This document shows, piece after piece, positions 1-64,000 of a DNA stretch of 64,000 nucleotides (position 1 is its first letter; each line of letters opens with the position of its first letter). The notes under the pieces were generated by a model. That model saw only the letters and a program-made list of their open reading frames with translations, had not been told where the DNA came from and did not search any database. The DNA comes from Methanobacteriota archaeon (GTDB lineage Archaea; Halobacteriota; Methanosarcinia; Methanosarcinales; Methanosarcinaceae). The stretch is taken from assembly GCA_016841625.1 (NCBI GenBank), contig JAENYU010000005.1, forward strand, positions 1-64,000, read 5' to 3'. A program made the position numbers and the translations under genes.

Positions 1-729
1 ATTTATATTATCATTTTATTATAAAAAATTACCCATATCATATGACGAAGAGCCAAAATGAATAACAAAATCAATAAAAATCAAAATAACAAAATCAAGT
101 AACTGAAATCCAATTCCCGAAATGAAGTGAAGTAAAATAGTAAAAAGTCAAAAAGAGTTTGAAAGGGTAAATCCCTTCAAATCACTTGACAAGGGCTTTC
201 GGGGACCTTCTCATGAAGCGCCTCTTGTGCCCTGAGGAAGTGAAGCGCTGTGCAGGCCCTGGGTGTGCCTTATGTGCCTTTGACTTTTCGATCTTGATTA
301 CTCTGCCTTTTCTGCCTTTAGCCTTTATCCATTCAATACTGCCGGTTTTGCCCATTATCATGCCTCGTAATTTTTAATCTGGATTTGTTCCGGACCCTAT
401 GATTTTCGGATCCTATGATGGTTTCTTTGTAACCTGTTGTACTTTATTGCTCACCGCTTCCGAGTACCGCGGATTTCTATTTCCTCATCAGCGTTTCTCT
501 AGCAATATAAGTATCTTAGTTCGACTAATCTTGATGATTTTTATGATATTGAAGAGAATTTTTGATTCTCCGTTGAAAGCCTGAAATTGCGAAAATATAA
601 ATGTTATCAAGCCTTGAGTTTACCATAAAATGGAATGCTAGTAATTAAATGTTACGGAGATTTGTCGGAAATTAGGGCATGTATCTCCTTATGAGAAGTT
701 TTTGATGAGATATTCCTTATGAAAAGTTT
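1..729. other. Intergenic, no convincing gene
   Basis: AT-rich stretch before the first gene. Two short open frames (186-377, 399-584) have no recognisable motif, no ribosome binding site and odd composition, so I leave them uncalled. Just before the first gene the segment CCTTATGA(G/A)AAGTTTTTGA occurs twice (about 687-706 and 715-733). Confidence 0.6.
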
Positions 730-1455
730 TTGAAAAAGGTGGTCAGCGTAAAAAACAAATCCATTGAATCTGGGCTTGCCGAAGCTAATGAAGAACTCGA
801 GGGCGTGAGTAGTTATCCTGATTCTGATTTTGCCTGCATCGTCAAAGAATTGGGCTTTAAATGCGAACTTTGCGCTCGCTGCTGTACGAAGGAGTTCAAC
901 GACCACATCTTCCTGCTCGATTCCGATGCAGCTGTAATAAAAGAAATCGATCCTGAAGCTCTCGAACCTGCTCCTTACTATGAGTTTTGTGACCAGAAAG
1001 GTAGGTTTTACGTATCTGGATATGCCCTTAAAACAAAACCTGACGGGTCATGCGTCTTTCTCGAAAACAAACGCTGCAAGATCTATGAGAAGCGCCCCAC
1101 AATCTGCAGGGTCTATCCCTACATGCTCCACAGGGAGGCTGACGAATCAGGAAAAGTTGACTGGCGGCAGATTAGCGGCCTGAATGAGCACGGGAGCTAC
1201 CACTCGGAGCTTGAAGATTCCGAATGTGAAGAAATCGTCCGGGAAACGAAAGCATACGAAGAAGCCTACCTCATGCAGTTGATTGATTTCTTCAAAGCCG
1301 TGCAGGCCCACTTCGAGAAAAACGGCATGAGGCATGTCCAGAGGACCTACGATAAAACGATTAGGGAATTCCTGAAAGGTGGAACAGAAATCGAGGTTTT
1401 CGTGTACTACGAGGGACGGTTTGAAAAGCACATGCTGCACTCAGGAGAGGCTTGA
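730..1455 (+). CDS. YkgJ-family cysteine-cluster protein (UPF0153)
   Basis: A 241-residue cytoplasmic protein with the CxxCxxCC cluster of the YkgJ/UPF0153 family at C45, C48, C51 and C52, followed by conserved cysteines at C108, C116 and C126 (RCKIYEKRPTICRVYP). These cysteines are thought to bind zinc or an iron-sulfur cluster; no reaction is established for the family. The start is uncertain: the only in-frame starts before the domain are TTG at 730 and GTG at 739, neither with a good Shine-Dalgarno sequence, and an in-frame stop lies at 706-708. It stands alone and converges with the riboflavin reductase gene downstream. Family call is firm; function is unknown. Confidence 0.85.
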   Translation: MKKVVSVKNKSIESGLAEANEELEGVSSYPDSDFACIVKELGFKCELCARCCTKEFNDHIFLLDSDAAVIKEIDPEALEPAPYYEFCDQKGRFYVSGYALKTKPDGSCVFLENKRCKIYEKRPTICRVYPYMLHREADESGKVDWRQISGLNEHGSYHSELEDSECEEIVRETKAYEEAYLMQLIDFFKAVQAHFEKNGMRHVQRTYDKTIREFLKGGTEIEVFVYYEGRFEKHMLHSGEA

Positions 1456-1516
1456 CTGAATCCGAAACAAAAAAGTTGAATTGACGCAGGAAAACTTCAG
1501 TTCTTTAACTTTCTTT

Positions 1517-1612
1517 TTAGCTTCCTTTCTTAGCTTCCTTTCTTAGCTTCCTTTCTTAGCTTCCTTTCTTAGCTTTCTTTCTTAGCTTTCTTTTTTTAAC
1601 TTCCTTTCTTTA
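1517..1612. repeat. 13-bp pyrimidine-rich tandem repeat
   Basis: About six to seven copies of AGCTTCCTTTCTT, the last ones degenerate, lie between two convergent genes. The strand is almost pure pyrimidine, so it may also form part of a transcription end. Confidence 0.85.
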
Positions 1613-1615
1613 ACT

Positions 1616-2302
1616 TCAGTTCCTTTTTCCTTTGACCTTCCACTTCAGGAGCACGCCTTCTTCTATCGGCTCTGCCGAGAGCAGTTCAAGTTCCAGGAGT
1701 TCGGTTTCCGTAAAACCTTCTCCATCTGCAAAGGTAGGAGCGGTCTTCCCCCCGATGATTATGTTTCCTGCAAAGGTATATATCTCGTCCACGAGGCCTG
1801 CGGAAAGCATGCCCCAGTTCAGGGTGGCACCGCCTTCTACCATCAGGGTGCAGATTCCCATTTTTTTCAATTCCCTTGCGAGTTCGGGGAGGTCTACCTG
1901 TTCTTCACCGGTTTTGATGACCTGTGCTTTTTCCTCGAGAGCCCTGATTTTTTTGGCAGGAGCTGCATTTGAAACCGCAATGATCCTTTTCCCCTCTCCT
2001 TTTTTGAAAATATCCGCGTCAAGAGGGGTTCTGGCAGAACTGTCCACGATGATCCTTACAGGGTTTTCGTCCCTGCCCGTAGCTTTCCTGGCGGCTCTTC
2101 TCTCCGGGGATTTTACGGTGAGACTCGGGTCGTCTGCAAGCATGGTCCCGATTCCGATCATGATGGCATCGGCCTCTGCCCGGAGTTCATCAACCCGTTC
2201 AAAATCCTTTTTTCCTGAGATACGGACCTGTTTGCGCTCTTTTGTCGAGAGCTTGCCGTCTGCGGACATAGCGGAATTAATAAAAACAAAAGGCTTATCC
2301 AT
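1616..2302 (-). CDS. 2,5-diamino-6-(ribosylamino)pyrimidinone 5'-phosphate reductase
   Basis: A 228-residue reductase of the RibD C-terminal/dihydrofolate-reductase-like family. In archaea this enzyme reduces the ribosyl side chain of the pyrimidine intermediate with NAD(P)H before deamination in riboflavin and F420 precursor synthesis. Visible family features are the N-terminal MSADGKLS, the GIGTMLADDPSLTV segment (residues about 50-63) and the glycine-rich MVEGGATLNWGML segment near residue 155. There is no deaminase domain, as expected for the archaeal single-domain form. The ATG at 2302 has GGAG eight bases upstream. It is a single gene, separated from the CBS gene by about 70 bases. Confidence 0.88.
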   Translation of the reverse strand: MDKPFVFINSAMSADGKLSTKERKQVRISGKKDFERVDELRAEADAIMIGIGTMLADDPSLTVKSPERRAARKATGRDENPVRIIVDSSARTPLDADIFKKGEGKRIIAVSNAAPAKKIRALEEKAQVIKTGEEQVDLPELARELKKMGICTLMVEGGATLNWGMLSAGLVDEIYTFAGNIIIGGKTAPTFADGEGFTETELLELELLSAEPIEEGVLLKWKVKGKRN

Positions 2303-2370
2303 GCTATGGGCTCCTTAAAAAAGTAATTAGGCGGAGGCATTTTGAATAATTGCCTCCGTTTGAAAGAGCT

Positions 2371-3225
2371 TTATTCGGCGTCAATCAGTGGTTTCAGGAG
2401 GTCGCGATCCCTCAGGAGTCCCTGCAGTTTCCTGTTGGAGTTGATGATGGGAATCTGGTCGATCCTGTTCCGTTTCATCTTCCTGGCACAGTCGCTGACC
2501 GAAGTTATGTATGTGGCGGTAATCGGTTCCCGGATCATCACGTCTTTTGCAATGATGTTCGGGACTTTGATCCTGGAAACGCTGTAGTAAATACTCATGG
2601 TGTCGCGCATGGATTCCCAGGTCCAGGCGTCGTCGTCCGAACCTGCGGACATGTCAGATACCTCTACACTGTCTTCGATCACGCTGGCACTCACGACGTC
2701 CCTGTCCGCGATAATTCCCACGAGTTCCAGGTTCCCGTCAAGCATCGGGACTGCCTTGACACCGGCAAGCTCCATAATCCTGGCAATGACAGGTAAAGGT
2801 GTTTCGCTGTAAGCTGCAACTACCTTCTTGTCCACATAGTCTTTGATAGGGGCCTCGATGTTCATGTCGGCAATGGTGCCAATCACGTCTGACACCGTAA
2901 CAAGCCCGACGAGTTTCCCGTTATCAACCACAGGTAACCTCCGGATCATGTGTTCCAGAAGTAGACGGGCAGCGGTTTGCAGGTCCGACTCCGGGGTGAT
3001 GGTGATAGGGTCTCTTGTCATGAGGAGTGCCAGCTGCTCCTCTTCGGGATTGCGCAGTATGTTACTCCTGGTTACGAGCCCGACTACCTTCGAGTCCTTG
3101 AGCACGGGGACCCCTGAGATTTGCTTGTTCTTCAGGATTTTAAGGACCTCGTCTCTGGAACCGGGAAGAGTTGCGCTTGCAACGTCCCTCACCATTATAT
3201 CTTCAATGAAAATGTTTTTTGGCAT
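2371..3225 (-). CDS. Four-CBS-domain protein
   Basis: A 284-residue soluble protein made of four CBS modules, roughly residues 8-56, 67-115, 131-180 and 227-278, each with the typical V-P-V-x-D/N...GLVT/I core (for example SGVPVLKDSKVVGLVT). CBS pairs bind adenine nucleotides or S-adenosylmethionine and act as energy or ligand sensors. No catalytic domain is attached, so it probably regulates a partner protein. The start ATG at 3225 follows GGTG at about ten bases. The Usp gene lies 100 bases upstream on the same strand; both are nucleotide-binding regulatory folds, but nothing shows that they work together. Confidence 0.88.
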   Translation of the reverse strand: MPKNIFIEDIMVRDVASATLPGSRDEVLKILKNKQISGVPVLKDSKVVGLVTRSNILRNPEEEQLALLMTRDPITITPESDLQTAARLLLEHMIRRLPVVDNGKLVGLVTVSDVIGTIADMNIEAPIKDYVDKKVVAAYSETPLPVIARIMELAGVKAVPMLDGNLELVGIIADRDVVSASVIEDSVEVSDMSAGSDDDAWTWESMRDTMSIYYSVSRIKVPNIIAKDVMIREPITATYITSVSDCARKMKRNRIDQIPIINSNRKLQGLLRDRDLLKPLIDAE

Positions 3226-3329
3226 TTCATCTACACCTTTGTTGTCGTATGATCCTGGAATTTTCCTGGATAACCACTTTTTGTTAAAAGGTAACTCTCT
3301 ACTGATAGCACAGGCTTCAGGTTTTCCAC

Positions 3330-3770
3330 TTAATTCCTGACAACCATTACCGGGATCTTTGAGTTCCGGACAACTTTCTCCGCAACGCTGCCGAGGAGGA
3401 ACCTGTCAATCCCGCTTTTTCCGTGTGTTCCCATCACTATAAGGTCCACGCTGTTGTTTTCTGCGAAATCGATTATCTCGTTGCTTGGATGTCCTTCTTC
3501 GAGAATTTCTTTGACTTCAACCCCCGCGGCTTCTCCGGCTTCCTTTACGTAGGAAACCGCTTTTTTCCCTTCTTTCTTCAGGATTTCGTACATTGCTTCC
3601 CACCCGGCATCCATGGGTATTGAGGAAAAAGAAGATGTGTCCACCACGTAGAGTGCATGGAGTGTAGCCCCGCTCATTTTTGCAATCTCAATCCCATAAG
3701 AGACCGCCCTGTCACTGTTCTCAGATCCATCGGTTGCAATCACAATGTTCCTGTAAAACTCGCTTGTCAT
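3330..3770 (-). CDS. Universal stress protein (UspA family)
   Basis: A 146-residue single Usp domain. The ATP-binding signature G-2x-G-9x-G-S/T is intact near the C terminus (MGTHGKSGIDRFLLGS), so it is of the nucleotide-binding type. N-terminal IVIATDGSENSDRA is the usual first strand and loop. Its ATG overlaps the stop of the upstream amidohydrolase (ATGA, 3767-3770), so the two are probably translationally coupled. The physiological role of archaeal Usp proteins is mostly unknown. Confidence 0.9.
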   Translation of the reverse strand: MTSEFYRNIVIATDGSENSDRAVSYGIEIAKMSGATLHALYVVDTSSFSSIPMDAGWEAMYEILKKEGKKAVSYVKEAGEAAGVEVKEILEEGHPSNEIIDFAENNSVDLIVMGTHGKSGIDRFLLGSVAEKVVRNSKIPVMVVRN

Positions 3771-4897
3771 GTTATGTTCTCCATCTGCTTTGAATGAAGC
3801 ACGGATAGTATATCGTCGGGTCTGGCCCTCCTGACGATTCCGTTTATCGGGTCTTTTGTCCCTGTAAGATTATTTGAATTTCCGTTAAGGATCATCAAGT
3901 TAGCTTTATGCCCCTTTTCTATCGAACCCGTGGAATCAAGCCCCATTACAAAAGAACCATTAAGTGTACAAATTTTAAATACTTGTCTGTCATCAATCGA
4001 AAATACTTTGGACATAAATTCCATTTCGGCAAACATATTTACAGAATTTAACATTACATTATCAGTGCCGGCAGCTACCCGAATACCCGCTTCGAGCATT
4101 TCGGCAATAGGTGCCATCCCAACTCCTGTTACAAAGTTCGATCTTGGACAGACAACTGCCGGAATTCCGGCGTCTGCTACCTGGTCCAGGTCCTTTTTTT
4201 CTGCTTTTGTAAGGTGAATGAGCAAATCGGGGTTCAGTGAAAGGGCTTTTTCAATGTCGTCTCTCTTTTTTTCTCCTGCATGGATGGCAAAGAGTCTATT
4301 CCTTTCCCTGGTGCAGGCGACAATTTCTTCCAGGCGTTTGAAGTCCAGGTCGTTTGCTCCACTCATCCCTAGCCCGTCAGAGTGCAAAAGGATCCTTCTA
4401 ATCTCATTCATAACGGTTCCCATAGCTAATTCGGGTTCTTTTGGTCTTCCAAAAATAAGAGATTGGAGGTCAAGGCCTTCAAGAGCTTTATTCAGTGCGG
4501 CAACCCCCAGAAATCCTCCTTCTCTGAAATCCGCAAAAGCAAAGGTGCCCGTTTCGATCATATCAAGCAGAGACCTTCTGATGCTTTCTATGAGGGCCGG
4601 ATAGGATGTTTGTCGGAGTATCCGGTGTTTCAACCCCTCAGGGGGCTTTACAAGTGAATCGAGTTCTTTTTCAACCCTGAAACCGGAAACTTTCCCGAGA
4701 GATGGATCTTTGAACACGGAATCCCCCAGGTGGGTGTGGGCATTGACGAAACAGGGTGCTATAATGTTGGAAGAATTAGTGTTTTCTTCTCCGATTTCAG
4801 TAATTATCCCGTTTTTTACGCAGACGTAGCCTCTGATAGGCTCAAGTTCGGGACCTGAAATTATAGTTCCGGAGATGATCTTTTCAATGCCGTACAT
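3767..4897 (-). CDS. Amidohydrolase, chlorohydrolase/nucleoside deaminase type
   Basis: A metal-dependent TIM-barrel amidohydrolase of 376 residues. The metal and catalytic positions are visible: VNAHTH (HxH), FAIHAGE, LLIHLT and the late AGTDN aspartate. This pattern belongs to the ATZ/TRZ and S-adenosylhomocysteine/5'-deoxyadenosine deaminase group; the substrate cannot be told from sequence alone, but deamination of an adenosine or guanine derivative is likely. I prefer the ATG at 4897 (MYGIEKII...) over the upstream one at 4936, because the family starts there and AGAGGG lies upstream. It overlaps the Usp gene by four bases. Confidence 0.8.
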   Translation of the reverse strand: MYGIEKIISGTIISGPELEPIRGYVCVKNGIITEIGEENTNSSNIIAPCFVNAHTHLGDSVFKDPSLGKVSGFRVEKELDSLVKPPEGLKHRILRQTSYPALIESIRRSLLDMIETGTFAFADFREGGFLGVAALNKALEGLDLQSLIFGRPKEPELAMGTVMNEIRRILLHSDGLGMSGANDLDFKRLEEIVACTRERNRLFAIHAGEKKRDDIEKALSLNPDLLIHLTKAEKKDLDQVADAGIPAVVCPRSNFVTGVGMAPIAEMLEAGIRVAAGTDNVMLNSVNMFAEMEFMSKVFSIDDRQVFKICTLNGSFVMGLDSTGSIEKGHKANLMILNGNSNNLTGTKDPINGIVRRARPDDILSVLHSKQMENIT

Positions 4898-4954
4898 AGA
4901 AAAGCAACCCTCTTGGTATGCAACGCCTGAGTCCAATTATTGATGTCCAGATAT

Positions 4955-4970
4955 GGGCATTCTATATAAC
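4955..4970 (-). promoter_or_regulatory. TATA box of the amidohydrolase-usp pair
   Basis: On the minus strand AAAGTTATATAGAA fits an archaeal TATA box. It would place transcription start about 25 bases downstream, close to 4935, giving a short leader before the ATG at 4897. Confidence 0.5.
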
Positions 4971-5160
4971 TTTTCCTTAAGAATCTTATATCATTTGTGA
5001 AATTGATTCTACAGTTTGGTTCCGGACGGTTTATTTTCCTGATTTTTCCGTGTATATCCTATTAAATCCTCTTCTTACGCTAGAGTATATCCAAACTATT
5101 CTTCCTGGCATGCCCTCTCCTTAAATATGGTATATGGTATATGCGTGTAGGGGGCGCTAT

Positions 5161-5169
5161 CTTTATATC
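5161..5169 (+). promoter_or_regulatory. TATA box of the H/ACA RNA gene
   Basis: CTTTATATC lies about 25 bases before the first stem of the predicted guide RNA, the usual archaeal distance from TATA box to transcription start (near 5190). Confidence 0.55.
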
Positions 5170-5189
5170 TAAATACATATCTATGATCC

Positions 5190-5365
5190 TCAGTCGCATT
5201 GTATAGGTCCTTGCACGAGGAAATGGAAATTCCTGCCTGTGAATGTACAGACAACCCCAATGCGATACACCTATAGTGTGAGAATGCCCGGCACGAGGGT
5301 AACCGAAAGTGACTGCGGATTGCCAGAGGATGAACTTTCGGAGTTAGTGCGCTCGGGCTACAACA
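5190..5365 (+). ncRNA. Probable double-hairpin box H/ACA guide RNA
   Basis: An RNA of about 175 nt between two divergent genes. Hairpin 1 is closed by TCGCATTG (5194-5201) with CAATGCGA (5258-5265), followed after one base by ACA (5267-5269). Hairpin 2 is closed by GCCCG-GCAC (5286-5294) with GTGC-GCT-CGGGC (5347-5358), again followed after one base by ACA (5360-5362). Hairpin 2 has an upper stem CCGAAAGT/ACTTTCGG (5303-5310, 5334-5341) capped by GA (5311-5312) opposite TGA (5331-5333), as in a kink-turn that binds L7Ae. The internal loop between the two stems is a pseudouridylation pocket. A T-rich run follows. Such RNAs direct Cbf5 to pseudouridylate rRNA; the target is not identified. It could be another structured RNA. 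Confidence 0.7.
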
Positions 5366-5432
5366 CTATTTTCTCCTTCTTCGTTTGTTCATAATTTGCA
5401 TTTTCAGTTTTGCAGCTCTTCAGTTTGCGATC

Positions 5433-5525
5433 TTAAGGTTCTCTGATGCCGTTGGTAAGCCCTCTTGTAACAGCTATTTAAGGTTCTCTGATGCCGTTGG
5501 TAAGCCCTCTTGTAACAGCTATTTA
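5433..5525. repeat. Perfect 45-bp tandem duplication
   Basis: A 45-base unit containing GATGCCGTTGGTAAGCCC is present twice without a mismatch (5433-5477 and 5478-5522, match running to 5525). It sits between the guide RNA and the DUF167 gene. The lack of divergence suggests a recent duplication. Confidence 0.95.
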
Positions 5526-5615
5526 CTACCTGCACTGATAATGGTTGCATGTACTTGATCAATTGCAGATCAATTCGTTATTGATTTATAGGATCTCCGG
5601 AAAAAGCTAACAAAC

Positions 5616-5930
5616 ATGTCTTTTGAAGACGCAATAAAATCACTGGATTCCGGAGTAAGTGTGGATATAGAGGTCACACCCGGGTCAAAATCCGTGTCTG
5701 TTCCAAGTGGTTATAATGAATGGCGTAAGAGAATAGAAGTCAAACTTACTAAAAATGCCCAGAAAGGAAAGGCAAACGAGCAGTTGATCGAAAGCCTTGC
5801 GGAACTTTTTAGAATCAGTAGTTCCAGCATCATGATTAAAAGTGGGGCTACAAGCAGCAAGAAATCCGTTTTGATAAAAGGTGTTTCTTACGAGCAGGCT
5901 GTCTCTGTTTTTGGGGTCCGTTTGAAATAA
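5616..5930 (+). CDS. DUF167 / UPF0235 (YggU) family protein
   Basis: A 104-residue single-domain protein. The family core is visible: TPGSKSV near the N terminus, then VKLTKNAQKGKANEQLIESL and the later IKSGATSSKKSVLI. It has the usual length. No biochemical function is established; the family often sits beside other small housekeeping genes. The Toprim gene follows 72 bases downstream on the same strand and may share its transcript. Confidence 0.9.
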   Translation: MSFEDAIKSLDSGVSVDIEVTPGSKSVSVPSGYNEWRKRIEVKLTKNAQKGKANEQLIESLAELFRISSSSIMIKSGATSSKKSVLIKGVSYEQAVSVFGVRLK

Positions 5931-6002
5931 CATGCTGAACCACAAAAGAGCTTTATTGGGTTGAGGTGGATTGCCTACTCTGTCGGGGCTATCTCATAGG
6001 AA

Positions 6003-6470
6003 ATGGTTGGGGTAAACGTGGTTGATGTCGAAGTATACAGAAAAAGGCTTGAGAGGCTTGAAGAGCTGCTTTCCGAGCTTTCCGAGTACGCTGAAAAAGG
6101 TGCTGTAATAATAGTGGAAGGCAAAAAAGATGTTCTTTCGCTAAAGAGGCTCGGGATAGAAGGTCATTTTGAGCTTGCCACCCAGCACCCTCTTCTCAAT
6201 TTCTCCGAGAAAATCGCAAGCCAGAACAGGGATATTGTCGTGCTAACTGACTGGGACCGCAGAGGAGACCTGCTGGCCTCAAAACTAACTGAATATTTCG
6301 GAAATCTCTGCATAAATCCCGAACTTCAGATCCGGCATAAGCTGAAGCTCATTACTCAGAAAGAAATAAAGGATGTGGAAAGCCTTCACACATATATCTC
6401 CAAGCTCAGGGCTTTAACAGGCTCATACCCGGACTCCGATCTAAATCCTGAATTTGATTTTTTTAGATGA
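6003..6470 (+). CDS. Small Toprim-domain protein (UPF0292)
   Basis: A 155-residue protein consisting of a Toprim fold. The catalytic glutamate is in VIIVEGKKD (about residue 39) and the acidic motif in [11 protein letters not shown] (about residue 80), the DxD arrangement of primases, RNase M5 and OLD nucleases. Stand-alone archaeal proteins of this type (UPF0292) are thought to act on structured RNA or DNA, but the substrate is unknown. The start is ambiguous between ATG 6003 and GTG 6018. Confidence 0.82.
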
Positions 6471-6673
6471 ATTCCCCTTGAAAAGTCTTTGTGGAACCTT
6501 GTAACTCCCTGGAGATCCGAGGCAGACTTACGAGGATATCAATAAACTGGAACAGGCAAGCTAAGAAAAGTAAACTAAGAAAAGTAAAATGTAGTTAAAA
6601 TTCCCCTCCTACTAAAAAATTAATGAGAAATATATGAAAAGTGAATTTATCTTGGAAGAGGAATTATCAATTT

Positions 6674-7090
6674 CTATTCATTTTGTATTGCTTTGTCAGT
6701 TTCCCCTTCTTCCTGAACCATAGAGAGGTTATCAGGGTGCTTTTGCTGGTTAAATGTTCTGTCAAATTCCGGATACTTCTGGAACTGACCAGCCAGTTCC
6801 TCGAACATTTTGTGCCTTGGACTGATGATTATTATGTGAGCCGGAGGATGAATTTTCTTCAATCTGCTTATTGCTGCTCCAGCATGGTTGTTCAGTTCTA
6901 CAAGTGCTGCAGAGTTGCATTCTGACTTGAGAGGCACTCCCATTACGTTGACAAGAAGCTCGTCGGCCAGGTTTGGCTCGATGCATCTGGGAGTAGCTGA
7001 AAACTGAATGTGTCCGTATCGCTCTAAATCATGTAGTGCTATTTTTACTTTGTCCGAGTCGTCTGCCCGGACTAACGCGAAAGATTTCAT
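6674..7090 (-). CDS. DUF356 family protein
   Basis: A 138-residue soluble protein that I recognise as DUF356, a family largely restricted to methanogens. It begins MKSFALVRADDSDKV and has an alternating strand-helix pattern such as AHIIIISPRHK; the last 25 residues are polar and probably disordered. No function is known. The ATG at 7090 follows GGTGGTG by nine bases. It is monocistronic, with about one kilobase of non-coding DNA upstream. Confidence 0.75.
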   Translation of the reverse strand: MKSFALVRADDSDKVKIALHDLERYGHIQFSATPRCIEPNLADELLVNVMGVPLKSECNSAALVELNNHAGAAISRLKKIHPPAHIIIISPRHKMFEELAGQFQKYPEFDRTFNQQKHPDNLSMVQEEGETDKAIQNE

Positions 7091-8094
7091 TTTTTACACA
7101 CCACCAATATACTGAAGTTTTCCCCATTTCCTTATTACCTTACACCTATAATAATCTTTGTATCTGAGAGCGGGCAAGTTGTTAACCGGCATTTCCTTTT
7201 TTGAAAAAGACACGCTGAAGCGTTTTTCACCTTTCTACTCTGTCTGCAATTACTGCTACAGTACGTCAAATCCGCTTCTTACCTTCATATCGATGAAGTT
7301 CAAAAATTACACAGGCTCACTGTAAGATCATTTTCCAGTATGTCGTATTCCCTCCGTTTTACTGGAGTGGCACTCTATAGTTATATTCTCCGATTATATA
7401 TTCGTTTTGAAATAATATTTTTGGAAAAAGCAAATTCACTTCATTTTTTCTGCTTTCTCCTGAAATTAAAGAATGGTTGAACTTCTTTTCATATACCACA
7501 TAAGATCTGCGCAGTAATCCTGTTAACAAGGTTAACATTGCATATTATATTAATCCTGTTAACTCTCTTGATCTTAATAGACTGCTCCCTCTAATTAATG
7601 TTTTTGATCTGATAAAAAGCTTTAATCCAGCTCTTAAATATGAGTTAAATTGGGGCTGTTCCTTCAATCTATTGCTTTCAAATTATGGCACGATAAAGAG
7701 GTTCAATACCAAATAATATTCCAAAGTTTGCTATAATGCCTAATTATTCTTCCCGAGTTTTAAATACCCACCTTCAAGAATGGTATCTTTTATTTAGGTC
7801 CTGTCTGTATCATATACCTGAATAGTACACAAATTAGTACAATAAAGTATTATTTGCGTTATACATTTCACAATTATAATTTGTTTCTATACTTATGCAA
7901 AAGGTGCAGTATGGAAGGCTTAATACCTTTATGGATATATGTGTGATGTGATTTGCCCTATCAATTTAGAGGCTGTTTTTCCTGCCTCTCCGGCTTATCT
8001 ACCGGGTCATAATTCTGAATGGTTATTGCATGGAACTCGTTACGTTTAAAGGTCATTCCATAAATCAAAGTTTAGTTCATAATTCGGTGATTAT
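7091..8094. other. Long intergenic region with GTTAAC repeats
   Basis: About one kilobase without a supported gene. It holds a direct repeat TAATCCTGTTAAC at 7515-7527 and 7551-7563, with a further GTTAAC at 7531-7536, and several TATA-like strings. One of them (TATGGATATATG, near 7930-7941) is placed to serve proA with a leader of about 130 bases. I see no tRNA or clear structured RNA. Confidence 0.55.
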
Positions 8095-9438
8095 ATGGCT
8101 GAGGATATTGAAAAGAAGGTAATTACGGCAAAGAAAGCGTCAATCGAGCTTGCCAGCGTGAGCACGGAAATTAAAAACAGGGCTCTTGAAGCCATGGCAG
8201 ATGCTCTTGACAGGGAAAGAAAAGCAATTATCGAAGCGAATTCAAAGGATCGTGAATATGCCGAAGAGCTGGAAAAATCCGGGAAGCTTACCCAGGCTCT
8301 TGTAGACCGGCTGAAGGTCAACGATTCGAAAATCGATGGGATGATTGCAGGAATCAGGGACGTAATAAAACTGGAAGATCCTGTGGGAGAAACACTTTCG
8401 ACCCTTGAACTTGATAAGGGGCTGAACCTCTATCAGGTGAGCTGCCCTATCGGCCTGATCGGGGTTATCTTCGAGTCTCGACCTGATGTGGTGCCCCAGG
8501 TCATGTCCCTTTGCCTGAAAAGCGGAAACGCAACAATTTTCAAGGGTGGAAGCGAGGCGAGGGGGTCGAACCGCGCGATTTTCGATATTCTCGTAAAAGC
8601 CATTGAATCCACGGAAGGGGTGCCGAAGGGTGCGTTCCTGTTGATGGAGACCCGGGAAGAGGTCATGGACATCCTGAGCCTGGACGCTTACATAGACCTC
8701 CTGATCCCGAGGGGTTCCAACGAATTTGTCAAGTTCATCCAGGACAACACAAAGATCCCGGTTCTGGGACACACAAGCGGCATTTGCCACTACTACGTGG
8801 ACGAGTTTGCGGATCTGGAAACGGCCTGGAAGGTCTGTTTCGATGCGAAGGTGCAGTACCCTGCGGTCTGCAATGCAATCGAAACCCTGCTCATGAACCG
8901 GAAACTCGTCGAAGCTTTCCTCCCGAAAATGGCGGAAATGTATCTTGAAGCCGGAGTTGAACTGCGTTGCGATGAGGACAGCTATGCCCTGCTTGCAGGA
9001 AAAGGTCTCTCTCCGCTTGCAAAGGCTACGGAAGAGGACTGGGGCCTTGAGTACAATGATCTTATTCTTTCCGTCAAAATCGTGGACTCAATCAAGGAGG
9101 CCATAGACCATATCAATACCTATGGCTCTCACCACAGCGACGGAATCATCACCACAAGCGATGAGAAGAGAAATAAGTTCATCGGGCTTGTAGACTCTTC
9201 CAGCGTCATGGTCAATGCCTCTACTCGCTTTGCAGACGGCTACCGCTATGGAAAAGGCGCTGAAGTAGGGATTAGCACGAACAAAATTCATTCCCGGGGC
9301 CCGACGGGCATGGAAGGGCTCCTGATTTATAAGTACGTCCTTATGGGGAATGGGCACATTGTGGCGGATTATGCCGGAAATGACGCAAAACCTTTCACCC
9401 ACAGGAAACTTGACCTTAAGTTTGAAGATATTTCCTGA
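8095..9438 (+). CDS. proA: Glutamate-5-semialdehyde dehydrogenase
   Basis: Second enzyme of proline synthesis: reduces gamma-glutamyl phosphate to glutamate semialdehyde with NADPH. The 447-residue length fits gamma-glutamyl phosphate reductases. The catalytic cysteine is C259 in PAVCNAIETLL. Other signatures are GVIFESRPDVVPQV near residue 125 and the C-terminal GRGPTGMEGL-like segment (SRGPTGMEGLLIYKY). The gene precedes proB by 260 bases with a separate promoter, so the pathway genes are clustered but probably not one transcript. Confidence 0.95.
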   Translation: MAEDIEKKVITAKKASIELASVSTEIKNRALEAMADALDRERKAIIEANSKDREYAEELEKSGKLTQALVDRLKVNDSKIDGMIAGIRDVIKLEDPVGETLSTLELDKGLNLYQVSCPIGLIGVIFESRPDVVPQVMSLCLKSGNATIFKGGSEARGSNRAIFDILVKAIESTEGVPKGAFLLMETREEVMDILSLDAYIDLLIPRGSNEFVKFIQDNTKIPVLGHTSGICHYYVDEFADLETAWKVCFDAKVQYPAVCNAIETLLMNRKLVEAFLPKMAEMYLEAGVELRCDEDSYALLAGKGLSPLAKATEEDWGLEYNDLILSVKIVDSIKEAIDHINTYGSHHSDGIITTSDEKRNKFIGLVDSSSVMVNASTRFADGYRYGKGAEVGISTNKIHSRGPTGMEGLLIYKYVLMGNGHIVADYAGNDAKPFTHRKLDLKFEDIS

Positions 9439-9556
9439 AACAGTTCTGAAAGAAGCAGGCGTTAACTGGAGTTGGTATGGACTAAACAGGTTTGAACTGA
9501 ACCAGTGTTAACCTGAATCCCTAAATCGGGCTGAATTCACAGAATATTTATGAAAT

Positions 9557-9569
9557 ACTTATATATTTG
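9557..9569 (+). promoter_or_regulatory. TATA box before the proB leader
   Basis: ACTTATATATTT fits a TATA box and places transcription start near 9588, giving proB a leader of about 110 bases. Confidence 0.5.
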
Positions 9570-9582
9570 AAATGTTAAGTTT

Positions 9583-9690
9583 GCGCCGGACTAAGCGAAG
9601 AGGCGGTGTAAATCCCCGATTGCGTCGTGAAACCGTGCGGTTGTAATGAGATCCCGGGTAAGCGCTGCAATCCAAAATTACCTTAAGAGG
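9583..9690 (+). promoter_or_regulatory. Structured, GC-rich leader of proB
   Basis: Unlike the AT-rich spacers around it, this leader is GC-rich and can fold. GATTGC (9618-9623) pairs with GCAATC (9667-9672); inside it AACC-GTGC-GGTT forms a small hairpin, and CGCC/GGCG pairs near the 5' end. It ends just before the ribosome binding site GAGG and the TTG start of proB. It could be a cis-regulatory leader or a separate small RNA read through into proB. No known riboswitch class is recognised. Confidence 0.4.
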
Positions 9691-9698
9691 CATTACTC

Positions 9699-10865
9699 TT
9701 GACAGATAGAAAACAGTTTTTCCACGATGTAAACAAGATTGTTATCAAGATCGGGACTTCCTCTATAACCAAAAGGAACTGTGATGAAAAGAAGGAAAAC
9801 TGCAGTGTAGACCCTGTTTTCATGGAAGGGGTCGCAGCCCAGGTTTCCGAACTTCGAAAACACGGAATAGAAGTGATCCTTGTAAGCTCGGGTGCCATAG
9901 GTGTGGGGCTCCACGAAATGGGTGTTGCCCCCAAACCCCGGGAAATCCCGGTCCGGCAGGCTGCGGCGGCGGTGGGTCAGAGTATCCTGATGCAGGACTG
10001 GATCCGGGCATTTTCGAAGTACGGCATGAAGGTTGCGCAGATCCTCCTTACCTATGACTTCTACTCGGATCGGGTGACCTACCTGAATCTTCGGAACAGT
10101 ATCTCCACTTTGCTCGAGTACGGAGTCGTTCCGATCATCAATGAAAACGACTGTACCTGCACGAATGAGATTGAAGCTATTTTCGGGGACAATGACAAGC
10201 TCTCGGCAATGGTTGCCAGCAAGATCGACGCCGATCTTCTGGTCATTCTCTCGGACATTGACGGGCTCTTTGACAGGAACCCGAAGATGAACAGCGATGC
10301 CCGGCTCCTTTCCCTGGTGGAAAAAATTACCCCTGAAATCGAGAGTTATGGGGGAGACCCTACCAGCTTTAAAGGTGTTGGGGGGATGCGGACGAAAATC
10401 AAGGCTGCAAAGATCTGCAGCATGGCAGGCTGCTATGTTGTTATCGCAAACAGCGAAATAGATGATGTTGTCCTCAAAATCCTTTCAGGTGAAGATGTGG
10501 GGACCCTCTTCCTGGCAGAAAGGCACATCCAGAAAAACCGCTCTCGCTGGATCATCCTCTCGAAAGCTTCCGGTACTATCCGTGTGGACGCCGGAGCAAA
10601 AGCTGCAATTCTCGGGAAAAATAGTCTTCTTCCTGCGGGAGTTGTAGGTGTTGAGGGGGATTTTGGCAGGGGCGATGTCGTGAAACTCGAATGTGAAGAC
10701 AGGGTTTTTGCAAAAGGGATCACTGACTATACTTCCGAAGAACTGATGGAAATAAAAGGAGCTCATACCGACCGGATCGAGAGTATCCTTGGTTATAAAA
10801 ACTATGACAATGTCATAAAGAAGGAAAACATCGGGCTTATGGATTCGTCGGAACATCCGGAGTAA
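9699..10865 (+). CDS. proB: Glutamate 5-kinase with PUA domain
   Basis: First enzyme of proline synthesis: phosphorylates glutamate with ATP. The 388-residue protein has the amino-acid kinase domain (VIKIGTSSIT near residue 16, VSSGAIGVGL near 66, NENDCTCTNEI and FGDNDKLSAMVA in the middle, FKGVGGMRTKI near 225) followed by a C-terminal PUA domain (residues about 285-365). The PUA domain is usual in many bacterial ProB. The start is TTG at 9699, with GAGG ten bases upstream. Family members are commonly feedback-inhibited by proline. Confidence 0.94.
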   Translation: MTDRKQFFHDVNKIVIKIGTSSITKRNCDEKKENCSVDPVFMEGVAAQVSELRKHGIEVILVSSGAIGVGLHEMGVAPKPREIPVRQAAAAVGQSILMQDWIRAFSKYGMKVAQILLTYDFYSDRVTYLNLRNSISTLLEYGVVPIINENDCTCTNEIEAIFGDNDKLSAMVASKIDADLLVILSDIDGLFDRNPKMNSDARLLSLVEKITPEIESYGGDPTSFKGVGGMRTKIKAAKICSMAGCYVVIANSEIDDVVLKILSGEDVGTLFLAERHIQKNRSRWIILSKASGTIRVDAGAKAAILGKNSLLPAGVVGVEGDFGRGDVVKLECEDRVFAKGITDYTSEELMEIKGAHTDRIESILGYKNYDNVIKKENIGLMDSSEHPE

Positions 10866-10959
10866 CCGGGGTATCTTTCATGCCCTCACTCCTTTAAAGA
10901 TTCTGATTCAAACATTCTTACTCACAATTCTGATCCAAATATTCTGAATCTTTATCGGA

Positions 10960-11060
10960 CTCACTATCGAATTCACTATCGGACTTTCACTATCGGACTT
11001 TCACTATCGGACTTTCACTTCGAACTCACTATCAGAATTATTATCCTAATCACTATCCGA
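10960..11060. repeat. 14-bp tandem repeat
   Basis: Units related to CACTATCGGACTTT are repeated about seven times between proB and proC; three central copies are identical (period 14 from 10981), the outer ones degenerate. Confidence 0.85.
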
Positions 11061-11103
11061 ATCGTTATCAGAGCCATTTTATTTTAACATGGAGACATCA
11101 GGT

Positions 11104-11922
11104 ATGACAGTTAAGAACAAAAAAATAGGATTTATCGGGGCAGGGAAGATGGGTTCTGCCCTCATGCAGGGCATCATAAAAGCCGGGATCGTGGATCCGG
11201 CAAGTGTAGGGGCAAGCGACGTGTACGAGCCTGGCCTGAAAGCCCTGGAAGAACAACTGGGAATCCGGGTATCGACTGATAACAGTGTAATTGTCGGGGC
11301 TTCGGATGTTCTCATCCTTGCCGTGAAGCCCCAGATCCTGGACGCTGTGCTTGCAAAGCTGAGTGCGATTCTCACTCCTGAAATGCTTGTGATCTCGATT
11401 GCCGCAGGAGTGCCCCTCTCCACTTATGAGGGTGCCCTGCCCGAAGGCACGAGGGTCGTGCGTGTGATGCCAAACATCGCGGCTACCGTTTCGGAGGCTG
11501 CTTCAGGGATCGCCCCCGGGAAAAACGCTACGAGTGAAGACCTTGAAACAGCCCTTGAAATCTTCTCTGCAGTGGGGACTGCTGTCCGGGTTCCGGAATC
11601 CCTCATGGATGCGGTAACCGGGCTTTCCGGAAGTGGACCTGCCTTTATCTTCCCGGTAATCGAGGCCATGGCTGACGGAGCTGTCTTTGAAGGGCTGGAT
11701 CGGCAAAGCGCCCTCTCTCTCGCTGCCCAGACTGTGCTGGGGGCTGCAAAAATGGCTCTTGAAACGGGCATTCACCCCGGAGAACTCAAGGACATGGTCA
11801 CATCTCCGGGAGGAACCACCATTCAGGGTATCCATGCCCTCGAAGAAGCCGGGGTAAGGGCTGCCTTCATGAATGCCGTTATCAAGGCAAGTGAACGCTC
11901 CAAAGAACTTGGGAAAAAGTAA
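11104..11922 (+). CDS. proC: Pyrroline-5-carboxylate reductase
   Basis: Last enzyme of proline synthesis: reduces pyrroline-5-carboxylate with NAD(P)H. The 272-residue protein starts with the Rossmann motif GFIGAGKMGSALMQG and carries the family signature in the C-terminal half (SPGGTTIQGIHALEEAGVR). I choose the ATG at 11104 because GGAG lies nine bases upstream of it; the earlier in-frame ATG at 11089 overlaps that ribosome binding site. It follows proA and proB on the same strand. Confidence 0.94.
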   Translation: MTVKNKKIGFIGAGKMGSALMQGIIKAGIVDPASVGASDVYEPGLKALEEQLGIRVSTDNSVIVGASDVLILAVKPQILDAVLAKLSAILTPEMLVISIAAGVPLSTYEGALPEGTRVVRVMPNIAATVSEAASGIAPGKNATSEDLETALEIFSAVGTAVRVPESLMDAVTGLSGSGPAFIFPVIEAMADGAVFEGLDRQSALSLAAQTVLGAAKMALETGIHPGELKDMVTSPGGTTIQGIHALEEAGVRAAFMNAVIKASERSKELGKK

Positions 11923-12011
11923 TTTTTCTTTTTCCTGCTCATTTTTTTCATCCTTTTTTAACGATGTTTACTTTTTTGATCTTCTATACTTGATTATTTT
12001 TAATCGAATTT

Positions 12012-12030
12012 GACTATATATTTTATATAC
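12012..12030 (+). promoter_or_regulatory. TATA box of candidate RNA
   Basis: ACTATATATTTTATATAC is an extended TATA-like element with no protein start downstream at a usual distance; it would start a transcript near 12045. Confidence 0.45.
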
Positions 12031-12044
12031 ATGTAATTCCAATA

Positions 12045-12245
12045 TTAATTATACCTAAAAATTAGAACGAGCTGAGCATGTACTATCTGGGGTTTGGGGG
12101 TCCAATCCTATATCTTACGTGCTAGGCTTTTCCGGGATTTCAGGCATAATTGTGATAAACCGGCGGGGGTTGGAGTTTTGGACCTTCTCCAGTCATCCGC
12201 TTTTCGGGATCTCTTATGGGGGTCAGAGATCCCTTCCTACTTACT
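12045..12245 (+). ncRNA. Candidate small structured RNA
   Basis: A GC-richer island in AT-rich DNA. GGTCCAA (12099-12105) pairs with TTGGACC (12178-12184) around a region of about 70 bases. It ends in a perfect 8-bp hairpin, GGGATCTC (12206-12213) with GAGATCCC (12226-12233), followed by a T-rich tract, which looks like a transcription end. A TATA box lies upstream. No RNA family is recognised; it could be a trans-acting small RNA. Confidence 0.45.
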
Positions 12246-12584
12246 TTTATTTGTTTTCTTTTTTCTTGCTTTGAACCTCAAAATATTTTGTTTATATCTT
12301 ACCATAAATCCATTTTAATTTTGGATATGATCTTGTATAAAACCAGTATAACTGAGGATTCTATACGTTATTAAGTTACAATTCCAGAAGTTTAAATCCG
12401 AGTTAAAAGCAAAAGAGGTCTGAAGAAACTCAGAAACTTAAATAAACAAACCTTTGAAAACGAAATTAAATAACTCCTCAAAAAAGTACCTCAAAATAAA
12501 TCCGGCAAATAAATGGATGGCAAATTTATATTTGGTTGATATTATATATCAGTAATTATATATATGGCACTCATGGTAAAAATA

Positions 12585-12720
12585 GGTCCAAAACCACAAT
12601 TTACCTACTGTCGCGTCAATCATCAAGGATTGACCAACTCTGAATATTTGTAACCGATTTTATGCGACATTTTGCTGTTGACGCGACACTACGTTGCTAT
12701 TGAATTTTTCAGAATTTTTT
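12585..12720 (+). ncRNA. Candidate hairpin RNA with alternative pairings
   Basis: GTCGCGTCAA (12610-12619) is the exact reverse complement of TTGACGCGAC (12678-12687), giving a long-range 10-bp stem. The overlapping GTCAATC (12615-12621) can instead pair locally with GATTGAC (12628-12634). A TATA-like AATTATATATATGG lies near 12556-12570, and T-rich DNA follows the structure. The two folds exclude each other. Whether it is transcribed is not shown; it could also be a DNA-level inverted repeat. Confidence 0.4.
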
Positions 12721-13025
12721 GAAAATTTTTCCAGTTTTTCGGGATGGAGTAACGAGACTTCTATACAGCAAACATATGTGGGCAGTTTCCGGACGTTTCA
12801 CTGATCACCCCCCTCATAAATTATTTTCATTATTATATACCTTGCGAAACCCCCTGAAAATTTTCTCCTTGCGGGGTGAATGATTTTTAAGTTTTCCCAA
12901 ATGAATCTTCGATTCTTATCTAAAATCAGTAGCAGTTGCCCCTATTTTTTGGAAAGCAATTTATGTGATCAATTCCATCCTTTTATGGGGGATTTTTTAT
13001 AAGGGAGTTTGTTAGACCGAAAGTC

Positions 13026-13979
13026 GTGGTCAGCAAATGTCTGGGGTTTGACCACTGCCGCTACAACGGAGATATGATAACCAGTCACATAGTGGCAAAA
13101 CTCAAGGATTACGTTGACTTCCTGCCTGTATGTGCAGAGGTGGAAATTGGGCTTGGGGTCCCCAGGAACCCTGTGAGGATTGTTCTGGATGAGGGTGAGC
13201 AGAGGCTGGTGCAACCTACAACTGGCAGGGATTTCACGGAAGATATGAATGCCTTTGTCGCATCTTTCCTGGATTCTCTGGAGGGTGTGGACGGCTTTAT
13301 TTTAAAAAGCCGCTCTCCTTCGTGCGGGACAAAGGACGTGAGAGTCTATCCCTCCACCGGAAAATCGGGGGCCGTTGAGAAGACTTCCGGGTTTTTTGCC
13401 CGGGAACTTATGGGACTATATCCTTCTCTTCCGATTGAAGATGAAGGGAGGCTTCGAAATGACCGGATTAAAGACCATTTTTTGATGAAACTTTTTGCTT
13501 TTGCCAGTTTTCGTAAAGTTGGAAACGAAGGCAGGATGAAAGATCTGGTAACCTTCCATACGGAGAACAAATTTCTTCTCATGGCTTACAACCAGACAGA
13601 ACTCAGGAAAATGGGGAGGATTGTTGCAAATAAAGATCACAGGTCCTTCGGGGAACTGATTCCTGAGTACCAGGAACATCTCTATAAGGCTTTTTCAAGG
13701 GCTCCCAGATACACTTCGAACATCAACGTGCTCATGCATGCAATGGGGCATTTTTCGGAAGACCTGTCGGACCAGGAAAAAGCCTTCTTTTTTGAATGGA
13801 TCCAGAAATACAGGGAAGGGAAAGTCTCGCTTTGCCCTGCAATAAACACAATAAGGTCCTGGATTATCCGCTTTGGGGATGAGTACCTGATGGGACAGAC
13901 CTTTTTCAATCCTTATCCCGAAGGTCTGATGGAAGTGGACCCTGTGCATTCCCATGTAAGGGAAGATCTCTGGAAGTGA
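13026..13979 (+). CDS. DUF523-DUF1722 fusion protein
   Basis: A 317-residue protein with an N-terminal DUF523 domain (VSKCLGF...CRYNG, cysteines C5, C11, C36 and C100 in SRSPSCG) and a C-terminal DUF1722 (YbgA) domain (from about residue 180; VANKDHRSFGELIPEY). The fusion is common in bacteria and archaea; DUF523 cysteines may bind metal, and no reaction is firmly known. The start is odd: the frame reads back to ...VRPKVV but the expected start position (13011) is GTT, so GTG at 13026 is used here. GGGAG at 13003-13007 fits a start at 13011 better. Confidence 0.8.
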   Translation: MVSKCLGFDHCRYNGDMITSHIVAKLKDYVDFLPVCAEVEIGLGVPRNPVRIVLDEGEQRLVQPTTGRDFTEDMNAFVASFLDSLEGVDGFILKSRSPSCGTKDVRVYPSTGKSGAVEKTSGFFARELMGLYPSLPIEDEGRLRNDRIKDHFLMKLFAFASFRKVGNEGRMKDLVTFHTENKFLLMAYNQTELRKMGRIVANKDHRSFGELIPEYQEHLYKAFSRAPRYTSNINVLMHAMGHFSEDLSDQEKAFFFEWIQKYREGKVSLCPAINTIRSWIIRFGDEYLMGQTFFNPYPEGLMEVDPVHSHVREDLWK

Positions 13980-14159
13980 GAGCTGCAAATTATATTGATT
14001 TGAGATATGACCTCTGGAACTGAGAAGCACGAATTATCTGATTTGAGATGGTCCCGGAAAAGAGAATCTGCCAGCTGCACTGGAATGGCTTTCCGGGAAT
14101 AAGCATATGAGAAGCTAATGGGGGTTTGAGATGCTGACGGGCCGGGGAGGGGGCATTCT

Positions 14160-15293
14160 ATGAGAGTAGAATCCAGGTTTTTTTTACTCCTGTTTATGTT
14201 TTTAGCCGGATATTTCTTCCTCTGGCCAGTTACTGATTATTCTCATAATACGGACCTTCCTGATGTGGGATTTTCTGATATTGAAGTTCCTGATATGGAA
14301 CTCCGTTATGGAAATGAGATACTTTCCGGGGGAAGTGGGGTGCATTCTGATCCTTCAGGGGTAAAGATAACTGAAAAATCCATGGAATCCGGAAAATCTT
14401 CAAGGACCTATTCCTGGAACTATGACGGCTACCGCTGGCATCTTACGCTTCTGCTTGACGACGAACTCTATGGTGTATACAAGTCAAGAACCAGGCAGAG
14501 GGATTATGACCTTTTTGCCTCGGACCCCTATGATGATCCCCTTGTCAAAAGCATAGCAAAGACCCTCCTTTCTCTTTCCGGGGATTACGGGCTTGAAGAA
14601 TCAAAGGTCCCGGGACTTTGCATCTCTTTTGTCCAGTCCCTTAACTACAGTTCGGATCTGCTGAGTGCGGGGTATGACCAGTATCCTCGCTTCCCTTACG
14701 AAACCCTTTATGACAGCGGGGGGGACTGTGAAGACACGTCCATCCTTTCCGTGGCAATCCTGCAGGAGATGGGTTATGATGTTGCGCTTCTGGAACTTCC
14801 CGAGCATATGGCCCTGGGAATCCGCTGCGATTCCGGGACTGAAGGCAGGAGTTTTGAGTATGGAGGGAAACAATACTATTACCTCGAGACCACCGGCAGT
14901 GACTGGAGGATCGGGGAGATGCCCGAAGAGTATCAGGATCATCCAGTGCGTGTTATTCCGGTGTATAAACACCCCCTGATACTTCTGGATTTCAGGGCAC
15001 AGTGCGAATACTCTGATGAGGAAGGGGTTGTGGATGTCAATGTCACCATGAGGAATGTGGGGTCCGAAAGGGCTGAGAACACCACAATCTACGTTGCTCT
15101 TCAGGCTCCGGACGAACCTGGGGTCTGGGACATGGTAGAAAGTACTCCTCTCGGGGTTGAACCGGAAGAAACCTTCTACTACAAAGCAAAGGGGCTTCAT
15201 GTTCCCGGTAAGGCAACCTTCAGGGTATGTGTAAGGGCTTTCGGGGAGAATGTGCTTTCTGAGGAAATCATGAGTGATTGGGTGTCTCTTTGA
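14160..15293 (+). CDS. Exported transglutaminase-like protein
   Basis: A 377-residue protein with an N-terminal membrane anchor or signal (residues about 7-25, FFLLLFMFLAGYFFLW) and a transglutaminase/protease-like core. The catalytic cysteine is C190 in GGDCEDT and the histidine H216 in LPEHMALGI. The C-terminal third (from about residue 275) looks like a beta-rich CARDB-type domain. Such archaeal proteins act outside the cell, perhaps as peptidases or on surface proteins; the substrate is unknown. It follows the DUF523 gene by 180 bases on the same strand. Confidence 0.78.
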   Translation: MRVESRFFLLLFMFLAGYFFLWPVTDYSHNTDLPDVGFSDIEVPDMELRYGNEILSGGSGVHSDPSGVKITEKSMESGKSSRTYSWNYDGYRWHLTLLLDDELYGVYKSRTRQRDYDLFASDPYDDPLVKSIAKTLLSLSGDYGLEESKVPGLCISFVQSLNYSSDLLSAGYDQYPRFPYETLYDSGGDCEDTSILSVAILQEMGYDVALLELPEHMALGIRCDSGTEGRSFEYGGKQYYYLETTGSDWRIGEMPEEYQDHPVRVIPVYKHPLILLDFRAQCEYSDEEGVVDVNVTMRNVGSERAENTTIYVALQAPDEPGVWDMVESTPLGVEPEETFYYKAKGLHVPGKATFRVCVRAFGENVLSEEIMSDWVSL

Positions 15294-15553
15294 ACATTCC
15301 GGGTCTTATCAGGACTTCCTGTGTACACAACCCGGGTATTGCCCAACTTTTTTAAAGGAAGGAAAAAAGTTAAATGATGAGTCCTTAACTTATTACTCTT
15401 CAAGAGAAGCTTTAAAATCCTGACCTATTAAAATATCTTTAAGTCGAATCTGAGGCTAAAAACTTAAAAGAAGTCTTCAAAAACTTCAAGCTGATATCAA
15501 TCTCCCGGCACTCTCGGGCCGGGTCTCAATAACTTAAAAAAATTGGTGAAACA

Positions 15554-15736
15554 ATGAAAAAACTGTACCGATCAAGAGACAACAGAATGATTTTCGGAGT
15601 CTGCGGCGGCATTGCGGAGTATTTTGATGTCGACCCGACCCTTGTAAGGCTTTTATGGTTGCTTTTTGCTCTCAGCATGGGGTCCGGAATATTGGCGTAT
15701 CTTATAGCCTGGATTATAATCCCTGAAGAACCCTGA
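15554..15736 (+). CDS. PspC-domain small membrane protein
   Basis: A 60-residue PspC domain: [18 protein letters not shown] at the N terminus, then [12 protein letters not shown] and one hydrophobic helix ending in AWIIIPEEP. In bacteria PspC takes part in phage-shock envelope stress signalling; in archaea single-domain PspC proteins are common and unstudied. The ATG follows GGTG by six bases. It is probably monocistronic. Confidence 0.9.
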
Positions 15737-15835
15737 AATGCATTCCTTTAGAATCAGTTATGCAAATTAAGAAGTTGTGTCAGAGAGGTATTCCCGGATG
15801 CTCCGGGAAATACCGGATTTAGGGTGTTTTTTTAT

Positions 15836-17020
15836 TCAAGCGGCGCCCTGGTTGAATAGCTGGTCCACAAACCAGTCGGACTCAAACTTTTTCAGGTCGT
15901 CGTAGCCCTGTCCAACCCCGAAGAAAAGTATCGGCTTGCCCGTGATATAGGCAATTGATATGGCTGCTCCTCCTTTGGAATCAGCATCGATTTTGGTCAG
16001 TATGGACCCGTCAATTGGCACGGTCTCGTTAAACTGGGCTGCCCTCTCGACTGCGTCGTTTCCTGCAATGGCTTCGTCTACAAAGATCACAAGGTCAGGG
16101 GGACTCACCCGGCAGATTTTCTCCATCTGCACCATGAGGTTTACGTTTGTGTGCATGCGCCCTGCAGTGTCCGAAAGTATGAAATCGATCCCATGGGACT
16201 TTGCATACTGAACCGCATCGTATACGACTGCAGCGGGGTCAGCTCCGGCCTGGTGCTTAATCATCTTTACCCCGAGCCTGTTTGCATGGATCCCGAGCTG
16301 ATCGATTGCACCTGCCCGGAAGGTATCCCCTGCGGCAAGGACCACGGAGTAGTCCGAATTCTGGAGGTACCTTGTGAGTTTTGCAATGGAAGTTGTCTTT
16401 CCTGTTCCGTTTATACCCACGAAGACGATGTGGACGGGCTTTTTCCGGTCCTTCACGAATTCATCGAAATCGAAGGTATTCGCAGATACCACCTCAAGAA
16501 TAGCTTTTTTCAGGGCTTCTTCCACAATCCCCCCTGTGTTGTTCCCTATGCGTTTTGTGGTGCCTGTGAGCTGGTTTTTCACGGATTCCACAATGGCCTC
16601 GGAAACGGTAAGGGCAAGGTCGCTTTCCAGAAGTGCCATCTCAAGTTCCCAGAGGGGCTCTTCAAGATCCTTGGAATTCAGGTAGACTTCCCTGTTAAAG
16701 ACCAGGGCTTTTGCTCTCTTTGCGAACCCTACTTTCGAAGCTTTTTTGAAAAAAGATTTATTTTCTTCTTTTTCTTTCACTGCGGGCCTTGAGGGAGTTT
16801 CAGTTGCAGTTTCCGTCTCGACATCGCAAAGCTGTTCTTCAGGAGCGTATTCGGGAATTTCTTCGCCGGAAGTTCCAACTACCGTTTCAGGGGCTTCAGG
16901 AATTTCCTCTACTTCAGCTGCGTTTTCTTCTTCAGATTCGAAAGCTACCGCTTTTTCATCAATCGTTTTACTGAGTGATTTTTTAAAACTGCCAAGTTTC
17001 TCTTTAAGTTTGTTAAACAC
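15836..17020 (-). CDS. ftsY: Signal recognition particle receptor FtsY
   Basis: The SRP receptor GTPase that docks SRP-ribosome complexes at the membrane. The 394-residue protein has an acidic N-terminal extension (residues about 20-90, many Glu), the NG domain with the P-loop GINGTGKTTSIAKL (about 203-216), the DTAGRMHT switch motif, TKIDADSKGG and the closing GVGQGYDDL. The start appears to be GTG at 17020. It is the last gene of a conserved archaeal cluster with prefoldin alpha, L18a, eIF6 and L31e, linking ribosome assembly, folding and export. Confidence 0.95.
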   Translation of the reverse strand: MFNKLKEKLGSFKKSLSKTIDEKAVAFESEEENAAEVEEIPEAPETVVGTSGEEIPEYAPEEQLCDVETETATETPSRPAVKEKEENKSFFKKASKVGFAKRAKALVFNREVYLNSKDLEEPLWELEMALLESDLALTVSEAIVESVKNQLTGTTKRIGNNTGGIVEEALKKAILEVVSANTFDFDEFVKDRKKPVHIVFVGINGTGKTTSIAKLTRYLQNSDYSVVLAAGDTFRAGAIDQLGIHANRLGVKMIKHQAGADPAAVVYDAVQYAKSHGIDFILSDTAGRMHTNVNLMVQMEKICRVSPPDLVIFVDEAIAGNDAVERAAQFNETVPIDGSILTKIDADSKGGAAISIAYITGKPILFFGVGQGYDDLKKFESDWFVDQLFNQGAA

Positions 17021-17127
17021 AGGATCAATCCCGAAAAAAATCAGTAAAAAATAGGTGAAGATTCAAAGTTTTTGAATCCGGATTTTAAAGCTTTAAGCTT
17101 GTTGCTTTCCCTTAAAGGGCCTCTGTC

Positions 17128-17556
17128 TCAGGCTCCTTCAGGTTTAAATTTTGCAGCTTCAGCTTCAAGAGCCTGCATGCCCTGCACAAATTGAGTCAGT
17201 GAAGCGTTCATCTGCTCGAGAATCTTTTTAAGTTGCTCCTTGCGACGGTTGAGGGTCTCGATAGCTCCATCTGTACTTTTTTCAGCGCTGAATCCGGCAC
17301 CCAGGTTTACAACGACCTTGTCCACGTTTTTGATTTCGGCGTGGACGAATGAGCCAAACCCTACCGGAACCATTGTTTCGGCTCCCTTGCCTTCTTCTCC
17401 TGCTTTTTTCAGCTCGTTGATGGTCGCGATAGCCTGGTCGCAGCTTGCAATGGAAGCCTGCACCATATTCATTTCCTGCTGGAGGGCTTCGGCCTGCCTT
17501 TGGAATTCCTGGTGCCTGGCTGCCAGATTCCTGATCTCTTCACTGACTTCTGGCAT
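17128..17556 (-). CDS. pfdA: Prefoldin alpha subunit
   Basis: A 142-residue subunit of the hexameric chaperone that passes unfolded proteins to the group II chaperonin. Two long coiled-coil helices (residues about 4-55 and 90-135) flank the beta-hairpin core (MVPVGFGSFVHAEIK...DKVVVNLGAGF), as in all prefoldin alpha chains. Its Shine-Dalgarno GAGGAG is made by the last two codons of the preceding L18a gene, indicating close translational linkage. Confidence 0.94.
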   Translation of the reverse strand: MPEVSEEIRNLAARHQEFQRQAEALQQEMNMVQASIASCDQAIATINELKKAGEEGKGAETMVPVGFGSFVHAEIKNVDKVVVNLGAGFSAEKSTDGAIETLNRRKEQLKKILEQMNASLTQFVQGMQALEAEAAKFKPEGA

Positions 17557-17561
17557 GCTTT

Positions 17562-17738
17562 TTACTCCTCAGCAACGCTTTCGATCTGGATTTGGCGTCT
17601 TTTGACTCCGTGCTTGCTTCCGAAGATCGAATAAACCTTATCCTCTGCATTTTTTTCGTTCTGGCTTTCAATCTTCTTTGTGAATTTTTCCCAGGAATGT
17701 CCTGCTTTGAATTGGCCTTTGACTACAAAATTCTTCAT
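17562..17738 (-). CDS. rpl18a: Ribosomal protein L18a (LX)
   Basis: A 58-residue protein starting [10 protein letters not shown] and ending in ...[10 protein letters not shown], the archaeal L18Ae/LX protein of the large ribosomal subunit. The fold's first strand and the [17 protein letters not shown] segment are typical. The start is ATG 17738, with a second ATG directly before it at 17741; GGTGATC lies just upstream. It lies between eIF6 and prefoldin alpha, its usual archaeal place. Confidence 0.92.
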
Positions 17739-17796
17739 CATAGATCACCATGCTCTAACTGTAACATTGTTCCGGAACAGATGGATGATATGATGC

Positions 17797-18456
17797 TTAT
17801 TCAATGAACCCGAGGGAATCTTCAATTCTTCCCATCTCGGGTCCTGTGGTCTCGGAACCTACAACATACCCTTTCGAGTTTGCAAGTAGCCCTGAGCCCA
17901 GCATCTGGGTACCAAAGTTCGTTGTCCCGATCTCAACAGGGAGCCCGAAGATTTCTTCCAGAAATTCGCTTTCCGAAGGAGTAACTTTCGGATGTACCAG
18001 GAGCCCTTTGTTGGTTACAACTCCTGCCATTCCCACATTTTTTATTCCTGCAATCGTTCCTCTGTACACTTCCACTTTTAGAGTCTTGCCAATGGCTTTC
18101 AGGGAATTATCGGACAGTTCAGGGTGTACAAGGGCTGCAGTGTCATTTGCAAGCACGATGTTTCCCACCGCATTCAGCTTGTCCGGGATAGGTTCCGCAG
18201 GAATCCCCGTAAGTTTCTGCAGTTCCTCAGTCCCCGAACCTCTCGGAAATAGGAAGCCGTTTGAGTTCCCTCTGGAAAGGGCTCCCACAACAACGCTTCC
18301 GCCAACAAGAGTCTCAACGACCCTTACACCCAGCGATTTTTCCAGCCGGGCGCAGGCTTCGGGCTTCGTGCAGGGGGGGACGAGAACAACGTCTTCGGTG
18401 CAGGTTGCAAAGACCCCGATTAACGGGGTTTCGTAAATATCCACTGTTCGGATCAT
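17797..18456 (-). CDS. eif6: Translation initiation factor 6 (aIF6)
   Basis: A 219-residue pentein-fold protein that binds the 50S subunit and prevents premature joining of 30S. The repeated strand pattern is clear, for example [39 protein letters not shown] and [14 protein letters not shown]. Length is standard for archaea. It lies between L31e and L18a in a compact ribosomal cluster. Confidence 0.95.
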
Positions 18457-18488
18457 GTCTTTTAACGCTTAAAGGTTCCTCTGTATGT

Positions 18489-18758
18489 TTACTGTGCAAG
18501 TTCTGCTTGAACTTCGCCATCCGCGAATTTAACCGCACGGATCCGGATGGAGAGTGGGGGCTTTTTACAGCCTCTCTCCCAGAGGCGTTCGTTAATTGAT
18601 TTGTCCAGTTTGACCTGGGTCGGCTCCACCTTCAGGTGTTTTACAAGAAAGCCCCGAACTTCGCTTACTGCCCTGTTTGCTCTTTTCCAGGACGGGACTT
18701 TCTTTACTTCTCTGAGAGGTATAGTATAAATCTGTTCTTTTACCACGTCGTCTGCCAT
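18489..18758 (-). CDS. rpl31e: Ribosomal protein L31e
   Basis: An 89-residue large-subunit protein. The N terminus [16 protein letters not shown] and the following [19 protein letters not shown] are typical of L31e. I choose ATG 18758 because GGTGG lies just upstream of it; the longer frame from GTG 18767 would overlap that site. It lies directly after L39e, the normal archaeal order. Confidence 0.95.
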
Positions 18759-18776
18759 TTTACCCACCTATGTCGC

Positions 18777-19142
<366 letters not shown>

Positions 19143-19263
19143 TCATATGCAACAAATCCGGTAAGAGTTTCTGGTTTCCCCTTGCAGTATCAGGGGTTGA
19201 ATATACTTGATTATTGTATAAATCTTTAATCCAGATTTCTTCCATCCAGCTAACTTTCTGAAT

Positions 19264-19884
19264 TTAAACGCTCCCTGCCTGCTTTTTTCCCTCTTTTCGG
19301 GAGAGCACATGGGACTGGATGTGGGCCGGAAACAGTTCGCGGATTTTCTCTCCTCCCTGAAGCTGTCGGATCAGTTCCCGAAGCTCGGTTTCGTAATCGG
19401 CTTTCTGGGTGGTTTCGCTTGGCCCTTCCTCAATTATCAGGTGGCGCTCGACAAGAATGTCCACGGCTTTTCTGCTGTACCCCTTAAGGGGGCAGATATA
19501 CTGGACCCCGAACCTGTCTTCAATGCTCCTTATTCTGGGGGGTGAAAGCACAGGGACCCTGTCGTCCCGCCTAATGCCGTCCACAATGAATTCCACTTCC
19601 GTGTCCGAGGCAAGGGTTTCGACGGCTTTTTCATGGATATAATTAATTGCGTTTTTCGGGAAACCGTCGTGAATTATCATCCCGCATGCCTTTTCCAGAA
19701 TCTCTCTTCCAAGGGGAAGTACCCTGTGGGGGAAATGCAGCTCTTTGGCAGTTTTTCCCGCAATCTCTCCTGTAGGTAGCAGTCCGAAGTTGCAGGTTAC
19801 AAGTTCGATCTCAAAAAACGGTTCCATCAGGAGGGCTGAAAGTGAACTGTCCTTGCCTCCGCTAAAAAGAACTGAGGCTTTCAT
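19264..19884 (-). CDS. PP-loop ATP-pyrophosphatase-like protein
   Basis: A 206-residue protein with the N-terminal PP-loop SGGKDSSLSALL (residues 8-19), the signature of enzymes that activate a substrate by adenylation (tRNA thiolases, diphthine synthetases, NadE-like proteins). The middle holds FIVDGIRRDDRVP and YICPLKGYSRKAVD. Archaeal homologues carry the vague name alpha hydrolase and no reaction is known. It starts only five bases after PDCD5 and belongs to the S19e-PDCD5 group, so a role in RNA or ribosome modification is plausible but unproven. Confidence 0.75.
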   Translation of the reverse strand: MKASVLFSGGKDSSLSALLMEPFFEIELVTCNFGLLPTGEIAGKTAKELHFPHRVLPLGREILEKACGMIIHDGFPKNAINYIHEKAVETLASDTEVEFIVDGIRRDDRVPVLSPPRIRSIEDRFGVQYICPLKGYSRKAVDILVERHLIIEEGPSETTQKADYETELRELIRQLQGGEKIRELFPAHIQSHVLSRKEGKKQAGSV

Positions 19885-19889
19885 TCTGC

Positions 19890-20240
19890 TTAAACCCGGG
19901 TTATGGAAGTCTTGCGCTTTTTCGGTTGCATCTTCATAAGGAGCGTCTTCAGCTGCTCGTCGTCGATCTTGGACTGGAGCCGCCCGCTCTGGGCAAGAGA
20001 GATCAGCTGTATCTCGAGCTGTTCCCCAAGGGCTGACCTTGACATCTTCAGGGTTGTCAGGCGTTCCCTTGCTTCAGGGGTCAGGATCTGCCTCAGGATA
20101 GCCTGTTTCTGGGCTTCCATCTCGGCATTGGCCTGTTCCTGCTGGTAAGCTGCCTGCATGTCCGTCGGTTGCTGCTGGGCCTGCTGCTTCTGAATTTCTG
20201 CAAGCCGTCTCTTTCGGATTTCTTCTAGTTCATTATCCAT
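19890..20240 (-). CDS. PDCD5-family DNA-binding protein
   Basis: A 116-residue protein of the archaeal/eukaryotic PDCD5 (TFAR19) family, a three-helix bundle with a disordered glutamine-rich N terminus (QKQQAQQQ near residue 20) and the core LTPEARERLTTLKMSR plus LISLAQSGR. Archaeal members bind DNA in vitro; the cellular role is unknown. I use ATG 20240 (MDNELEEIRKRR); a GTG at 20258 would add six residues. Sits after S19e, as in many archaea. Confidence 0.9.
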   Translation of the reverse strand: MDNELEEIRKRRLAEIQKQQAQQQPTDMQAAYQQEQANAEMEAQKQAILRQILTPEARERLTTLKMSRSALGEQLEIQLISLAQSGRLQSKIDDEQLKTLLMKMQPKKRKTSITRV

Positions 20241-20375
20241 CGCTGACAAGGCAATCACCGAAAAAACCGGTTTTTTTCAACATCCTGATTGTTGTATAAA
20301 GTTAAGGTCAGGGAAGGGGCTGCCGGAATTTTTACTGGGCCCTTTCGTAAGAACTTTACTTTTTTAGTACTTCAT

Positions 20376-20825
20376 TCAGTACTTTGCGAGTCCCGGAATC
20401 GTTTCAATTAGTTCCTGCTTGAGTTCGTGAGAGGCGTTGTCAAGCATTGAGCGTCCCTGGGGGGATATTGCGCGCCCGTCCCTTACCTTCTGCAGGAAGC
20501 CTGCTGCTTCGAGCTGCTGGACTGTCTTCCTGGCAATTGAACCGCTTCCCTTTGCTCTGTGGTAGGGCTTTGAACCGTTGTCCTTCTTCCCACCGTATAC
20601 GGAGCGAAGCCTCTCGATCCCGATAGGCCCGTCTGCGTAAATCTTTCTCAGGATTGCGGCGCACCTGACATACCACCAGTCTTCGTTAGCTGGAGGCATT
20701 TCCTTGTGAACGCCTGTTTTCACGTTTTCTGCCCATTCCGGGGGAACAATCTTTTCATTTTCCTTAAGTATTCCTGCAACCTTTTCGATCAGTTCTGCTA
20801 CAGGGACATCGTATACAGTTGTCAT
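20376..20825 (-). CDS. rps19e: Ribosomal protein S19e
   Basis: A 149-residue small-subunit protein absent from bacteria. Family features are [14 protein letters not shown] at the start, the [15 protein letters not shown] segment, [17 protein letters not shown] and the C-terminal [16 protein letters not shown] 20825 follows AGGAG by seven bases. It starts the S19e-PDCD5-PP-loop unit. Confidence 0.95.
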
Positions 20826-21140
20826 ACTATACTCCTTTTACGAATTACTTTGCTTTTTGAGGTATCAGGGATTCTGGCCGATTTTCTTCCCTGAATCTGG
20901 TAGGTGTAACTCATTTTCTCTCGAAATTACGATATTCCTGTCCCTTCCGAGAGTTTGGATAGCTGGTTTACGTATAGGACTCGATACGTATTGACTCAAT
21001 GAACTTGAAAGGTTGGGGGCCTGCTGGCCCTATAACCCCGGTTAATATAATTCTAGTCTAAACTGAGACGAGATTTATAAACTTATTGGTTAATATATAC
21101 CCTTTTCGGTAAGTGTCCAGGGTAAGCTTACTACATGGCA
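20826..21140. other. Leader and promoter region of S19e
   Basis: No gene. On the minus strand a TATA-like GGGTATATATTAA (about 21088-21100) would give a leader of about 240 bases. Inside lies a short GGGCC-AGCA-GGCCC hairpin (about 21020-21035). Confidence 0.45.
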
Positions 21141-22758
<1,618 letters not shown>

Positions 22759-23157
22759 TTAGAAAAGGGAATCTCTAAACATAATCAATGTAAGAAGCAT
22801 CATGAGGATTGCGAGGACCATTGCAGTCTTTGCACTTTCACCGTCACTTCCGAATATGATGGGGATCGGGCCGAGCATTATAACTCCTCCACCCTTAATC
22901 TTTGAAGATGATTTTCTTTCGAAGTTGTTTCCCGAAGGGTTTCTTCCGGAATCTGTCCTTTTTTCAAAATCAGCTGTGTTTTTGAAATAATCTTCTTTTT
23001 CTGAATTACTTTCTTTTCCATATGAATAATATCTTTCCTGTTCTAAACCCGGGCTTGCCCCAAATGTCATGCCAGCTATAATAATCAGGAATCCGATGAA
23101 TGTGATCAGAATACCGAAGAGAACAAGCATATTTCCGATCATCTTTGAGTTTTCCAC
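22759..23157 (-). CDS. DUF131 membrane protein, long form
   Basis: A 132-residue protein of the archaeal DUF131 family, with two membrane helices (residues about 7-32 and 107-128) and the family core GGVIMLGPIPIIFGS between them. A polar insertion of about 45 residues, rich in Ser, Lys and Asn, follows the first helix; its tandem partner lacks it. It overlaps that partner by 19 bases, so the two are coupled. No function is known. Confidence 0.82.
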   Translation of the reverse strand: MENSKMIGNMLVLFGILITFIGFLIIIAGMTFGASPGLEQERYYSYGKESNSEKEDYFKNTADFEKRTDSGRNPSGNNFERKSSSKIKGGGVIMLGPIPIIFGSDGESAKTAMVLAILMMLLTLIMFRDSLF

Positions 23158-23384
23158 AAGAAGAGATACATAATCGTTATCAGTAAACCAAGTCCTAACA
23201 TATTTGTTGTTATTTCAGGAGACGAGCCAAAGGCGATCGGGATGGGTCCAAGCATGATCAATCCTCCCATATGACTGCTCCCAGGATGCTGTAACATTGT
23301 CAGGATTACACCTAACATCACTACAATAAAACCAACAAAGGTAACCGTTGCGCCTACTTTTAGAAAATCTTCTGAGGATCGCAT
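23139..23384 (-). CDS. DUF131 membrane protein, short form
   Basis: An 81-residue protein with two membrane helices (residues about 8-31 and 58-77) and the DUF131 core GGLIMLGPIPIAFGS. Its overlap with the following longer paralogue and shared core suggest a tandem duplication; they may form a hetero-oligomer in the membrane. Function unknown. Confidence 0.85.
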   Translation of the reverse strand: MRSSEDFLKVGATVTFVGFIVVMLGVILTMLQHPGSSHMGGLIMLGPIPIAFGSSPEITTNMLGLGLLITIMYLFLWKTQR

Positions 23385-24241
23385 GTGAAATGAGATATTA
23401 TGCTTTTATTATTAAAGGTATCCATTCAATTTTTTGTACCTTTGTCTACACTATTCTTTTTTTTATATTGGTTATAAAGTTATAAATTAAGTATATTAAA
23501 ACTAAATAGAAAACGAAACAACTATCTTTTTATTTTATTACTGTGGGAGTTTTTACTTTTTCCGACAAAGGTTTTGCGCACTTCACGAGGGTAAGTTATA
23601 TATAGAGGGTATTTCAGGATTTAAGGGTATAAAAAAGATGCTGCATAATGTCTCCTGCACTGCAATGTTTCTACGATACCGTATCTACTATACTGTACTA
23701 TGTTTGTTGTACTATGTATGGAAATCTTGCGGTTCGATCAGTTAATTCATTCCTTCCGGTTTTCCGGTCAGATTCTTTTCCAGAAACCCTGAAACCATGG
23801 ATTCCAAAATATGAGATAAACGTTGTATAATCAGGTACATTTTACCTCAAAGAGAATACAAAAAATCGATATATATTAATTGGATACCGGACCATTATTT
23901 AAGTAACGTGCATAAGTAGGGGGCAGTCGCCACAGGAACTTATATATATCCTTTTTATAATTACTGTGGTATATTTATTGTCGGTATGTTAATATATTCT
24001 GGGTCAGGATAAGAACGTTGTTTAATCCGGTGTCTTTTAACCTGCAATCATTTCATTCCTGCAGTACAATAAATTCGATACCTTTATTCCGCAGGTCCGG
24101 ATAATACTACAAATCAAGGCCATGCGTTTGAACCAGACTTATACAAACGAATCAGAGCCATACTCCAGATCAAGATCACATGATGAATCAGGATCATACA
24201 ACTAATTAAGATCATATTTCAGATAAAACCGGTGTTTTTCA
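23385..24241. other. Intergenic region upstream of pan
   Basis: About 860 bases without a gene I can support. Several strong TATA-like elements occur (AAGTTATATATAGAGG near 23594, ACTTATATATATCC near 23938, GGTATATTTATTG near 23968), more than pan alone needs, so an unannotated short transcript is possible. The frame at 23648-23830 looks non-coding. Confidence 0.45.
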
Positions 24242-25483
24242 ATGTCAGAAAACAGTAACTTGCAGTCTTCTCTTGAAGAGGTCAAAACCAGGGTCGAAAC
24301 CCAGCTTGAGTGTGGGGAGGTTGAAGCTGATGATGTTAAATCTCTCCTGACCGAAATCGAAATTCTGAAGGTTCAGAACGAGAATATGAAAGCCCGTCTC
24401 CTTGAGGCAAGCGTGGCTACGGGGCGGCACCTTCAGGAAATAAACAAGTTAAAAGCTCACCTTGAGCAGCTTACCGAGCCTCCTCTCTTTATTGCTACCA
24501 TTTTGGAAGTGAACGGGGATATTGTCCTTATCAGGCAGCATGGGAACAACCAGGAGGTTCTGACCCAGATCCCGGAGGAATACCGCGGAAAGATCGATCC
24601 CGGAATGCGGGTTGCGGTAAACGGGGCTTACTCAATCATCTCCATAGTCAGCAGGGCAGCCGATGTAAGGGCTCAGGTCATGGAGCTTATAAACTCTCCG
24701 GGTGTGGACTACAGCATGATCGGAGGGCTTGACGAAGTGCTCCAGGAAGTCCGGGAAAGTGTGGAACTCCCGCTTACGGAGCCCGAACTCTTCGAGGACC
24801 TGGGAATTGAGCCGCCTTCCGGCGTCCTGCTCCATGGCGCCCCGGGTACGGGCAAGACCCTTGTTGCAAAGGCGATTGCTTCCCAGGCCAAGGCCACCTT
24901 CATCCGGATGTCCGGTTCGGATCTTGTCCAGAAGTTCGTAGGGGAAGGTTCCCGGCTTGTCAAGGACATCTTCCAGCTTGCCCGGGACAAGTCCCCAAGC
25001 ATCCTCTTCATAGACGAAATCGATGCAGTGGGCAGCATGAGGACCTATGACGGGACCAGCGGTTCGGCAGAGGTAAACAGGACCATGCTTCAGCTCCTTG
25101 CGGAAATGGACGGCTTTGACCCCAAGGGCAATGTAAAGGTGGTTGCCGCAACCAACAGGATCGACCTGCTTGACCCGGCTCTCCTTCGTCCGGGCAGGTT
25201 CGACCGGTCCATTGAAATCCCGATTCCGGACGAAAAAGGCAGGGTCGAGATCCTGAAGATCCACACCCGTAAGATGAAGCTGGCTGATGACGTGGACTTC
25301 GAGAAACTTGCAAAAGTCACAAACGGAATGAGCGGGGCAGAACTCAGTGTAATTACCAAGGAAGCTGGAATCTTCGTGCTGCGCAGGCGCGGGAAACAGA
25401 TAACAATGACAGACTTCATGAAAGCCTACGACAAGGTCGTAAATGTTCAGGAGCCCTCAATCCCTCAGGCCATGTTCGTGTAA
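24242..25483 (+). CDS. pan: Proteasome-activating nucleotidase
   Basis: A 413-residue AAA+ ATPase that unfolds proteins and feeds them to the 20S proteasome. An N-terminal coiled coil (residues about 45-80) precedes an OB domain, then the AAA domain with Walker A GAPGTGKT (about 199-206), Walker B SILFIDEID, and the second region of homology ending in LLRPGRFDR. The C terminus is unusual: it ends A-M-F-V, whereas PAN and Rpt gate-opening tails end in hydrophobic-Tyr-any. Here Phe replaces Tyr. Methanosarcina genomes can carry more than one PAN, so this may be a divergent paralogue. Confidence 0.95.
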   Translation: MSENSNLQSSLEEVKTRVETQLECGEVEADDVKSLLTEIEILKVQNENMKARLLEASVATGRHLQEINKLKAHLEQLTEPPLFIATILEVNGDIVLIRQHGNNQEVLTQIPEEYRGKIDPGMRVAVNGAYSIISIVSRAADVRAQVMELINSPGVDYSMIGGLDEVLQEVRESVELPLTEPELFEDLGIEPPSGVLLHGAPGTGKTLVAKAIASQAKATFIRMSGSDLVQKFVGEGSRLVKDIFQLARDKSPSILFIDEIDAVGSMRTYDGTSGSAEVNRTMLQLLAEMDGFDPKGNVKVVAATNRIDLLDPALLRPGRFDRSIEIPIPDEKGRVEILKIHTRKMKLADDVDFEKLAKVTNGMSGAELSVITKEAGIFVLRRRGKQITMTDFMKAYDKVVNVQEPSIPQAMFV

Positions 25484-25517
25484 GTGGCTCTCGTGGATTG
25501 AATCTGCACAAAATTTC

Positions 25518-25612
25518 GATATCTCTGATATCTCCGATTCGAAAATAACTATTTTCGGCCGACTGCTGGCATGAGCGAAATCCGCTCTCCGGCAGTTCCA
25601 ATATTCTTTTTA
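25518..25612 (+). terminator. Hairpins and T-tract after pan
   Basis: CGAAAAT-AACT-ATTTTCG (about 25540-25557) forms a perfect hairpin, followed by a second imperfect one, ACTGCTGG with CCGGCAGT (about 25561-25596), and then TTCTTTTTAAA. This fits a transcription end. Confidence 0.55.
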
Positions 25613-25690
25613 AACCTCAAACGAAAGCTTTATATTAAATAAATCAGTTGAAGGTATGCTGTCTCAGTGGCAGTGTTTAATAAACAGCGT

Positions 25691-25765
25691 GCTCCGATAG
25701 TGTAGCTCGGCCAATCATTCAGGACTCTCACTCCTGCGACTGGGGTTCAAATCCCCATCGGAGCA
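25691..25765 (+). tRNA. tRNA-Glu (CUC)
   Basis: Complete cloverleaf of 75 nt. The acceptor stem is GCTCCGA/TCGGAGC, the anticodon arm CAGGA-CTCTCAC-TCCTG gives anticodon CTC, and the T arm is GGGG-TTCAAAT-CCCC. The 3' CCA is not encoded (discriminator A, then CTTTT). No intron. Confidence 0.96.
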
Positions 25766-25873
25766 CTTTTCCTTTTATATCTTTTTTCACAGCCATCCCA
25801 CAGCTTTTTAGCTCGTTTTATTACTCCTTCATAGGGTTCTTTTAACTTTTTCACAGTTTTCCCATTGGCTAAA

Positions 25874-26365
25874 TTATGCTTTTTTCTTCATCATATAGAT
25901 GCCTTCTATTTCGATATCAGGCTCCTTATGGCTATACCACTCCCTATGTTGTGGGTCCCAGCGCATCCTGGCCTTTTTGAGAAGTTCTCTTACCGGGTAG
26001 GTACTCCCTCTTGCAACCCACTTGTAGGATACGTTTTCTCTGCTTTTTCCAGCCAGGGTCCTATTTTGTGGAATATCTCCCTCTTCAGATTGATGAGGTG
26101 CTTGCTGGTCAATCGGTTTGGATTGTTTCCCGTTCAATGGCCCCGGTTCTCTGGACTTAGAGGTCTTTGCTGGTTCGATTCCGTTGCTGAAGTCATTCCC
26201 CATTTTTCCACTGTCTTTTGATATCGGAACTGGTGGATAACTAACGTATTGTTTTATTATCGGGTCTACAATTCCAAAAATATTTTCTTCTCCTCTTCTG
26301 CTTCTTATCATTTCGTCTGGATCAAATCCTCCGTCTGACACTAAATTTCCCCCCATTTTCTGCAT
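25874..26365 (-). CDS. Hypothetical protein with short WD-WY C-terminal module
   Basis: A 163-residue protein I do not recognise as a whole. Residues 1-105 are polar, Pro/Ser-rich and probably disordered. The C-terminal 50 residues form a compact module (YKWVARGSTYPVRELLKK, then MRWDPQHREWYSHK) that resembles small modules of the DUF5710 type, in which a Trp-Asp...Trp-Tyr pattern is typical. No catalytic residues are evident. Coding character in the C-terminal part is convincing; the N terminus and start are uncertain. Confidence 0.6.
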   Translation of the reverse strand: MQKMGGNLVSDGGFDPDEMIRSRRGEENIFGIVDPIIKQYVSYPPVPISKDSGKMGNDFSNGIEPAKTSKSREPGPLNGKQSKPIDQQAPHQSEEGDIPQNRTLAGKSRENVSYKWVARGSTYPVRELLKKARMRWDPQHREWYSHKEPDIEIEGIYMMKKKA

Positions 26366-26494
26366 CCATTATTCTTTATCCATTTTGCACTCTTTATATC
26401 TCTTTTAATTCGAAGGTATATCCTGTTTATGTTCGTGGGGTGAAAGTATTAATTAGTGGGAAGTTAATCTGAATTAAATAAAAATTGATCTGGC

Positions 26495-27460
26495 ATGGAA
26501 CTCGAACTTTCCGATCTCGAAAAAAAGCTCAGGGGCTACCTCTTCGGAAGTGCCTGCGGCGATGCCCTGGGGCGTCCTGTAGAACATCTCACCCTTGAGC
26601 AGATTAAGGCTAAGTACGGTGAAAAAGGGATTCTTGAACTTCCTCCCGATTCTCCCTGGACCGACGATACGCAGCTTATGCTGGTCCTTGCAAGGGCACT
26701 GGTCCTGGGGGCTGAAAGTGAGCCTTCGGAATTGATGGACCTTCTTGCAGGGGAGTTTGTCAAATGGCTGGATGAACCTGACCTGGGGGCAGGAGCAACC
26801 TCAAAAGGGGCAGCGCTTCGCCTCAAAGAAGGGGTTTCCTGGCAAGATTCAGGCCTCGAGTCTAAGACTTGCGGAAGCCTCATGCGGGTGGGGATAATCG
26901 GTTTCATCTACTGCAATGATCCTGATAAGCTGCTGGAACTCGCTTCCCGTTCCGGGAAAATTACCCATACCCGCCCCACTTCAGATGCTGCAACCCTCGC
27001 GGGGGCCTATTCAGTAAAGCTGGCCCTTGACGGCATGGATCCCGCAGATATGTTCGGTCCTCTTCTTGAAGTTACGGAGGGGATCTCACGGGAATTTACG
27101 AATGCCCTGAACGGTGCCTATGAACTGGCTTTCGGGAGCCTTAGTGACGAAGAAGCCCTTCGAAAAATCGGTCAGGGCTGGTATGCTGAAGAAACCTTTG
27201 CTCTTGCATATTTCTGCATGCTGCGCTATCCGGATGATTATAAAAAAGCGCTCCAAATAGCCGTAAACATTACTGGAGACTCCGATTCCGTAGGCTGCGT
27301 GGCCGGCGGGATCCTGGGGGCAAGACTGGGAATCGGCTCTGTACCTCCTGCCTGGGTTGAAGCTCTGGAAGGAAAGGCAGAGCTTGAAGCAATGGTTGGG
27401 CCTTTGCTTGAAAAATATCTCGAGGTATCGGGCCACATCTCTGAAGTTCGCGGATCTTAA
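26495..27460 (+). CDS. ADP-ribosylglycohydrolase (DraG family)
   Basis: A 321-residue enzyme that removes ADP-ribose from proteins or other molecules. The binuclear metal site residues are visible: GSACGDALGRPVE at the N terminus, SPWTDDTQ (residues 48-55) and the C-terminal GDSDSVGCVAGG (about 260-271). In nitrogen-fixing organisms DraG reverses modification of nitrogenase reductase, but no DraT gene is nearby, and many family members have other targets. The DUF123 gene follows 15 bases later and is probably co-transcribed. Confidence 0.92.
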   Translation: MELELSDLEKKLRGYLFGSACGDALGRPVEHLTLEQIKAKYGEKGILELPPDSPWTDDTQLMLVLARALVLGAESEPSELMDLLAGEFVKWLDEPDLGAGATSKGAALRLKEGVSWQDSGLESKTCGSLMRVGIIGFIYCNDPDKLLELASRSGKITHTRPTSDAATLAGAYSVKLALDGMDPADMFGPLLEVTEGISREFTNALNGAYELAFGSLSDEEALRKIGQGWYAEETFALAYFCMLRYPDDYKKALQIAVNITGDSDSVGCVAGGILGARLGIGSVPPAWVEALEGKAELEAMVGPLLEKYLEVSGHISEVRGS

Positions 27461-27474
27461 GGTATGGTTCTAAT

Positions 27475-27990
27475 ATGAAAGCCGATGCTTCGATAAATCC
27501 TGAAGCTTCAAAGGAACCGAATTTTTCGGATACTCATTTTGATGGCGCTAATTTTGACTTTTCCCAAAAAGGTGTTTACTGCCTCATATTTGAGAACCGT
27601 AAGTGTGCCTTGCAGGTGGGGAAGAAAGGGGAGTTTTCTTTCGAAAAGGGCTATCACATCTATGTGGGGTCGGCGCTTGGTCCGGGCGGGCTTAAGCGGA
27701 TGCAAAGGCACATAAGGCTTTCCAGGGACAAAGACAAAAATCCGAAGTGGCACGTGGACTATCTGCACCTAGGGCTTGCGTTTCGCCTGGTCTCGGCGGT
27801 CTGTGCAGCTACGCCTGAGCGTTTTGAGTGCAGGCTGGCGGGAGCAGTCGGTGGGTCTTGCGTCCCCGGCTTTGGATGTACGGACTGCGCATGCAGGTCG
27901 CATCTTTTTTTCAGGGGGAAATATCCGCTTTCGGATATCCTTGAGGCTTTTGTAGGTCTGAAGCTTCTACCTTTCGTGCTTGAATTTTGA
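27475..27990 (+). CDS. DUF123 GIY-YIG-like protein
   Basis: A 171-residue protein with the DUF123 domain, a GIY-YIG nuclease-like fold: GVYCLIF...HIYVGSALGPGGLKRMQRH, then KWHVDYLH. The C-terminal cysteines (PGFGCTDCACRSHLFF) are typical and may bind metal. In other archaea this domain is fused to or near endonuclease III, suggesting DNA repair, but activity is unproven. The first 35 residues are a variable extension. It is linked to the DraG-family gene. Confidence 0.85.
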   Translation: MKADASINPEASKEPNFSDTHFDGANFDFSQKGVYCLIFENRKCALQVGKKGEFSFEKGYHIYVGSALGPGGLKRMQRHIRLSRDKDKNPKWHVDYLHLGLAFRLVSAVCAATPERFECRLAGAVGGSCVPGFGCTDCACRSHLFFRGKYPLSDILEAFVGLKLLPFVLEF

Positions 27991-28180
27991 ACGTTTCTTT
28001 CGGGATGCAAGATTCGGGTTTTTCCTGATACCCGGCTATAAAGGTCCTTTTTTTTCAGATTTTATTTTTTTCAGATTGCTCTCTCTTTAACAATATTACA
28101 CAGGAAAGCTTAAGGTTTCTAGATTTCTATAGAACATTAAAGGGAAGAACACAAATTATTATTCGGTCAGGAGATCTTTT

Positions 28181-29704
28181 ATGGAACAGTTCTCGTTTAT
28201 CGCCTGCATGCCAGACAAGCCGGGAGCTTTGCACAGGGCTGCCGAGATAATCAAGAGGCACAGGGGAAACATTGGCAGGATCCAGTACGATCGGAGGATA
28301 GACCAGCAGACTGTCTTTTTTGAAGTTAAGGCTTCTCTCGGAGCGTATGGAAAAATCCATGAGGAACTGGAAAAGATCGGTTACCTTCAGACTTCCCTGC
28401 ATCCGGTTGCATTCCTCAAGTTTCATGTTTATCTCCCTAACCGGCCGGGGGCTCTATTCGAGCTTCTCAACTTCATCACCTCGGCAGGGGCCAACATCAC
28501 CTTCCTGGACTTTGATGACCGCGGGCAGCACCCTGAAAGGCTGGTTGTGAGCCTGAACATTGAGAAGGCGGAACTGATTGATTCTCTCCTGAACCAGCTC
28601 AAGTCCGGGTACAGGCTCGATATCCTGGAATACGACACTACAGGGGAAAAGCTCGATGACACGGTTTTTTATCTCCGTTTTGCCCAGAAACTGCGGGCCT
28701 TTATAGGGGATGCAGAGGACGGGTTTTTGATGAGGTTCCTGCACGACATCAACCATATTGCCCAGGAACTTTCAAACCTGGAAAAAGATCCCAGGGAAGT
28801 TTTCGAAAATATCCTGAAGGTGGGGGAAACCCTGAACCGGACTTCCGGAACCGGCTTTTATGCTGATGTGCAGAGGGTTCGGATAAGAGACGGTGTCGAA
28901 CTCTTCAGCTTCCAGCCCCCTTGCGGGGGCAACATTTACCTCTTTGACACTCCGGAAGAGCGGGTGATGATCGATTCCGGGTACGGGATATATTTCCCTG
29001 ATCTTGTGAACATGTTCCAGCACTACGGGCTTGGGGACATGTCCCGGATAAAAAGGATCTACATAACCCACGCGGACGCCGACCACTGCGGAGCTGCCGG
29101 GTATTTCTCTGCTTCATCTTTCCTTAATAAGGATACTCTGAAAGTTGCAAGGGAAACAAACAGGGCTTACGGTTCAACTCATCAGGAATGCATCCTCGAA
29201 GAGGTTTACACAAAGATGATCAATCTTTTTTCCAGGTTTAATTCCCCCACTAACGTCGAAATCTTTCCCGGCCTCCCTTCCCGGGAAGCAGATATTGAAA
29301 AAAGGGGAGCTTTCCCGGTGATTGCCCGTTTCCGGATAGGGGGCCTCGAATTCGAAGCCCTCCAGGGTCTGGGCGGGCATATGTACGGGGAGGTCCTTTA
29401 CCTCTGCCCGGAAGAAGGCCTGCTCTTTCCCGAGGACGCCCTTATCAACTTCAAGAGCCTGAGTCCTGAGCGGACCGGGTACAACGTCCTGGCCGATTAC
29501 CTTATGACTTCGGTAAACGTTGACAGTCGCCTTGCCCGGGAAGAGCGAAAAGCCCTTCTCTCCCTCATATCCGAGCTTGATGCGAAACTCGCTCCAAAAG
29601 GAAAAAGGTGCATTGTCTTCTGCGGGCACGGTTCGATTTCAGTGCTCGAAAACGGAAAACTGCTTGCATACGGGAGTTCAGAGCGGTATACAGCCGGGAA
29701 ATGA
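28181..29704 (+). CDS. ACT-ACT-metallo-beta-lactamase fusion protein
   Basis: A 507-residue protein with two N-terminal ACT domains (residues about 4-75 and 82-155; both contain a DKPGAL/NRPGAL-type ligand loop), a helical linker, and a metallo-beta-lactamase hydrolase domain from about residue 245. The metal motif HxDxDH is complete at H297, D299, D301 and H302 (THADADHCGAAG). ACT domains usually bind amino acids, so the hydrolase may be under allosteric control. Substrate unknown. It is transcribed alone; the tnpB element lies just downstream. Confidence 0.82.
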   Translation: MEQFSFIACMPDKPGALHRAAEIIKRHRGNIGRIQYDRRIDQQTVFFEVKASLGAYGKIHEELEKIGYLQTSLHPVAFLKFHVYLPNRPGALFELLNFITSAGANITFLDFDDRGQHPERLVVSLNIEKAELIDSLLNQLKSGYRLDILEYDTTGEKLDDTVFYLRFAQKLRAFIGDAEDGFLMRFLHDINHIAQELSNLEKDPREVFENILKVGETLNRTSGTGFYADVQRVRIRDGVELFSFQPPCGGNIYLFDTPEERVMIDSGYGIYFPDLVNMFQHYGLGDMSRIKRIYITHADADHCGAAGYFSASSFLNKDTLKVARETNRAYGSTHQECILEEVYTKMINLFSRFNSPTNVEIFPGLPSREADIEKRGAFPVIARFRIGGLEFEALQGLGGHMYGEVLYLCPEEGLLFPEDALINFKSLSPERTGYNVLADYLMTSVNVDSRLAREERKALLSLISELDAKLAPKGKRCIVFCGHGSISVLENGKLLAYGSSERYTAGK

Positions 29705-29769
29705 ATGTGCGTCATGAAAGTGCTGTATGAATGTGCGGCATGAACACGCAGTAATGTATAAAATTGTGA

Positions 29770-29928
29770 AGGTACTTTATCTCCGAAGGCGGGAAGACTC
29801 CTTCCTCGGAGGCCGCAGGCCGACAGGCGGGAGATGGGAGTCGTCAACTTCCCAACACTACAATAAAATAACTCTCTATTAATAATATAAGAATTTCCTT
29901 ATATTATTTCAAAACAATTAGCAATGTC
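29770..29928 (+). mobile_element. Left end of the tnpB element
   Basis: Hairpin-forming DNA between the fusion gene and tnpB: CTCCGA (29781-29786) pairs with TCGGAG (29806-29811), with GGAAG/CTTCC inside. Further on TAATATAAG and CTTATATTA form an inverted repeat just before the tnpB start. Subterminal hairpins without terminal inverted repeats are typical of IS200/IS605-group elements. The exact left boundary cannot be set. Confidence 0.5.
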
Positions 29929-31101
29929 ATGAAAATGGGAAACGTGTACCGGATATACCCGGATGATGAACAAAAGACGCTTATCGAAAAGCATATCGGA
30001 TGCGTTAGATTCATCTATAACCGCTTCCTCCACATCAAAAAGGTTTTCTACGACAAATTCAGGATCAACATTTCCCTGAGTCAACTTGACAAGTACCTTC
30101 CCATGTTCAAGGAAATCTATCCCTGGCTCAAAGAGGTCAATTCACAGTCTCTTCAGGAAGCCAGAAAAAACCTGCACGATGCCTACACCCGCTTTTTCAA
30201 AGGACAAAACGGCTTTCCTCAACGGAAAACGAAGAAAGACACCAACAAGTCTTTCCAGATCCCGCAGAGGTACAGGCTCAACCTGACCACTTCGCAGGTG
30301 TTTCTTCCGGGAATCGGCTGGATGAAAATTAAGATGCACAGGGACCTGTTCAGTCCGGAGTTTTTCGAGAACCTGATAGAGACTACCGAAGTTAACGGGG
30401 AAGTCATTGTCGAAAAGGACATTAATGCCGAATTTTTGAGAACGGCAACCGTGAAAAGGACCCCTACAGGAAAGTACTACATTTCCATCCTGACCGAAGA
30501 CAGGGAAGAGTACCCGGAAATGCAGGAATACTCAGAGGATACCACAGTAGGGGTTGACCTCGGGATCAAGGACTTTGCGATCCTTTCCACCGGAGAAAAG
30601 ATAGAGAACCCTAAATTTCTGAAAAAGTCGTTGAAACGCCTGAAAACTCTCCAGAGGAGGGTCAGCAGGAAACAGAAAGGGTCAAGGAACCGGAAGAAAG
30701 CCGTAAAACAGCTTGCCAAACTTCATGAGAAAATCTCCAACCAGAGACACGATTTCCAGCATAAAGAGTCAAACACTCTTTTGAGCGACAACCAAGCCGT
30801 TGGAATCGAGACGCTAAACATTAAGGGGATGAAGAAAAACCATAAACTTGCTCAGGCTATCAGTGATTCGGCATGGGGAAGCTTTGTTTCGAAACTGGAA
30901 TATAAGGCTAAAAGGCTCGGCAAAACCGTTATTAGGATCGGGATGTGGGAGCCTTCCACAAAAACCTGTAACGTTTGCGGATACCACAACAAGGACATAA
31001 CTCTGGCTGTCCGGGAGTGGGAATGCCCTGCCTGTGGAACGTTCCATGACAGGGACATTAACGCCGCTATCAACATCAAAAAGTTTGCACTGGCAACTTG
31101 A
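29929..31101 (+). CDS. tnpB: RNA-guided endonuclease TnpB (IS605/IS1341 type)
   Basis: A 390-residue TnpB with an intact RuvC nuclease: D210 in VGVDLGIKDFAI, E294 in AVGIETLNIKG and the final acidic motif HDRDINAAINI (D374, D376). The zinc ribbon CNVCG...CPACG (C347, C350, C366, C369) is complete. The N-terminal Tyr-rich wedge region is normal. No tnpA transposase is present, so the element is of the IS1341 type and cannot move unaided. TnpB proteins cut DNA guided by an RNA from the element's right end and help the element persist. Confidence 0.93.
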   Translation: MKMGNVYRIYPDDEQKTLIEKHIGCVRFIYNRFLHIKKVFYDKFRINISLSQLDKYLPMFKEIYPWLKEVNSQSLQEARKNLHDAYTRFFKGQNGFPQRKTKKDTNKSFQIPQRYRLNLTTSQVFLPGIGWMKIKMHRDLFSPEFFENLIETTEVNGEVIVEKDINAEFLRTATVKRTPTGKYYISILTEDREEYPEMQEYSEDTTVGVDLGIKDFAILSTGEKIENPKFLKKSLKRLKTLQRRVSRKQKGSRNRKKAVKQLAKLHEKISNQRHDFQHKESNTLLSDNQAVGIETLNIKGMKKNHKLAQAISDSAWGSFVSKLEYKAKRLGKTVIRIGMWEPSTKTCNVCGYHNKDITLAVREWECPACGTFHDRDINAAINIKKFALAT

Positions 31102-31218
31102 TTCAAAATCACCCGTGGGACACGGGGAAGAGCCTGTGGATTCGTGGAGGTTGCTCCGGGAAATGAAGCAGGAAGCCCCTTCCTCGCTTTCATCAGAAAG
31201 CAGGTGGGGGTAGTTCAC
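31060..31218 (+). ncRNA. Predicted omega RNA at the right end of the tnpB element
   Basis: The 3' end of tnpB and the following sequence should encode the guide scaffold. It ends with GAAGCCCC...GGTGGGGGTAGTTCAC, where the CCCC and GGGG strands can pair around CTTTC-ATCA-GAAAG (about 31183-31197). The element most likely ends at TTCAC (31218), so the guide would be the flanking bases from 31219 on (GTCCTCTGTAATCC...). A shorter relic with the same ends occurs at 53.8 kb, which supports the boundary. Confidence 0.6.
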
Positions 31219-31277
31219 GTCCTCTGTAATCCAAAAAAAGTCTCTTTCAATGCTTCAATGGAGGGTTTTAAGGCCTT

Positions 31278-31796
31278 ATGTTTTCGGAATTTGATTTTTA
31301 CATTCTGCAGTTCCTGAATTCCCTTTCTTTTCTTGACCAGTTCATGCTCTTTATAAGCCTAAAATTCGATTACTTCCTCTTTCTGATACTCGCAGCCCTC
31401 TTTTATTACAGGGGGAGGGACGAGGCAATTCTCTACCTTTTCCTACTTGTCGCAGCCTGGAGCCTGGCAATGGCCCTTAAACCAATTTTTGCGGTTCCGA
31501 GACCTGAAGATATCCGTTTTGTGACCTGTACTACTGGTTACTCCATGCCCAGCGGCCATACCCTGATGTCTTTTGCCTCTGCGGTCTTTTTAAATCCTCG
31601 GGCAGGGAGGTTAAAATGGCTGATATGGGGTTTTGCCGTGCTGGTTAGCCTGAGCCGGGTTTTTATAGGGGTGCATTATCCTTCGGACGTGCTCGTGGGA
31701 GCCCTGCTGGGCTGTTTGCTGGGGCTGCTCTGGCTCTATGTGGAAAAATGGCTGATAAAGTCCGGACTTTTCAGGAATCTCTCTGGCTCGGAATAA
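31278..31796 (+). CDS. PAP2-family membrane phosphatase
   Basis: A 172-residue integral membrane protein with about five helices and the complete phosphatidic-acid-phosphatase signature: KPIFAVPRP (motif 1), PSGHT (motif 2) and SRVFIGVHYPSD (motif 3). Such enzymes hydrolyse lipid phosphates; in archaea likely substrates are polyprenyl pyrophosphates or archaeal lipid precursors. The active site would face the outside. It is a single gene. Confidence 0.9.
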   Translation: MFSEFDFYILQFLNSLSFLDQFMLFISLKFDYFLFLILAALFYYRGRDEAILYLFLLVAAWSLAMALKPIFAVPRPEDIRFVTCTTGYSMPSGHTLMSFASAVFLNPRAGRLKWLIWGFAVLVSLSRVFIGVHYPSDVLVGALLGCLLGLLWLYVEKWLIKSGLFRNLSGSE

Positions 31797-31803
31797 AAAG
31801 CCT

Positions 31804-31893
31804 TGTTATCTGAAAGTAGCCTGATTATCTGAAAGTAACCTGGTTATCCGAAAGTAACCTGGTTATCCGAAAGTAACCTGGTTATCTGGAAAT
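31804..31893. repeat. 19-bp tandem repeat
   Basis: Four copies and a partial fifth of GGTTATCCGAAAGTAACCT (31804-31822, 31823-31841, 31842-31860, 31861-31879, then partial). Each unit contains GGTTA and TAACC, so it can form a small hairpin. Confidence 0.9.
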
Positions 31894-31995
31894 GGTTTTC
31901 TCCATCTTTTTGATATTTCTCTCTTACTAAAGTCTTGTCAAAATCCAGAACCATGTCCTAATATTTAAGAAGCTAAGGTATTTTGAGGTGAAGAA

Positions 31996-34900
31996 TCAGG
32001 TTTTCTTCTTCGCCACCAAAATTGCACATGTTAGAAGCATCAACAAAGTGCCAATTCCCGGAGCCGGGCTTTTCTTTTCTTCGGTTGCTGGATTTTCATT
32101 AGCTTTTTCCATTTCCGAAAAAATTTCCTCTGAATTCTCTGTGCTTGCTTTATCATGTTTCACATTACTCTCAGGGGTCGGCAACATTGTTATTTTTTGT
32201 GTAAGTACATTTTCATCTGTGTCCCCGGTTATTGCAAATGGCGAAAAACCAGGAGTTTTAGCTTCTAAATATATGTATTTTTCGTCCTGCATAACTTTTG
32301 AAGTCGGAAGGGAGTTCCATTGGTCATCACTGAAATGTTGAAGGGATGTTGAGTTGATATCAATGTCTTTTTCAGCAATCCAGGTCATGTTTACCCTGAA
32401 GCCCACGGTGGCATTGGCAATGTTTTCCTGAGTTGCGAAACCTTCGTTTCCTACCCAGATGTTCAGATACCTGTAGACTTCTCCTTCAGGTTCGGCGGCG
32501 GTCAATACGGACTTTCCTTCCAGTTCTTCTACAATGGTTGTGGTTTTTCCTGCAGTTCTTCTGGCATCGAATTCCACAGAAACAACGGAAGTTGCTTCCT
32601 GCGTGAATGCGAAGCTGATGTGGTTCCTGTTTGTCACGAACTGCTGAGCCAGTTCCTTTGCCTGAACGTTACTTGCAGGTTCTGGGGAGCCGCCTCCACC
32701 TCCACCGCCCCCTCCGGAGGAGCTTCCTCCATCATCTTCGGAAGAGCTTCCTCCAATCAAAGGTCGGGGCTCTTTTCTCGTAACGTTTACTGATATACTG
32801 TTTGCGTTCCCTGCAGCATCAGTGGCATTTGCATAAATTGTGTTAACTCCCACGGAGAGTGGCACTGTTTTTGTAAAAGTTCCGCTGAAACCGTCAAGAA
32901 ATGTTTCTGCAGAAATTTTGTTTACGGTTACTGAGGGCAATGTGCCTGTGCCATCTACAGTTCCATTCACTGTTATTGAGTCCGAACTTGTCGAATCTCC
33001 TTCCAGGGGGGAGTTTATGTTGATTATTGGGGGGGTCGTGTCATTTATGATTATGATGACAGTATCCTGTTTGCCATAGTTATTAGCACTGTCGTTGTAC
33101 TGTATGCTGTAGTTAAAAGCTCCAAGTCCGATATTGGTATCTACCGGGACTGATATTTTTGTAGAATTCGTCCATTGCACAAAGGGTGTGAGCTGTTTTC
33201 CGTCCCGTAATATCTGGTAATAACCCGGATTTATGTCAAAAAGTTTCCACCCTGTGAAGTTTACGGTGGTATTTGCAGAGAACCCTACATCTTCCGGGGT
33301 TGTAGATGTCGGAGCTACCGTGTCCACGACAAAGGACCATGAATAAGTGGCCAGATATGTGAGATTGTCCGTAACGTTTACCGATATCCCGGTCATACCT
33401 TCAGGGTCCGCCCGGGCCGCAAGTTCTTCAACTCTGTATCCGCTAGCAATTCGGGTGGTATTGACTTCCACAGGCAAACCGTTGATTGTCATATTAATGG
33501 AAGCCGGATTTATTCCCCCGTCTCCTTCAGTAATGTTTACAGATACCTTTGTAACATTGTTATTCAGGTATGAGCCGTTAAGCGGGTATTCTCTACTGAA
33601 TGATGGCGGCTCACATACGTGCACAAGTGCTGTTTCATTTATTTCCCCACTTTCTGCCGTAATCGTAGTTTCACCCGGTTCCAGGGCGGTAAACACTCCT
33701 GTAGTCTCATTTATGGTTCCAACAGTAGTATTGCTGCTAGACAGTTCCGGAACCGCATCAAAATGGTTTCCATACTGGTCCAGGGTACTTACATTAAACT
33801 CAATTGTGCTTCCGACAGCAATTCCCGAGTAGGCAGGGGAGATATTAATTACTTCCAACCTCGGTGATTCGCCCGTTGCCCCTGACAATACCAGAGCAAA
33901 AGGCTGTGGGCCCTGTGGGATATTGAACCCGTTTACCCTTACGGTGTACAACCCTTGTTCCGGGTTTTGTATCTCAATCTGTTCGACGTTGTTATTGTGG
34001 TCCTCTTCCCTGTATTGTGTATCACCGGGTCCGGTCACATAGAGGTCCAGGTCATTGACGAGAGTGGCGGCAGCCGCAAGATCTGCCGGGTAATCGGTCC
34101 ATACCAGCGTCACCTTGAGGGGCTCCGAGCTGTTGTTGATGTAATATCTGTTCTCATAGTTTTCCCCTTCCCGAATTACCAGGCCTTCGGAAAAGTGTAC
34201 CCTGCGTTCTCCTGCCGGGTAGAGGGCTTTTCCAACATCCAGCCTGCCCCATCCCTGTGAAAAGTCCGGGCATCCGTTAATCTCCCGCTCGCTGCCTGTT
34301 CCATACTGGCCCGGCGCCATATTGTGGGCTCCGTTTATGATTGTAGCTTTTATCAATGCGGCAGAGGGGGCCGTATTCAGGTTGTCCGCATAGTTCTGTC
34401 TAACAAGGGCTGCCGCACCTGCAGTTATGGGTGTTGACATGCTGGTGCCTCCCATATACACATAACTCTCGTTGATACCTCCCCACCCATTGGAATTTGC
34501 CAAACTCGACCGTGTGGACGCTATGTATGTACCCGGCGCCACGATATCGGGCTTTATCCGCCCGTCGGCAGTCGGGCCTCTGCTGCTGAATGCTGCAATT
34601 CCCTCTATATTGTCTGATATGCGATCTTCTGCGATCGGATTTGCTGTATAATCCTTTGGCCAGTAAGCTCCCCAGGTTCCCTCTATCTCTGGCCTGTAAT
34701 TTTCTGAGGCCCCAACTGAAATACAGTTCTTTGCTGTCGCCGGGAAATTCATTGACTCGGGGTCAATAATCCCGTCTCCATTTGAATCGGTTCCGGCGTT
34801 GCCTGCAGAAAATAGGATTAGCATGTCTGGATGGTCCCACATAAATTGATCCACATATTGTGAATAAATAGTATAGGTTCCTTTGGCATCACCACCCCAG

Positions 34901-36072
34901 CTGTTTGTATGTATTCTTGCTCCTTTATCATATGCAGGCTGGAATATTTCTGTTAAGTCACTAGGTACAGAAAGGTATTCTGAATCGTTTATGCCAATAG
35001 CTTCAAAAACCAGTTCAGCTTCCGGGGCCATGCCTCTTACCTTTCCGCCCGAAGCAGACCCGTTTCCGAGGACAGATCCGGTTACATGGGTCCCATGCCC
35101 ATAATCCGGATCCATTGCACCATCTCCGCTAAAATCTATAATGTCCAGAATTCTTCCCCGGATATCAGGGTGCATCGATGCGTCATTTGCTCCGGTGTCC
35201 AGTCCCGTATCTGCAACACAAACAATCTGCCCTTTGCCGGTCAGGCTGTATTCCTCATTTATCCCGGAAACACCTATGATATTTCTTGCAACGTCGTTGT
35301 AAAGCACGGGATGAACGTATTTTTCTATCCACTTCACTTCCCCGAGGGCTACAATGCTTGAGATTTTGGCCGGGTCCAGGGTTGCCCTGATCAACTTTCC
35401 TGAATTCTCGTGAATTATCCCCCCGGGGGCTTCAAGGGCCTTAGAGACATTTGCATTGTCTTTTGCTTCAAAAAGAACGACAATGATCTCTTCTGTTTCT
35501 CCATATGTTCCTGAAAGTTCAGGGCTGATCTTATATTCCGGGATGTAGTCCCCGACCCAGCGAACTTCTTCAAGGGCTTTAACTCTGGCTCTTTCCGAGG
35601 AATTCATTCTTACGAGATAGGCATTGTTCGGAACATAGCCAAGAACCTCTGCTCCTTCCCTGTTCAGGTTTTCTTTCCATTCTTCCTTTATGTGCCCATT
35701 AAACTGTACTATAAAGTAATCTTCTGAGTAGTAACTTTCTGAGTAGTAACTTTCTGAGTAGTAATCTTCTGAGTTGTAAGTTTCAGGGGTTGAGGAGATT
35801 TTTTCCACTTCATTAATGCCCGTTTGAAGTTCTCTTCCTTTTTCAGGGGTTTCAAACCGGGCGTTTTTCAACAAAATTCTGTGATTGTTATTTTCAGAAT
35901 GCTCTAACACTGCCAACCGGTCCGTGGAGGCTGTAAAATTCTCTTCGATGAACCTGTTATCCGAAAATCCCGCCTTTTTCCTCTCCGGGCCGGAATCCGA
36001 AATGCCTGAAGCGGTACTTAGTACCAGGGAAGCAATTATCAAGACTACAAGCAACAAAAATCTGTTTTTCAC
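31996..36072 (-). CDS. Secreted subtilisin-like protease with PGF-CTERM-like anchor
   Basis: A 1358-residue exported S8 protease. Order: signal peptide (1-24), a Tyr/Ser/Glu repeat near residues 97-120 (SYYSE units), an inhibitor-like propeptide, the catalytic domain with D288, H326 (YGHGTHVTG) and S544 (GGTSMSTP), a jelly-roll domain, a Big2-type Ig domain, further beta domains, a Gly/Ser linker (about 1122-1145), a PGF-pre-PGF domain and a C-terminal PAPGIGTLLMLLTCAILVAKKK. The last part looks like a PGF-CTERM sorting signal with PGIG, normally cut by an archaeosortase to attach a lipid. A surface protease for protein turnover or nutrition is likely. Confidence 0.92.
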   Translation of the reverse strand: MKNRFLLLVVLIIASLVLSTASGISDSGPERKKAGFSDNRFIEENFTASTDRLAVLEHSENNNHRILLKNARFETPEKGRELQTGINEVEKISSTPETYNSEDYYSESYYSESYYSEDYFIVQFNGHIKEEWKENLNREGAEVLGYVPNNAYLVRMNSSERARVKALEEVRWVGDYIPEYKISPELSGTYGETEEIIVVLFEAKDNANVSKALEAPGGIIHENSGKLIRATLDPAKISSIVALGEVKWIEKYVHPVLYNDVARNIIGVSGINEEYSLTGKGQIVCVADTGLDTGANDASMHPDIRGRILDIIDFSGDGAMDPDYGHGTHVTGSVLGNGSASGGKVRGMAPEAELVFEAIGINDSEYLSVPSDLTEIFQPAYDKGARIHTNSWGGDAKGTYTIYSQYVDQFMWDHPDMLILFSAGNAGTDSNGDGIIDPESMNFPATAKNCISVGASENYRPEIEGTWGAYWPKDYTANPIAEDRISDNIEGIAAFSSRGPTADGRIKPDIVAPGTYIASTRSSLANSNGWGGINESYVYMGGTSMSTPITAGAAALVRQNYADNLNTAPSAALIKATIINGAHNMAPGQYGTGSEREINGCPDFSQGWGRLDVGKALYPAGERRVHFSEGLVIREGENYENRYYINNSSEPLKVTLVWTDYPADLAAAATLVNDLDLYVTGPGDTQYREEDHNNNVEQIEIQNPEQGLYTVRVNGFNIPQGPQPFALVLSGATGESPRLEVINISPAYSGIAVGSTIEFNVSTLDQYGNHFDAVPELSSSNTTVGTINETTGVFTALEPGETTITAESGEINETALVHVCEPPSFSREYPLNGSYLNNNVTKVSVNITEGDGGINPASINMTINGLPVEVNTTRIASGYRVEELAARADPEGMTGISVNVTDNLTYLATYSWSFVVDTVAPTSTTPEDVGFSANTTVNFTGWKLFDINPGYYQILRDGKQLTPFVQWTNSTKISVPVDTNIGLGAFNYSIQYNDSANNYGKQDTVIIIINDTTPPIININSPLEGDSTSSDSITVNGTVDGTGTLPSVTVNKISAETFLDGFSGTFTKTVPLSVGVNTIYANATDAAGNANSISVNVTRKEPRPLIGGSSSEDDGGSSSGGGGGGGGGSPEPASNVQAKELAQQFVTNRNHISFAFTQEATSVVSVEFDARRTAGKTTTIVEELEGKSVLTAAEPEGEVYRYLNIWVGNEGFATQENIANATVGFRVNMTWIAEKDIDINSTSLQHFSDDQWNSLPTSKVMQDEKYIYLEAKTPGFSPFAITGDTDENVLTQKITMLPTPESNVKHDKASTENSEEIFSEMEKANENPATEEKKSPAPGIGTLLMLLTCAILVAKKKT

Positions 36073-36396
36073 CGTACACTTCCTCCATCCAGAATCACAA
36101 TTTTCTAGATGTTGGATTACATTGATACTTTATTATATTTTTCTTATTTTCTGCATCTATAAGTAATCCGCTTAAAGGGTGAAAAGTAGCTTTTTTCAGA
36201 ATTCCTTCCTGGCAAAGTTCTACTTCAGGTTCCATGATTGCAAAAAAGGAGGGTTTAGAAAAAAAAGAGCTTTATTCTGTCAATACATGTGCTCTCTTGA
36301 AAGCGCCATGAAACAAGGCTCTTCAATGAAATTGCTTCGATGTAAATATGAAATTTTCATATTTTCCCTAAGTAAACTCAATTCCAAAATAGGAGA

Positions 36397-36479
36397 TGCG
36401 AGGGGTGCGATTTGAACGCACGAATTCCTACGAAAATGGGTCCTAAGCCCATCGCCTTTGACCTCTGGGCAACCCTCGC
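36397..36479 (-). tRNA. tRNA-Leu (UAG)
   Basis: An 83-nt class II tRNA. Acceptor stem GCGAGGG/CCCTCGC, anticodon arm ATGGG-CTTAGGA-CCCAT with anticodon TAG, and a long variable arm (TTTCGTAGGAATTCG). The T arm has GTTCAAATC. CCA is not encoded, and there is no intron. Confidence 0.95.
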
Positions 36480-36566
36480 ACTTTGTGGTACATTCTCTTT
36501 GGATCTACCTTATTGCAAAAATAAGAGAAATAAAAAAGGTTTGAATTGATTTGAAAAAGATTGAAA

Positions 36567-36638
36567 TGCGCCGACCGGGATTCGAACCCGGGTTTTGGGC
36601 TTGGAAGGCCCAAGTCATAGCCACTAGACCATCAACGC
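36567..36638 (-). tRNA. tRNA-Gly (UCC)
   Basis: A 72-nt tRNA. Acceptor stem GCGTTGA/TCGGCGC with two G-U pairs, anticodon arm TGGGC-CTTCCAA-GCCCA with anticodon TCC, T arm CCGGG-TTCGAAT-CCCGG. CCA is not encoded. It lies 88 bases from tRNA-Leu on the same strand, so a common precursor is possible. Confidence 0.95.
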
Positions 36639-36733
36639 AAACTGCAACACATCTAGAGGTATTTGTCAGATATAATGTTTTCGCTTGACATTTCTTATTA
36701 TTTTCCGGCCTTTTTTCTTTTTATCGGAAATCT

Positions 36734-36886
36734 TTAAAATTCCAGGGATTTTTTCCATCCCTGTTTGTGTAATTCCTTCATATCAGTCTGTTTAACCTTC
36801 AAGTTGTGTGGATTTTTCTCCCGTGGGCAAAACCCATATGTTTCTCCATCTTCGATCTTTTTCTTTTTCCCGCCGCCTTTTCCCAT
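36734..36886 (-). CDS. Possible small basic protein
   Basis: A frame of 50 residues beginning MGKGGGKKKKIEDGETYGF and containing FCPREKNPHNLKVKQ. Unlike the longer frame around it (which extends to 37216 and looks non-coding), this part has the balanced composition of a real small protein. I do not recognise the family, and the ribosome binding site is weak. Confidence 0.4.
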   Translation of the reverse strand: MGKGGGKKKKIEDGETYGFCPREKNPHNLKVKQTDMKELHKQGWKKSLEF

Positions 36887-37216
36887 TTGCTGCAAACTTG
36901 GTGCCCTGTTCCGGCAACAAAGAAACCATGCCGTGTTTGTTGACATGGTACATGATGAAGCTGTTATGTACTTTATGTTGAAGCTGTCCTTCCTATATGG
37001 CTTGAATTGTTGGGTCGAATTTTTGGGTCGAATTTTTGGAATTGGGTTGTCAGTTGAGGTTTCCATTTCGAATTGAAGAATCAAATTGTCAGGTAGAGTC
37101 GTTGTCAGGTAGAATTGCCAGTTCCAATTTTCAGTCAGAATTAAGGTGAGGGTCCTGGTCCGTAAACAAATGGGCGTAAAAGGAATTGTTTGGGGGTAAT
37201 CGTGCCGACAGGGCAA

Positions 37217-37747
37217 AACTTCACGATTATTATGTTTTCGGTTTTATTATACAGTTTTTATTGTATTGTCAACCATGTTTACATAAAAACAGATATTTTT
37301 ACATAACATATTATAGAGTAAATCCTGCAGAATATATTCTTCACTACATAATATTACTGATCTAGTTAACAGGGGATTTTTCGAGTAATTTCCCCTCATT
37401 TCGTTCCTTTACAATTCTAAATATTTATTATCTTGTATATTGTTAAACATATGTTTGGTTAGATTATGTTCAGTCGAATATACTAATACTGTAAAAATAA
37501 TATTTGTATACAAACACCATATATTATTATTTTTATTTTGACTGTAGGGGTGGGGCTCGTTTACATTTGCGGTCCGTTTTTATCTGTTTTTCCGGGGGAA
37601 TTTTATTTCTTGGGTAAAGAATATATATCCTTATATAGGGCTAGGCATACAAAGTTTTCAAAATAAGCTTTTCATCGTTCGTGTTGCCCTGCATTCGGGG
37701 TAGGAGTTCTGAAGAAAATAAGGTAACTTACAAAAGATGTGATAGGA
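37217..37747. other. Intergenic, promoter of the ccm-prenyl genes
   Basis: AT-rich and without a supported gene. GAATATATATCCTTATATAGG (about 37619-37638) is a strong TATA region that would start a transcript near 37660 and lead into the small membrane gene at 37748. Confidence 0.5.
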
Positions 37748-37852
37748 ATGGGACCTTTTATTCTAGCATTCACAATAAGCTGGCTCCTTATTTTTGCATA
37801 TATTTTTGTGCTGCTAAAGGCGCGTGCAAGGCTCAACAAAAAGTTAATGTAA
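37748..37852 (+). CDS. CcmD-like single-helix membrane protein
   Basis: A 34-residue protein (MGPFILAFTISWLLIFAYIF then VLLKARARLNKKLM) with one membrane helix and a very basic cytoplasmic tail, the architecture of CcmD, the small subunit that releases holo-CcmE from the CcmABC heme-handling complex. It ends 24 bases before the ccmE-like gene, which makes the call much stronger than its sequence alone. GTGAT lies four bases before the ATG; an in-frame GTG at 37739 could add three residues. Other possibilities are a generic small membrane protein. Confidence 0.6.
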   Translation: MGPFILAFTISWLLIFAYIFVLLKARARLNKKLM

Positions 37853-37876
37853 TGATCACGTTATACGGTGTTTTGG

Positions 37877-38257
37877 ATGAATAATAAAAAAAAGAAAACA
37901 TTATTTGCAATTGCTTTCATTTCCGCCGTGGCCATAGTAGGGCTTTATGGCGTTGATTCTTCAGGGTACCTCTCGGTATCCGAACTTCTTTCTGACCCCC
38001 CGGCCCACTTAGGGCAAGAAGTAAATGCTATGGGTGTCGTGGAATACGGGAGCATTGAAATGGTCCCTGGGATGACCCTGTTCGAGCTCAGGGATGAGGA
38101 TGTTGAAAACCTGAAGGTCCGTGTCAAATACACGGGTGACCTGCCCTCCAACCTTGTGGAGGGGGTGAAGGTTAGCATTAGCGGGATCATGGTTTCCGAG
38201 GATACCATTGAGGCCAGCAAGATTGTTACGGGGTGCCCATCCAAGTATACGGAGTAA
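37877..38257 (+). CDS. ccmE: CcmE-type heme chaperone with CxxxY motif
   Basis: A 126-residue protein with an N-terminal membrane anchor (residues about 8-25) and an OB-fold domain (GQEVNAMGVVEYGSI, LKVRVKYTGDLPSNLVEG, KVSISGIMV) like CcmE, which carries heme covalently during cytochrome c maturation. At the C terminus the usual HxxxY heme site is replaced by CxxxY (GCPSKYTE), the variant known from archaea and some sulfate reducers. The ATG at 37877 follows GGTG. The upstream neighbour looks like CcmD; the prenyl synthase starts five bases after the stop. CcmABC and CcmF are not in this window. Confidence 0.75.
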   Translation: MNNKKKKTLFAIAFISAVAIVGLYGVDSSGYLSVSELLSDPPAHLGQEVNAMGVVEYGSIEMVPGMTLFELRDEDVENLKVRVKYTGDLPSNLVEGVKVSISGIMVSEDTIEASKIVTGCPSKYTE

Positions 38258-38262
38258 TTCCA

Positions 38263-39120
38263 ATGAATATTGAAGAATGGGAAGAATACAGATATGTCGA
38301 GGCCGGGATTGAAGCCTTCATTGAGGATATGGGTGACTCCCGTCTGAAAAAAATGGTGGAACATGTCTGTCATTCCGGAGGGAAACGGGTCCGTCCGATC
38401 CTTCTGCTTCTAGCGAGCGATGTCTGCTCCGGCTCTTATGAAAAGAACCTCAATGCAGCCCTTGCAGTTGAAATGATGCATTCTGCTTCTCTTGTTCACG
38501 ATGATCTGCTGGACCAGGGCCTTATCAGGAGGAACATGCCTTCGGCTCCTGAAAAGTTCGGGCCTTCCCGGGCTCTCCTCTGCGGGGACTACCTTATTGC
38601 CAAGTCAATCGAGCTTATTTCCCCTTATGGGGAAAAGGTGGTCAGGGTTTTTGGAAAGGCCGGGATGGACATGGCGGAAGGAGAAGTCCTTGACCTCAGA
38701 CTGGACGAAGAAGAGTTCGGGGAAAAGGCTTATTTCGAGTGCATATTCCGGAAAACGGCATCTCTTTTTGCAGTCAGTGCCTCCATAGGGGCTTATGCCG
38801 GCGGGGCAGATGATGCAGGGGCTGAGAAGTTTTCCCTCTTTGGGAAGTATCTGGGAACTGCTTACCAGATAGTGGATGATCTGCTAGAGTTCCTTGAGGT
38901 GCTTGAAGAAAAGGATTCAAGGGTTACATCCGAAACCCTGCCCCAGATCTACGCTTCGAAGGTTACCAGGGAAGAAGCCGTAGAGCGGTCTATCGAAGAA
39001 GTTAAAAAATATGTCCGGGCCGCAAAAGAAGTCCTGGGGTCCTTCAGGGAATGCCCTGCAAGGGATAAGCTCTTCCTCACTATCGATTACATAACACTTG
39101 ACCTGCTTGAAAAATCCTGA
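38263..39120 (+). CDS. trans-Polyprenyl diphosphate synthase
   Basis: A 285-residue prenyltransferase that elongates isoprenoid diphosphates. The first aspartate-rich motif is VHDDLLDQ (DDxxD), preceded by GGKRVRPILLLL; the second reads QIVDDLLEF, with Glu in the last position instead of Asp. Start ATG 38263 has GGAG eight bases upstream. Being packed against ccmE suggests a product used in electron transport, for example the methanophenazine side chain, rather than membrane lipids; this is inference. Product length cannot be read with confidence. Confidence 0.85.
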   Translation: MNIEEWEEYRYVEAGIEAFIEDMGDSRLKKMVEHVCHSGGKRVRPILLLLASDVCSGSYEKNLNAALAVEMMHSASLVHDDLLDQGLIRRNMPSAPEKFGPSRALLCGDYLIAKSIELISPYGEKVVRVFGKAGMDMAEGEVLDLRLDEEEFGEKAYFECIFRKTASLFAVSASIGAYAGGADDAGAEKFSLFGKYLGTAYQIVDDLLEFLEVLEEKDSRVTSETLPQIYASKVTREEAVERSIEEVKKYVRAAKEVLGSFRECPARDKLFLTIDYITLDLLEKS

Positions 39121-39289
39121 AAATTCTGTTGCCTTTCCTGAAAAACACATAAGCCGTCACAACGTAAAAACCATCACAACGCAGAAAATAAGACAAAACC
39201 AGAATTGATTTCATTCAGTTTTTTACTCTATATCTCAAGAAGTTTCTAACTACACTCTAATTTTTCTTACAACTCTACCAGGTGAATCC

Positions 39290-40468
39290 ATGCGAGTATA
39301 TGACAGTCCGGTGCTCAAAGTAAATGCCAGTACAGAAAACGGAAAAATGGTGCTTGATACGGAGGGGCCTCTCTCCCAGCTTGCTAAACCCTTTATCAAG
39401 CGAATTAACGGGATCTTTGAAGAAGAAAAGCCCATCTCTGTGGATGAGGACGAAATTATTTTCTCTACATGGATCCCCCCTATCCCGGGTCCGGTCTTCA
39501 GCCGGGTAATCAGTGCGGAAATTGCGGCTATCAGGAAGAAAAGGGTCCCTGACCAGTTCTCAATAGGGATAACTGCCCGTTGCCCGAACCGCTGTATCCA
39601 CTGTGGAGCCGCGGATATCAAGCCCGAAAAAGAACTCACGCTGGACGAGATCTGCGGGGCTGTGGACCAGAGTCTGGATCTCGGAGCCTACCTCGTTTCC
39701 TTTGATGGTGGCGAAACCATGCTTCGAAACGATCTCGTTGACATGGTTGCCCGCGTGGACAAGTCTCGGGCAATTGCAACCTGCTTTACTTCCGGCTACA
39801 AGCTTTCTGAGGAACGGGCCCAGGCGCTAAAGGCTGCAGGACTCTATGCTGCCCGCATCAGTATTGACAGTCCTTTCAGGGCTGAGCATGACCGCGTCCG
39901 CGGACGCGAAGGTGCATACGAGGACGCGATTTCCGGAATTAAAAATGCAAAAGCTGCGGGAATCTTCACGGATATGTTCGTTGTAGTTTCCCCCCACAAT
40001 ATTGATGACCTGGACGATTTCTATTCGCTTGCAGTTGACCTGGGTATGCATGAACTCTCTATTTATGAGATTATCGCTATCGGGCGCTGGCTCGATCACG
40101 AAGATGAAGTGATAGGCAAAAAGGACATAAAGAGGCTTGAAATATTCCAGAAAGCAATGAACAGCAAGCTGGAAGGGCCCAGAGTAACGGCTTTCCCCTA
40201 TTTCATGGGGCCTGATCTCTTCGGGTGCTTTGCAGGCAAGCGCTGGATGCACGTAGCTTCGGACGGGGAGGTAATGCCCTGTGCTTATACGCCCCTTTCC
40301 TTCGGGAACATCTGTGAGGAACCCCTGGAGGCAATCTGGAAACGCATGGGAAAACACGTTGCCTACAAAAAGGATGCTTCGTACTGCATGATGCGCAATC
40401 CCGATTTCCGGAAAGAGTATATCCACACTATTCCCGAAGGGGCAAGGATTCCTGTCAGAGTTAAATAA
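39290..40468 (+). CDS. Radical SAM protein with C-terminal SPASM-like region
   Basis: A 392-residue radical SAM enzyme. The [4Fe-4S] cluster cysteines are C98, C102 and C105 in TARCPNRCIHCGA, followed by the GGE-type loop (SFDGGETMLRNDL). The C-terminal ...SDGEVMPCAYTPLSFGNI...SYCMM has the cysteines of a SPASM/twitch region for an extra cluster. An N-terminal extension of about 90 residues is unusual. Enzymes of this type modify peptides, hemes or cofactors. Position after ccmE and the prenyl synthase hints at a cofactor or heme role. ATG follows AGGTGA. Confidence 0.82.
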   Translation: MRVYDSPVLKVNASTENGKMVLDTEGPLSQLAKPFIKRINGIFEEEKPISVDEDEIIFSTWIPPIPGPVFSRVISAEIAAIRKKRVPDQFSIGITARCPNRCIHCGAADIKPEKELTLDEICGAVDQSLDLGAYLVSFDGGETMLRNDLVDMVARVDKSRAIATCFTSGYKLSEERAQALKAAGLYAARISIDSPFRAEHDRVRGREGAYEDAISGIKNAKAAGIFTDMFVVVSPHNIDDLDDFYSLAVDLGMHELSIYEIIAIGRWLDHEDEVIGKKDIKRLEIFQKAMNSKLEGPRVTAFPYFMGPDLFGCFAGKRWMHVASDGEVMPCAYTPLSFGNICEEPLEAIWKRMGKHVAYKKDASYCMMRNPDFRKEYIHTIPEGARIPVRVK

Positions 40469-40505
40469 TTTTTCCCAAAAATCGTTGTTTGGAAAATCTA
40501 CTTTA

Positions 40506-40521
40506 CAGGCTGTCTCAAAAC
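40506..40521 (-). repeat. Probable terminal inverted repeat of the IS relic
   Basis: AGGCTGTCTCAAAACC resembles the ends of IS1182/IS5-like elements, which often start with a GGCTGTCTCAAAA-type sequence. It lies 170 bases beyond the transposase stop. No matching opposite end is visible. Confidence 0.45.
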
Positions 40522-40690
40522 CATTTTAAATTCTACAATTGGGTAACATCCCATTTCAATTTCATTTATTTATGGTAAACTCACAGATTAATCACACTTT
40601 TAAACCCCAATTAACTGCATCTTGCTTAGTTTAGAAAGTGTCGATTTTTACTGTGAGGAATAATTCGAAAAAGAGATTAATTTTCATTGA

Positions 40691-41175
40691 TCAACATAAC
40701 TTATTTGCATTTCCTGCTACAATTCCCCTTTTATTCCAACTTTTATCCCCTCTCCCAGTTATCATTTTTAGAGTTTCTTTCAGGCTTTTACCTTCTCTTT
40801 TCATGAAATCTGCTATTTTCTTTATGTTGTGTACAGTACACATCATAGTAAACATCATAGTAAATTCAATTTTTGCCTTCCTTTTCCTCAAAAGAAATCC
40901 TCTGAATCCTCTATCCTCTTTCATCTGACCAAATACAGGCTCTACAGTACACATTCTTTTCTGATATTGTTCCGTTCCTTCTTCTGTGTTCAGTTTAGCC
41001 CTCATATCCTCCATTAGGTATTCTCCTGGATCTCTTTATATTGTCCTTTTTTCACTATCATTACATGCATTTTTCAACACACATAGAGAACAATACTTAC
41101 AGATATAATTCCGTAAATCTGGCTTATCTTTCCTTTTTGGGATTCTTGTAAATGGGATCTCAAATGATGCTTAAT
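40691..41175 (-). pseudogene. Truncated IS1182-like transposase
   Basis: Only the C-terminal part of a DDE transposase remains. Reading from about 41175, the frame gives SFEIPFTRIPKRKDKPD, then a cysteine-rich CKYCSLCVLKNAC segment, then KRTI, an in-frame TAA where Tyr is expected, and continues RDPGEYLMEDMRAK to the stop at 40691. The later part holds MCTVEPVFGQMKEDRGFRGF, typical of the family's C-terminal motif with the catalytic Glu. The N-terminal catalytic region is missing, so the element is dead. Confidence 0.8.
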
Positions 41176-42000
41176 TTTTTTAACTTTTCTTCGTCAAGTT
41201 TTTTCTGAGCGGCTTTAGGAAGCTCGTAGTTGTTCAACAGATTTATTCCAGCAGATTTATTCCAGTAGTTTTTGGCAGATTTATTTCAACAGGTTTTTTG
41301 CCTTTTTTGGGGGGTCGATAGGAATGCGAGCTTTTTTTCATTCCTTGCCGGGTCACAAAAATGAGTGTCTCTCTGAATTGCGATTAAGGATGGGATACAG
41401 GATTCATGAAAATTTAGGGTTATGAAAGGTACAGAGAAAAGGGCACCAGAGGACAAACTACGAGGGGCAAGTTGCAAGAAATAATATTTCAGAGAAGAGT
41501 GACTCAGCAAACAAGGTTTGGAAAACAATGATTCGGTAAACAAGGTTTGGATAACAATGACTCAGTAAACGAGGTGCAGAGAACAAGGCGCAAGAGGTGA
41601 AATAAAAAAGGGGTATCTGCATTATTGCTTTTTTGTCACTGCTTCTTTTTTCTATTTGCTTTGTTGTTTGTCCTTTATTCCTGCATTTCTGATAAGAGCT
41701 GGGGCAGGAATAGGGCTTATTGTTAATTATTTTATTTAGTTTAAGTGCAATTAATTTTTACTGTATTATTTAATCTTTGTGTATTTTATCTTTATATTTT
41801 ACTATTTATATTTCATTATTACTTAAAATATTCTTCAATAGTACATATCTAACTATTAATCGTTACAAATGCCTGTATCTTCTTTGACAAAACCGAAGCT
41901 GTTATATAGTTCTATCACGAAGGATTTGTTAACTACATCCATCGGAGTAGGAATTTTTAATTATTAATTTATATACTAAATTTTAAGAGACGGAGATCAC

Positions 42001-42330
42001 ATGGCTAAAAATGAACTCTTATCTGAAATAAAAAAAGCAGAAGAGAATGCGAAATCGGTGGTCGATCAGGCTATTGATTCCAAAAACAAGCGCATCTCCG
42101 ATGCTAGGGCTGAAGCCAGGGAGATCCTGAGGCAAGCCGAAATTGATTCACACAAAGCTGCACAAGATTCTTTTAAAGCTGGTGATGAAAAGATCCTAGA
42201 AGAGAAAAATCATATAGTCAATGATGGTGAGCAAAACGCATTAGCCATGTCCCAAAAAGCTCAAGCTAACATCGACAATTCCGTCAATTACCTAGTACAG
42301 GAGTTTGAGAGGGCGGTCCTTAATGAGTAG
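42001..42330 (+). CDS. ahaH: A1A0 ATP synthase subunit H
   Basis: A 109-residue, highly charged coiled-coil protein that with subunit E forms the peripheral stalk linking the A1 head to subunit I. The sequence is one long helix rich in Ala, Lys, Glu and Gln ([13 protein letters not shown]). First gene of the aha operon; GGAG lies eight bases before the ATG. Its stop overlaps the start of ahaI. Confidence 0.92.
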
Positions 42331-44272
42331 ACCTAAAGTGATGACAAGGGCCGTTATTGTCGGACATAAAAGCATCCTTAAACAGACCATCGAAGCACTG
42401 TATGATACTAATCTCTTTCACATCGAAGATTTTGTTGAAGACGAATCTGGTTTCAAGATCGACAAGCCATTCGAAAACGCAGGTGACATCTCTAAAAAGC
42501 TTGTGAAGATCCGTTCCATTGCCAATTATTTGGGGACTACAAGTAATGAACCTGTAGTCCAGAAAACTGGCACTGTTCTGCGCGAACTTGATTCGAATCT
42601 GGATGAATTGGACAGGGGAATCTCTGAAAAAACGGAATCAATCATTAAATTCCAGAACGAGTTGAAAGATCTGGATTCCCAGAAAAAGGAACTTTTACCT
42701 TTCCTGTCTATCAATCTGGACTTTGACTATTTCCGTGGCTACGAAAGCATTAAGGTTTTCGCAGGCACGATCAAGGGTAGCTTGGAAGAGAGTCAGATTT
42801 CAAGCATCACAAAGGCTTTTGAACTGTACGTTGATCCTCAATCAAAATCAATAGTACTGTTTGTGGCCAATGCTGATGCCGACAGAGTCTACGAGTTAAT
42901 CCAGGGTCTTGGATTCAGAGAACTCAGAATTCCGGAAAGAGGTGGTGTCCCAAGCGAGACATTAAGGTTAATCGAACAGAAGGAAGCTGAGGTCAGCAGG
43001 AAGATCGAGTCCACTAAGGCTGGAATCGACTCCATGAAGTCCAAGTATGCTGATTTCCTCCTTGCCAGCGACGAGATCCTTAGTATCGAGAGTGAGAAGG
43101 CAGAACTGCCTTTGAAAATCGCGACATCTGCAAATGCATTTATTATAGATGGATGGACTCCCAGCGAGGACTACGATACTGTGGTCAGCGCTGTAAACAG
43201 TGCCACTGCCGGTAAGGCATACATCTCCAAACTCGAAATCGAAGAAGAGGAGGAGGAGCATGTCCCGGTCGAGTACAACAACTCGAAAGTAGCGGCACCG
43301 ATGCAGCAGATCATGGATCTGTATTCCAGACCCAAATACACCGAAATTGACCCATCGTCAGTGCTCCTACTTACTTTCCCACTGATATATGGTATGATTC
43401 TCGGGGATATTGGGTACGCACTCATTCTGGGAGTACTTGCACTGGCAGTCAAAAAAGCTGTAAAGTCTGAAGCAGTGCAGCCTCTTATGGATATTCTGAT
43501 CTATTGTCAGATATCTACCTTTATATTCGGAATTATATATGGCGAGTTCATGGGATTCTCATTGGCAAGCTTGCATACTGCGCACGGTACGATTCCGGGT
43601 TTGATTCCGGGATGGGAAACCATTGTTCTTTTCCCCGGGCTCAGTGGCGAGGAAGTTACCTTCCCGGTCCATAGGACTCACATGATAATGACTATGATTG
43701 GTGCAACTGTCACCGTAGGACTCCTTCACTTAAATCTCGGTTTTTTGCTTGGATTTTCAAACATTGCCAGGCACCATGGATTTATGCACGGACTCCTTGA
43801 AAAAGGCAGTTGGATCATAATAGAGATCGGTGTACTTATAGCAGCTATAGGACTACTCGGCGGTAATTCCATCCTGACATACGTTGGAGCTGCTGTCTTT
43901 TTAATCGCCGTTTTGATGCTTCTCAAAGGAGAAGGAATTCAGGGCGTTGTTGAGTTGCCATCGCTGATGGGTAACGCGCTGTCTTATTCCCGTATCATAG
44001 CGGTAGGGTTGTCTTCAATATACATCGCATCGACAGTCAATGATATTGCATTTGAAATGATCTGGCCTGATCATTCCCAGATTGGTTTCGCAGCAATAGC
44101 CGCAATAATCGTGTTTATACTCGGACATGGTCTAAATACCGTCCTGAGTATTATCGCTCCCGGATTGCACGCACTCAGGTTGCAGTATGTAGAATTCTTC
44201 GGAAAATTCTACTCTGGCGGGGGCGTAATATACAACCCATTCGGATTCATAAGAAAATACACGGAGGAATAA
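42323..44272 (+). CDS. ahaI: A1A0 ATP synthase subunit I (a-like)
   Basis: The 649-residue membrane subunit that forms the ion half-channels against the c ring. The N-terminal half is soluble with coiled coils (peripheral-stalk binding; [12 protein letters not shown] near residue 310), and the C-terminal half has about seven to eight membrane helices starting with [24 protein letters not shown]. The conserved arginine is expected in the [19 protein letters not shown] helix. ATG 42323 overlaps the stop of ahaH by eight bases, with GAGAGG upstream. Confidence 0.95.
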
Positions 44273-44277
44273 ATAAC

Positions 44278-44532
44278 ATGGTAGCAGGAGAAGCAGTAAT
44301 GATGAGCGGTCCTATTCTGGACGCAGCAGGAATGAAGGCACTCGGTGCAGCACTCGCAATCACAGTAACTGGGCTTGCATCTGCATGGGCAGAAAAAGAG
44401 ATCGGTACTGCAGCAATCGGTGCAATGGCAGAGAACGAAGGCTTATTCGGTAAGGGTCTGATTCTGACTGTCATTCCAGAAACTATCGTTATCTTCGGTC
44501 TCGTCGCTTCATTGCTTATCAACTCTGCCTAA
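44278..44532 (+). CDS. ahaK: A1A0 ATP synthase rotor subunit K (c subunit)
   Basis: An 84-residue proteolipid with two membrane helices (residues about 17-37 and 57-80) joined by a polar loop (WAEKEIGTAAIGAMAENEG). The ion-binding carboxylate is the Glu in ILTVIPETIVIFG in helix 2. Many copies form the rotor ring, so this subunit is needed in large excess over the others. The gene is followed by an array of stem-loops before ahaE. Confidence 0.95.
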   Translation: MVAGEAVMMSGPILDAAGMKALGAALAITVTGLASAWAEKEIGTAAIGAMAENEGLFGKGLILTVIPETIVIFGLVASLLINSA

Positions 44533-44735
44533 TTTAAGAGCATTCCGCTCTTAAATTTCTTAGGGTATTTTCGCTCTAAGTTTCTTAGAGCGTTTTTGCT
44601 CTAAGTTTCTTAGGGTATTTTCGCTCTAAGTTTCTTAGAGCGTTTTTGCTCTAAGTTTTTTAGGTATTTTTTCACTCCATCTTATTGGAGTGTTTGCTCT
44701 AATGATTAGGGCAGTTTTTTGCTCTAAATTTATTT
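44533..44735 (+). promoter_or_regulatory. Stem-loop array between ahaK and ahaE
   Basis: Directly after the ahaK stop a perfect hairpin occurs, TTTAAGAGC-ATTCC-GCTCTTAAA (44533-44555). It is followed by four 25-base tandem units of two alternating types, each a hairpin: CTTAGGG/CTCTAAG and CTTAGAGC/GCTCTAAG (44556-44655), then degenerate ones including CACTCCA/TGGAGTG. About six to seven stem-loops follow one another. They probably stabilise or process the mRNA, or attenuate transcription, so that the c subunit is made in excess. Confidence 0.75.
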
Positions 44736-44747
44736 GGAGGTGTAAGC

Positions 44748-45299
44748 ATGGGACTAGAGATCGTTGTAAAGGATATCCAGAATGGTGCGCAGAGTGAAGC
44801 GTCCCGCATCAATGCTGAAGCCGAGGCGAAGGTCTCCGAGATCTTAAATGAGGCCAAGAACACCCATAAAAAGATGCTCGGAGACAGCCTGGCTAAAGTT
44901 GAAGAGGATCTCCAGAAGCTGCACCAGCAGGTTATATCCAGTGCAAATCTTGAAGTAAAAAGAATCGCGCTAAACAAGCGTAAAGAGCTTCTGGATGCTG
45001 TTTATAATCAAGCCGTTGAATCAATAAAGTCGATGTCAGCTTCTAAAAATGAAGAATTATTAAAAATTATTATCGGCAAGTACGAAGCCAGCGGTGCCAA
45101 GATCTATTCTTCAAAGGATTCAGAAGAACTTGTCAAAAAGTTGTCCTCATTAACCTACGCTGGTAATATCAATTGTATCGGCGGCGTTGTTCTTGAAAAT
45201 GAAGACGGAACAATAAGGTTTGATTTCACGTACGATTTAATCCTGAAAAACGCGTATGAGCGTTCATTGAAACAGATATCAGATATCTTATACGGGTGA
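44748..45299 (+). CDS. ahaE: A1A0 ATP synthase subunit E
   Basis: A 183-residue peripheral-stalk subunit. The N-terminal half (residues about 5-80) is a long coiled coil that pairs with subunit H; the C-terminal globular part (GGVVLENEDGTIRFDFTYD) binds the top of the A1 head. GGAGGTG lies seven bases before the ATG, a strong ribosome binding site after the stem-loop array. Confidence 0.94.
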   Translation: MGLEIVVKDIQNGAQSEASRINAEAEAKVSEILNEAKNTHKKMLGDSLAKVEEDLQKLHQQVISSANLEVKRIALNKRKELLDAVYNQAVESIKSMSASKNEELLKIIIGKYEASGAKIYSSKDSEELVKKLSSLTYAGNINCIGGVVLENEDGTIRFDFTYDLILKNAYERSLKQISDILYG

Positions 45300-45305
45300 T
45301 GTGCA

Positions 45306-46394
45306 ATGAGGCTGCCGTATTTGGACAAAATCTGGGGTAAAAAACCCAGAAAATCCGATAAGAAGAAAAAAGGCACTTCTAACTATGCTTATGCCGTTAC
45401 CCGTGTACGCGCGATGAAAAGTAAGCTGCTTCCAAAGGAAACATATCCGCGGCTTATGAACATGGGCGTTGATGAAATTACCCGCTTTATCCAGGAGTCT
45501 GAGTACAAAAACGATATTGACGAACTGGCAATGAAATACAGTGGTGCAGATCTGGCAGAACATGCACTTAACAGGAATCTTGCGCTCACCTATGCAAAAT
45601 TGCTTTTAATAACCGCAGGAGAACCCAATTACCTCATTTCAGAGTACCTCCGGAGATATGATATCTGGAACATAAAGACCCTCCTCCGTGGGAAACAGTA
45701 TAATGCATCTTTAGAGGAGATCCTGGAAACTCTGATATCTGCCGGGGAACTCACCTATACCACCCTGTCGGAACTTGCAGCAATGGAATCATATGAGGAA
45801 ATTATTGAAGCCCTTAATGAGACCGATTATTACCCCCTGCTACAGGAAGAATACGACGGGACAAACCTGGCATACATTGAAAACGAACTTGACAAGATGT
45901 ATTATTCAGGTCTGTTCGGTGTAATCGGGAAACCAAGATCCAAGGACCGCAAACTCTTTGCAAGGTTCATTAAGCTGGAAGTTGATGCCAAGAACATGGG
46001 TACCCTGTTCAGGCTTAAAAAAGCGGGAGTTGAGCAGCTTGATGAGATCATGCCTTTGATGATCGAGGGCGGGCTTGAATTAAACACCGAAAAACTTGCA
46101 TCTCTCCCCTACGAGGAGTTTGTTGAAGCTCTTCGAAAAACGCGGTATTGGGATGCTATTTCAGGTGTAATGGTTCCTGACATGGATTCCCTGACTGGCC
46201 TGGAATGCAGACTACTGAAATTCTCTCTTGAATCTGCAACTACTTATTCGCACGTATCCCCGATCTCAATTGTGCCTATTATGGATTATATTATCTATAA
46301 GAACAATGAGGTCAACAACCTTCGGATTATCTTCAGGGGTAAAGAGGCTGGCCTCGAAGATGAATTAATCAAAGACCAGTTGGTGGTAATCTGA
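45306..46394 (+). CDS. ahaC: A1A0 ATP synthase subunit C (d-type)
   Basis: A 362-residue, mostly helical funnel-shaped subunit that couples the central stalk to the c ring. Family features include [17 protein letters not shown] near the N terminus and the late [16 protein letters not shown]. It begins six bases after ahaE and its stop overlaps the ahaF start. Confidence 0.94.
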
Positions 46395-46699
46395 TGGAAC
46401 TAGCAGTGATCGGAAAGAGCGAGTTTGTCACAGGATTCAGGCTGTCCGGTATCAAAAAAATATATGAGGTTGCTGATGCTGCTGAGACTGAATCTGCGGT
46501 AAAAGAGGTGCTTGATGATAATAACGTCGGGATTATTGTAATGCACAATGATGACATTGGTAATCTGCCGGAAATTTTAATGAAAAACTTGAACGAGTCA
46601 GTACAGCCAACAGTTGTAGCCCTTGGAGGTTCTGGCGAAGGCTCAACGAGTTTAAGAGATAAAATAAAACAAGCGGTAGGTGTTGATCTGTGGAAGTAA
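46394..46699 (+). CDS. ahaF: A1A0 ATP synthase subunit F
   Basis: A 101-residue central-stalk subunit of the Rossmann-like F family ([19 protein letters not shown] at the start, [11 protein letters not shown] in the middle). It binds subunit D and takes part in rotation and regulation. It overlaps ahaC (one base) and ahaA (ten bases). Confidence 0.94.
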
Positions 46700-48426
46700 A
46701 AAGTGAAATTTATCGTGTGGCTGGGCCTGTCGTTACCGCCATTGGCTTGGATGCAAAAATGTATGACCTGGTCAAAGTCGGACACGAAGGGCTGATGGGC
46801 GAAGTCATCCAGATTAGGGGTGAAAAGACCGTCATCCAGGTATACGAAGAGACAGCCGGCGTCATGCCCGGTGAACCCTGTGAAACCACAGGTATGTCTC
46901 TTGCCGTGGAACTTGGCCCCGGACTCCTCTCCAGTATTTATGATGGTGTCCAGAGGCCTTTGCACGTTTTGCTTGAGAAAATGGGCAGCTTCATCCAGAG
47001 AGGTGTCAGCGCAGACGGGCTTGACCACAAAAGAATCTGGGAATTTAAGCCTGTTGTCAAGAAGGGTGACGTCGTAAAGGGCGGAGAAGTGATCGGAGTA
47101 GTTCAGGAAACCGTGAACCTCGAGCACAAGATCATGGTGCCCCCGAACGTCTCAGGAACAGTTGCCGACATTAAGAGCGGAAACTTTACGGTTGAGGACA
47201 CAGTCTGTACCCTCACTGATGGGACCGATCTGCAGTTGATGCAGAGGTGGCCTGTCAGAGTTCCCAGACCCGTGCACAAGAAACTCACTCCTACAAAGCC
47301 GCTGGTTACGGGACAGAGGATCCTTGATGGGCTCTTCCCTGTAGCAAAAGGTGGAACCGCTGCAATCCCAGGACCTTTCGGTTCCGGAAAGACGGTTACC
47401 CAGCAGCAGCTTGCAAAGTGGAGTGACACTGAAATCGTGGTCTACATCGGATGCGGTGAACGTGGAAACGAGATGGCTGATGTCCTGAGTGACTTCCCTG
47501 ATCTCGAAGATCCCCAGACCGGAAGGCCGCTCATGGAGCGTACTGTCCTTATTGCTAACACTTCTAACATGCCTGTGGCAGCAAGGGAAGCTTCCGTGTA
47601 CACCGGAATCACCATTGCGGAGTACTTCCGTGACATGGGATACGATGTATCCCTTATGGCTGACTCCACCTCAAGGTGGGCAGAGGCAATGAGAGAAATC
47701 TCCTCCCGTCTCGAAGAAATGCCTGGTGAAGAAGGTTACCCGGCATACCTGGCAGCAAGGCTGGCAGAATTCTACGAGCGTTCCGGGGTTGCCGTGTCCC
47801 TCTGTGGTGAGACAGGTTCCATTACGGTTATCGGAGCAGTATCTCCACCTGGTGGCGACTTCACTGAACCTGTTACGCAGAATACCCTGCGTATCGTGAA
47901 AGTGTTCTGGGCTCTTGACTCCAAGCTGTCTCAGAGGCGTCACTTCCCTGCTATTAACTGGCTGAACAGTTACAGTCTGTACAAGGAAGGTCTAACTGAC
48001 TGGTATGGCGATAATGTGGCTCCTGACTGGGTGGCCATGAGGGAGAAAGCAATGGGCATGCTCCAGGTAGAGTCCGAACTGCAGGAAATCGTGCAGCTAG
48101 TCGGTTCAGACGCTCTGCCGGAAGACCAGCAGCTCCTGCTTGAAATCACCCGTCTTATCAGGGAAGTTTTCCTGCAGCAGAATGCATTCCATCCGATAGA
48201 CACCTACAGTCCGTATACCGAACAGTACAAGACCATGCAGGCTATCATGAAGTTCGGGGATGCTGCAAATGAGGCTCTGGCCGCCGGTGTTCCGATGTCG
48301 GAAATCCTCAAGTCGGAAGCCATGAACGAGCTTGCCAAGGTCAAGTACGAAGAGGACTTCGACGCTTCTCTGAACGCTGTCCTTGCCAAGATGGATAAGG
48401 AGTTTGCAGCCCTGGGAGGTAGGTGA
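46690..48426 (+). CDS. ahaA: A1A0 ATP synthase catalytic subunit A
   Basis: The 578-residue catalytic subunit that synthesises ATP. It shows the beta-barrel N domain, the archaeal/vacuolar insertion (residues about 115-190), the Walker A loop GPFGSGKTV (about 233-241), and downstream [21 protein letters not shown]. Start is GTG 46690, overlapping the end of ahaF, with AGGTG nine bases upstream. It has no intein. Confidence 0.97.
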
Positions 48427-48428
48427 GT

Positions 48429-49811
48429 ATGGCAAAAGAGTATAAGACAATCACGGAAATCGCAGGCCCTCTTATCTTTGTCGAGAAAACAGAGCCGGTG
48501 GGTTATAAGGAAATCGTTAGCATCAATCTGCCTGACGGAACCACCCGCAGAGGGGAAGTTCTGGACACTTCCGCAGACATTGTGGTTGTGCAGGTCTACG
48601 AAGGTACGGGCGGTTTGAACAAGGATTGTGGTATTGTCTTCACAGGGGAAACCCTGAAACTTGCTGCATCTATTGACCTCCTCGGCAGGATCCTGTCCGG
48701 TGCCGGTGAACCTCTGGACGGTGGGCCCAGAATCGTGCCTGACAAGATGATTGACATCAACGGGGCCGCAATGAACCCGTATGCAAGGTTGCCCCCTAAG
48801 GATTTCATCCAGACCGGGATTTCCACAATTGATGGGACCAACACCCTGGTTCGTGGGCAGAAACTGCCTATCTTCTCTGCATCAGGTCTTCCGCACAACG
48901 AAATTGCCCTGCAGATCGCAAGGCAGGCTTCTGTGCCTGGCTCTGAAGGAGAGTTCGCTGTGGTCTTCGGAGCAATGGGTATCACCAACGAAGAAGCCCA
49001 GTACTTCATGGAGGACTTCGAAAAGACCGGCGCTCTGGAAAGAGCTGTTGTGTTCATGAACCTTGCAGATGACCCTGCCGTGGAACGTCTGGTTACCCCG
49101 CGTATGGCCCTGACTGCAGCCGAGTACCTGGCATACGAGCACGACATGCACGTTCTCGTTATCCTGACCGACATCACCAATTACGCTGAAGCTCTCCGTC
49201 AAATGGGAGCCGCCCGTAATGAAGTGCCTGGTCGTCGTGGGTACCCCGGTTACATGTACACTGACCTTGCAACCCTGTATGAAAGAGCAGGTATTGTCAA
49301 GGGTGCCAAGGGTTCCGTTACCCAGATTCCTATCCTTTCAATGCCCGGTGACGATGTCACCCACCCGATCCCTGACCTGTCCGGGTACATTACCGAAGGC
49401 CAGATCGTGGTTGCCAGGGAACTGCACAGGAAGGGTATCTACCCGCCAATCAACGTGTTGCCTTCCCTGTCCAGGCTGATGAACTCCGGTATCGGAGGCG
49501 ATAAGACCAGGGAAGACCACAAGGCTGTTTCTGACCAGATGTATGCAGGATACGCTGAAGGGCGTGACCTGAGAGGTCTGGTGGCTATCGTCGGTAAGGA
49601 AGCACTGTCCGAAAGGGACTTGAAGTTCCTTGAGTTTGCTGACCTCTTTGAAGAGAACTTTGTTACTCAGGGCAGAAACGAAAACAGGACCATTGCGGAA
49701 ACCCTGGATATTGGCTGGAAGATCCTCGCACACCTGCCAGAAAACCAGTTGAACAGGATTGACAACAAATACATCAATAAGTACCATCCGGCACACAGAA
49801 AGGCAGAGTGA
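48429..49811 (+). CDS. ahaB: A1A0 ATP synthase regulatory subunit B
   Basis: The 460-residue non-catalytic nucleotide-binding subunit alternating with A in the head. Instead of a Walker A it has [17 protein letters not shown], as expected for B. Other landmarks are [21 protein letters not shown] and the [13 protein letters not shown] segment. ATG 48429 follows GGAGGT by eight bases; the frame also allows GTG at 48423. Confidence 0.96.
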
Positions 49812-49816
49812 TTGCC

Positions 49817-50443
49817 ATGGTATTGCAGGACGTAAAACCAACTCGTTCAGAACTGATCAATCTCAAAAAGCGGATCAAGCTCTCGGAAAGTGGGCACAAG
49901 CTCCTTAAAATGAAGAGAGATGGTCTTATCCTTGAGTTCTTCAAGATCCTGAATGAAGCCAGGAACGTCAGAACCGAGCTGGATGCTGCCTTTGAACTCG
50001 CTACGGATAAAATCAACCTAGCCAGCGCCGTGAACGGAGTGGTTGCTGTCAAGTCAACTGCCTTTTCAACGAAGGAAAATCCAGAAATCGAGCTATCAGG
50101 GCACAACATCATGGGTGTCTTTGTGCCTAAAATCAACTCCACAGGGGTCCGAAAACCCCTCTATGAGAGAGGGTACGGGATAATCGGGACCAATGCCTAC
50201 ATCGACGAAACCGCCGATGCCTTTGAGGATCTGGTCGAAAAGATTATCACCGCTGCGGAACTCGAAACAACTATGAAGCGGCTTCTCAATGAGATCGAGA
50301 AGACCAAGAGGCGTGTAAACGCTCTCGAATTCAAGGTCATTCCCGAACTCATTGATACTATGAAGTTCATTCGCTTCGCCCTTGAAGAAGTAGAAAGGGA
50401 GAGCACCTTCAGGTTGAAGAGGGTCAAGGCGAGAATGAAGTAA
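49817..50443 (+). CDS. ahaD: A1A0 ATP synthase subunit D
   Basis: A 208-residue central-shaft subunit, two long antiparallel helices that rotate inside the A3B3 head. It begins MVLQDVKPTRSELINLKKR, the normal family start, so I use ATG 49817 rather than GTG 49808. KRRVNALEFKVIPEL near residue 160 is typical of the C-terminal helix. Confidence 0.95.
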   Translation: MVLQDVKPTRSELINLKKRIKLSESGHKLLKMKRDGLILEFFKILNEARNVRTELDAAFELATDKINLASAVNGVVAVKSTAFSTKENPEIELSGHNIMGVFVPKINSTGVRKPLYERGYGIIGTNAYIDETADAFEDLVEKIITAAELETTMKRLLNEIEKTKRRVNALEFKVIPELIDTMKFIRFALEEVERESTFRLKRVKARMK

Positions 50444-50456
50444 GCTTGATTTAAAC

Positions 50457-50624
50457 ATGGCAGCTCATAGGGATCAACCGAATCTGGTTGAAAAAGCAGT
50501 CATTAAATTGGGTGAACCCCAAAACCAGATCCGTCTGCTACAAATGGCATGGCGGATCTCCCTTATTATGCTGGTTTTTGGGTTCATTATCATCTTCAAA
50601 ACGATTGTGCCAGAATTTCTGTGA
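50457..50624 (+). CDS. ahaG: Small membrane protein AhaG of the ATP synthase operon
   Basis: A 55-residue protein, MAAHRDQPNLVEKAVIKLGE..., with one membrane helix (ISLIMLVFGFIIIFKTIV, about 34-51). It lies 13 bases after ahaD, the place where Methanosarcina operons have ahaG. Its function in the enzyme is unclear; an assembly role has been considered for small subunits like this. Confidence 0.75.
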   Translation: MAAHRDQPNLVEKAVIKLGEPQNQIRLLQMAWRISLIMLVFGFIIIFKTIVPEFL

Positions 50625-50821
50625 ATGGAATCTCTGAGATGATTTATCATCTCCGAGTTCTGGCCTAATTTGCTATTTTGTTTTATCATTGTTTTGTCAT
50701 TTTGTTTGTTCCGTATTTTTTAATGGAGATTATCGAGATCTTCGAGTTTTCTGTTATTTCCTCACCTACCGGCGTAAATCAGAAAGCTATTTTAACGACA
50801 AAACTCAATCCTAAATCCTCT

Positions 50822-53119
50822 ATGCAAAACGAAGCCAGACTTCTCCATGTGACCGGGACGGTGCAGGGTGTGGGTTTTCGTCCCTTCGTATACCGGCTTG
50901 CAAAAGCCAACGGGCTCTCCGGGTATGTTAAAAATCTCGGAAACCATGTGGAGATCCTTGTGGAAGGAAGAAGGGATAGTCTTGAAGCTTTTCTGGAAGA
51001 TCTTCCCGGGAAAAAGCCTCCACTTGCACATATTCTGGATATCAGGACAAATGACGTGCCTTTTTCAGCTCATTCCGAATTTTCAATCGTTCAAAGTGAA
51101 ACCGGGGATTTCCGGGATTCCATCATTCCTCCGGATACCGCCATTTGCGAGGCCTGCCGGGGTGAGATTTTTGATCCCGGGTCCAGATATTATCACTATC
51201 CTTTCACGGTCTGTACGAACTGCGGGCCCCGGTATACAACGGTCCAGAACCTGCCTTACGACCGCAAACACACCACAATGGCGGATTTTCCTCTCTGCGG
51301 GGAGTGCGAACTTGAGTACACGGACCCCCTGAACCGCAGGTACCATGCCCAGCCGGTCTGCTGTCCCGAATGCGGCCCGGTTATCTGGCTTTCGGACTCT
51401 GAGGGAAACGTGCTTGCAAAAAACTACGAAGCGATAGAAAGAGCTTCGGAACTGCTCTGTCGGGGTTCCATCCTTTCGGTCAGAGGTTTCGGAGGTTTTC
51501 ACATTGCCTGCAGTGCCCGGGCAGAGGGGTCTGTCCGGGAACTTCGAAAACGTCTGGGACGCCCGGCACAGCCCTTTGCGGTGATGGCAAAAGATACGGA
51601 TATCGTGGAATCGTTTGCCGGGCTTGACGCGACCTCCCGGGAAATTCTCAGCTCTTTTCGCCGTCCCATCACCGTGCTTCCCAAATCGGAAAATTTTGCC
51701 CTGGCAGAATCTGTGTCCCCCTACCTGCACAACATAGGGGTCATGCTCCCCTATACCGGGACCCAGTATCTGCTCTTTGATAGGGTACCTGATGCTGTCT
51801 ATGTAATGACCTCTGCAAACCTGCCCGGGAAGCCTATGCTCATCGAAAACCGGGAAGTGCTTGGAAGGCTCGAAGGGATTGCGGACTTCCACCTCCTCCA
51901 CAACAGGGTCATTGCGAACAGGAACGACGACACGGTGATAAGGATCGTGAACGGGCAGAGGGCCTTTATCCGCCGGTCCCGAGGCTTTGTGCCTGAACCT
52001 ATCGAACTTCCCTTTGAAATCGAAGCTTCTCTCGGGGTCGGAGCCGAACTTAACACGACGGTTACGGTCGCAAAAGGAAACCGCGCTTACCTTTCCCAGT
52101 ACATAGGGAATACCAGCCACGTTGAGACTTTCAAATATCATTCCGAGGTGGTCCGGCACCTGGTCCGGCTAACGGGCATTGAACCCGAAACCTGGGCATG
52201 TGACCTCCACCCCTCCTTTTCCACCACTCGTTTTGCAAAGCGGGAAGGTGGGGAAAATACGCTCCAGGTGCAGCACCACCACGCCCACATCCTGGCTTTG
52301 ATGGCCGACAATTCCCTGCCTCCCGGGTCAAAGCTCATCGGGATTGCCCTTGATGGGGTAGGGTACGGAGCTGACGGGACTGTCTGGGGTGGAGAGATTT
52401 TCGAGTCTTCTTATTCAGGGTATGAGCGTTTGGGCCATTTGCTCCCTCAGCCAATGCCCGGAGGGGACCTTGCAGCCAGAACTCCTGCCCGCATGACTCT
52501 GGGCATCCTTTCGGGGGTTCTCTCGGAAAACGAACTGAATAAACTCCCCCTTTCTTTTCCGCGCGGAGGGGTGGAATTTACTGCCGTTTTGCAGCAGCTC
52601 GAAAGAGGTGTGAACGTCGTTCAGGGTAGCAGTACGGGCAGGGTGCTGGACGCAGCGGCAGCCCTCCTGGGGATCTGCAGTGAGCGTACATACGAAGGTG
52701 AGCCTGCAATGAAGCTTGAGTCCGCTGCGAAGCGGAGTGCCCGCAGGGTGGAGCTTCCCATCTCTTTTACGAATTATGGGGTATTCGGAGTCCCGGTGCT
52801 TGATACAACGGAACTTCTTCTGGGAGCTTACGAACTTTTCGGAACTTATTCCCCCGAGGATCTCGCTTTCGCGGTTGAGGAAAGTCTTGCCCGGGGCGTA
52901 TCGGAACTTGCGGTTACCCTTGCAAGGAAAAAAGGTCTTGATATGGTCGGCCTGAGCGGCGGGGTTGCCTATAATGAACATATAGCAGGGTGCATCGCCG
53001 AAACAGTGAATGAGGCAGGGCTTGACTTCCTTTCCCATAAAAGGGTCCCTTCCGGAGACGGCTGCATATCATTCGGGCAGGCTGTAGCAGCCGGTTTCAG
53101 TGGAAAACCCGCCGATTAA
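50822..53119 (+). CDS. hypF: Hydrogenase maturation carbamoyltransferase HypF
   Basis: Makes the carbamoyl group that becomes the CN ligands of [NiFe] hydrogenase, working with HypE. The 765-residue protein has an acylphosphatase domain (GTVQGVGFRPFVYRLA, from residue 12), two zinc-finger CxxC-x18-CxxC units (CEACRG...CTNCGP, CGECEL...CPECGP), a YrdC-like domain (residues about 205-390) and a Kae1-like carbamoyltransferase domain with VQHHHAHILALM. I choose ATG 50822 because the frame upstream (to 50678) is not conserved-looking. It implies that the organism makes [NiFe] hydrogenases. Confidence 0.95.
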   Translation: MQNEARLLHVTGTVQGVGFRPFVYRLAKANGLSGYVKNLGNHVEILVEGRRDSLEAFLEDLPGKKPPLAHILDIRTNDVPFSAHSEFSIVQSETGDFRDSIIPPDTAICEACRGEIFDPGSRYYHYPFTVCTNCGPRYTTVQNLPYDRKHTTMADFPLCGECELEYTDPLNRRYHAQPVCCPECGPVIWLSDSEGNVLAKNYEAIERASELLCRGSILSVRGFGGFHIACSARAEGSVRELRKRLGRPAQPFAVMAKDTDIVESFAGLDATSREILSSFRRPITVLPKSENFALAESVSPYLHNIGVMLPYTGTQYLLFDRVPDAVYVMTSANLPGKPMLIENREVLGRLEGIADFHLLHNRVIANRNDDTVIRIVNGQRAFIRRSRGFVPEPIELPFEIEASLGVGAELNTTVTVAKGNRAYLSQYIGNTSHVETFKYHSEVVRHLVRLTGIEPETWACDLHPSFSTTRFAKREGGENTLQVQHHHAHILALMADNSLPPGSKLIGIALDGVGYGADGTVWGGEIFESSYSGYERLGHLLPQPMPGGDLAARTPARMTLGILSGVLSENELNKLPLSFPRGGVEFTAVLQQLERGVNVVQGSSTGRVLDAAAALLGICSERTYEGEPAMKLESAAKRSARRVELPISFTNYGVFGVPVLDTTELLLGAYELFGTYSPEDLAFAVEESLARGVSELAVTLARKKGLDMVGLSGGVAYNEHIAGCIAETVNEAGLDFLSHKRVPSGDGCISFGQAVAAGFSGKPAD

Positions 53120-53321
53120 GCCAGATCCTTCCGTTTTAAGTGGGCTTTCCCTGCTCAATGCTCAAGTTTGACAGTAATACCGTTTAACTCGTTTTTAGCC
53201 TGGTTTTTTTCCGTTTTCCGGAGTTTTGTCCGAAGGGTCCCGGATAGTACTGAAATTTGATCAGAAATACAAAACTACAAAATTAAATAAATGATCCGTG
53301 CTTACATATAAAGGGGAGCAG

Positions 53322-53780
53322 ATGATGGGGTTCAGAAGTGTCCGTATTCGTGTAGTCACCAGCAGGGATGAGATCCCAGGCCTGAGCCCTGGGGAAATGG
53401 CAGTCCACCTTGCTTTTCGTCCCTCGGATAAGGATTTCTTCAGTTTGCTTAAGGCCTGCCCCGAAATAGAACTGCTCCAGCTTCCCGCATCCTCTTATGA
53501 GGGCCTTTCCAAGTTTATTAAAATGTATCTGCGCTCCTCGGGGATCCACCTTGTAAAAGGGGATGTAAGCGGGCACTGGCATGACCTGAACAACTATTTT
53601 GTAATCCCCGCTTATGTTGTTGAGAAAATAAACGAACTGAAAATTCAGGGTATGTCTGAGGATGAGATCATCACTGAGGTTACAAACCTGAGGAAAATCA
53701 GCCCTGACCTGATCCTGCACTTCCTGCAAGTTTCCATGCCGTGTCCAGATATGGAAAAGGCCCGCCTGAACAAAGCTTGA
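53322..53780 (+). CDS. DUF1699 family protein
   Basis: A 152-residue protein of DUF1699, a family known to me mainly from Methanosarcina. It contains RIRVVTSRDEIPGLSP, VHLAFRPSDKD and the C-terminal helical SEDEIITEVTNLRK. The alternating strand-helix pattern with a possible helix-turn-helix at the end suggests a regulatory protein, but no function is shown. GGGGAG lies before ATG 53322; ATG 53325 is equally possible. Confidence 0.8.
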   Translation: MMGFRSVRIRVVTSRDEIPGLSPGEMAVHLAFRPSDKDFFSLLKACPEIELLQLPASSYEGLSKFIKMYLRSSGIHLVKGDVSGHWHDLNNYFVIPAYVVEKINELKIQGMSEDEIITEVTNLRKISPDLILHFLQVSMPCPDMEKARLNKA

Positions 53781-53783
53781 AAA

Positions 53784-53871
53784 GTGAACTCCCCCTACCT
53801 GAAACCTTCGCCTAACGGCTCAGATTTTTGAGGAAGGGGGCTTCAAGTCTGCGGAGCTAAACTCATTTAGC
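53784..53871 (-). mobile_element. Orphan right end / omega-RNA-like relic of a tnpB element
   Basis: On the minus strand this segment reads GAAGCCCCC-TTCCTC ... CAGGTAGGGGGAGTTCAC, matching both ends of the right-end structure of the tnpB element at 31.2 kb (GAAGCCCC-TTCCTC ... CAGGTGGGGGTAGTTCAC). The loop between the paired CCCC and GGGG strands differs. A hairpin GCTAAA-CTCA-TTTAGC (53856-53871) lies upstream of it. No tnpB is nearby. It is a degraded element, or a stand-alone guide RNA served by a TnpB elsewhere; the guide position would be TTTTCAAGCTTTGTTC, inside the DUF1699 3' end. Confidence 0.55.
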
Positions 53872-53983
53872 AGAAGAATAACTCCTTCCTGAAATTACAA
53901 AAAGTAATGACTATAGATCTAAAGCTACTGTTAACCAATTGGTGATCTGCCGCTACACTCACAGATAAAAAGGGTGACAACTA

Positions 53984-54637
53984 TCAAAGCTGAGTCTTAA
54001 TCTCACCAGTAACATCCGGTCGTGAGAGCGAGTCACTGGCCATATCTTCAGAAACAGACCCATTCGATTTATTCTGGTGGATTTGGGACCCCTCCTTTTG
54101 TTTATGGTTTTCAGTAACTAAACCCGCCGACTCCGCGTCCAGCTTTTTAACAACTCGAGCCGGAAAACCCAGAGCCAAGCTATTTGGTGATATATCTCGG
54201 CTAACTACGGACCCTATTCCTATTATAGAATTTTCCCCAATTTCGACCCCCTGAGTGATTATACACCCCGGATTAACAGAAACACCGCTTCCTATTTTGA
54301 TTGGATCCATACTTCTGGGATATGCATCTCTCGTAGTTAAACTGCCTCTTGTGTGGGCAGATAAAATACATCGGTCCCCAATTTCAGCATAATCTCCTAT
54401 TGTGATTAATTCAGGGTGAAGCCTATCAAAAATTACATCATAACCAATGTACACATTCTTCCCGATATTTACGCCCCTCATTTTATGAAATTTGGCTCTC
54501 CAGGAAGGGATAGGAAAGATTGAGGCAAGTCTTTCCAAAACCCAATTCTTGAAATATTTCACCCCAAAAAGGATTTTATTACTCTGATAATAATCAGCTA
54601 CTTCACGATAAGTTACTTTATCCCTGTCGGATATCAC
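53984..54637 (-). CDS. Hexapeptide-repeat (LbH) O/N-acyltransferase
   Basis: A 217-residue acyltransferase of the left-handed beta-helix family (maltose/chloramphenicol acetyltransferase-like). The turns are visible from residue about 55 (MRGVNIGKNVYIGYDVIF, IGDYAEIGDRCIL, IGSGVSVNPGCIITQGV, IGENSIIGIGSVVSRDI), ending in ALGFPARVVKKL. The catalytic His is likely that of SAHTRG. The last 50 residues are polar and non-family. Such enzymes acylate sugars or amino sugars, using acyl-CoA or acyl-ACP, which fits the carrier-protein genes upstream. Confidence 0.85.
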   Translation of the reverse strand: MISDRDKVTYREVADYYQSNKILFGVKYFKNWVLERLASIFPIPSWRAKFHKMRGVNIGKNVYIGYDVIFDRLHPELITIGDYAEIGDRCILSAHTRGSLTTRDAYPRSMDPIKIGSGVSVNPGCIITQGVEIGENSIIGIGSVVSRDISPNSLALGFPARVVKKLDAESAGLVTENHKQKEGSQIHQNKSNGSVSEDMASDSLSRPDVTGEIKTQL

Positions 54638-54788
54638 GGTAGTGCCCCCCCCATTTTGCGTTGAAAATCACATGTCCCACTTACAATAATACTCTTACAA
54701 CAATAAATACATATTTCCTGTCCCCCTCTTTATTAAGTCTATCAAAATGACAGCACCATTGATTTTGGGACAAACTTTCTACTGGTTT

Positions 54789-55922
54789 TTACCCCCTGTT
54801 TACAATCTTTACAAGCAGTGATTTTTTGATTTCTACCGCATCGTTTGGACACAGTTCGCGGCAACAATAACACTGGATACATTTTTCATTGTTGATCTTG
54901 AGTACATCATCCACTTTCTCAATGGCATTTGCCGAACAGTTCAAAACGCATGCTTTGCAAAGTGCGCACCTTGAAGTGTTGATGAAAGGCCTGACCGTTA
55001 AATGCCTCCTTAGAGCCTTTCGAAGAAACGGAGGCATCAGGGCACCGATTCCGCCGGTTGGCTTTTTGAAACTGACCTTTACCTCTTCCAGAGGGGTTCC
55101 TACAAGCTCTGGATGCCTGGTACCAAATCCCCTCGCAAGTGCTGCTTTGTTTGTCGGGACCTGCATCGGGTCAAACCCTATGAGTTCCGATGCCACCATA
55201 TCCAGTGCCACACAGTCATAACTTGCCATGACCACTCCCGCATATGCAGGAGTGCCTCCCGCCGGGCCATCCCCCTCCATTCCGACCACGCCATCCATAA
55301 CAGCAAGATGAGGTTTGATGAAAGAGTAGATATCAACAAGTGCCTCTCCGAAAAGTTCACGGTCTTCGAGGAAATGCGCCTGTTTTCGGATTTTCCGGGG
55401 CACAGTGCCAAAAAAGTTTTTGACCGCTCCTGTATAGAGTGTGAGCTCATGGGTCTTGAGCTTCGGAAGAGAAATTATCACATCCGCCTCAAGTATGGCC
55501 TTTGATATGTACAGGCGTGAGAACTGCCTGCCTCCGGGCACATCAACCTCGACAAAACCCGAGGTCTCAAAATTGATGAGTTCCACACCGCAAGCTGAGG
55601 CAACAGCTTCAATTCCCGACACCCGGAGTGCTTCCGCAGTGGCAGTGGAATCAGGTCTTGTAATTCCGGACCCATCCCCTATGACCGGAATACCCCCTGC
55701 TTCTGAAACCAGTTCACACAGCGCAGATACAACTGCAGGGTGAGTGGTGACTGCATCTTCCGGGGGCCGAATGGCAAGTACATTGGGTTTGAGCAACACA
55801 CGGGAACCCGGAACGATTATTTTCTCAAGCCCACCGATAAGGTCAAGAGCTTCTTTGATCTCATTTTTTACGTCTGAATAATCGGAGCAAGGCACGATGG
55901 AAACTCTGGCGTTCATGATCAT
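54789..55922 (-). CDS. DUF362 protein with two 4Fe-4S ferredoxin motifs
   Basis: A 377-residue protein. Residues about 1-300 form DUF362 (LLKPNVLAIRPPEDAVTTHP, SLPKLKTHELTLYTGAVKN), and the C terminus has a ferredoxin domain with two clusters, CALCKACVLNC and CIQCYCCRELC. DUF362 proteins are often annotated as iron-sulfur proteins of unknown role. In this neighbourhood it could supply electrons for reduction of a bound intermediate. ATG 55922 and 55916 are both possible. Confidence 0.85.
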   Translation of the reverse strand: MIMNARVSIVPCSDYSDVKNEIKEALDLIGGLEKIIVPGSRVLLKPNVLAIRPPEDAVTTHPAVVSALCELVSEAGGIPVIGDGSGITRPDSTATAEALRVSGIEAVASACGVELINFETSGFVEVDVPGGRQFSRLYISKAILEADVIISLPKLKTHELTLYTGAVKNFFGTVPRKIRKQAHFLEDRELFGEALVDIYSFIKPHLAVMDGVVGMEGDGPAGGTPAYAGVVMASYDCVALDMVASELIGFDPMQVPTNKAALARGFGTRHPELVGTPLEEVKVSFKKPTGGIGALMPPFLRKALRRHLTVRPFINTSRCALCKACVLNCSANAIEKVDDVLKINNEKCIQCYCCRELCPNDAVEIKKSLLVKIVNRG

Positions 55923-56054
55923 ACATCAACATTAAGTTTTGAAATCTTTTGTTTTGCAATCTGTTTATAAAGGCCTCTTTTTACAGGCTTTATTTTTGGA
56001 AGCTTCTTTTTTATAGACTTTTTTTCGGTTCTGCATCATTTCGCGAAAGAATGT

Positions 56055-56156
56055 GAAACCAGTAACAGCACTATGATGAAAGCATGAAAGCAATAACGGC
56101 ATCATGAGACCAGTAACAGCACTATGATAGAAGCATGAAAGTCATAACGGAACCAT
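56055..56156. repeat. 51-bp tandem duplication
   Basis: Two copies (56055-56105 and 56106-56156) of a 51-base unit containing ACCAGTAACAGCACTATGAT, differing at about seven positions. They lie between fabG and the DUF362 gene. Confidence 0.85.
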
Positions 56157-56186
56157 GACCAATATAAAGCCTTATTGTTGACCGCA

Positions 56187-56927
56187 TCACAGCATCTGAC
56201 AGCCGTCGACCACAACGACCTCTCCGCTGACATACCCCCCGAGATCCGAGCTCAAAAACAATACCACTTTTGCAATATCTTCGGGCGTACCGATCTTTCC
56301 GAGGGCAATACTGGAAATAATTTTTTCCCGAATTTCAGGTTTAAGGTCTTTGATAAGGTCAGTTTCAACGAAACCGGGTGCAATGGCATTGACAGTTATT
56401 CCATACCTGCCCAGTTCCTGTGCCGCGGATTTTGTAAGTCCGATAACAGCCGCCTTGCTTGCAGAATACACTGTTTGCCCGGCATTCCCGTAGAGCCCTA
56501 TAGTTGAGGATAGATTGATAATCCTGCCGGACCCCTGCTTCTTCATCAGGTTCGATGCGTACCTGGCACACAGGAAAGTCCCCTTCAGGTTAGTCGCAAT
56601 GGTACGGTCGAAGAGTTCCGTATTGCTCAGCATCAGAAGGTTGTTTTGCATGATTCCCGCATTGTTTACCAGCACATCGAGCCTGGTATGTTTCTCCCGA
56701 ATAACCCGGAACATGGCCCTTACATCATCTTCGGATGAGACATCAGCCTTGGCCAGTGAAGCCTGGAGCCCTTTCTCGTGGATCATGTCCGCAAGTTCAA
56801 CTGCCTTTTCCTCACTCCCGTTGTAGTTTATGATCACATGTGCGTGGTTCTCTGCCGCCAGCAGGGCTGTAGCTCTTCCAATCCCCCTACTTGCGCCTGT
56901 TACCAGTACCACTTTTCCTGTAAGCAT
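56187..56927 (-). CDS. 3-Oxoacyl-ACP reductase-like SDR (FabG type)
   Basis: A 246-residue short-chain dehydrogenase of classical FabG type: cofactor motif TGASRGIGRA (residues 10-19), NNAGI, catalytic Ser in LSSTIG, YSASKAAV with Tyr and Lys, and the C-terminal GYVSGEVVVVDGC. Archaea lack bacterial fatty acid synthesis as a rule, so a FabG beside an ACP is noteworthy; it may reduce a 3-oxoacyl thioester on that ACP. It follows the NadE-like gene by 68 bases on the same strand and probably shares its transcript. Confidence 0.88.
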   Translation of the reverse strand: MLTGKVVLVTGASRGIGRATALLAAENHAHVIINYNGSEEKAVELADMIHEKGLQASLAKADVSSEDDVRAMFRVIREKHTRLDVLVNNAGIMQNNLLMLSNTELFDRTIATNLKGTFLCARYASNLMKKQGSGRIINLSSTIGLYGNAGQTVYSASKAAVIGLTKSAAQELGRYGITVNAIAPGFVETDLIKDLKPEIREKIISSIALGKIGTPEDIAKVVLFLSSDLGGYVSGEVVVVDGCQML

Positions 56928-56994
56928 TTTCCTTCCTCTGACTTAAAGATAGATGGCTGCCTGTGAAGCAACCATCCAGAAAAAAAGCTGCGGC

Positions 56995-57993
56995 TTAACT
57001 GTCCAGGGAGCAGATCGGTGCGGCTACCCGCACATATTCGGTAGTATCTTTTATTCTATCAATATGCCTTTGAGCCTTGAGTATGGTCTCTCCGGACAGT
57101 CCGGTGTTCTTCTCAATTACTTCCAGGGGCAGTTGATGTTCCTGACCATACAGTAATTGATCCATGACATGGATGGGCATGCGCCAGTAGAAGTCCTCAT
57201 CAGAGGTGTAGTGGCTCCAGGTGTCAGCACTTGGAGGCCGCCGTATAATCTCTTCGTTGACATTGAGATATTTTGCCAGAGCATAGACCCTGGTCTTATA
57301 GCAATCCGCCAGGGGTTCGATATCAACGCCCCCGTCCCCGTATTTCACGAACTGACCAAGAACCATTTCTGTCTTGTTGGTTGTACCGCAAACGGCATAG
57401 TTCATCTTCTCAGCGTACATATACTGGACTATCATTCTGGACCTCTGTTTGACGTTCTGCAGTCCGATCAGTTCCAGATAATCGTTTGCCTTCAACCTGT
57501 ATTTTCCAACTGACTCTCCGTCTTTTATCAACTTTATATACGGAACGTTCAACAATCCCTGGTTCAGGAAATCAGGCAGTACCAGGGACGTTTTGTGGAT
57601 TTCGGGGTCATATTCGGGGCAGGTCCTCTTTATGATCTGGTCCTTCTTCTCATAGATATCAAGTGATTCCAGTATAGGAGAGATAGGAACCTCTTCATAA
57701 GACACTCCCAGGTTTTCACAGATTTCTGCCCCAAGAGTTTTACTCGAAGGAGCCGATTCTTTTTCAGGAAGGAGCAGGCCGTAAACGTTGTCCTTTCCAA
57801 GTTCCTGTACGGAAAGCGTAAGAGTTACGGCTGAATCAACTCCTCCCGAAACTCCTATGACCACCCCCTTTTTCTTAAAACCGACAACATGGTCTTTGAT
57901 AAAGCCCCTTAGCTCCATTGCAAGTTTTTCAATGTCCCCGTTAAGTTTGTCCATTATTTGCGTGTCCATTAATTGCATATCCATTATTGGCAT
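56995..57993 (-). CDS. NadE-family ammonia-dependent amide synthase
   Basis: A 332-residue member of the NAD synthase family: PP-loop GVSGGVDSAVTLTL (about residues 48-61), ATP-site TTNKTEMVLGQFVKYGDGG and DIEPLADCYKTRVYALA. It lacks a glutaminase domain, so it would use free ammonia. It could be the organism's NAD synthase, but it is longer than typical archaeal NadE (about 250-280 residues), with an insertion around residues 115-150, and lies in a carrier-protein cluster; a specialised amidation of a pathway intermediate is a real alternative. The start is uncertain because of several Met (MPIMDMQLMDTQIMDK). Confidence 0.78.
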   Translation of the reverse strand: MPIMDMQLMDTQIMDKLNGDIEKLAMELRGFIKDHVVGFKKKGVVIGVSGGVDSAVTLTLSVQELGKDNVYGLLLPEKESAPSSKTLGAEICENLGVSYEEVPISPILESLDIYEKKDQIIKRTCPEYDPEIHKTSLVLPDFLNQGLLNVPYIKLIKDGESVGKYRLKANDYLELIGLQNVKQRSRMIVQYMYAEKMNYAVCGTTNKTEMVLGQFVKYGDGGVDIEPLADCYKTRVYALAKYLNVNEEIIRRPPSADTWSHYTSDEDFYWRMPIHVMDQLLYGQEHQLPLEVIEKNTGLSGETILKAQRHIDRIKDTTEYVRVAAPICSLDS

Positions 57994-58002
57994 GATATTG
58001 CC

Positions 58003-58298
58003 CCCACAATGGTTAGAAGATTCACATTAGATTACAAAGTAAGTAATTTAACCCGTTGATTTTGAGGGGATAGCCCCCGTTAATTTAAAGGGAATAGCCA
58101 CCCTCGATTTTGAGGAAATAGCTCTCATCAATTTTAAGGAAATGGCTACCAATGATCCTGGAATTCTCTTTACTCAGCCAGCAAGAGCCATATTTTTAGT
58201 CACCTGTGTCCAGATCTTGAATGGCAACGGATCAGATATCAGATCTCTGGTAACAGACTTCTGGTAACAGATCTCTGGTAACAGATTTTGAGAGCTAC
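58003..58298. repeat. Intergenic with two tandem-repeat arrays
   Basis: Four 24-base units (58058-58081, 58082-58105, 58106-58129, 58130-58153) of the type GATTTTGAGGAAATAGC followed by C/T-rich bases, then a second array of about three TCTCTGGTAACAGA units of 14-16 bases (58241-58286). They separate the amidotransferase-like gene from the NadE-like gene; no gene is present. Confidence 0.85.
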
Positions 58299-59303
58299 TC
58301 ACCTGTAATTTAGTTTATTTGCAGCTTCCTCTATCAGGGGCTGTGATAGCTCCTGGTGGAGTTTTTCCAGGCCTTCCTCCCTTGACATATCCCCGCTTCG
58401 GACAATTCCTGCTATATCAAAGCCATACGGGTGGATCCCGTATTTTTCCAGATGGTTATAACAGGCAAAAGAATTCAATGTACAGTTGGTTGAATTGCTG
58501 TCATTGAGATCCGGAGGGTTCCACCCGAGCTCCACAAGCGTCTCAATTATTTTACCTTCGTTGTAGTCCCACAGACACAGAGGATGAAGCATCCTCGGAC
58601 CCTCCTTGCCCATATTATCTATCACATCGTTTTTAACCAGGAAGTTCTCACCCCTATCATCGATGCCAATTTTTTGAAGTTGCTTCTCAAAAATATTTCT
58701 GGACCACCGTATAAAATTAGCCTTCAGGGGAATTATGGGATTAGGAGACTGCCCCGGTGTGAAGGCAAACATAATGAAAGGTGCATCCTGAACAATAGCT
58801 TCTTCTATCAACTTCTGTTTGATGATACTGATACAGGTGTTGCATATGTCGCTGGCCCTGTATTTGGCAAACTTGGGGAATGCATCGCGGGATTCCGCGG
58901 CTTTCCGGAACGTTTCGTACAGGGTCTCAGGTTCCATCGTCAGTTTAAAATAATCGGACCCTGTGAGTTCACAGATCTTTTTCGCGTTTTCTACTGCGTT
59001 GTCAGATATAAACCCATTATCAAACTGGACCGCCAGGACCTTCAGGAAAGGATATTCTTTTTTGAGTTTGTGAAGCGTGTATGAAGAGTCCTTGCCCCCG
59101 GAAAGTGCAAAGACCACGTCGTAGTTACCCTTGCCCCCGTATTCCTTGAAGAGTTCTTCCATTTTCGCCAGATATTCACCCTTTTCCTGCGCAGAAAGAG
59201 GGACATACGTCTCGCAAAAATGACAGAGCCCGCTTTCCTCATTGATATCTATGCCTGGTATATCCGAGTCCAGAACACACTTTTTACACACTATTCTTGA
59301 CAT
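58299..59303 (-). CDS. WbpG/PseA-like PP-loop amidotransferase
   Basis: A 334-residue protein of the N-acetyl-sugar amidotransferase type (WbpG, PseA, LPS biosynthesis). It has an N-terminal zinc-type pair CKKCVLD...CHFCETY, the PP-loop FALSGGKDSSYTLHKL (about residues 65-80) and DICNTCISII. WbpG adds an amidino group to acetamido sugars, taking ammonia from a HisH-like glutaminase; none is visible here. It overlaps the AMP-ligase by 20 bases and must be translated with it. Confidence 0.82.
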   Translation of the reverse strand: MSRIVCKKCVLDSDIPGIDINEESGLCHFCETYVPLSAQEKGEYLAKMEELFKEYGGKGNYDVVFALSGGKDSSYTLHKLKKEYPFLKVLAVQFDNGFISDNAVENAKKICELTGSDYFKLTMEPETLYETFRKAAESRDAFPKFAKYRASDICNTCISIIKQKLIEEAIVQDAPFIMFAFTPGQSPNPIIPLKANFIRWSRNIFEKQLQKIGIDDRGENFLVKNDVIDNMGKEGPRMLHPLCLWDYNEGKIIETLVELGWNPPDLNDSNSTNCTLNSFACYNHLEKYGIHPYGFDIAGIVRSGDMSREEGLEKLHQELSQPLIEEAANKLNYR

Positions 59304-60771
59304 TTTGGTACTCCCCTATAATTGACCGATTGGATATCTTCCCATTCTCGCTTAATGGAAGATGGTCGATGAAAAGTATCTCCCTGGGACACAGGTACCC
59401 GGGCAAATTCTTCCGGCAGAATGAAAAAAGAGTATCAATTTCTGTCCCTTCTTTCGGGATGACCATGAGACTGATCGCAGTCCCCATCAGCTCGTGGGAA
59501 ACAGGTACGACAAAAACCCTGGAAACCACCGTGTTATTCTCTATGTGTTTTTCAATTTCCCTCGGATTCACACGATGATCGCCTATTTTAATGAGGTCGT
59601 CCTTTCGGCCAAGCAGGCTGAAATAACCGTTGGGCAATTTCTGTGCCAGGTCCCCCGTGTGCATCCATCCATTTATGAGCTTCTTTTCAGTTGCGATCTC
59701 GTCGTCCAGATAACCCAATAAAATATTCTCGCCCCTGGCAACCAGTTCACCCCTGATGTTCGGCCCTACCTGCCTGTTATCATCATCGAATACGTCAAGC
59801 ATAACACCGGGAATCGGCCTGCCTATCGTATCAACGAACTCGCCCACATCCTCTGACGGCAGGTAGGCCAACCGTGCTGTGGCTTCAGTCTGGCCGTACA
59901 TCGGCAGGATCTCAATACCGGGGCTCAACTCTTTTATCTCTTTCACGGTTAATGCGTCCATTCCCCCCCCTGCGGACGCGGCAGTCCTGACATTTTCAAA
60001 TGCCCTTTTGAACCTCTCAGGATAGCGGAGGAGGATCCGATAGGTACTTGGCACTCCGTAGAATATGGATACTCCCGATTCAACCAGACTGAAGGTAGAT
60101 TCCATAAAATTCATGTTTCCTATTCTGACGGCCCCCCCTGCCATCAGGTGGGAATCGATTATGGAATTTCCAAAAGCATGGTGCGGAGATATTACCAGCG
60201 CTCCCTTATCACCGGAACTTATGCCGAGTACCTCTATTATCGATTCTGCATTTGCTACCAGGTTCCGGTCACTTAACATGACCCCCTTTGGAGTCCCTGT
60301 CGTGCCGGAAGTGTAGAGCACCAGCCTCAGGTCCGGATTGTTGACCTCATTTACTCTATTTTTACGCAGGGTCTTTACTGAACTGTCATTTGAAACAAGA
60401 AGAACTGTTCCAAAACGCCCAAAAAAGTCCTCCCCATATCTCGAGTACTGTGCTTCTGTTGCAATTATATTATTGACATGGGCATTATCAAGAATTTGCT
60501 CCAGACTGAATTTCGGAAATTCGATCGGAAGAGGTATTGCAATGTTGGCTGACCGGTATACTGCCATGAGAATCTTTATATATTGTATGCCGGACTCCGC
60601 CAGGATTGCAAACCTGCAATGCCCGAAGTCCCCTACAGACGAAGCAATGGCATCGATATCTTCATTGAGAAAGCTGTAGGAGATGGAGTTTTTGCCTTCT
60701 TCCAGGGCAATTTGCTGAGGAGTTTTCCTGGCGTATTCCGTGATATAAGCATCGATTCTCATATCTCTCAC
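59284..60771 (-). CDS. AMP-forming acyl/aryl ligase for the carrier protein
   Basis: A 495-residue adenylate-forming enzyme (ANL family). Core motifs are complete: LYTSGTTGTPKGVMLS (A3), MYGQTEATA (A5), HTGDLA (A7), GRKDDLIKIGDHRVNPREIE (A8) and the catalytic Lys in LPLSENGKISNRS (A10). It would activate a carboxylic acid as the adenylate and load it on the ACP, whose gene it overlaps by four bases (ATGA). The specificity pocket cannot be read reliably. NRPS condensation domains are absent. Confidence 0.88.
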   Translation of the reverse strand: MRDMRIDAYITEYARKTPQQIALEEGKNSISYSFLNEDIDAIASSVGDFGHCRFAILAESGIQYIKILMAVYRSANIAIPLPIEFPKFSLEQILDNAHVNNIIATEAQYSRYGEDFFGRFGTVLLVSNDSSVKTLRKNRVNEVNNPDLRLVLYTSGTTGTPKGVMLSDRNLVANAESIIEVLGISSGDKGALVISPHHAFGNSIIDSHLMAGGAVRIGNMNFMESTFSLVESGVSIFYGVPSTYRILLRYPERFKRAFENVRTAASAGGGMDALTVKEIKELSPGIEILPMYGQTEATARLAYLPSEDVGEFVDTIGRPIPGVMLDVFDDDNRQVGPNIRGELVARGENILLGYLDDEIATEKKLINGWMHTGDLAQKLPNGYFSLLGRKDDLIKIGDHRVNPREIEKHIENNTVVSRVFVVPVSHELMGTAISLMVIPKEGTEIDTLFSFCRKNLPGYLCPREILFIDHLPLSENGKISNRSIIGEYQNVKNSV

Positions 60772-61013
60772 TTCGCCAGTTTGACAATCAGGTCAGTGAT
60801 CCCCTGCAGTGAGTCAAAATTTTCCGGCGTCAGCATGTCTTCGGGAATTTCGATGGAATACTGTTCACATATATAGTCCATCAGTTCAAGCAGCCCGATC
60901 GAATCCATGATGCCGTTCTGGGTTAGAGAATCATTATCTTTCAAGCCAATGTTCGCGTCCATAAAAGAACTGTCTTTCAGATAATCAAGTATGTCATTCT
61001 TTATATGTTCCAT
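60768..61013 (-). CDS. Acyl carrier protein
   Basis: An 81-residue acidic four-helix carrier. The phosphopantetheine attachment serine is in GIMDSIGLLELMDYI (about residue 38), and the flanking residues fit D-S-L/I ACP and PCP sites. ACPs are rare in archaea, which do not make fatty acids by the bacterial route. It is the first gene of the ACP-ligase-amidotransferase operon; a phosphopantetheinyl transferase gene lies 0.9 kb upstream. Confidence 0.9.
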   Translation of the reverse strand: MEHIKNDILDYLKDSSFMDANIGLKDNDSLTQNGIMDSIGLLELMDYICEQYSIEIPEDMLTPENFDSLQGITDLIVKLAK

Positions 61014-61901
61014 TCGACCTTAGCCCCCCAATTTCATGTCGTGGATAAAACAATAGGAGTAGTATACACTTCAGTATATCATCGTGTTAATATTCTCATA
61101 AATATTTGAGTAATCCCCATTAGTATTTACGTATTTTCAATTATTTATATTGTTTCTCATATAAATTATTTGTATTGTTTCCCGTATCATTTCTTACATT
61201 GTCCCCCGTGTCAATTATTTATATTATCTCTCATTTCTTAGCTATGTCCCCCATTATATTGTCCCCCCATGACACCTGGCAATGCTAATTATTATATTGT
61301 TCCCATCTTTCATTTTACAACAGTATCTGCCACAACTTCTTATCAAACGCTAGAAGGATAAACAGCAACTACGGGGAGACTTCTCCTGACAAACTTATAC
61401 CCCTGTTCCACTCAATATTGAATCAGTCATGTTTCAATAATCTCAGGCACTGAATAACTGCACTCCAGAACAGTTTGCCACGACAGTAAATCTTTTATTA
61501 TTTTTTTCAATAGGCTAACTTCCAACTATTTTTTGTAAAATTTCTGCCTGTGAGGAAAGGTATCTATAGCCAGACATCAGCAAGTGCTATACAACCCCAA
61601 CAAATAAACTAATATTGAAATAAAATTCCTGAAATGGGTTGAGGAACAATGGTTCTTAAAATGTTTAAAGACAGTTTTATAAAAGGTTCTGTACAGAACC
61701 CCCGCAAAACTCAGAGAATAACAAAGAAAAAGATTACTCCAGGCATTCAAAAAGCATTGTTTTCGTATGTGATTTGAACATAACAGTATCAAATGAATGG
61801 AGTAGGAACATGAACAAGGTAGGAACATGAACAGGGTAGGAACATGAACAGGGCAAGTAAGGGGGTTCAAAAAATCGGAGTTCTAAGGTTTAGAACCAGT
61901 C
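61014..61901. other. Intergenic region upstream of the ACP operon
   Basis: About 890 bases with no supported gene. It is very AT-rich, with a degenerate repeat of the type ATTATTTATATTGTTTCTCA (about 61138-61245) that contains TATA-like elements, and three 17-base units AGGAACATGAACAGGGT at 61804-61854. The frame at 61577-61870 on the minus strand looks non-coding. Confidence 0.55.
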
Positions 61902-62597
61902 TCATAAATAGGCTATTTTCTGAAGACGACTTATATTGATTGCATGCCGGTCGTCATCAGTAATGATAGAAAGTATGTATTTGTTGTCTATTATATGGCT
62001 TGAATGGAAGACATTGTTAAGGTCCAATTCCCTGTGAAAACTGGAAAAAATGTTCTCATTTGAAAACTTGCAATACGCTTCATTCAGGGTCCACGTAGTT
62101 AAAATATCGAGCTCATTTGCGGATTTGTCGATTTGCAAAGTTTTTTTGTGCAGGTATTTTGAAATGTTTGAAAGAGCCCGCTTTTTTCTCAACTCCACAT
62201 CAACCCCCACCTCAACCTTTGATATTACAAGGGTAACAATATTTTCAGTATATGATATACAGATGTGTAATTCTTCATGGCTGCTTACATGGACTTTTCC
62301 GTATTCGTCCTTGTATGTAGCTATATCGGAGGCGGACTGTCCTTTAAGAATGCGGCAAAGAATACATTTCAGGACCATTCTGGAAGTAATGTACCTTTTC
62401 CTGAAATACCCGGTTTTTAATCTCTCCAGATATTCCGTTTCGATTTCATCAAGGTATTCCGTACTCAATGTGCCGTAATCGTCCAGGTCAACTAGAAAGA
62501 TCAGGATATCATTCTGTTCCCATAAGTCTGGTATATTTTCCAGAAGAGTATGTTCCAGAGTAATGGAAGATGCTACCTGTAAATTTTTAGTTTGCAT
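61902..62597 (-). CDS. Sfp-type 4'-phosphopantetheinyl transferase
   Basis: A 231-residue enzyme that would convert apo-ACP to holo-ACP by transferring phosphopantetheine from CoA. The Mg-binding signature GVDVE (VEVGVDVELRKK) and the second motif WTLNEAYCKF (W-x3-E-A-x-x-K) are both present, with HISYT before them as in Sfp (HxSxS/T). It is the only visible partner able to activate the ACP nearby, which supports a functional carrier pathway. Overall similarity to bacterial enzymes looks low. Confidence 0.85.
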   Translation of the reverse strand: MQTKNLQVASSITLEHTLLENIPDLWEQNDILIFLVDLDDYGTLSTEYLDEIETEYLERLKTGYFRKRYITSRMVLKCILCRILKGQSASDIATYKDEYGKVHVSSHEELHICISYTENIVTLVISKVEVGVDVELRKKRALSNISKYLHKKTLQIDKSANELDILTTWTLNEAYCKFSNENIFSSFHRELDLNNVFHSSHIIDNKYILSIITDDDRHAINISRLQKIAYL

Positions 62598-62663
62598 GCC
62601 TGTTCACGAGATACCTGTTACAAAATATCTGTCATAACCCCTATAAAAGCGAGTACCTGCAAA

Positions 62664-63185
62664 TCAGTGAGTTAACCTGTGTCTCAGGTAAATTGCAGAT
62701 AGGAGTACGGCTATCATTAAACCGATAAATTCAATTATGAAACAGGGGCAAAGAGACGGAACATACCCGATCCTGGCCATCTTCAGGAAGTAATCCAGCA
62801 CCCCGCCGTAATAGCAACCCACAGGGAATTCCCAGCCAAAAGCCGGCCAGAAAAAGGTATAGGGCGTATTCCACATGCCGTCTTCAAGCAGGTGGAAAAA
62901 ACAGGCTCCCGATATAAGGAATATACCTGTGTCCCTGCTCTTCCCATAGCTATAGTAACCCAGCAATGCAATAAAAAGACAGAACACAAGCGTATGCCCG
63001 ACAATCCGCCCATTTGCGAGGGTCTCGGCAAAGATCACCCTGCCGACCAGTTTGTCAAGGATGTCCGGCAGCAGGGCTCCGAAAGCTATGTAGCGATAAT
63101 CAAGCCTGCCCCTGAGTGCCGGAAGAATGCGCCCAAGCATGAAGAAAATCCCAATCGTAAAAATGAGATGCCCGAAAATTAACAT
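62664..63185 (-). CDS. YdjM-like membrane metal-dependent hydrolase
   Basis: A 173-residue integral membrane protein with about four to five helices. The pattern FGHLIFTIG...ALLPDILDK...GRIVGHTLVFC...FFHLLEDGMW gives the His and Asp positions of the YdjM/DUF457 family (predicted membrane-bound metal-dependent hydrolases). The substrate is unknown. It precedes the PPTase gene by 67 bases on the same strand, so it may be part of the same unit, but the family is common and a link to the pathway is not certain. Confidence 0.75.
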   Translation of the reverse strand: MLIFGHLIFTIGIFFMLGRILPALRGRLDYRYIAFGALLPDILDKLVGRVIFAETLANGRIVGHTLVFCLFIALLGYYSYGKSRDTGIFLISGACFFHLLEDGMWNTPYTFFWPAFGWEFPVGCYYGGVLDYFLKMARIGYVPSLCPCFIIEFIGLMIAVLLSAIYLRHRLTH

Positions 63186-64000
63186 TGCAAACCCACTGAC
63201 CCATTTGTATAACGAAGCTTTAACCCCAAAAGCTTACCCCGGAAAGCTTATACCCGGACGATTTTTTTTAATTTTTGAGCAGAACTTGCCCGTGAAAACG
63301 GTCGATTACCTCTGTTTAGTTAGAATTAAGGGAACTGCTCAGAAGAGTCTGACCTCATGAAGAACGGTTGTTCCGGATTTGTGTCTTCACAATTTAATAA
63401 GAAGTAATAGTTAAAAATAAGTAAATAGTTTTGGAAACCGAGTTCCTTAAAAATGTTTCTGGAAAGTTATGACGACTGGCTTGATAGCGGTCGTGAGAAA
63501 GCTTATTTCAGTCGAATAACCCACCAGCTTGCTGCGGGGATGGATAACTTCCCCGAGAACCGTTAATGATAATACGATTTATCAATTCCATTTTTTATTT
63601 GTTAACTTCTGCTCGAACTAAATCGTATTAGGGTTATTGTCTCCTTTTACGGAATTTGGAGCGGTGGCGCGAACATACCCCGCCAGCTTGCTGCGGGGTG
63701 CGCCAGTGCAACTTTGATTTTGACAACACATACTGATTTTATACTCCAATATAAACAATCCTCAAAAAGTAATCCTAAAATATATAAACGATAAGGATAT
63801 AGGGTATTCGATTCTCATTACCCTGAAAGGCAGGTTAAATACCTTTATAGCTAAGAATCAAATAGTAATTATAATATAATCCGGGACCAATAATAATTCT
63901 AATTTATCATTAACTGAGGTGTCATAAACTGCAGACTACGGAAGAAAGGGTAAGAGCGAGATTAATTAAGTATCTCGGCAGGGACGATAGCGGGATACGC
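63186..64000. other. Intergenic region, end of window
   Basis: Mostly non-coding. CAGCTTGCTGCGGGG occurs at 63526-63540 and again at about 63682-63696; the second copy forms a hairpin ACCCCGC...GCGGGGT. A 37-codon frame (63453-63566) covers the first copy and may be a gene remnant; it has no clear ribosome binding site. A TATA region (about 63865-63880) precedes the partial gene at the window end. Confidence 0.5.
63929..64000 (+). CDS. Start of an unidentified protein gene (partial)
   Basis: The last 24 codons read (M)QTTEERVRARLIKYLGRDD and run off the window. GAGGTG at 63916-63921 is a good ribosome binding site, but the codon seven bases after it is CTG (63929), not ATG, GTG or TTG. No other in-frame start is present. 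The N terminus resembles that of helical DNA-binding or regulatory proteins, too little to name it. Confidence 0.4.
   Translation, partial: MQTTEERVRARLIKYLGRDDSGIR

What the first reader, a model, noticed from the sequence alone, without database searches (positions are those of the whole stretch)
5190..5365. Two-hairpin H/ACA guide RNA between amidohydrolase and DUF167 genes
Two independent stems (8 bp perfect; 9 bp with a bulge) are each followed after one base by ACA, and hairpin 2 has an inner 8-bp perfect stem topped by a GA/TGA kink-turn. Promoter TATA and a T-rich end frame the unit. Pocket arms in hairpin 2 are GAGGGTAA on the 5' side and GAGTTA on the 3' side, with about 14 bases to the ACA box, as in archaeal guides.
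Basis: partly seen in the sequence, partly recalled or inferred. Interest (0 to 1): 0.6.

Follow-up and report, generated by a model that had tools for sequence, protein, structure and literature searches.

The report
Conserved two-hairpin archaeal pseudouridine guide RNA
A methanogen genome carries a conserved small RNA gene, not in the standard RNA library, that very probably tells an enzyme which uridines at the heart of the ribosome to convert to pseudouridine.

Summary
Window 5193-5369 (+) is an intergenic RNA with two hairpins, each with a lower stem, a pocket, an inner stem with a GA/GA kink-turn and an ACA box. It is found in 35 of 40 relatives; models of the two hairpins hit 118 and 140 of 294 genomes of the phylum. 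Compensatory changes support both. Rfam has no match. Hairpin 2 matches helix 69 of 23S rRNA at U1915/U1917 (E. coli numbers); hairpin 1 matches U2586 at the peptidyl-transferase centre, and in most genomes also the A-loop at U2554/2555. The same pair of guides was described in Haloferax (HP1, HP2) and as Pf7 stems II and III (PMC2584109). So it is a member of a known kind. One feature was not seen in the papers read: in most Methanosarcinaceae a 7-11 bp covarying stem pairs the spacer with the bases directly after the second ACA. Not shown: transcription, protein binding, the pseudouridines. The hairpin 1 match to U2586 is weak by itself (88 of 1000 shuffles as good); it rests on conservation and the Haloferax precedent.

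The parts
5162..5168 (+). TATA-like box TTTATAT, about 25-30 bases before hairpin 1
   Evidence: Sequence; TTTATAT seen by eye upstream in 18 of 29 loci
5193..5266 (+). Hairpin 1 (H1); lower stem 5193-5201/5258-5266; arms 5202-5209 (TATAGGTC) and 5251-5257 (ACAACCC); kink-turn GA 5217-5218 and TGTGA 5238-5242
   Evidence: 11 of 17 pairs with changes on both sides in 28 sequences; model R2 hits 140 of 294 genomes
5267..5269 (+). ACA box of hairpin 1
   Evidence: ACA or ATA at this place in all 28 rows of A2
5273..5279 (+). 5' strand of the stem that encloses hairpin 2 and its ACA box (spacer)
   Evidence: 7 bp with 5363-5369; MFE; 5 of 7 pairs change on both sides
5286..5358 (+). Hairpin 2 (H2); lower stem 5286-5294 with 5347-5350 and 5354-5358; arms 5295-5302 (GAGGGTAA) and 5342-5346 (AGTTA); inner stem 5303-5310/5334-5341; kink-turn GA 5311-5312 and GATGA 5329-5333
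   Evidence: 15 of 28 pairs (with the enclosing stem) change on both sides; model R1 hits 118 of 294 genomes
5360..5362 (+). ACA box of hairpin 2
   Evidence: ACA in all 28 rows of A3
5363..5369 (+). 3' strand of the enclosing stem, directly after the ACA
5368..5392 (+). T-rich stretch after the stem, possible terminator
   Evidence: Sequence only

Best explanation
It is a free-standing box H/ACA guide RNA gene, the Methanosarcinales form of the guide known as HP1/HP2 in haloarchaea and as Pf7/Pab40 stems II and III in Pyrococcus. Shown here: the two-hairpin structure, its conservation and covariation, the kink-turns and ACA boxes, matching rRNA sites, and genes for Cbf5, L7Ae and Nop10 in the genome. 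Inferred: it is transcribed from its own TATA box; L7Ae binds each kink-turn and Cbf5-Nop10-Gar1 each ACA and lower stem; each pocket pairs with 23S rRNA on both sides of a target U, which Cbf5 isomerises. H2 pairs AGUUA with UAACU and GAGGGU with ACCCUC in helix 69, placing U1915 and U1917 (E. coli numbers; 1948 and 1950 in the relative's 23S) in the pocket in two registers. H1 pairs AACCC with GGGUU and GGUC with GACC, placing U2586 (2609) in the pocket; its arms can also pair with the A-loop around U2554/2555 (2577/2578).
For: Homologues in 35 of 40 relatives by blastn; phylum hits 118 of 294 (H2 model) and 140 of 294 (H1 model). Covariation score reached by 0 of 500 shuffles (wider set 52, 53). 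Of 54 contigs with an H1 core pattern 53 carry H1 by model and 52 carry H2; one H2 miss is cut by the stored end (L262), the other contig, a bacterium, has neither, a chance pattern match. Targets: H2's best site by strict pocket scan is LSU 1950, 6 of 1000 shuffled arms as good. Sites nearly invariant: helix 69 GUAACUAU(G/A)ACCCUC in 42 of 44 23S loci, the 2586 site in 41 of 44. H1 pairs with the 5' side of 2586 at 4 or more of 5 positions in 65 of 65 guides. Cbf5, L7Ae, Nop10 genes present. The same targets were proposed for Haloferax HP1/HP2 (PMC2584109 section 24).
Against: No transcript, pull-down or pseudouridine map was available. For H1 the 2586 match alone is not significant (88 of 1000 shuffles as good), and other sites score higher in one scan or the other (LSU 2578, SSU 221). 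H2 has a rival site SSU 1272 (best). Rfam models of known H/ACA families do not hit. H1's inner stem has mismatches, and GUC/GAC next to the pocket can pair with each other. 5 of 40 relatives and more than half of the phylum sample gave no hit.
Confidence: 0.93

Rival explanations
1. A cis-acting leader (riboswitch-like) of the DUF167 gene that lies downstream, not a guide.
For: DUF167 lies downstream on the same strand in 22 of 29 loci, in many within 60 bases.
Against: 7 of 29 loci show no DUF167 within the stretch held (some are short); in the window about 240 bases lie between. ACA boxes and kink-turns in both hairpins and rRNA-matching pockets would be unexplained. Model hits span the phylum.
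Confidence: 0.04
2. H/ACA guide, but with other main targets: H1 for the A-loop U2554/2555 and H2 for SSU U1272.
For: 12 bp for LSU 2578 and best score for SSU 1272 in the free scan; the A-loop match is 10 or more of 12 in 53 of 65 guides.
Against: The A-loop register needs 16 bases to ACA, outside the 14-15 given for productive guides (PMC4652768). It is lost in the high-GC relatives (L169, L170, L184-187), whereas AACCC is largely kept. The SSU site varies (GCCCTCGTG, GTCCTCGTG, GCCCTCATG) while the arms do not follow.
Confidence: 0.15
3. A degenerate or non-guiding H/ACA-like RNA, for example an antisense regulator or a structural RNA.
For: Only indirect: guides acting on mRNA have been proposed in archaea (PMC4652768, abstract).
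Against: Pocket arms are among the most conserved parts and match conserved rRNA.
Confidence: 0.03

Closest known systems
Haloferax volcanii H/ACA hairpins HP1 and HP2 (Hvo1, Hvo2) (PMC2584109 section 24; PMC4652768 section 14)
   Same: Two guide hairpins for Psi2621 (E. coli 2586) and Psi1956/1958 (1915/1917); same order H1 then H2 in the presumed haloarchaeal loci found by our models
   Different: [quoted passage not shown] here 16 bases lie between the first ACA and the second lower stem. Haloarchaeal-like H1 lacks the A-loop complementarity. Haloferax itself was not fetched.
Pyrococcus Pf7 / Pab40 stems II and III, Archaeoglobus Afu4 (PMC2584109, PMC4652768)
   Same: Stem III guides the 1915 equivalent; kink-turn plus ACA architecture
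   Different: Three hairpins there; no stem I equivalent seen upstream here. No sequence alignment to them was made.
Eukaryotic U19 / snR191 snoRNAs (named in PMC2584109)
   Same: One guide for both helix 69 pseudouridines
   Different: No kink-turn in eukaryotic H/ACA RNAs (PMC7991803, passage); homology not tested

Membership tests
Archaeal box H/ACA guide RNA | Stem - internal loop - stem hairpin with conserved pairing | tested here: met
Archaeal box H/ACA guide RNA | ACA (ANA) box directly after the lower stem | tested here: met
   Both hairpins, all 28 aligned rows
Archaeal box H/ACA guide RNA | Kink-turn or kink-loop in the upper stem | tested here: met
   GA and TGA conserved in both hairpins; TGA invariant in A2 and A3. 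No 3D model made
Archaeal box H/ACA guide RNA | 14-16 bases from ACA to the first pair of the upper stem, lower stem 7-9 bp, GA stem 10 | tested here: inconclusive
   H1: 14 with a 5-base guide, 16 if C5209-G5250 closes the upper stem. H2: 18, or 15 without the 3-base bulge; 8 bp plus two GA pairs makes 10 (my count)
Archaeal box H/ACA guide RNA | Pocket complementary to rRNA on both sides of a UN | tested here: met
   H2 strong, H1 by conservation
Archaeal box H/ACA guide RNA | Cbf5, L7Ae, Nop10, Gar1 in the genome | tested here: inconclusive
   Cbf5 458 bits, L7Ae 176 bits, Nop10 78 bits, all over cut-off; Gar1 not searched
Archaeal box H/ACA guide RNA | Expressed, bound by L7Ae/Cbf5, directs pseudouridine | not testable with these tools
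   No expression or modification data
Haloferax HP1/HP2 (Pf7 stems II/III) family | Same targets 2586 and 1915/1917 | tested here: met
   with PMC2584109; prediction only
Haloferax HP1/HP2 (Pf7 stems II/III) family | Common descent with the published sequences | not tested
   Published sequences are in supplements that could not be read; models do hit high-GC phylum members

The most novel reading that the evidence does not exclude
In Methanosarcinaceae this is a structural variant of H/ACA RNA: the second ACA is not at a free 3' end but sits in an internal loop closed by a covarying 7-11 bp stem, which may mark the 3' end for processing from a DUF167 co-transcript or help hold the second particle. 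In methanogens hairpin 1 would also serve two sites, U2586 and the A-loop U2554/2555, so that one RNA covers four or more uridines around the active centre.
Probability: 0.35. Interest if true: 0.5.

Novelty: new member of a known kind. Interest (0 to 1): 0.36.

Why it matters
It gives methanogens of the Methanosarcina group, and many other members of the phylum, a concrete candidate guide for the helix 69 and peptidyl-transferase pseudouridines, with covariance models where Rfam has none. The A-loop prediction and the stem around the ACA box are sharp, cheap tests of how far the published geometry rules for archaeal H/ACA guides hold.

Tried and rejected
Rfam at gathering score and at E up to 10 gave no hit in the region. 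The window's genome and two of its three genus mates gave no match to the 16S or 23S models, so targets were scanned in the 23S and 16S of the same-genus genome G003 (L034). A first alignment used minus-strand loci unturned and was redone. SSU 1272 as target of H2 was set aside because the site varies without change in the arms. SSU 221 for H1 was not followed. A third, upstream hairpin like Pf7 stem I was looked for only by eye and not seen. No protein structure was predicted.

Rows dropped: of 35 matching genomes, 5 (G012, G025, G028, G031, G038) had no locus returned and were not aligned; L023 (partial) and L011 (row looks the same as L010) were left out of A1-A3. The 40 distant loci were picked by me from model hits, so that 36 of 40 match R1 and 37 of 40 match R2 is no measure of frequency.

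Papers: PMC2584109, section 24 read and passages; PMC4652768, outline with abstract, sections 10 and 14 and passages; PMC7991803, passages; all others search listings with abstract starts only. That no Methanosarcina H/ACA guide and no stem after the ACA turned up rests on the searches in an open-access library, supplements not read; the supplement of PMC2584109 lists homologous sequences and may include Methanosarcina.

Full report
What is there. Between an amidohydrolase gene on the minus strand (3767-4936, PF01979) and a DUF167 gene on the plus strand (5616-5930, PF02594) lies a stretch without a listed ORF. At 5193-5369 (+) it can fold into two hairpins. Hairpin 1 has a lower stem of 8 perfect pairs plus a G-U pair and then ACA at 5267-5269. 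Hairpin 2 has a 9-pair lower stem with a 3-base bulge, a pocket, an 8-pair inner stem, a GA/GATGA kink-turn, and after one base ACA at 5360-5362. Hairpin 1 too has a kink-turn (GA 5217-5218 against TGTGA 5238-5242).

Is it more than chance? The minimum free energy is moderately low (z -2.3), which alone would not convince. Comparison does. A blastn search of 40 relatives (the window's own genome counted) found it in 35. On 28 aligned sequences hairpin 1 has 11 of 17 pairs with changes on both sides, and hairpin 2 with its enclosing stem 15 of 28; no shuffle of 500 reached the covariation score, and slid structures pair in 21-46% and 34-41% of cells instead of about 90%. The count of pair types for hairpin 2 is no better than shuffles (94 of 500). 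Covariance models of the two hairpins hit 118 and 140 of 294 genomes drawn from the phylum at E up to 0.01, nearly always once per genome. In 40 distant loci chosen from those hits, 36 match the hairpin 2 model and 37 the hairpin 1 model, 33 both, side by side; on these the covariation is stronger still, though those alignments were fitted to the model. A 23-letter pattern of hairpin 1 in named genomes gave 54 contigs: Methanosarcina, Methanolobus, Methanosalsum, ANME-2 and other Methanosarcinales or unassigned Euryarchaeota, and one bacterium which carries neither hairpin by model. Rfam has nothing for it.

What it targets. No 23S or 16S gene was matched in the window's own assembly, so I used those of a same-genus genome. 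E. coli numbers are my conversion by counting from conserved motifs, in line with the equivalences in PMC2584109. In a strict pocket scan hairpin 2's best site is LSU U1950 (E. coli 1917), with AGUUA:UAACU and GAGGGU:ACCCUC; 6 of 1000 shuffled arms did as well. U1948 (1915) is reached in the neighbouring register. Helix 69 reads GUAACUAU(G/A)ACCCUC in 42 of 44 23S loci examined; one has C to U where the guide's G can still pair, one was not found. A competing site, SSU U1272, scores best if lower-stem bases are allowed to pair, but it varies between genomes and the guide does not follow.

Hairpin 1 is less clear. AACCC, exactly the five bases above a 9-pair lower stem, pairs with GGGUU before U2586, and GGUC with GACC after it. 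By score this is not remarkable (88 of 1000 shuffles; SSU 221 scores better and LSU 2578). But the AACCC match holds at 4 or more of 5 positions in 65 of 65 guides and GGUC fully in 55 of 65, the site is the same in 41 of 44 loci (two not found, one partial locus gave another match), and U2586 is the published target of the Haloferax counterpart. That register needs 16 bases to the ACA, beyond the 14-15 stated for productive guides in PMC4652768. I keep it as a second possible target.

The machinery. The genome has genes for Cbf5, L7Ae (eL8) and Nop10 over the curated cut-offs. Gar1 was not searched. A TTTATAT box lies upstream in 18 of 29 loci, the window's included, counted by eye.

The stem after the ACA. 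In the window 5273-5279 pairs with 5363-5369, directly after the second ACA. On A3 the stem is 87% paired and 5 of 7 pairs change on both sides (0 of 500 shuffles for the score, 38 of 500 for the number of pairs). On 52 contigs aligned by the model it is 99.6% paired, with the reservation that this alignment is fitted. Measured without the alignment of the spacer, 17 of 28 sequences have 7-11 contiguous pairs, against 3% with 6 or more for shuffled tails; the seven from other Methanosarcinales families have 2-4, and of the 37 sequences of the wider set only the window's own reaches 7. So it is a feature of Methanosarcinaceae, strong in most but short or interrupted in four (L007, L009, L012, L019). 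The papers I read describe the ACA as the 3' end of the motif (PMC4652768, passage). What the stem does is open; DUF167 follows on the same strand in 22 of 29 loci, often within 60 bases, so end-processing is a fair guess.

Comparison with the known. Grosjean and colleagues (PMC2584109, section 24) described HP1 and HP2 in Haloferax for Psi2621 (2586) and Psi1956/1958 (1915/1917), related to Pf7 stems II and III, and Toffano-Nioche and colleagues (PMC4652768, section 14) refolded them. This RNA has the same two guides with a short spacer. Common descent with the published sequences was not tested by alignment, because they are in supplements. Blaby et al. 2011, which I recall as the test of Cbf5 in Haloferax, was not held; PMC7991803 says, citing it, that Cbf5 can be deleted there.

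Verdict. An ordinary but well supported member of a known kind, in a group where I found no report of it, with one structural addition not seen in print and one testable second target.

Noticed in passing
window 5433-5522: Two perfect tandem copies of a 45-base unit between the RNA and DUF167; function unknown.
   Followed up: no
L153-L192 against A3: In many other lineages the ACA of hairpin 1 nearly abuts hairpin 2 and the enclosing stem is missing; in high-GC loci L169, L170, L185-187 the two hairpins stand further apart.
   Followed up: partly
L055 and other 23S loci: Helix 69 has A instead of G after U1917 in nine of the 44 23S loci examined, and one of these (L055) also has GUAAUUAU; both fit unpaired or wobble positions of the guide duplex.
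   Followed up: partly
L002-L030 flanks: DUF167 (YggU family, unknown function) follows the guide RNA gene in 22 of 29 loci, a synteny that might hint at a role in RNA or ribosome biology.
   Followed up: no
   Followed up: no

Follow-up and report, generated by a model that had tools for sequence, protein, structure and literature searches.

A candidate acyl-carrier-protein pathway for acyl tailoring in methanogenic archaea

Two enzyme systems are among the closest known parallels to the genes considered here. CtaC, from the biosynthesis of closthioamide, is a carrier-protein thioamide synthetase and a [4Fe-4S] PP-loop ATPase; it depends on its Fe–S cluster, accepts its substrate solely when bound to the carrier protein, carries the cysteine triad C154, C157 and C284, and has homologues that often lie near non-ribosomal peptide synthetase (NRPS) genes (PMC6772006). 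The N-acetyl sugar amidotransferases WbpG, WbuX and LpNASAT (8wex, PMC10607449) are defined by their fold, a PP-loop SGGXDS motif and a CXXC...CXXC tetracysteine. A third point of reference is a pair of rhizobial genes from Sinorhizobium (S.) meliloti: the ligase is reported to acylate, in vivo, the acyl carrier protein (ACP) with which it is co-transcribed (PMC7232532). A literature search for an archaeal pathway combining an ACP and a WbpG-like enzyme returned nothing relevant. Here we describe such a combination in a Methanosarcinaceae genome and its relatives.

The gene unit and its co-inheritance

The locus occupies positions 53984–63185 of the window, which is the whole 64,000-nt stretch of DNA that was analysed. 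Profile searches of the window recovered all the genes named in the initial annotation, each in its place, together with a YdjM-like gene; all nine are on the minus strand:

53984..54637, minus strand: hexapeptide acyltransferase; accessory, profile match
54789..55922, minus strand: DUF362 protein with a 2x[4Fe-4S] ferredoxin; neighbour, probably not a member of the unit
56187..56927, minus strand: FabG-type SDR reductase; accessory, lineage-specific
56995..57993, minus strand: NadE-like ammonia ligase of the NF002048 (PRK00876) subfamily; 478 bits, cut-off 313
58299..59303, minus strand: WbpG-like/CtaC-like PP-loop enzyme; below the TIGR03573 cut-off, with an N-terminal tetracysteine and a CxxC...C triad
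58482..58484, minus strand: codon of Cys274, the third triad cysteine (STNC)
58842..58844, minus strand: codon of Cys154, the first cysteine of CxxC
59284..60771, minus strand: AMP-forming (ANL) acid:ACP ligase; PF00501 (5e-51) and PF13193, likely start ATG at 60762
60768..61013, minus strand: acyl carrier protein, 81 aa; PF00550 above cut-off
60900..60902, minus strand: codon of ACP Ser38, the presumed phosphopantetheine site (DSIGL); D37–L41 invariant in relatives
61902..62597, minus strand: Sfp-type 4'-phosphopantetheinyl transferase (PPTase); PF01648 just under cut-off, catalytic motif conserved
62664..63185, minus strand: YdjM-like membrane protein (PF04307); neighbour, outside the unit

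The core unit is five genes, encoding the Sfp-type PPTase, the ACP, the AMP-forming ligase, the WbpG-like enzyme and the NadE-like enzyme. One of the two gene overlaps reported earlier, the 20 bases shared by the ligase and WbpG-like genes, is present and recurs in relatives. The other, read as ATGA between the ACP and ligase genes, is GTGA, and alignment indicates that the ligase probably starts at an ATG 9 bases further on, leaving a gap of 5 bases to the ACP. Larger gaps separate the WbpG-like from the NadE-like gene (305 bp) and the ACP from the PPTase gene (888 bp), so a single transcript should not be assumed.

Of the 112 Methanosarcinaceae genomes, 51 carry the WbpG-like gene and exactly those 51 carry the NadE-like gene; the ACP was found in 48 of them, the remaining three being 60–81% complete. 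The other 61 genomes, near-complete ones included, lack the unit. Across 26 untruncated named loci, an adjacent ACP and the NadE-like gene are always present (26/26 in each case), with the ligase found in 25 and the PPTase in 21. The unit is also kept together in Methanomicrobiales and in one Thermoplasmata bin, with gene order and strand changed. These identical sets and 26 loci show that the genes are co-conserved in relatives, as a shared pathway would lead one to expect.

Membership beyond the core is more restricted. The FabG-type reductase and the hexapeptide acyltransferase had been proposed as pathway parts, and both travel with the unit, in some lineages only: FabG orthologues of at least 69% identity occur in 23 genomes, all of them unit-bearing, and hexapeptide orthologues of at least 65% identity occur in 41, comprising 40 unit-bearing genomes and one (G035) with a different ACP-type glycan locus. 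The DUF362 protein, listed earlier among the nearby genes, is matched by an orthologue or close paralogue in 82 genomes; many of these lack the unit, and we rejected it as a core part for that reason. The YdjM-like gene lies near the unit in some genera only.

The ACP is a weak match to its family (PF00550, 21.8 bits against a cut-off of 20.8); residues D37, S38, I39, G40 and L41 are invariant in an alignment of ten relatives, and it is the sole PP-binding protein found in the genome. The PPTase, which presumably activates it, falls below the PF01648 cut-off in the window (21.6 bits against 25) and exceeds it in two other loci (L091 and L101); an NCBIfam match to AusB (1.4e-10) is also below cut-off. 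Its GxDxE and WTxxExxxK positions (G131, D133, E135, W169, E173 and K177) are invariant in 12 relatives and contain the catalytic Asp/Glu/Lys motif of Sfp-type enzymes. In the aligned ligase, a glycine replaces the aspartate with which NRPS adenylation (A) domains bind the amino group, which makes an alpha-amino acid an unlikely substrate. The ligases of Methanomicrobiales and Methanosarcinaceae share no more than about 30% identity, so their substrates may differ. For the proposed loading of the ACP by the archaeal ligase, the nearest experimental parallel is the rhizobial ACP/ligase pair.

The WbpG-like enzyme

The AlphaFold model of the WbpG-like enzyme (pLDDT 92.5) has 8wex as its best PDB fold match (TM 0.71), and the protein carries both the PP-loop and the tetracysteine by which sugar amidotransferases are recognised (PMC10607449). 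It differs from WbpG, WbuX and LpNASAT in forming a separate clade, in scoring 113.9 bits against the curated TIGR03573 (N-acetyl sugar amidotransferase) cut-off of 203.2, in its additional CxxC...C triad, and in having an ACP and a ligase as neighbours, with no HisH/HisF ammonia-supplying partner recognised among the flanking genes that were read. Where a HisH gene does occur, in locus L114, it adjoins a separate, ordinary WbpG.

The triad (C154, C157 and C274) is invariant in 23 archaeal relatives and is also present in 3 NRPS-fused sequences. It is absent from the main HisH/HisF-partnered lineage, and in 8wex the residue aligned with the third position is not cysteine. Compared with CtaC by the residue numbers published for that enzyme rather than by its sequence (PMC6772006), the spacing before the last cysteine is 117 residues as against 127. 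In the tree, the archaeal enzymes are sister to domains built into bacterial NRPSs (95/94 support), which sit inside an A domain in Roseovarius or are fused to a condensation (C) domain in Streptomyces. No clostridial CtaC homologues were found among plasmids, and a search of phages gave no match.

The resemblance to CtaC extends to the setting: both systems have a free-standing carrier protein, an AMP-forming ligase and an anaerobic context, and the archaeal enzyme combines a PP-loop with a three-cysteine motif of the CtaC kind, for which cluster binding is predicted. Unlike the CtaC system, the archaeal unit has no recognised CtaG-type peptidyl transferase, adds the NadE-like enzyme and is often found in glycan loci. 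It is therefore unlikely that the WbpG-like enzyme is simply another sugar amidotransferase, and its grouping with NRPS domains together with the CtaC-type triad makes sulfur insertion appear at least as likely as amidation. The triad is not proof of sulfur insertion, since one relative within a HisH/HisF operon (L143) shares it.

The initial annotation counted two ammonia-adding PP-loop enzymes, a description that fits poorly with a protein grouping with NRPS-built-in domains and bearing the CtaC triad. We regard it as possible, but on the unlikely side, that both enzymes nevertheless add ammonia, the WbpG-like enzyme forming an amidine on an acyl group or sugar and the NadE-like enzyme an amide, in the service of surface-glycan decoration. 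The fold and the family name are those of sugar amidotransferases, locus L101 has UDP-GlcNAc(3NAc)A-type genes (UDP-sugar dehydrogenase, Gfo/Idh, DegT and hexapeptide) typical of a WbpG setting, and in rhizobial units the WbpG-like gene is replaced by one for the glutamine-dependent AsnB. Against ammonia addition by both stand the triad, the clade shared with NRPS-fused domains and the lack of a recognised HisH/HisF glutaminase among the neighbours, in contrast to several sugar amidotransferase loci.

Genomic setting and bacterial counterparts

Several loci adjoin genes for UDP-sugar dehydrogenases, Gfo/Idh oxidoreductases, epimerases, glycosyltransferases and flippases, and this placement recurs in unrelated genera. 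The link to surface glycans suggested earlier thus has support of one kind, that of gene neighbourhood. A fixed place in glycan loci was rejected, as many Methanosarcina copies, that of the window included, lie elsewhere. No acyltransferase is universal to the unit; Methanosarcina-type loci have the hexapeptide enzyme and Methanomicrobiales a GNAT-like protein.

Rhizobial plasmids encode an ACP, a ligase, an NF002048 NadE and AsnB, and some bacterial counterparts add a protein that by eye resembles the archaeal GNAT. From its replicon and content, the pSymB-type ACP/ligase pair is probably SMb20650/SMb20651 of S. meliloti. This pSymB-type unit shares the NadE subfamily, ACP and ligase with the archaeal one, has AsnB where the archaea have the WbpG-like enzyme, and has no PPTase listed beside it; a sulfur (or amidine) step is therefore not universal. 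Glycosyltransferases lie near the rhizobial-type unit in Shinella and Roseateles. The best family for the Methanomicrobiales and rhizobial ligases is TIGR03098 (exosortase A/PEP-CTERM exopolysaccharide ligase), and the rhizobial AsnB is a good match to TIGR03108 (exosortase A/PEP-CTERM amidotransferase), with all of these scores below the curated cut-offs.

The product could instead be a small diffusible metabolite, for example a closthioamide-type compound (a short acyl amide or thioamide), which we think rather improbable. In its favour, the system most similar in function makes an antibiotic (PMC6772006), the ACP is similar to AmcB, PltL and PigG, which are carrier proteins from natural-product pathways, several copies of the unit lie outside glycan loci, and second copies adjoin iorAB, whose products might supply aryl acids. 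However, the flanks that were inspected contain no exporter or resistance gene co-conserved with the unit, and placement in glycan loci is repeated across unrelated genera.

A role in primary metabolism or cofactor synthesis (NAD or a methanogen cofactor), with the NadE-like enzyme acting as an NAD synthase, is very unlikely. The NF002048 subfamily is annotated as NAD(+) synthase and the unit is common in Methanosarcina, but the same genome encodes a complete ordinary NadE on another contig, on which ground we rejected that function, and the 61 unit-free genomes of the family also argue against it.

Archaea are not known to employ carrier proteins in making fatty acids, and the general view is that they do without acyl chemistry based on an ACP. 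The absence of a condensing enzyme from the locus, noted at the outset, holds. The single genome match to the ketoacyl-synthase family PF00109 is weak (25.2 bits) and on another contig; such matches occur in 14 of 14 control genomes, so it is no evidence of a condensing enzyme for the ACP. Profile comparison places peptidyl and D-alanyl carrier proteins nearest to the ACP among solved structures, with no fatty-acid-synthesis ACP among the matches. That the unit derives from type II fatty-acid synthesis or from an NRPS, as a remnant or a variant, can hardly be right, even though an ACP, a FabG-type reductase, a PPTase and an A-domain-like ligase are all present, because the locus has no beta-ketoacyl-ACP synthase and no AcpP of the fatty-acid-synthesis type, FabG is not universal, and the NRPS condensation domain PF00668 is absent from the whole genome. 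The view of a dedicated ACP pathway that belongs to neither system is thereby strengthened.

Proposed chemistry and implications

Our preferred reading, which we judge about evenly poised between right and wrong, is a dedicated thiotemplated module that tailors an acyl group: an acid would be loaded, amidated and sulfurated (or amidinated) and then delivered, with an amino sugar at the cell surface as the most likely acceptor. What the computation shows is the five-gene unit with its co-inheritance, its counterparts in bacteria and the kinship of the PP-loop enzyme; the individual reactions, their sequence and the destination of the acyl group are what we infer. The Sfp-like enzyme would arm the ACP, and the AMP-forming ligase would then adenylate and load a carboxylic acid that lacks an alpha-amino group. 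The NadE-like enzyme, using ATP and ammonia, would convert a carboxylate to an amide. The WbpG/CtaC-like enzyme, consuming ATP and probably taking sulfide bound to a [4Fe-4S] cluster, would turn an amide C=O of the carrier-bound group into C=S, or alternatively might form an amidine (C=NH). FabG may reduce the acyl chain in some lineages. Finally, a lineage-specific acyltransferase would move the group to an amine, most likely that of a surface-glycan amino sugar. The fullest version of this proposal, in which a repurposed NAD-synthase subfamily and a CtaC-like enzyme make an archaeal thioamide-bearing acyl group that is attached to methanogen surface glycans, is doubtful.

If the proposed tailoring module is real, we would expect loading of the ACP, a −1 Da shift on amidation, a +16 Da shift at the sulfur step, and a glycan or metabolite that depends on the unit. 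Given the view of archaea as lacking ACP-based acyl chemistry, the co-inheritance of an ACP pathway in many methanogens needs explaining. The findings suggest that NF002048, for all its 'NAD synthase' label, and part of the sugar-amidotransferase family work with carrier proteins in both archaea and bacteria, which also bears on the uncharacterised S. meliloti ACP/ligase pair.

Gene layout and co-inheritance

All nine genes of the initial annotation were found on the minus strand of the window, at 53984–63185:

53984–54637, minus strand, hexapeptide acyltransferase
54789–55922, minus strand, DUF362-ferredoxin protein
56187–56927, minus strand, FabG-type SDR
56995–57993, minus strand, NadE-like enzyme
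58299–59303, minus strand, WbpG-like PP-loop enzyme
59284–60771, minus strand, AMP-forming ligase
60768–61013, minus strand, acyl carrier protein (ACP)
61902–62597, minus strand, Sfp-type phosphopantetheinyl transferase (PPTase)
62664–63185, minus strand, YdjM-like protein

The 20-base overlap of the ligase and WbpG-like genes was confirmed and also occurs in relatives. The overlap of ACP and ligase, described as ATGA, is actually GTGA, and all relatives align with a ligase start at ATG 60762, which leaves a 5-base gap between the two genes. The NadE-like gene lies 305 bases from the ACP–ligase–WbpG-like trio and the PPTase gene 888 bases. Short tandem repeats occur in intergenic gaps of the cluster (56054–56158, 58052–58150 and 61802–61853). 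Cis-prenyltransferases of the UppS-like type make glycan carrier lipids; a gene for one lies just past the window end (L073:684–1622, about 64683–65621 in window coordinates) and is retained near the unit in the source genus and Methanosarcina.

The source genome belongs to the Methanosarcinaceae, and the unit is present in named genome records of its family-level relatives Methanosarcina, Methanococcoides, Methanolobus and Methanomethylovorans. A check of co-conservation placed the WbpG-like and NadE-like genes in the same 51 of 112 Methanosarcinaceae genomes, with both absent from the same 61, and the ACP in 48 of the 51 (the other three are 60–81% complete); these are counts of genomes, not of independent events. 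Because presence is patchy inside genera (the unit is absent from genomes G016 of genus g6 and G087 of g13, and from most of g10), joint gain or loss of the genes probably took place more than once. At 44–55% identity, the unit extends to Methanoculleus, Methanoregula, other Methanomicrobiales and a Thermoplasmata-labelled bin, where gene order and strands differ but the genes are still clustered. The 26 loci long enough to judge contain the ACP (26/26), NadE-like enzyme (26/26), ligase (25/26) and PPTase (21/26). Across 393 genomes of the phylum, a clean gap separates WbpG-like orthologues (at least 50% identity) from ordinary sugar amidotransferases (31–41%, mostly in partial-length matches). 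Some copies are decayed: the ligase is split at L043:8044–9397, the NadE-like gene of G103 contains a stop (G103:C1:2923020–2923982), and in the L039 copy the ligase is truncated and no NadE-like gene was called.

The initial observation stands, with a core stronger than the sequence alone could reveal; its interpretation is right in outline, with gene membership and the WbpG-like chemistry to be revised. We infer the substrate, the product and every reaction of the unit. As for membership, the ACP, ligase, WbpG-like enzyme, NadE-like enzyme and PPTase make up the unit, but DUF362 is widespread in genomes without the unit. FabG orthologues (at least 69% identity) occur in 23 genomes, every one unit-bearing, but neither the Methanomicrobiales nor most Methanosarcina have one next to the unit. 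Of the 41 genomes with the hexapeptide acyltransferase, 40 carry the unit. The remaining one, G035, carries another ACP-type locus, itself part of a glycan locus, in which the hexapeptide and FabG genes stand beside an AMP-ligase–LuxE fusion, LuxC and an AcpS-type transferase. The archaeal glycan locus L152:4820–10629 has this same content, with its FabG and hexapeptide genes frame-shifted (decay or assembly error). A GNAT-like protein takes the place of the hexapeptide acyltransferase in Methanomicrobiales and is also found in one Methanococcoides locus.

Carrier protein, ligase and NadE-like enzyme

The proposal of an ACP pathway that is neither fatty-acid synthesis nor NRPS was supported. 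The ACP, the sole PP-binding protein found in the source genome, shows similarity to carrier proteins of the peptidyl and D-alanyl type, as well as to AmcB, the cispentacin carrier. This carrier type, together with a single weak, non-specific ketoacyl-synthase-family match (the family also matches every control genome, other archaea included), speaks against fatty acid synthesis, and the absence of any condensation domain from the source genome speaks against NRPS. The PPTase retains its catalytic motif. In NRPS adenylation domains an Asp binds the substrate α-amino group; the ligase aligns a Gly at this position, and thus likely acts on an acid lacking an α-amino group.

The NadE-like enzyme matches NCBIfam NF002048 at 478 bits (cut-off 313), and an ordinary NadE, complete and separate, is encoded on another contig of the same genome. 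Plasmid-borne relatives are known from Sinorhizobium, Ensifer, Shinella, Mesorhizobium and Azospirillum (513–517 bits against the same subfamily for the two tested), where they adjoin ACP, AMP-ligase and AsnB genes in the annotated loci inspected. The rhizobial and related plasmid loci L119, L120, L121, L123, L124 and L125 combine an ACP, a ligase and AsnB with an NF002048 member labelled 'NAD(+) synthase', a name that may be wrong for these proteins. In Nitratireductor, Shinella and Roseateles, a further 'hypothetical' protein of 360–370 aa precedes these genes; by eye it reads as the GNAT type of Methanomicrobiales, an assignment that Pfam did not confirm. The order on S. meliloti pSymB is NadE, ligase, ACP, AsnB. 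The pSymB ligase SMb20650, co-transcribed with the ACP SMb20651, is reported to acylate that ACP in vivo and not to be a long-chain acyl-CoA synthetase (PMC7232532); from replicon and content, we infer that these are the ligase and ACP of this group. The function of SMb20651 has been described as needing more investigation (PMC5686131).

The WbpG-like enzyme: sulfur or nitrogen?

The AlphaFold model of the WbpG-like enzyme (pLDDT 92.5) is closest to the sugar amidotransferase structure 8wex (TM 0.71), with NcsA, TtuA and LarE well behind (0.31–0.42), and the enzyme scores far under the TIGR03573 cut-off. When 39 sequences were placed in a tree, the 13 archaeal unit enzymes all grouped with three bacterial domains (95/94 support); the 23 other family members, some on long branches, fall outside. 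Each of these three domains belongs to an NRPS protein. The Roseovarius pelagicus protein (C-A[PP-loop]-PCP-C-A-PCP-TE) carries it within an adenylation domain, between core and C-terminal subdomain, and Pseudohalocynthiibacter encodes a copy with 92% identity; the Streptomyces NBC_01216 domain is fused ahead of a condensation domain and adjoins an A-PCP protein and AsnB. Where domains at such places are understood, their substrates are carrier-bound or adenylated acids. This placement supports the view that the archaeal enzyme, too, has its substrate bound to the ACP. L117:6424–14472 and L142:14932–17112 encode bacterial NRPS proteins in which a WbpG/CtaC-like PP-loop domain is built into an A domain or joined to a C domain. 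At L114:11378–13170 an ordinary WbpG gene, accompanied by one of HisH type, lies next to the unit, which brings both PP-loop types into one locus.

The initial annotation had the WbpG-like enzyme adding ammonia, a chemistry that its NRPS-built-in relatives and cysteines call into question. Every archaeal or NRPS-fused member carries a CxxC plus a further cysteine (C154, C157, C274). CtaC, the PP-loop thioamide synthetase that makes closthioamide, depends on a carrier protein and has a TtcA/TtuA [4Fe-4S] motif; D77/S78 are its PP-loop residues and C154, C157 and C284 its predicted cluster residues, each required for full activity (PMC6772006). Compared by these published residue numbers, the window enzyme is similar (D72/S73 and its triad), and the CtaC spacings of 77 and 127 fall within the ranges of triad-bearing family members (67–82 and 114–140). 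The main sugar amidotransferase lineage, several members of which occur with HisH or HisH/HisF (L146, L147, L149, L150 and L151), lacks the triad, and the 8wex residue aligned with C274 is not cysteine, but one triad-bearing relative sits in a HisH/HisF operon. Because of this relative, the comparison with CtaC by residue numbers and the predicted nature of the metal site, the motifs favour sulfur insertion over amidination only moderately.

Destination of the product

Glycan genes neighbour the unit in several genera. Second copies in Methanosarcina are flanked by glycosyltransferases and a flippase; the immediate neighbours in Methanococcoides are a Gfo/Idh oxidoreductase and a UDP-sugar dehydrogenase; in Methanolobus the unit adjoins UDP-GlcNAc 2-epimerase, UDP-sugar dehydrogenase and a hexapeptide protein; and in Methanomicrobiaceae it occurs with a flippase, glycosyltransferases, UDP-sugar dehydrogenase, Gfo/Idh, a DegT aminotransferase and a hexapeptide protein.

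The second copies L036, L039, L041, L042 and L044 (Methanosarcina G074, G080, G103 and G079) adjoin what look like iorA/iorB genes (indolepyruvate:ferredoxin oxidoreductase), which might supply aryl acids; the arrangement perhaps goes back to one ancestral event.

The suggested link to a surface glycan is probable from the glycan-gene neighbours, but many other copies, the window's own included, lie outside glycan loci. The main rival is a diffusible metabolite; our best guess is that the product goes to a surface glycan.
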